A stretch of DNA of 6,768 nucleotides from Candidatus Atribacteria bacterium (GTDB taxonomy: Bacteria; Atribacterota; JALVIU01): NCBI GenBank assembly GCA_027028665.1, contig JALVIU010000400.1, positions 1 through 6,768 on the forward strand, read 5' to 3'. Of this stretch, positions 1 to 6,768 are shown in pieces. The notes under the pieces were generated by a model, which saw only the letters and a list, made by a program, of their open reading frames with translations, made no database searches and had not been told where the DNA came from. Each line of letters begins with the position of its first letter. Position 1 is the first letter of the stretch. The translations under genes and the position numbers were made by a program.

Positions 1-231
1 AAATAGTAGAACTGCACCTATTATATGTTCATATCCTACAAAGAAACCCTTTAGACTATTACCAAGTATATATCCTAAAATAGGCATAAGGGCTTGAAAT
101 ATACCAAATGCAAGGGGTAATTTAATCAACCTATCTATATTAGACCTTCTCTTATGACAGCTATTTGCAATAGATACAACTGTGGCATCAATAGATAGAC
201 TTACTGCAATAATAATTGTGTATATATTCAT
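1..231 (-). CDS. mntP: Putative manganese efflux pump MntP, N-terminal part (cut by left edge)
   Basis: A leftward reading frame starts at ATG 231-229 and stays open to the window edge (77 codons). It begins MNIYTIIIAVSLSID and reads as two hydrophobic helices (about residues 4-22 and 38-57) joined by a basic loop (HKRRSNIDR), with a third beginning near residue 70. In the MntP (YebN) family, helix 1 carries a conserved Ser-(Met/Ile)-Asp-Ala motif; here it is SIDA with Asp15. The FQALMPILGY stretch at 45-54 matches the usual second-helix signature of Firmicute members. MntP exports Mn2+ across the cytoplasmic membrane to relieve manganese toxicity; that role is family knowledge. An in-frame TGA six codons upstream leaves ATG 231 as the only start. 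AGGAG lies just 2 nt from it, unusually close. The remaining two thirds lie outside the window, so intactness cannot be judged. I saw no yybP-ykoY manganese riboswitch in the leader. Confidence 0.85.
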   Translation of the reverse strand, partial: MNIYTIIIAVSLSIDATVVSIANSCHKRRSNIDRLIKLPLAFGIFQALMPILGYILGNSLKGFFVGYEHIIGAVLLF

Positions 232-286
232 AGCTCCTACATTATATCATAATTTTATAGATGATATAACTAACTATGCCTTAGGT

Positions 287-410
287 GTCTATCTCCTTCG
301 TAAGGGAGTATTCACCCTTCCAAGCTCTCTCCCTTCGCAAGGGGAACTAAGCTCACCCACTCCTAAATTCTTTCCCTTGCAAGGAAGAATTAAAGGGACT
401 TGGAGGATAG
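287..410. repeat. Cluster of three diverged hairpin repeat units
   Basis: Three short imperfect hairpins follow one another: 293-308 (CTCCTT, loop CGTA, AAGGGAG-like arm), about 330-344 (CCCTT, loop CGC, AAGGG) and 367-390 (ATTCTT..CCTT, GC, AAGG..AAGAAT). Their cores recur at spacings of about 37 and 42 nt. Each core is followed or preceded by a purine-rich TTAA(A)GGG / GGGTGA segment, so on the minus strand they read as degenerate tandem copies. The same architecture reappears around 5551-5630. No coding sense is apparent; the frame crossing them on the plus strand is in a non-conserved shadow of mntP. They could be remnants of a small interspersed palindromic element, and would lie in the leader RNA if mntP transcription starts upstream of them. 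Confidence 0.5.
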
Positions 411-433
411 GAGCGCTATTTTCTAATCAGTGA

Positions 434-580
434 ATAGTTCCCTTATACTTTTTTGCTTAAAAAGAAAAGATTTTTCCTTTAATTCACCTTATTTAATAGA
501 AGTGAAGTAGAGAAAAAGGTAATTGCTAATAACTTTATAAGATAATTAAAATAATAAAAATTTATAATTTTGTTATTTTA
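434..580. other. A+T-rich intergenic stretch between divergent mntP and epimerase genes
   Basis: This stretch contains almost only A/T runs and no credible gene on either strand. The one structured element is a near-palindrome at 483-506, TTCACCTT and AAGTGAA arms with one unpaired C and a 9-10-nt A/T centre, which could be a protein-binding site for either divergent gene. The A-tracts just upstream of 581 are placed where an UP-like element for the epimerase promoter would sit. I found no clear promoter for mntP here. Confidence 0.35.
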
Positions 581-609
581 TTGATTTTTTCTTTTAATAG
601 TGATAAACT
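581..609 (+). promoter_or_regulatory. Candidate SigA promoter for the epimerase gene
   Basis: TTGATT at 581-586 and TAAACT at 604-609 are separated by 17 nt, with TG at 601-602 giving an extended -10 (TGATAAACT). Each hexamer matches consensus at four of six positions. An overlapping alternative is TTGTTA 570-575 with TTTAAT 593-598, also 17 nt apart. In such A/T-rich DNA chance matches are common, so confidence is moderate. Confidence 0.45.
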
Positions 610-630
610 AAATAAAAAAGAAGTTTTATA

Positions 631-638
631 GAGGTGAT
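631..638 (+). promoter_or_regulatory. Shine-Dalgarno site that fixes the epimerase start at ATG 643
   Basis: GAGGTGAT at 631-638 is an 8-base match to the complement of the 16S rRNA 3' end. It lies 4 nt before ATG 643 (8 nt from the end of its GAGG core), which is ideal. A longer frame beginning with GTG at 634 would place the start codon inside the Shine-Dalgarno sequence itself and add only three residues, so ATG 643 is the better start. Confidence 0.8.
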
Positions 639-642
639 AGGT

Positions 643-1644
643 ATGATTTTGGTTACAGGGGCTACAGGGCATATAGGAAATGTATTGGTGAGAAGACTTG
701 TTGAGTTAGGAGAAAAGGTTCGGGTGTTTGTTCCTCCTCATGAAAGTGTTGCCCCATTTGATGGACTAAATATAGAAATTGCAGTAGGTGATATTAGGAA
801 CCAGATTACAGTTATTAAAGCTTTAAAGAATGTAGATTATGTATTCCATCTTGCAGGAGTAATATCTATAAGTCCGGGGAAAGAAGATATTATGTATGAG
901 ATAAATGTAGGTGGTACGAAGAATATTGTAAATGCTTGCATTAAGAATAATGTAAAAAGATTAATATATACAAGCTCTATACATGCCTTCCCAGATTTAC
1001 CTAAAGATGAGATAATAGATGAAAATGCAAAAATTGATCCAAATAAAGCAGTAGGGGAGTATGGAAAGACAAAGGCCCTTGCTACACTTGAGGTGATGGA
1101 TGGTATAAAAAAGGGACTTGATGCTGTGATAGTATGTCCTACAGGGGTAATTGGCCCTTATGATTATAAGAAATCAGAAATTGGAGAACTCATACTGGAA
1201 TACTCTAAGAAGAGGATTGGCGCATATGTTCAGGGGGCATATGATTTTGTAGATGTAAGGGATGTGGTAGAGGGGCATATACTTGCATGGAAAAAGGGAA
1301 GAAGAGGCGAGTTGTATATACTTTCAGGGGAAAAGATAACAGTAAAGGAATTATTTCATACTTTAGAGAGATATACGGGCATAAAATCCCCAAAACTACA
1401 TATACCCCTACCTATTGCAAGATTTCTTTCTTATCTTGCAATAGTTTATTATAAGGTTACACACAAAAAAGCTATATTTACACCTTATGCATTAGATGTA
1501 CTTGTGTCTAATTCGAATATAAGTTCTAGGAAGGCTCAGAAAGAGCTTGGATACAAACCACGTTCTATAAAGCAGAGTATAAAGGATGCTGTAAATTGGA
1601 TACTTGGAAAAAACGGAAACGGAAAGGCTGTTCACGGATTATAG
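643..1644 (+). CDS. NAD(P)-dependent epimerase/dehydratase-like protein (extended SDR family)
   Basis: This 333-residue cytosolic protein has the layout of an extended short-chain dehydrogenase/reductase. The N-terminal Rossmann motif TGATGHIG is at residues 5-12. The acidic GDI follows strand 3 (Asp50), HLAG is at 69-72, Ser111/Ser112 lie on the catalytic strand (YTSS), and the Tyr140-x3-Lys144 pair (YGKTK) completes the active site. PTGVIGP near 165-171 and FVDVRDV near 203-209 are typical of the substrate side. The overall pattern resembles dihydroflavonol-reductase-like and nucleoside-diphosphate-sugar epimerase SDRs. The C-terminal part (about 250-280) is hydrophobic and may form a membrane-associated surface or lid. 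The substrate cannot be read from the sequence: it could be a sugar nucleotide, sterol-like or other ketone/alcohol. The gene stands alone, with no sugar-nucleotide or hopanoid genes beside it, and its downstream neighbour has its own promoter. ATG 643 is preferred over GTG 634 because of the Shine-Dalgarno position. Confidence 0.85.
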   Translation: MILVTGATGHIGNVLVRRLVELGEKVRVFVPPHESVAPFDGLNIEIAVGDIRNQITVIKALKNVDYVFHLAGVISISPGKEDIMYEINVGGTKNIVNACIKNNVKRLIYTSSIHAFPDLPKDEIIDENAKIDPNKAVGEYGKTKALATLEVMDGIKKGLDAVIVCPTGVIGPYDYKKSEIGELILEYSKKRIGAYVQGAYDFVDVRDVVEGHILAWKKGRRGELYILSGEKITVKELFHTLERYTGIKSPKLHIPLPIARFLSYLAIVYYKVTHKKAIFTPYALDVLVSNSNISSRKAQKELGYKPRSIKQSIKDAVNWILGKNGNGKAVHGL

Positions 1645-1681
1645 ATAGATCGTTTTCCTGCTTGATTTATCAATCTTTTGC

Positions 1682-1710
1682 TTGACATAAAAGGCTTAAT
1701 TTGATATGAT
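1682..1710 (+). promoter_or_regulatory. Strong SigA promoter for the parvulin gene
   Basis: A perfect -35 (TTGACA, 1682-1687), a 17-nt spacer and TATGAT (1705-1710) with upstream TG at 1702-1703 form an extended -10 promoter. The expected start point is near 1717, giving a leader of about 40 nt to ATG 1756. An inverted pair GATTTATC (1664-1671) / GATAAATC (1708-1715) flanks the promoter, and a direct repeat TGCTTGA (1659-1665, 1679-1685) straddles the -35 two helical turns apart. Either could be a regulator site. Confidence 0.85.
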
Positions 1711-1755
1711 AAATCCGATTAAATAAAAAATTAGCACCGAAAGGAGTAGTGAGTT

Positions 1756-3282
1756 ATGTTTACCTGGTTAAGAAAAACTATGAAATATTGGCTTATATTT
1801 ATCTTACTTGCCTTTGTTGTAACTATTTATTATGGTTATGGAAGTTACAAGAGAAATCAGGCAAAGAGGGCTTATGCAGCCATTGTTAATGGAAAGGCAA
1901 TTACCTATGATGCATGGAATGACGCATTTAGAAATGCACTTTCTCGATATGATAGTAAAGTGATAAATAGCCTTGATGATAAGACTATTGCTATTATTAA
2001 AAAGAATATACTGGATCAGTTGATAGAAAATGAGCTCTTATATGAATATGCAAAGAAAAAAGTTAAGGTTTCATCTGCAGAGATAAATGCAGAATACCAA
2101 AAGATAAAAAAGAGTTTCCCTTCTGAAGATGCTTTTAAGAATTTTTTATACAGACAGAGACTTACTATAACAGATATTAAGAATTATATAAGGAGAGAGC
2201 TTGTTATCCAAAAGTTTATAGCCTCCTTAGAAGAAAAAGAGAAAGTAGATCCAAAAGAGGTAAAGGAATTTTATGATAAAGCGAAAGACCTTTTATTTAC
2301 ACAACCTGAAAGGGTTCATGTAATGCATATCTTAGTAAAGACAAAGGAAGAAGCAGATGAGATTGAAAAAGAGCTAAAAAATGGAGCTGATTTTGCAAAA
2401 CTCGCAGAGGAAAAATCCATTGACCCGAGTGCAAAGAAGAATAAAGGCGATCTTGGATTTATATATAGGGGACAAACAGTGCCTGAATTTGAAAAACAGG
2501 CATTCTCTATGGAACCAGGAGATATTTCTCCTCCTATTAAGACTCAGTATGGATACCATATTATAAAGGTATTGGAGAAATCCCCTAAGACCGTAAAGAG
2601 TTTTGATGAGGTGAAGGACCAGATAGAGCTTGAATTAAAGAGAGAAAAGGCATTGAAAGAGCTTGACAAGATAAAGGCGGAGTTGAAGAAAAAGGCAAAA
2701 ATAGAGATATATGCAGCAGAGTATAAACAGGCAGAGGCATACGAAAAGGAGGCAAAAAAGCCGGAACTTTCTACTACTTTAGGGCCTGCAGAAAAGGCAA
2801 CAGCAATCAGTACACCATCTGTCAATCCAACTACTGCTCCTACTCAGACTCAAAGCCCAGCGGCCACCGAGGCACCGACAGCTACTAATACGCCAACTGT
2901 TACGGAGGCTCCAACAGCAACTAATACACCAACAGAAACATCAACACCTACAGAAGTAGCTACGGCAACCAATGCCCCTGCAAAAGCTCCAACTGTAGCT
3001 CCAACTGTAGCGCCAACCGAGGCTCCAACAGTTACCAGTACGCCAACTGCTACAGAGGCACCAACTGAGACACCAACGACCACACAAGCTCCAGCGGCTC
3101 AAGAAACACCTACAGCTACTAATACCCCAATGCCTACAGAAACACCGACACAAGCTCCAACAGCTACGGAGGCACCAACTGTAGCACCAACCGAGGCTCC
3201 AACTGCTACAGAGGCTCCAACTGAGACGCCGACCGAAGTCCCAACAAAGGTGCCTACAGAAACACCTACTCAGACACCATAG
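1756..3282 (+). CDS. Membrane-anchored parvulin-type peptidyl-prolyl isomerase (PrsA/SurA-like) with Thr/Pro-rich tail
   Basis: This 508-residue foldase is predicted to work outside the cytoplasmic membrane, helping secreted or envelope proteins fold by cis/trans isomerisation of X-Pro bonds. Residues 1-10 are basic and 11-27 form one hydrophobic helix. There is no lipobox (the protein has no cysteine) and no clear signal-peptidase site, so it probably stays anchored by its N terminus, unlike lipoprotein PrsA. Residues 38-160 match a SurA/PrsA N-terminal helical chaperone domain (VNGKAIT at 44-50; LIENELLYEYAKK around 89-101). The rotamase domain spans about 185-275, with VHVMHILVKT at 187-196, GDLGFI at 231-236 and a GYHIIKV end at 266-272. 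A charged helical segment (about 280-340) leads into a tail, from about 352 to the end, built almost only of Thr, Pro, Ala, Glu and Val. AAGGAG at 1741-1746 is 9 nt from ATG. The gene is monocistronic, between its own promoter and a terminator. Function is confident; the tail's role is unknown. Confidence 0.9.
   Translation: MFTWLRKTMKYWLIFILLAFVVTIYYGYGSYKRNQAKRAYAAIVNGKAITYDAWNDAFRNALSRYDSKVINSLDDKTIAIIKKNILDQLIENELLYEYAKKKVKVSSAEINAEYQKIKKSFPSEDAFKNFLYRQRLTITDIKNYIRRELVIQKFIASLEEKEKVDPKEVKEFYDKAKDLLFTQPERVHVMHILVKTKEEADEIEKELKNGADFAKLAEEKSIDPSAKKNKGDLGFIYRGQTVPEFEKQAFSMEPGDISPPIKTQYGYHIIKVLEKSPKTVKSFDEVKDQIELELKREKALKELDKIKAELKKKAKIEIYAAEYKQAEAYEKEAKKPELSTTLGPAEKATAISTPSVNPTTAPTQTQSPAATEAPTATNTPTVTEAPTATNTPTETSTPTEVATATNAPAKAPTVAPTVAPTEAPTVTSTPTATEAPTETPTTTQAPAAQETPTATNTPMPTETPTQAPTATEAPTVAPTEAPTATEAPTETPTEVPTKVPTETPTQTP
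2809..3279 (+). repeat. Thr/Pro/Ala/Glu low-complexity repeat coding region
   Basis: The last roughly 157 codons of the foldase gene encode loosely repeated modules such as TEAPTATNTPT, APTVAPTEAPT and TETPTQAPT, with Pro about every third or fourth residue, usually preceded or followed by Thr. Synonymous codons vary freely between copies (ACA/ACT/ACG, GCT/GCA/GCG, CCA/CCG/CCT), so the pattern is conserved more at protein than DNA level. Local G+C is visibly higher than in neighbouring genes. Such sequences are typically extended, disordered and often O-glycosylated in exported Gram-positive proteins. Long open frames on the opposite strand here are by-products of the repeat. Confidence 0.9.
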
Positions 3283-3295
3283 ATTGCAAATATAG

Positions 3296-3327
3296 AAAAG
3301 TCCCACACATATGTGTGGGACTTTTTT
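3296..3327 (+). terminator. Intrinsic terminator of the parvulin gene
   Basis: A perfect 15-bp inverted repeat, 3296-3310 against 3311-3325 (AAAAGTCCCACACAT and its complement), forms a stem closed by a few central bases. It runs directly into a T6 tract at 3322-3327. It begins 13 nt after the stop codon. The other strand also has a T-rich flank (TTTTCTATATTT), but no leftward gene ends there. Confidence 0.95.
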
Positions 3328-3342
3328 GTTTATATATCCCTA

Positions 3343-3351
3343 TGGTATAAT
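3343..3351 (+). promoter_or_regulatory. Extended -10 promoter for the DUF355 gene
   Basis: TGGTATAAT at 3343-3351 is a perfect TATAAT (3346-3351) with the TG extension. At a 17-nt spacing the -35 position falls at 3323-3328 (TTTTTG), inside the terminator's T-tract, and is weak, as often tolerated with an extended -10. The predicted start near 3358 leaves a leader of about 22 nt containing the AAGGAGG ribosome site at 3367-3373, 6 nt from ATG 3380. Confidence 0.75.
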
Positions 3352-3379
3352 GGAGAAAAACCTTTGAAGGAGGGAGATT

Positions 3380-3862
3380 ATGGAACTAAAGCTTGTAGAA
3401 ATTGAAAAACCTGAAGAGATTAATTTTATCCTTGGGCATTCTCATTTTATAAAAACCGTAGAGGACTTGTACGAGGCCATAGTAGGAAGTATGCCTGGTA
3501 TAAAGTTTGGACTCGCCTTTTGTGAGGCATCTGATCCTTATCTTATAAGATATGCAGGCACAGATGATGAGATGATTCAACTTGCTATAAAGAATGCACA
3601 AAAGATAGGGGCTGGACATTCATTCATAGTTTTTTTGAAAAATGCCTTCCCAATCAATGTATTAAATGCTATAAAAAATGTTCAAGAAGTATGCCGTATA
3701 TTTACTGCAACGGCAAATCCCACAGAGGTAATCGTTGCAGAGACAGAGAAGGGCAGAGGTATACTTGGAGTTATAGATGGTGGATCCCCCAAGGGGATAG
3801 AAGGGGATGATGATGTGAAACACAGAAAAGAGCTCTTACGTACCTTTGGCTATAAGCTTTAA
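3380..3862 (+). CDS. Adenosine-specific kinase-like protein (DUF355 family)
   Basis: The 160-residue product matches the full length of the DUF355 (PF04008) family, a small cytosolic fold common in archaea and found in some thermophilic bacteria. Family-typical blocks are [12 protein letters not shown] (22-33), [13 protein letters not shown] (39-51), the glycine-flanked GAGHSF (77-82), [12 protein letters not shown] (90-101), [14 protein letters not shown] (109-122) and [10 protein letters not shown] (125-134), ending in RTFGYKL. Database entries call members 'adenosine-specific kinase' after structural work on an archaeal homologue; the physiological reaction is not firmly established, and no classical P-loop is visible. 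If correct, it would phosphorylate adenosine in nucleoside salvage. The gene has a strong ribosome site and its own promoter after the upstream terminator. Its TAA overlaps the stop codon of the convergent gene, so the two stops share TTAA. Confidence 0.85.
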
Positions 3863-4755
3863 AATTTCTTAATATCTGGTTGGAAGCCAACAGCATCTAA
3901 AAACTTATTATAATCATCAAAGTTAAAGTCGTACACTTTTTTATTCATAAGGGCAAGTGCTATAGCCTCTATTACATTTGTGCCAAAGCTTCTTCCATTT
4001 ATACGGGGAGTAGTAGTAATAAGATAGCTTACTCCCCGTTGTTTTACTTCCTCTACATTTTCAGTGGTTGTGGTATTTGTAATTAATATCTTACCTGATA
4101 GGTCTTTGGGCATGTATCTTCTGATAAATAGAAAATCCCCTGCAATTATATCTGCTTTTTTAAATAGCCATTTATACTTCGGAACATTTTCTTCTTCCTT
4201 TTTTCCTGTGGGATACAAAAGATCCATAGGGAGGGCAGTTATTATGGGGAGCATGGGATATGAAAGTATATCTATAGTTTTTAATGAATGAAATACTATG
4301 GGAAGACCCAGACCAAAGACAAGGTCGCCTATGAGAAGCTTTGCCCCTACCTGGGCAAGTGCCTCTGTCATTCCATATCTATCCACAGATGTAGGAATAA
4401 GGGCAGTTTTATCCTTTAGAGGTATAACATCTTTATTTATATAATGAATCACTCTTCTTTCCAGTGTTTCCCTCATACCTGCTCCATCGGCAATAGGTGT
4501 CTTGGTAACCCCTTTTACCATCTTTTTCATATCTCTAAACCAATAAACCCTACCCTTTATGTAGAAAAACAGGCTTGCACCTCCTAAACCAAATGCATTT
4601 ACCTTTCCATCATTTTCTAAGAATATCTGGCGGGCCTTTTCTTTGTCTCCATCTGTGCCTATTCTTTTTACATTTACCTTTTCGCCGAGAAGCTCTATAT
4701 CAAATTCATAATCTCTTTTAGATGTGCCAAGACTTACACTTATTACTCTTTTCAT
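3859..4755 (-). CDS. Protein of the family annotated as 'quinate 5-dehydrogenase' (function unproven)
   Basis: This 298-residue soluble protein resembles Firmicute and Chloroflexi entries labelled quinate 5-dehydrogenase, recalled from memory rather than searched. Recognisable blocks are [10 protein letters not shown] (6-15), RIGTDGD (31-37), [11 protein letters not shown] (54-64) before GRVYWFRD (68-75), [16 protein letters not shown] (86-101), [11 protein letters not shown] (123-133), [12 protein letters not shown] (142-153), [10 protein letters not shown] (225-234) and [20 protein letters not shown] (245-264). The glycine-rich GLGG and the TPIADGAG region could bind a nucleotide or phosphate. 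It lacks the obvious shikimate/quinate dehydrogenase (AroE) N-terminal SKSP-type substrate motif, so the enzymatic name is doubtful. It is translated from AAGGAGT (4761-4767), which overlaps the TAA of the upstream regulator gene. The two genes are 10 nt apart and surely co-transcribed and translationally coupled. The stop codon overlaps that of the convergent DUF355 gene by 4 bp. Confidence 0.65.
4003..4046. terminator. Candidate intragenic hairpin terminator for rightward transcription
   Basis: ACGGGGAGTA (4003-4012) and TACTCCCCGT (4030-4039) form a perfect 10-bp G+C-rich stem around a 17-nt loop, followed on the plus strand by TGTTTTAC. It lies inside the leftward 'quinate dehydrogenase' gene, 141 nt beyond the DUF355 stop. 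No terminator exists at the overlapping convergent junction, so this may be where DUF355 transcripts end. The U-tract is poor, and the pairing could instead be a by-product of codons for QRGVSYL and TTTPRI. Confidence 0.35.
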
Positions 4756-4765
4756 CTTTTACTCC

Positions 4766-5293
4766 TTACGCCTTTTGTATATTTTCTATAATATTTTTAA
4801 GCAGTTCAGGATCCACGTATTTACTCTCTTTTATGGGAGATTCTCCCAGTGAAATACCTATTACTTCCCTTTTAAATATATCCTCTACTAGTCTGACCCT
4901 TTTATCTGATCCCAAAAATATAATAGCATCAAAACTTGCAAGGGATGCAATAAGATCCACTATTTCATTAAAAAGACGTGCCCCACTTTTTTTCAATATA
5001 AATACCTCTCTCTCCCTCTGTGTAAGAAGCAATGTAAAGTCGACCCCTTTTTCTTTTGCTATCCTTTCAAGTTCTTCTTTATTTTTTACAGGAAACCCTA
5101 TAACAGCTATTCTTTTGCCCTTTCTTATCTCTCCAAGCTTTTCGAGCCTTGATATAAATGAGCGTTCTATGTCAAGCTCTTTGGAGATCTCTTCTTGAGT
5201 TAATCCCTTTACCCTCATTTGTAAAATTTTGTCAATGGCATTTAATATTTTGTTTCTACTTATTAATTTTTTCCCTATTCTTAAAAAGTCCAT
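4766..5293 (-). CDS. XRE-like helix-turn-helix transcriptional regulator with C-terminal alpha/beta domain
   Basis: This 175-residue protein has an N-terminal helix-turn-helix at about residues 15-52; GLTQEEISKELDIERSFISRLEK (30-52) has the sigma/XRE-type spacing with a recognition helix around ERSFISRLEK. Residues 60-150 look like an alternating beta/alpha sensor domain: RIAVIGFPV (61-69), VDFTLLLTQRERE (84-96), FDAIIFLGSDKRVR (121-134) and VIGISLGES (144-152). The last strand echoes SVSLGTS at the N terminus of the neighbouring enzyme, perhaps by chance. It is the first gene of a two-gene operon and probably senses a ligand related to the neighbour's substrate or product, possibly with autoregulation through palindromes over its start site. 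GAGGG at 5299-5303 is 5 nt from ATG 5293. No family name is certain, and the ligand is unknown. Confidence 0.8.
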   Translation of the reverse strand: MDFLRIGKKLISRNKILNAIDKILQMRVKGLTQEEISKELDIERSFISRLEKLGEIRKGKRIAVIGFPVKNKEELERIAKEKGVDFTLLLTQREREVFILKKSGARLFNEIVDLIASLASFDAIIFLGSDKRVRLVEDIFKREVIGISLGESPIKESKYVDPELLKNIIENIQKA

Positions 5294-5302
5294 TTAGACC
5301 CT

Positions 5303-5329
5303 CAAAATATGTTATCATTTTGTGCACAA
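5303..5329 (-). promoter_or_regulatory. Candidate operator palindromes over the regulator operon start site
   Basis: TTGTGCACAA at 5320-5329 is a perfect 10-bp palindrome located at the predicted transcription start. A second inverted repeat, CAAAAT (5303-5308) / ATTTTG (5317-5322) with an 8-bp centre, overlaps it and reaches toward the ribosome site. A dimeric HTH repressor bound here would block initiation, so autoregulation by the product of 4766-5293 is the simplest guess. Confidence 0.5.
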
Positions 5330-5332
5330 TTT

Positions 5333-5361
5333 ATTTTAACCCTATAATACTTTTATGTCAA
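5333..5361 (-). promoter_or_regulatory. SigA promoter for the leftward HTH / 'quinate dehydrogenase' operon
   Basis: Read on the minus strand, a perfect TTGACA (5361-5356), a 17-nt spacer and TAAAAT (5338-5333) form a strong promoter. Transcription should start near 5326, giving a leader of about 33 nt before ATG 5293. Confidence 0.85.
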
Positions 5362-5550
5362 GGGAAAATACTATATGAGCAATGTTAATTTAACTTCCAA
5401 TTAAGAAAACAATCAAGATAAGATAAAGACCTAAAAAGGGAAAATAGAGAGGTTTGGGAGATAACCTCCAATTGCCGTTTCAGCTCGTATGCTTATTTGA
5501 TTCCCAATATTTCCCCTCTCTGATAGGTAGAAGACTTACCCCCCAGATTC
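5362..5550. other. Intergenic stretch without a recognisable gene
   Basis: No credible coding region is visible on either strand. A small inverted repeat, GAGGTT (5449-5454) / AACCTC (5463-5468) with an 8-nt loop, is the only local structure. From about 5505 the sequence becomes pyrimidine-rich and leads into the hairpin repeat copies. Confidence 0.4.
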
Positions 5551-5630
5551 CCCCTTTCTCATTAGGGAAAGGGTTTGCTCCCACATATCTTCCTTCCCTG
5601 GTAGAGAAGGGATTAAGGGGAAGGTGATGG
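5551..5630. repeat. Two further diverged hairpin repeat copies
   Basis: CCCTTTC (5552-5558) pairs perfectly with GAAAGGG (5567-5573) around an 8-nt loop. A second copy pairs CCTTC (5592-5596) with GAAGG (5606-5610). The second is followed by GGATTAAGGGGAAGGTGATGG-like sequence, which parallels GAATTAAAGGGACTTGGAGG after the 367-390 hairpin in the first intergenic region, in the same orientation. Pyrimidine-rich fragments at about 5641-5659 may be a third decayed copy. A 64-codon leftward frame across this area has no family resemblance and is not called. Confidence 0.5.
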
Positions 5631-5763
5631 TTCCCCACACTCCAGCCCTTCCTTTCCCTTGGTATATTTTCTTGTAAGCTCTATTTTTCCATAAAGAGGT
5701 CCTCTCCTTTTTATCAGGTTCAACTGAAAATCAACCCTACAAAGCCAAGCCCCCACTATAATA

Positions 5764-5792
5764 TTTACCAGAAAGAGAAAGTATGATAAAAT
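5764..5792 (+). promoter_or_regulatory. Candidate promoter for the PhoU/TrkA_C-MgtE operon
   Basis: TTTACC (5764-5769) and TAAAAT (5787-5792) are 17 nt apart, giving a short leader before AAGGAG at 5808-5813 and ATG 5821. A perfect TATAAT at 5757-5762 has no acceptable -35 and is a weaker alternative. Confidence 0.45.
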
Positions 5793-5820
5793 AAAAACAC
5801 AAAACATAAGGAGAGAAACT

Positions 5821-6402
5821 ATGAATATAAGAAATGCAAAGGAGATTTTAGAGGAGCTGAGGAGGATATCCCAGATTATCGTGGATTTAGGGTATTCTGC
5901 TATACTTCAGAATGATAAAGACCTTGCCATAGAGGCAAACAGGTTAAAGAGGAAGATCAATGACCTATCGTATGAGATAAGACTTTCTATTATATATGCA
6001 TCAAAGGGTGCATGGACTACCAGAGAAGAGATAGAACAGCTTGCATCAGTCCTTCAGGTAGGGGTTGCAGCCAAAGAGATAAGTGATGGGGTGGAAGACC
6101 TCATAGCTATTGTAATAAGGGGTAAAGGTGTACACCCTATATTGAGGAGTGTTTTTGGTAGGGAGTACAAGATGCAGCTTATACAGATACCAGAAGATGC
6201 AAAAAAAATTTCATTTAGAACTTTAGATATCCCAGAGGATATAACTATAGATTATATAAGAAGGGGGGATGAGATAGAGTTTGGACCTATTGAAGCTATA
6301 TCTGAAATGGCAGCAGGGGATACCATTTTGTTAAGTGGCCCTCCAGAAAAGGTGGAGATATTCACAGGAGAGATGTACAAACTTCTAAATGAAAAAAGAT
6401 AA
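5821..6402 (+). CDS. PhoU-like plus TrkA_C domain protein, probable regulatory subunit of a cation transporter
   Basis: This 193-residue cytosolic protein has two parts. Residues 1-105 are a PhoU-like helical bundle with acidic helix segments (DKDLAIEANRLKRKINDLSYEIRL, 32-55, and VAAKEISDGVEDLIAIV, 82-98). Residues about 115-185 are a TrkA_C (RCK_C) domain, with MQLIQIPEDA, the RRGDEIEFGP turn at 147-156 and GDTILLSGPPEKVE at 166-179. This architecture corresponds to the group I know as COG3273, typically encoded with one or two COG1824 MgtE-like permease genes in archaea and some thermophilic bacteria; that is exactly the arrangement here. TrkA_C domains bind small ligands and gate K+ or other ion transport, so a regulatory role on the adjacent membrane protein is inferred. 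AAGGAG (5808-5813) lies 7 nt before the ATG. The stop overlaps the next gene by 14 nt. Confidence 0.85.
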   Translation: MNIRNAKEILEELRRISQIIVDLGYSAILQNDKDLAIEANRLKRKINDLSYEIRLSIIYASKGAWTTREEIEQLASVLQVGVAAKEISDGVEDLIAIVIRGKGVHPILRSVFGREYKMQLIQIPEDAKKISFRTLDIPEDITIDYIRRGDEIEFGPIEAISEMAAGDTILLSGPPEKVEIFTGEMYKLLNEKR

Positions 6403-6768
6403 AAGCATTATACATACAATCCTCTATCAGGTATTCCCTATCCTTCTTTTTACATCTATTGGAGAGGGATTTACAGGTATATTGCTAAATGGTATGGAGA
6501 AAGAACTTGTCCTTCTTCCAGGTCTTTTGATCCTTGTCCCTGCTATAACTGACATGAGGGGAAATATTGGCACTGCCTTTGGCTCTCGCCTAAGCACCAT
6601 GCTCCATATAGGACTTATAAAGCCTGTGTTTCGACTAAAGGATCTGGTTTTGGAAAATATATATGCATCCTTTTCTCTAAGCCTTGGTATGGCTATATTT
6701 TTAGGTTTTTTGGCACATATATTCTCTCTTATCTTAGGTATAAAATCTATAGGCCCCATAAGGCTTAT
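6389..6768 (+). CDS. MgtE-type divalent cation transporter, half-size membrane domain (cut by right edge)
   Basis: The frame starts at ATG 6389 and stays open for 126 codons to the window end. It begins with MKKDKSIIHT and enters a membrane helix at about 10-28, a second at about 40-52 and a third at about 95-118. The signature between helices 2 and 3, PAITDMRGNIGTAFGSRLS (51-69), is the conserved acidic/glycine motif of the MgtE integral membrane domain (PF01769). The Asp there lies on the cation pathway in characterised MgtE proteins. There is no cytosolic N or CBS domain ahead of the membrane part, unlike canonical MgtE; this is the half-transporter form (COG1824), and the PhoU/TrkA_C protein upstream probably replaces the missing regulatory domains. 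A TAA immediately before ATG 6389 rules out an earlier in-frame start. There is no good ribosome site within normal distance, so initiation is probably coupled to the overlapping upstream gene. Confidence 0.85.
   Translation, partial: MKKDKSIIHTILYQVFPILLFTSIGEGFTGILLNGMEKELVLLPGLLILVPAITDMRGNIGTAFGSRLSTMLHIGLIKPVFRLKDLVLENIYASFSLSLGMAIFLGFLAHIFSLILGIKSIGPIRL

Follow-up and report, generated by a model that had tools for sequence, protein, structure and literature searches.

Sequence comparison indicates that the Thr/Pro-rich tail at the C-terminus of the parvulin-type foldase analyzed here is a roughly 3.5-fold expansion, in one lineage, of a short tail that the protein already possessed, since every complete same-phylum orthologue that was read carries a short tail at the same place. 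The window, i.e. the whole stretch of DNA analyzed, is an entire contig of 6768 b (C400) from a genome of 1.79 Mb in 413 contigs that is about 90% complete. The foldase ORF is complete (508 aa), and the tail forms its 3' end up to the stop codon. The features of the gene are as follows.

1682..1710, + strand: promoter-like site of the sigma-70 type (TTGACA-N17-TATGAT, with TG before the second hexamer) just 5' of the gene; 11/12 consensus matches, a consensus match only
1739..1746, + strand: ribosome-binding site GAAAGGAG, 9 nt 5' of the ATG, by direct reading of the sequence
1756..3282, + strand: foldase gene encoding an N-terminal transmembrane (TM) segment, a SurA_N-like domain, a parvulin domain and a T/P-rich tail; ORF, Pfam, and orthologues in 42/49 same-phylum genomes
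1786..1842, + strand: single N-terminal transmembrane anchor, aa ~11-29, without cysteine or lipobox; hydropathy, kept in orthologues
1756..2217, + strand: SurA_N_3 domain, aa 1-154; Pfam 83.2 bits (cut-off 27.2)
2302..2580, + strand: parvulin (PpiC-type) rotamase domain, aa 183-275, with His191, Asp232 and His268; Rotamase 89.5 bits (cut-off 21.7), Rotamase_2 92.7 bits (27), Rotamase_3 87.4 bits, active-site motifs and PrsA/SurA structure matches
2581..2754, + strand: C-terminal helical segment of the chaperone domain, aa 276-333; orthologue alignment, and a helix at 283-333 in a low-confidence single-sequence model
2809..3279, + strand: T/P/A/E-rich tail, aa 352-508, in strict dipeptide register and with a free C-terminus; composition, shuffle test and a model without secondary structure
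3292..3329, + strand: intrinsic terminator with a 17-bp stem and T-run, directly 3' of the stop codon; folding energy -25.7 kcal/mol, z -5.6

As far as can be read from the DNA, the foldase gene is a separate transcription unit. A frameshift or assembly artefact is unlikely because the frame is open and the gene is flanked by the promoter-like site, the ribosome-binding site and the terminator. A contaminant contig was ruled out as well: GC content of the window minus the tail is 0.355 vs. about 0.36 for the readable contigs, and the tetranucleotide correlation is 0.98. Two ORFs that overlap the tail on the minus strand (2850-3083 and 2941-3306) were rejected as by-products of the repeats, and no Rfam elements were found within the window. 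Elsewhere in the window, 3859-4755 (minus strand) encodes a 298-aa protein found in 45/49 genomes of the same phylum (identity about 44-51%) and in 1/11 others. It has no match in Pfam or NCBIfam, may resemble proteins annotated as quinate 5-dehydrogenase, and its gene adjoins that of a 175-aa HTH protein (4766-5293, minus strand). The non-coding stretches 280-430 and 5440-5680 contain GC-richer repeat-like runs of the CCTTCG/CAAGGG type; no second copy of 280-420 was found elsewhere in the genome.

By fold the protein is a parvulin-type peptidyl-prolyl isomerase, its Rotamase match lying above the curated cut-off, and structures of PrsA, SurA and related foldases match it by sequence. The catalytic motifs are intact (HILV at 191, GDLG at 231 and GYHII at 266), and prolyl isomerase activity is predicted. 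A single rotamase stretch and a single TM anchor were found. Hydropathy peaks at 1.77 (19-residue window) at aa 12 and nowhere exceeds 0.54 beyond aa 40; neither a second TM segment nor an LPXTG-like or PEP-CTERM-like end was found in the foldase, and a lipobox is absent because the protein has no cysteine at all. No conserved signal-peptidase site was seen in the alignment of the foldase with its orthologues. The genome encodes a BamA-type Omp85 protein (178.9 bits), which points to a diderm cell. An N-terminal anchor without lipobox, taken together with this diderm sign, suggests a topology like that of PpiD, with the anchor in the inner membrane and the chaperone part probably in the periplasm; the order along the protein is TM segment, SurA_N domain, parvulin domain, tail and stop. 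The whole genome gave one rotamase match and most relatives have at least two parvulins, but a second one may be hidden here because contigs shorter than about 3 kb appear as N.

Escherichia coli PpiD has a single N-terminal TM anchor, a SurA_N_3 domain and a parvulin domain on the periplasmic side (PMC9643414), all of which the window foldase appears to share. PpiD has further periplasmic domains and a parvulin domain reported to be inactive, whereas the window foldase has one parvulin domain with intact motifs and the T/P tail. It is PpiD-like in topology but was not filed as PpiD because it scores 139.4 bits against the NCBIfam PpiD equivalog, below the cut-off of 493. It likewise falls below the equivalog cut-offs for PrsA (113 bits vs. 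343), whose lipobox cysteine is absent, and for SurA (54 bits vs. 394), which is soluble and has two parvulin domains, neither of which holds for this protein.

According to the earlier note, known PrsA and SurA proteins stop soon after the rotamase or a helical domain; for PrsA-type proteins this does not hold in general. In streptococcal PrsA a C-terminal disordered region is common and in some species extended, its function being unknown (PMC11853100), and enterococcal PpiC has an acidic S/T-rich C-terminal arm (residues 304-336) that is crystallographically invisible (PMC12524980). These proteins resemble the window foldase in having an NC chaperone domain and a parvulin domain followed by a disordered, S/T-rich C-terminal arm, but they are monoderm lipoproteins whose arms are of the S/T/D/E type, whereas the window foldase is a TM-anchored protein, apparently of a diderm, with a 157-aa tail of Thr, Pro, Ala and Glu. 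Since disordered C-terminal tails have been published for both, this kind of tail is already known; new are its length, a chemistry based on Thr and Pro, and its occurrence on a TM-anchored foldase of an apparent diderm.

That a tail dominated by Thr, Pro, Ala and Glu follows the parvulin domain was correctly noted before. Its 157 residues comprise 54 Thr, 32 Pro, 28 Ala, 15 Glu, 9 Val, 6 Gln, 5 Ser, 5 Asn, 2 Lys and 1 Met. All 32 Pro stand at even offsets and 52 of the 54 Thr at odd offsets, a Thr register reached in 0 of 20,000 shuffles of the tail, and 29 of the 31 intervals between successive Pro measure 4 or 6 residues. Where an even position does not hold Pro, the residue there is E, A, V, Q, N, S, T or K and never L, R or H. 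Because the Pro codons are one step away from codons for L, R and H, the absence of these three suggests that hydrophilic or small, non-basic residues have been selected or kept at these positions. The single Thr register would fit growth by multiples of 6 nt from a Thr-Pro repeat, and selection for alternation is possible too. The codon scrambling noticed previously is confirmed: at none of the lags examined, the longest being 48 residues, do synonymous codons agree in excess (p > 0.05 throughout). Tandem Repeats Finder (TRF) reported decayed 12-bp and 42-bp units in the tail DNA, and in selected cases identical peptides separated by 52-58 residues have 8 of 11-12 codons in common. The repeat expansion is old rather than absent, because synonymous codons keep no periodic memory and the repeat units are present only in decayed form; there is no sign of recent DNA slippage. 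A single-sequence AlphaFold2 model, poor as a whole (mean pLDDT 47.3), lacks secondary structure beyond residue 333, where pLDDT is about 29-38; the tail is probably disordered, also in vivo.

The orthologue count of 42/49 genomes was made by hand from matches to the N-terminal part of the protein, and the best 30 have 36-45% identity to it; the relatives compared are phylum-level, none closer. All 27 complete same-phylum orthologues that were read have a terminal low-complexity tail in the corresponding position, with a length of 17-55 aa by a measure that gives 186 aa for the window protein. The same-phylum orthologues L003-L031 have the same domain order and anchor as the window foldase, but their tails, which vary freely in sequence and length, are mostly acidic, S/E/D-rich and dominated by S/T/E/D/P/A, and one clade lacks the catalytic His residues. 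The longest same-phylum orthologue frame measures 447 aa from stop to stop vs. 509 for the window protein. Among the matches listed from 242 genomes, with at most six candidates scored per genome, none runs into the tail in open frame. Outside the phylum, 20 related parvulins end 1-66 aa after the core, with one exception that has a 183-aa helical/TPR-like extension. In the tree the window protein stands alone on a long branch between two main clades, a placement made unsure by that branch. The earlier note had also reasoned that relatives lacking the tail in an otherwise identical context would speak against a functional stalk; the long tail is indeed missing in relatives throughout the phylum, but the context is not shared, none of the window's neighbours lying within 1.5 kb of the orthologues at 29 loci.

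Net charge of the window tail is -13 over 186 aa vs. -13 over about 47 aa in relatives with an intact isomerase site, and since it is less acidic per residue it may serve another job than theirs. Charge complementarity between core and tail was ruled out, because both charges rise together across the orthologues (rho 0.82). In one orthologue clade (L013, L015, L018, L020, L022, L023, L025 and L027-L031; families f4 and f7) the parvulin catalytic motifs are lost (HILV to RMTF, QMTF or QIVL; GYHII to TYVIY and the like) and the protein is kept, so chaperoning without isomerase activity seems to be enough there. One relative also encodes a 134-aa lipoprotein (L036, G040:C162) that consists mostly of T/P repeats in TPTCTTCPTQ units, in which cysteines recur at regular intervals.

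About 376 kb of readable sequence was sampled, and other exported proteins of the genome have the same texture. Long Thr-Pro segments occur in lipoproteins on contigs C67, C145 and C214, and shorter ones in a secretin (C221) and a lipoprotein (C304); C67 and C145 were chosen because they match the tail and C214 because it has a Wzy_C gene, which means that no frequency follows from them. The linkers of the C67, C145 and C214 lipoproteins share the Thr-x dipeptide texture of the foldase tail, but they connect the lipid anchor to a folded domain, or one domain to another, and can therefore act as spacers, whereas the foldase tail is terminal. Because of this common texture, we regard the tail as made of the material that this envelope ordinarily uses for spacers, here in an unusual place. 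On C67 (G000, L083 3-1284, minus strand) the T/P-rich lipoprotein gene is directly downstream of a family-2 glycosyltransferase gene.

The reading that we prefer, with about an even chance of being right, is that the tail is a generic disordered bristle, acting as a solubility aid or spacer, that grew by old repeat expansion. The ancestor would have had the short, mostly acidic tail of Ser, Thr, Glu and Pro that is common to the orthologues of the phylum; old expansions of Thr-x units of 6n nucleotides would have lengthened it to the 157-residue Thr/Pro bristle, which would then have been kept hydrophilic. On a foldase of PpiD topology, with its SurA_N/parvulin chaperone cradle in a diderm periplasm, the free and disordered tail may provide excluded volume and negative charge round the cradle, so that clients and neighbouring proteins do not aggregate there. 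Such a generic role would be hard to tell from no function.

The main rival is neutral repeat expansion, in which a short tail simply tolerated the growth of a Thr-Pro repeat and no function specific to the long version is under selection; we consider this possible, if rather doubtful. Restriction of the long tail to one lineage, the freedom of orthologue tails in sequence and length, and the persistence of decayed 12-bp and 42-bp units all agree with it, but slippage has not been recent, the two-residue register never slips, and the residues are limited to hydrophilic or small ones (no L, R or H) over 157 codons without a stop or frameshift.

It is unlikely that the tail is instead a brush whose Thr residues are O-glycosylated after export to yield a protease-resistant glycan bristle. 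Thr beside Pro or Ala with few charges does resemble bacterial O-glycosylation sites, and the mannosyltransferase MtPMT prefers S/T in Pro-rich peptides (PMC12331936), and enzymes of the PMT type would fit such a texture, but no PF02366 (PMT-family mannosyltransferase) match was found in this genome, about 90% complete and with its small contigs unreadable. PglL-type enzymes of Burkholderia, Neisseria and Acinetobacter act on disordered Ala/Pro-rich regions, almost exclusively on Ser (PMC8423747, PMC12645811); the tail is A/P-rich and probably disordered, but it has 5 Ser vs. 54 Thr. The candidate enzymes encoded in the genome are one PMT_2 protein and two Wzy_C proteins, the latter generic and without a match to PglL-specific models. 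One of the two Wzy_C genes, which encodes an O-antigen-ligase-like Wzy_C/TPR membrane protein, adjoins a T/P-rich lipoprotein gene that lies 37 bp upstream on the same strand (G000:C214, L086 1584-3134 and 3172-4020, minus strand). The two products are a possible substrate-enzyme pair for O-glycosylation, but the C214 assembly is doubtful because the lipoprotein ORF spans a short N run and repeats itself across it. More improbable still is the specific version in which an undescribed general system glycosylates the Thr residues of the tail and also decorates the T/P-rich lipoproteins of the genome.

The two remaining readings, both raised by the earlier note, have very little probability. A fully extended chain measures about 0.31 nm per residue, so 157 residues could span about 49 nm, more than the periplasm, but a tether or stalk bridging to the peptidoglycan, S-layer or outer membrane to position the foldase fares badly: a stalk must sit between anchor and domain, whereas here the foldase sits between the membrane anchor and a tail that is a free end lacking an anchor, sorting signal or binding domain, so that the tail cannot hold the foldase off the membrane or place it beyond the wall. 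An intramolecular substrate, with the 32 X-Pro bonds beside a parvulin domain that keeps its catalytic residues occupying its site and tuning its activity, is disfavoured as a conserved role because Pro makes up about 2% of the tail in the 16 orthologues with an intact isomerase site and about 16% in the 11 that have lost it, a contrast between two clades that is phylogenetically confounded.

Returning to the generic bristle, the long tail is an extreme confined to a single lineage and does not by itself alter any concept. Extracytoplasmic parvulin foldases with a disordered C-terminal tail are found in bacteria as distant from one another as streptococci, enterococci and this phylum, and the last of these offers a natural series of the same foldase with tails of 17 to 186 residues and an isomerase site that is either intact or lost, which makes the function of the tail testable by tail swaps.
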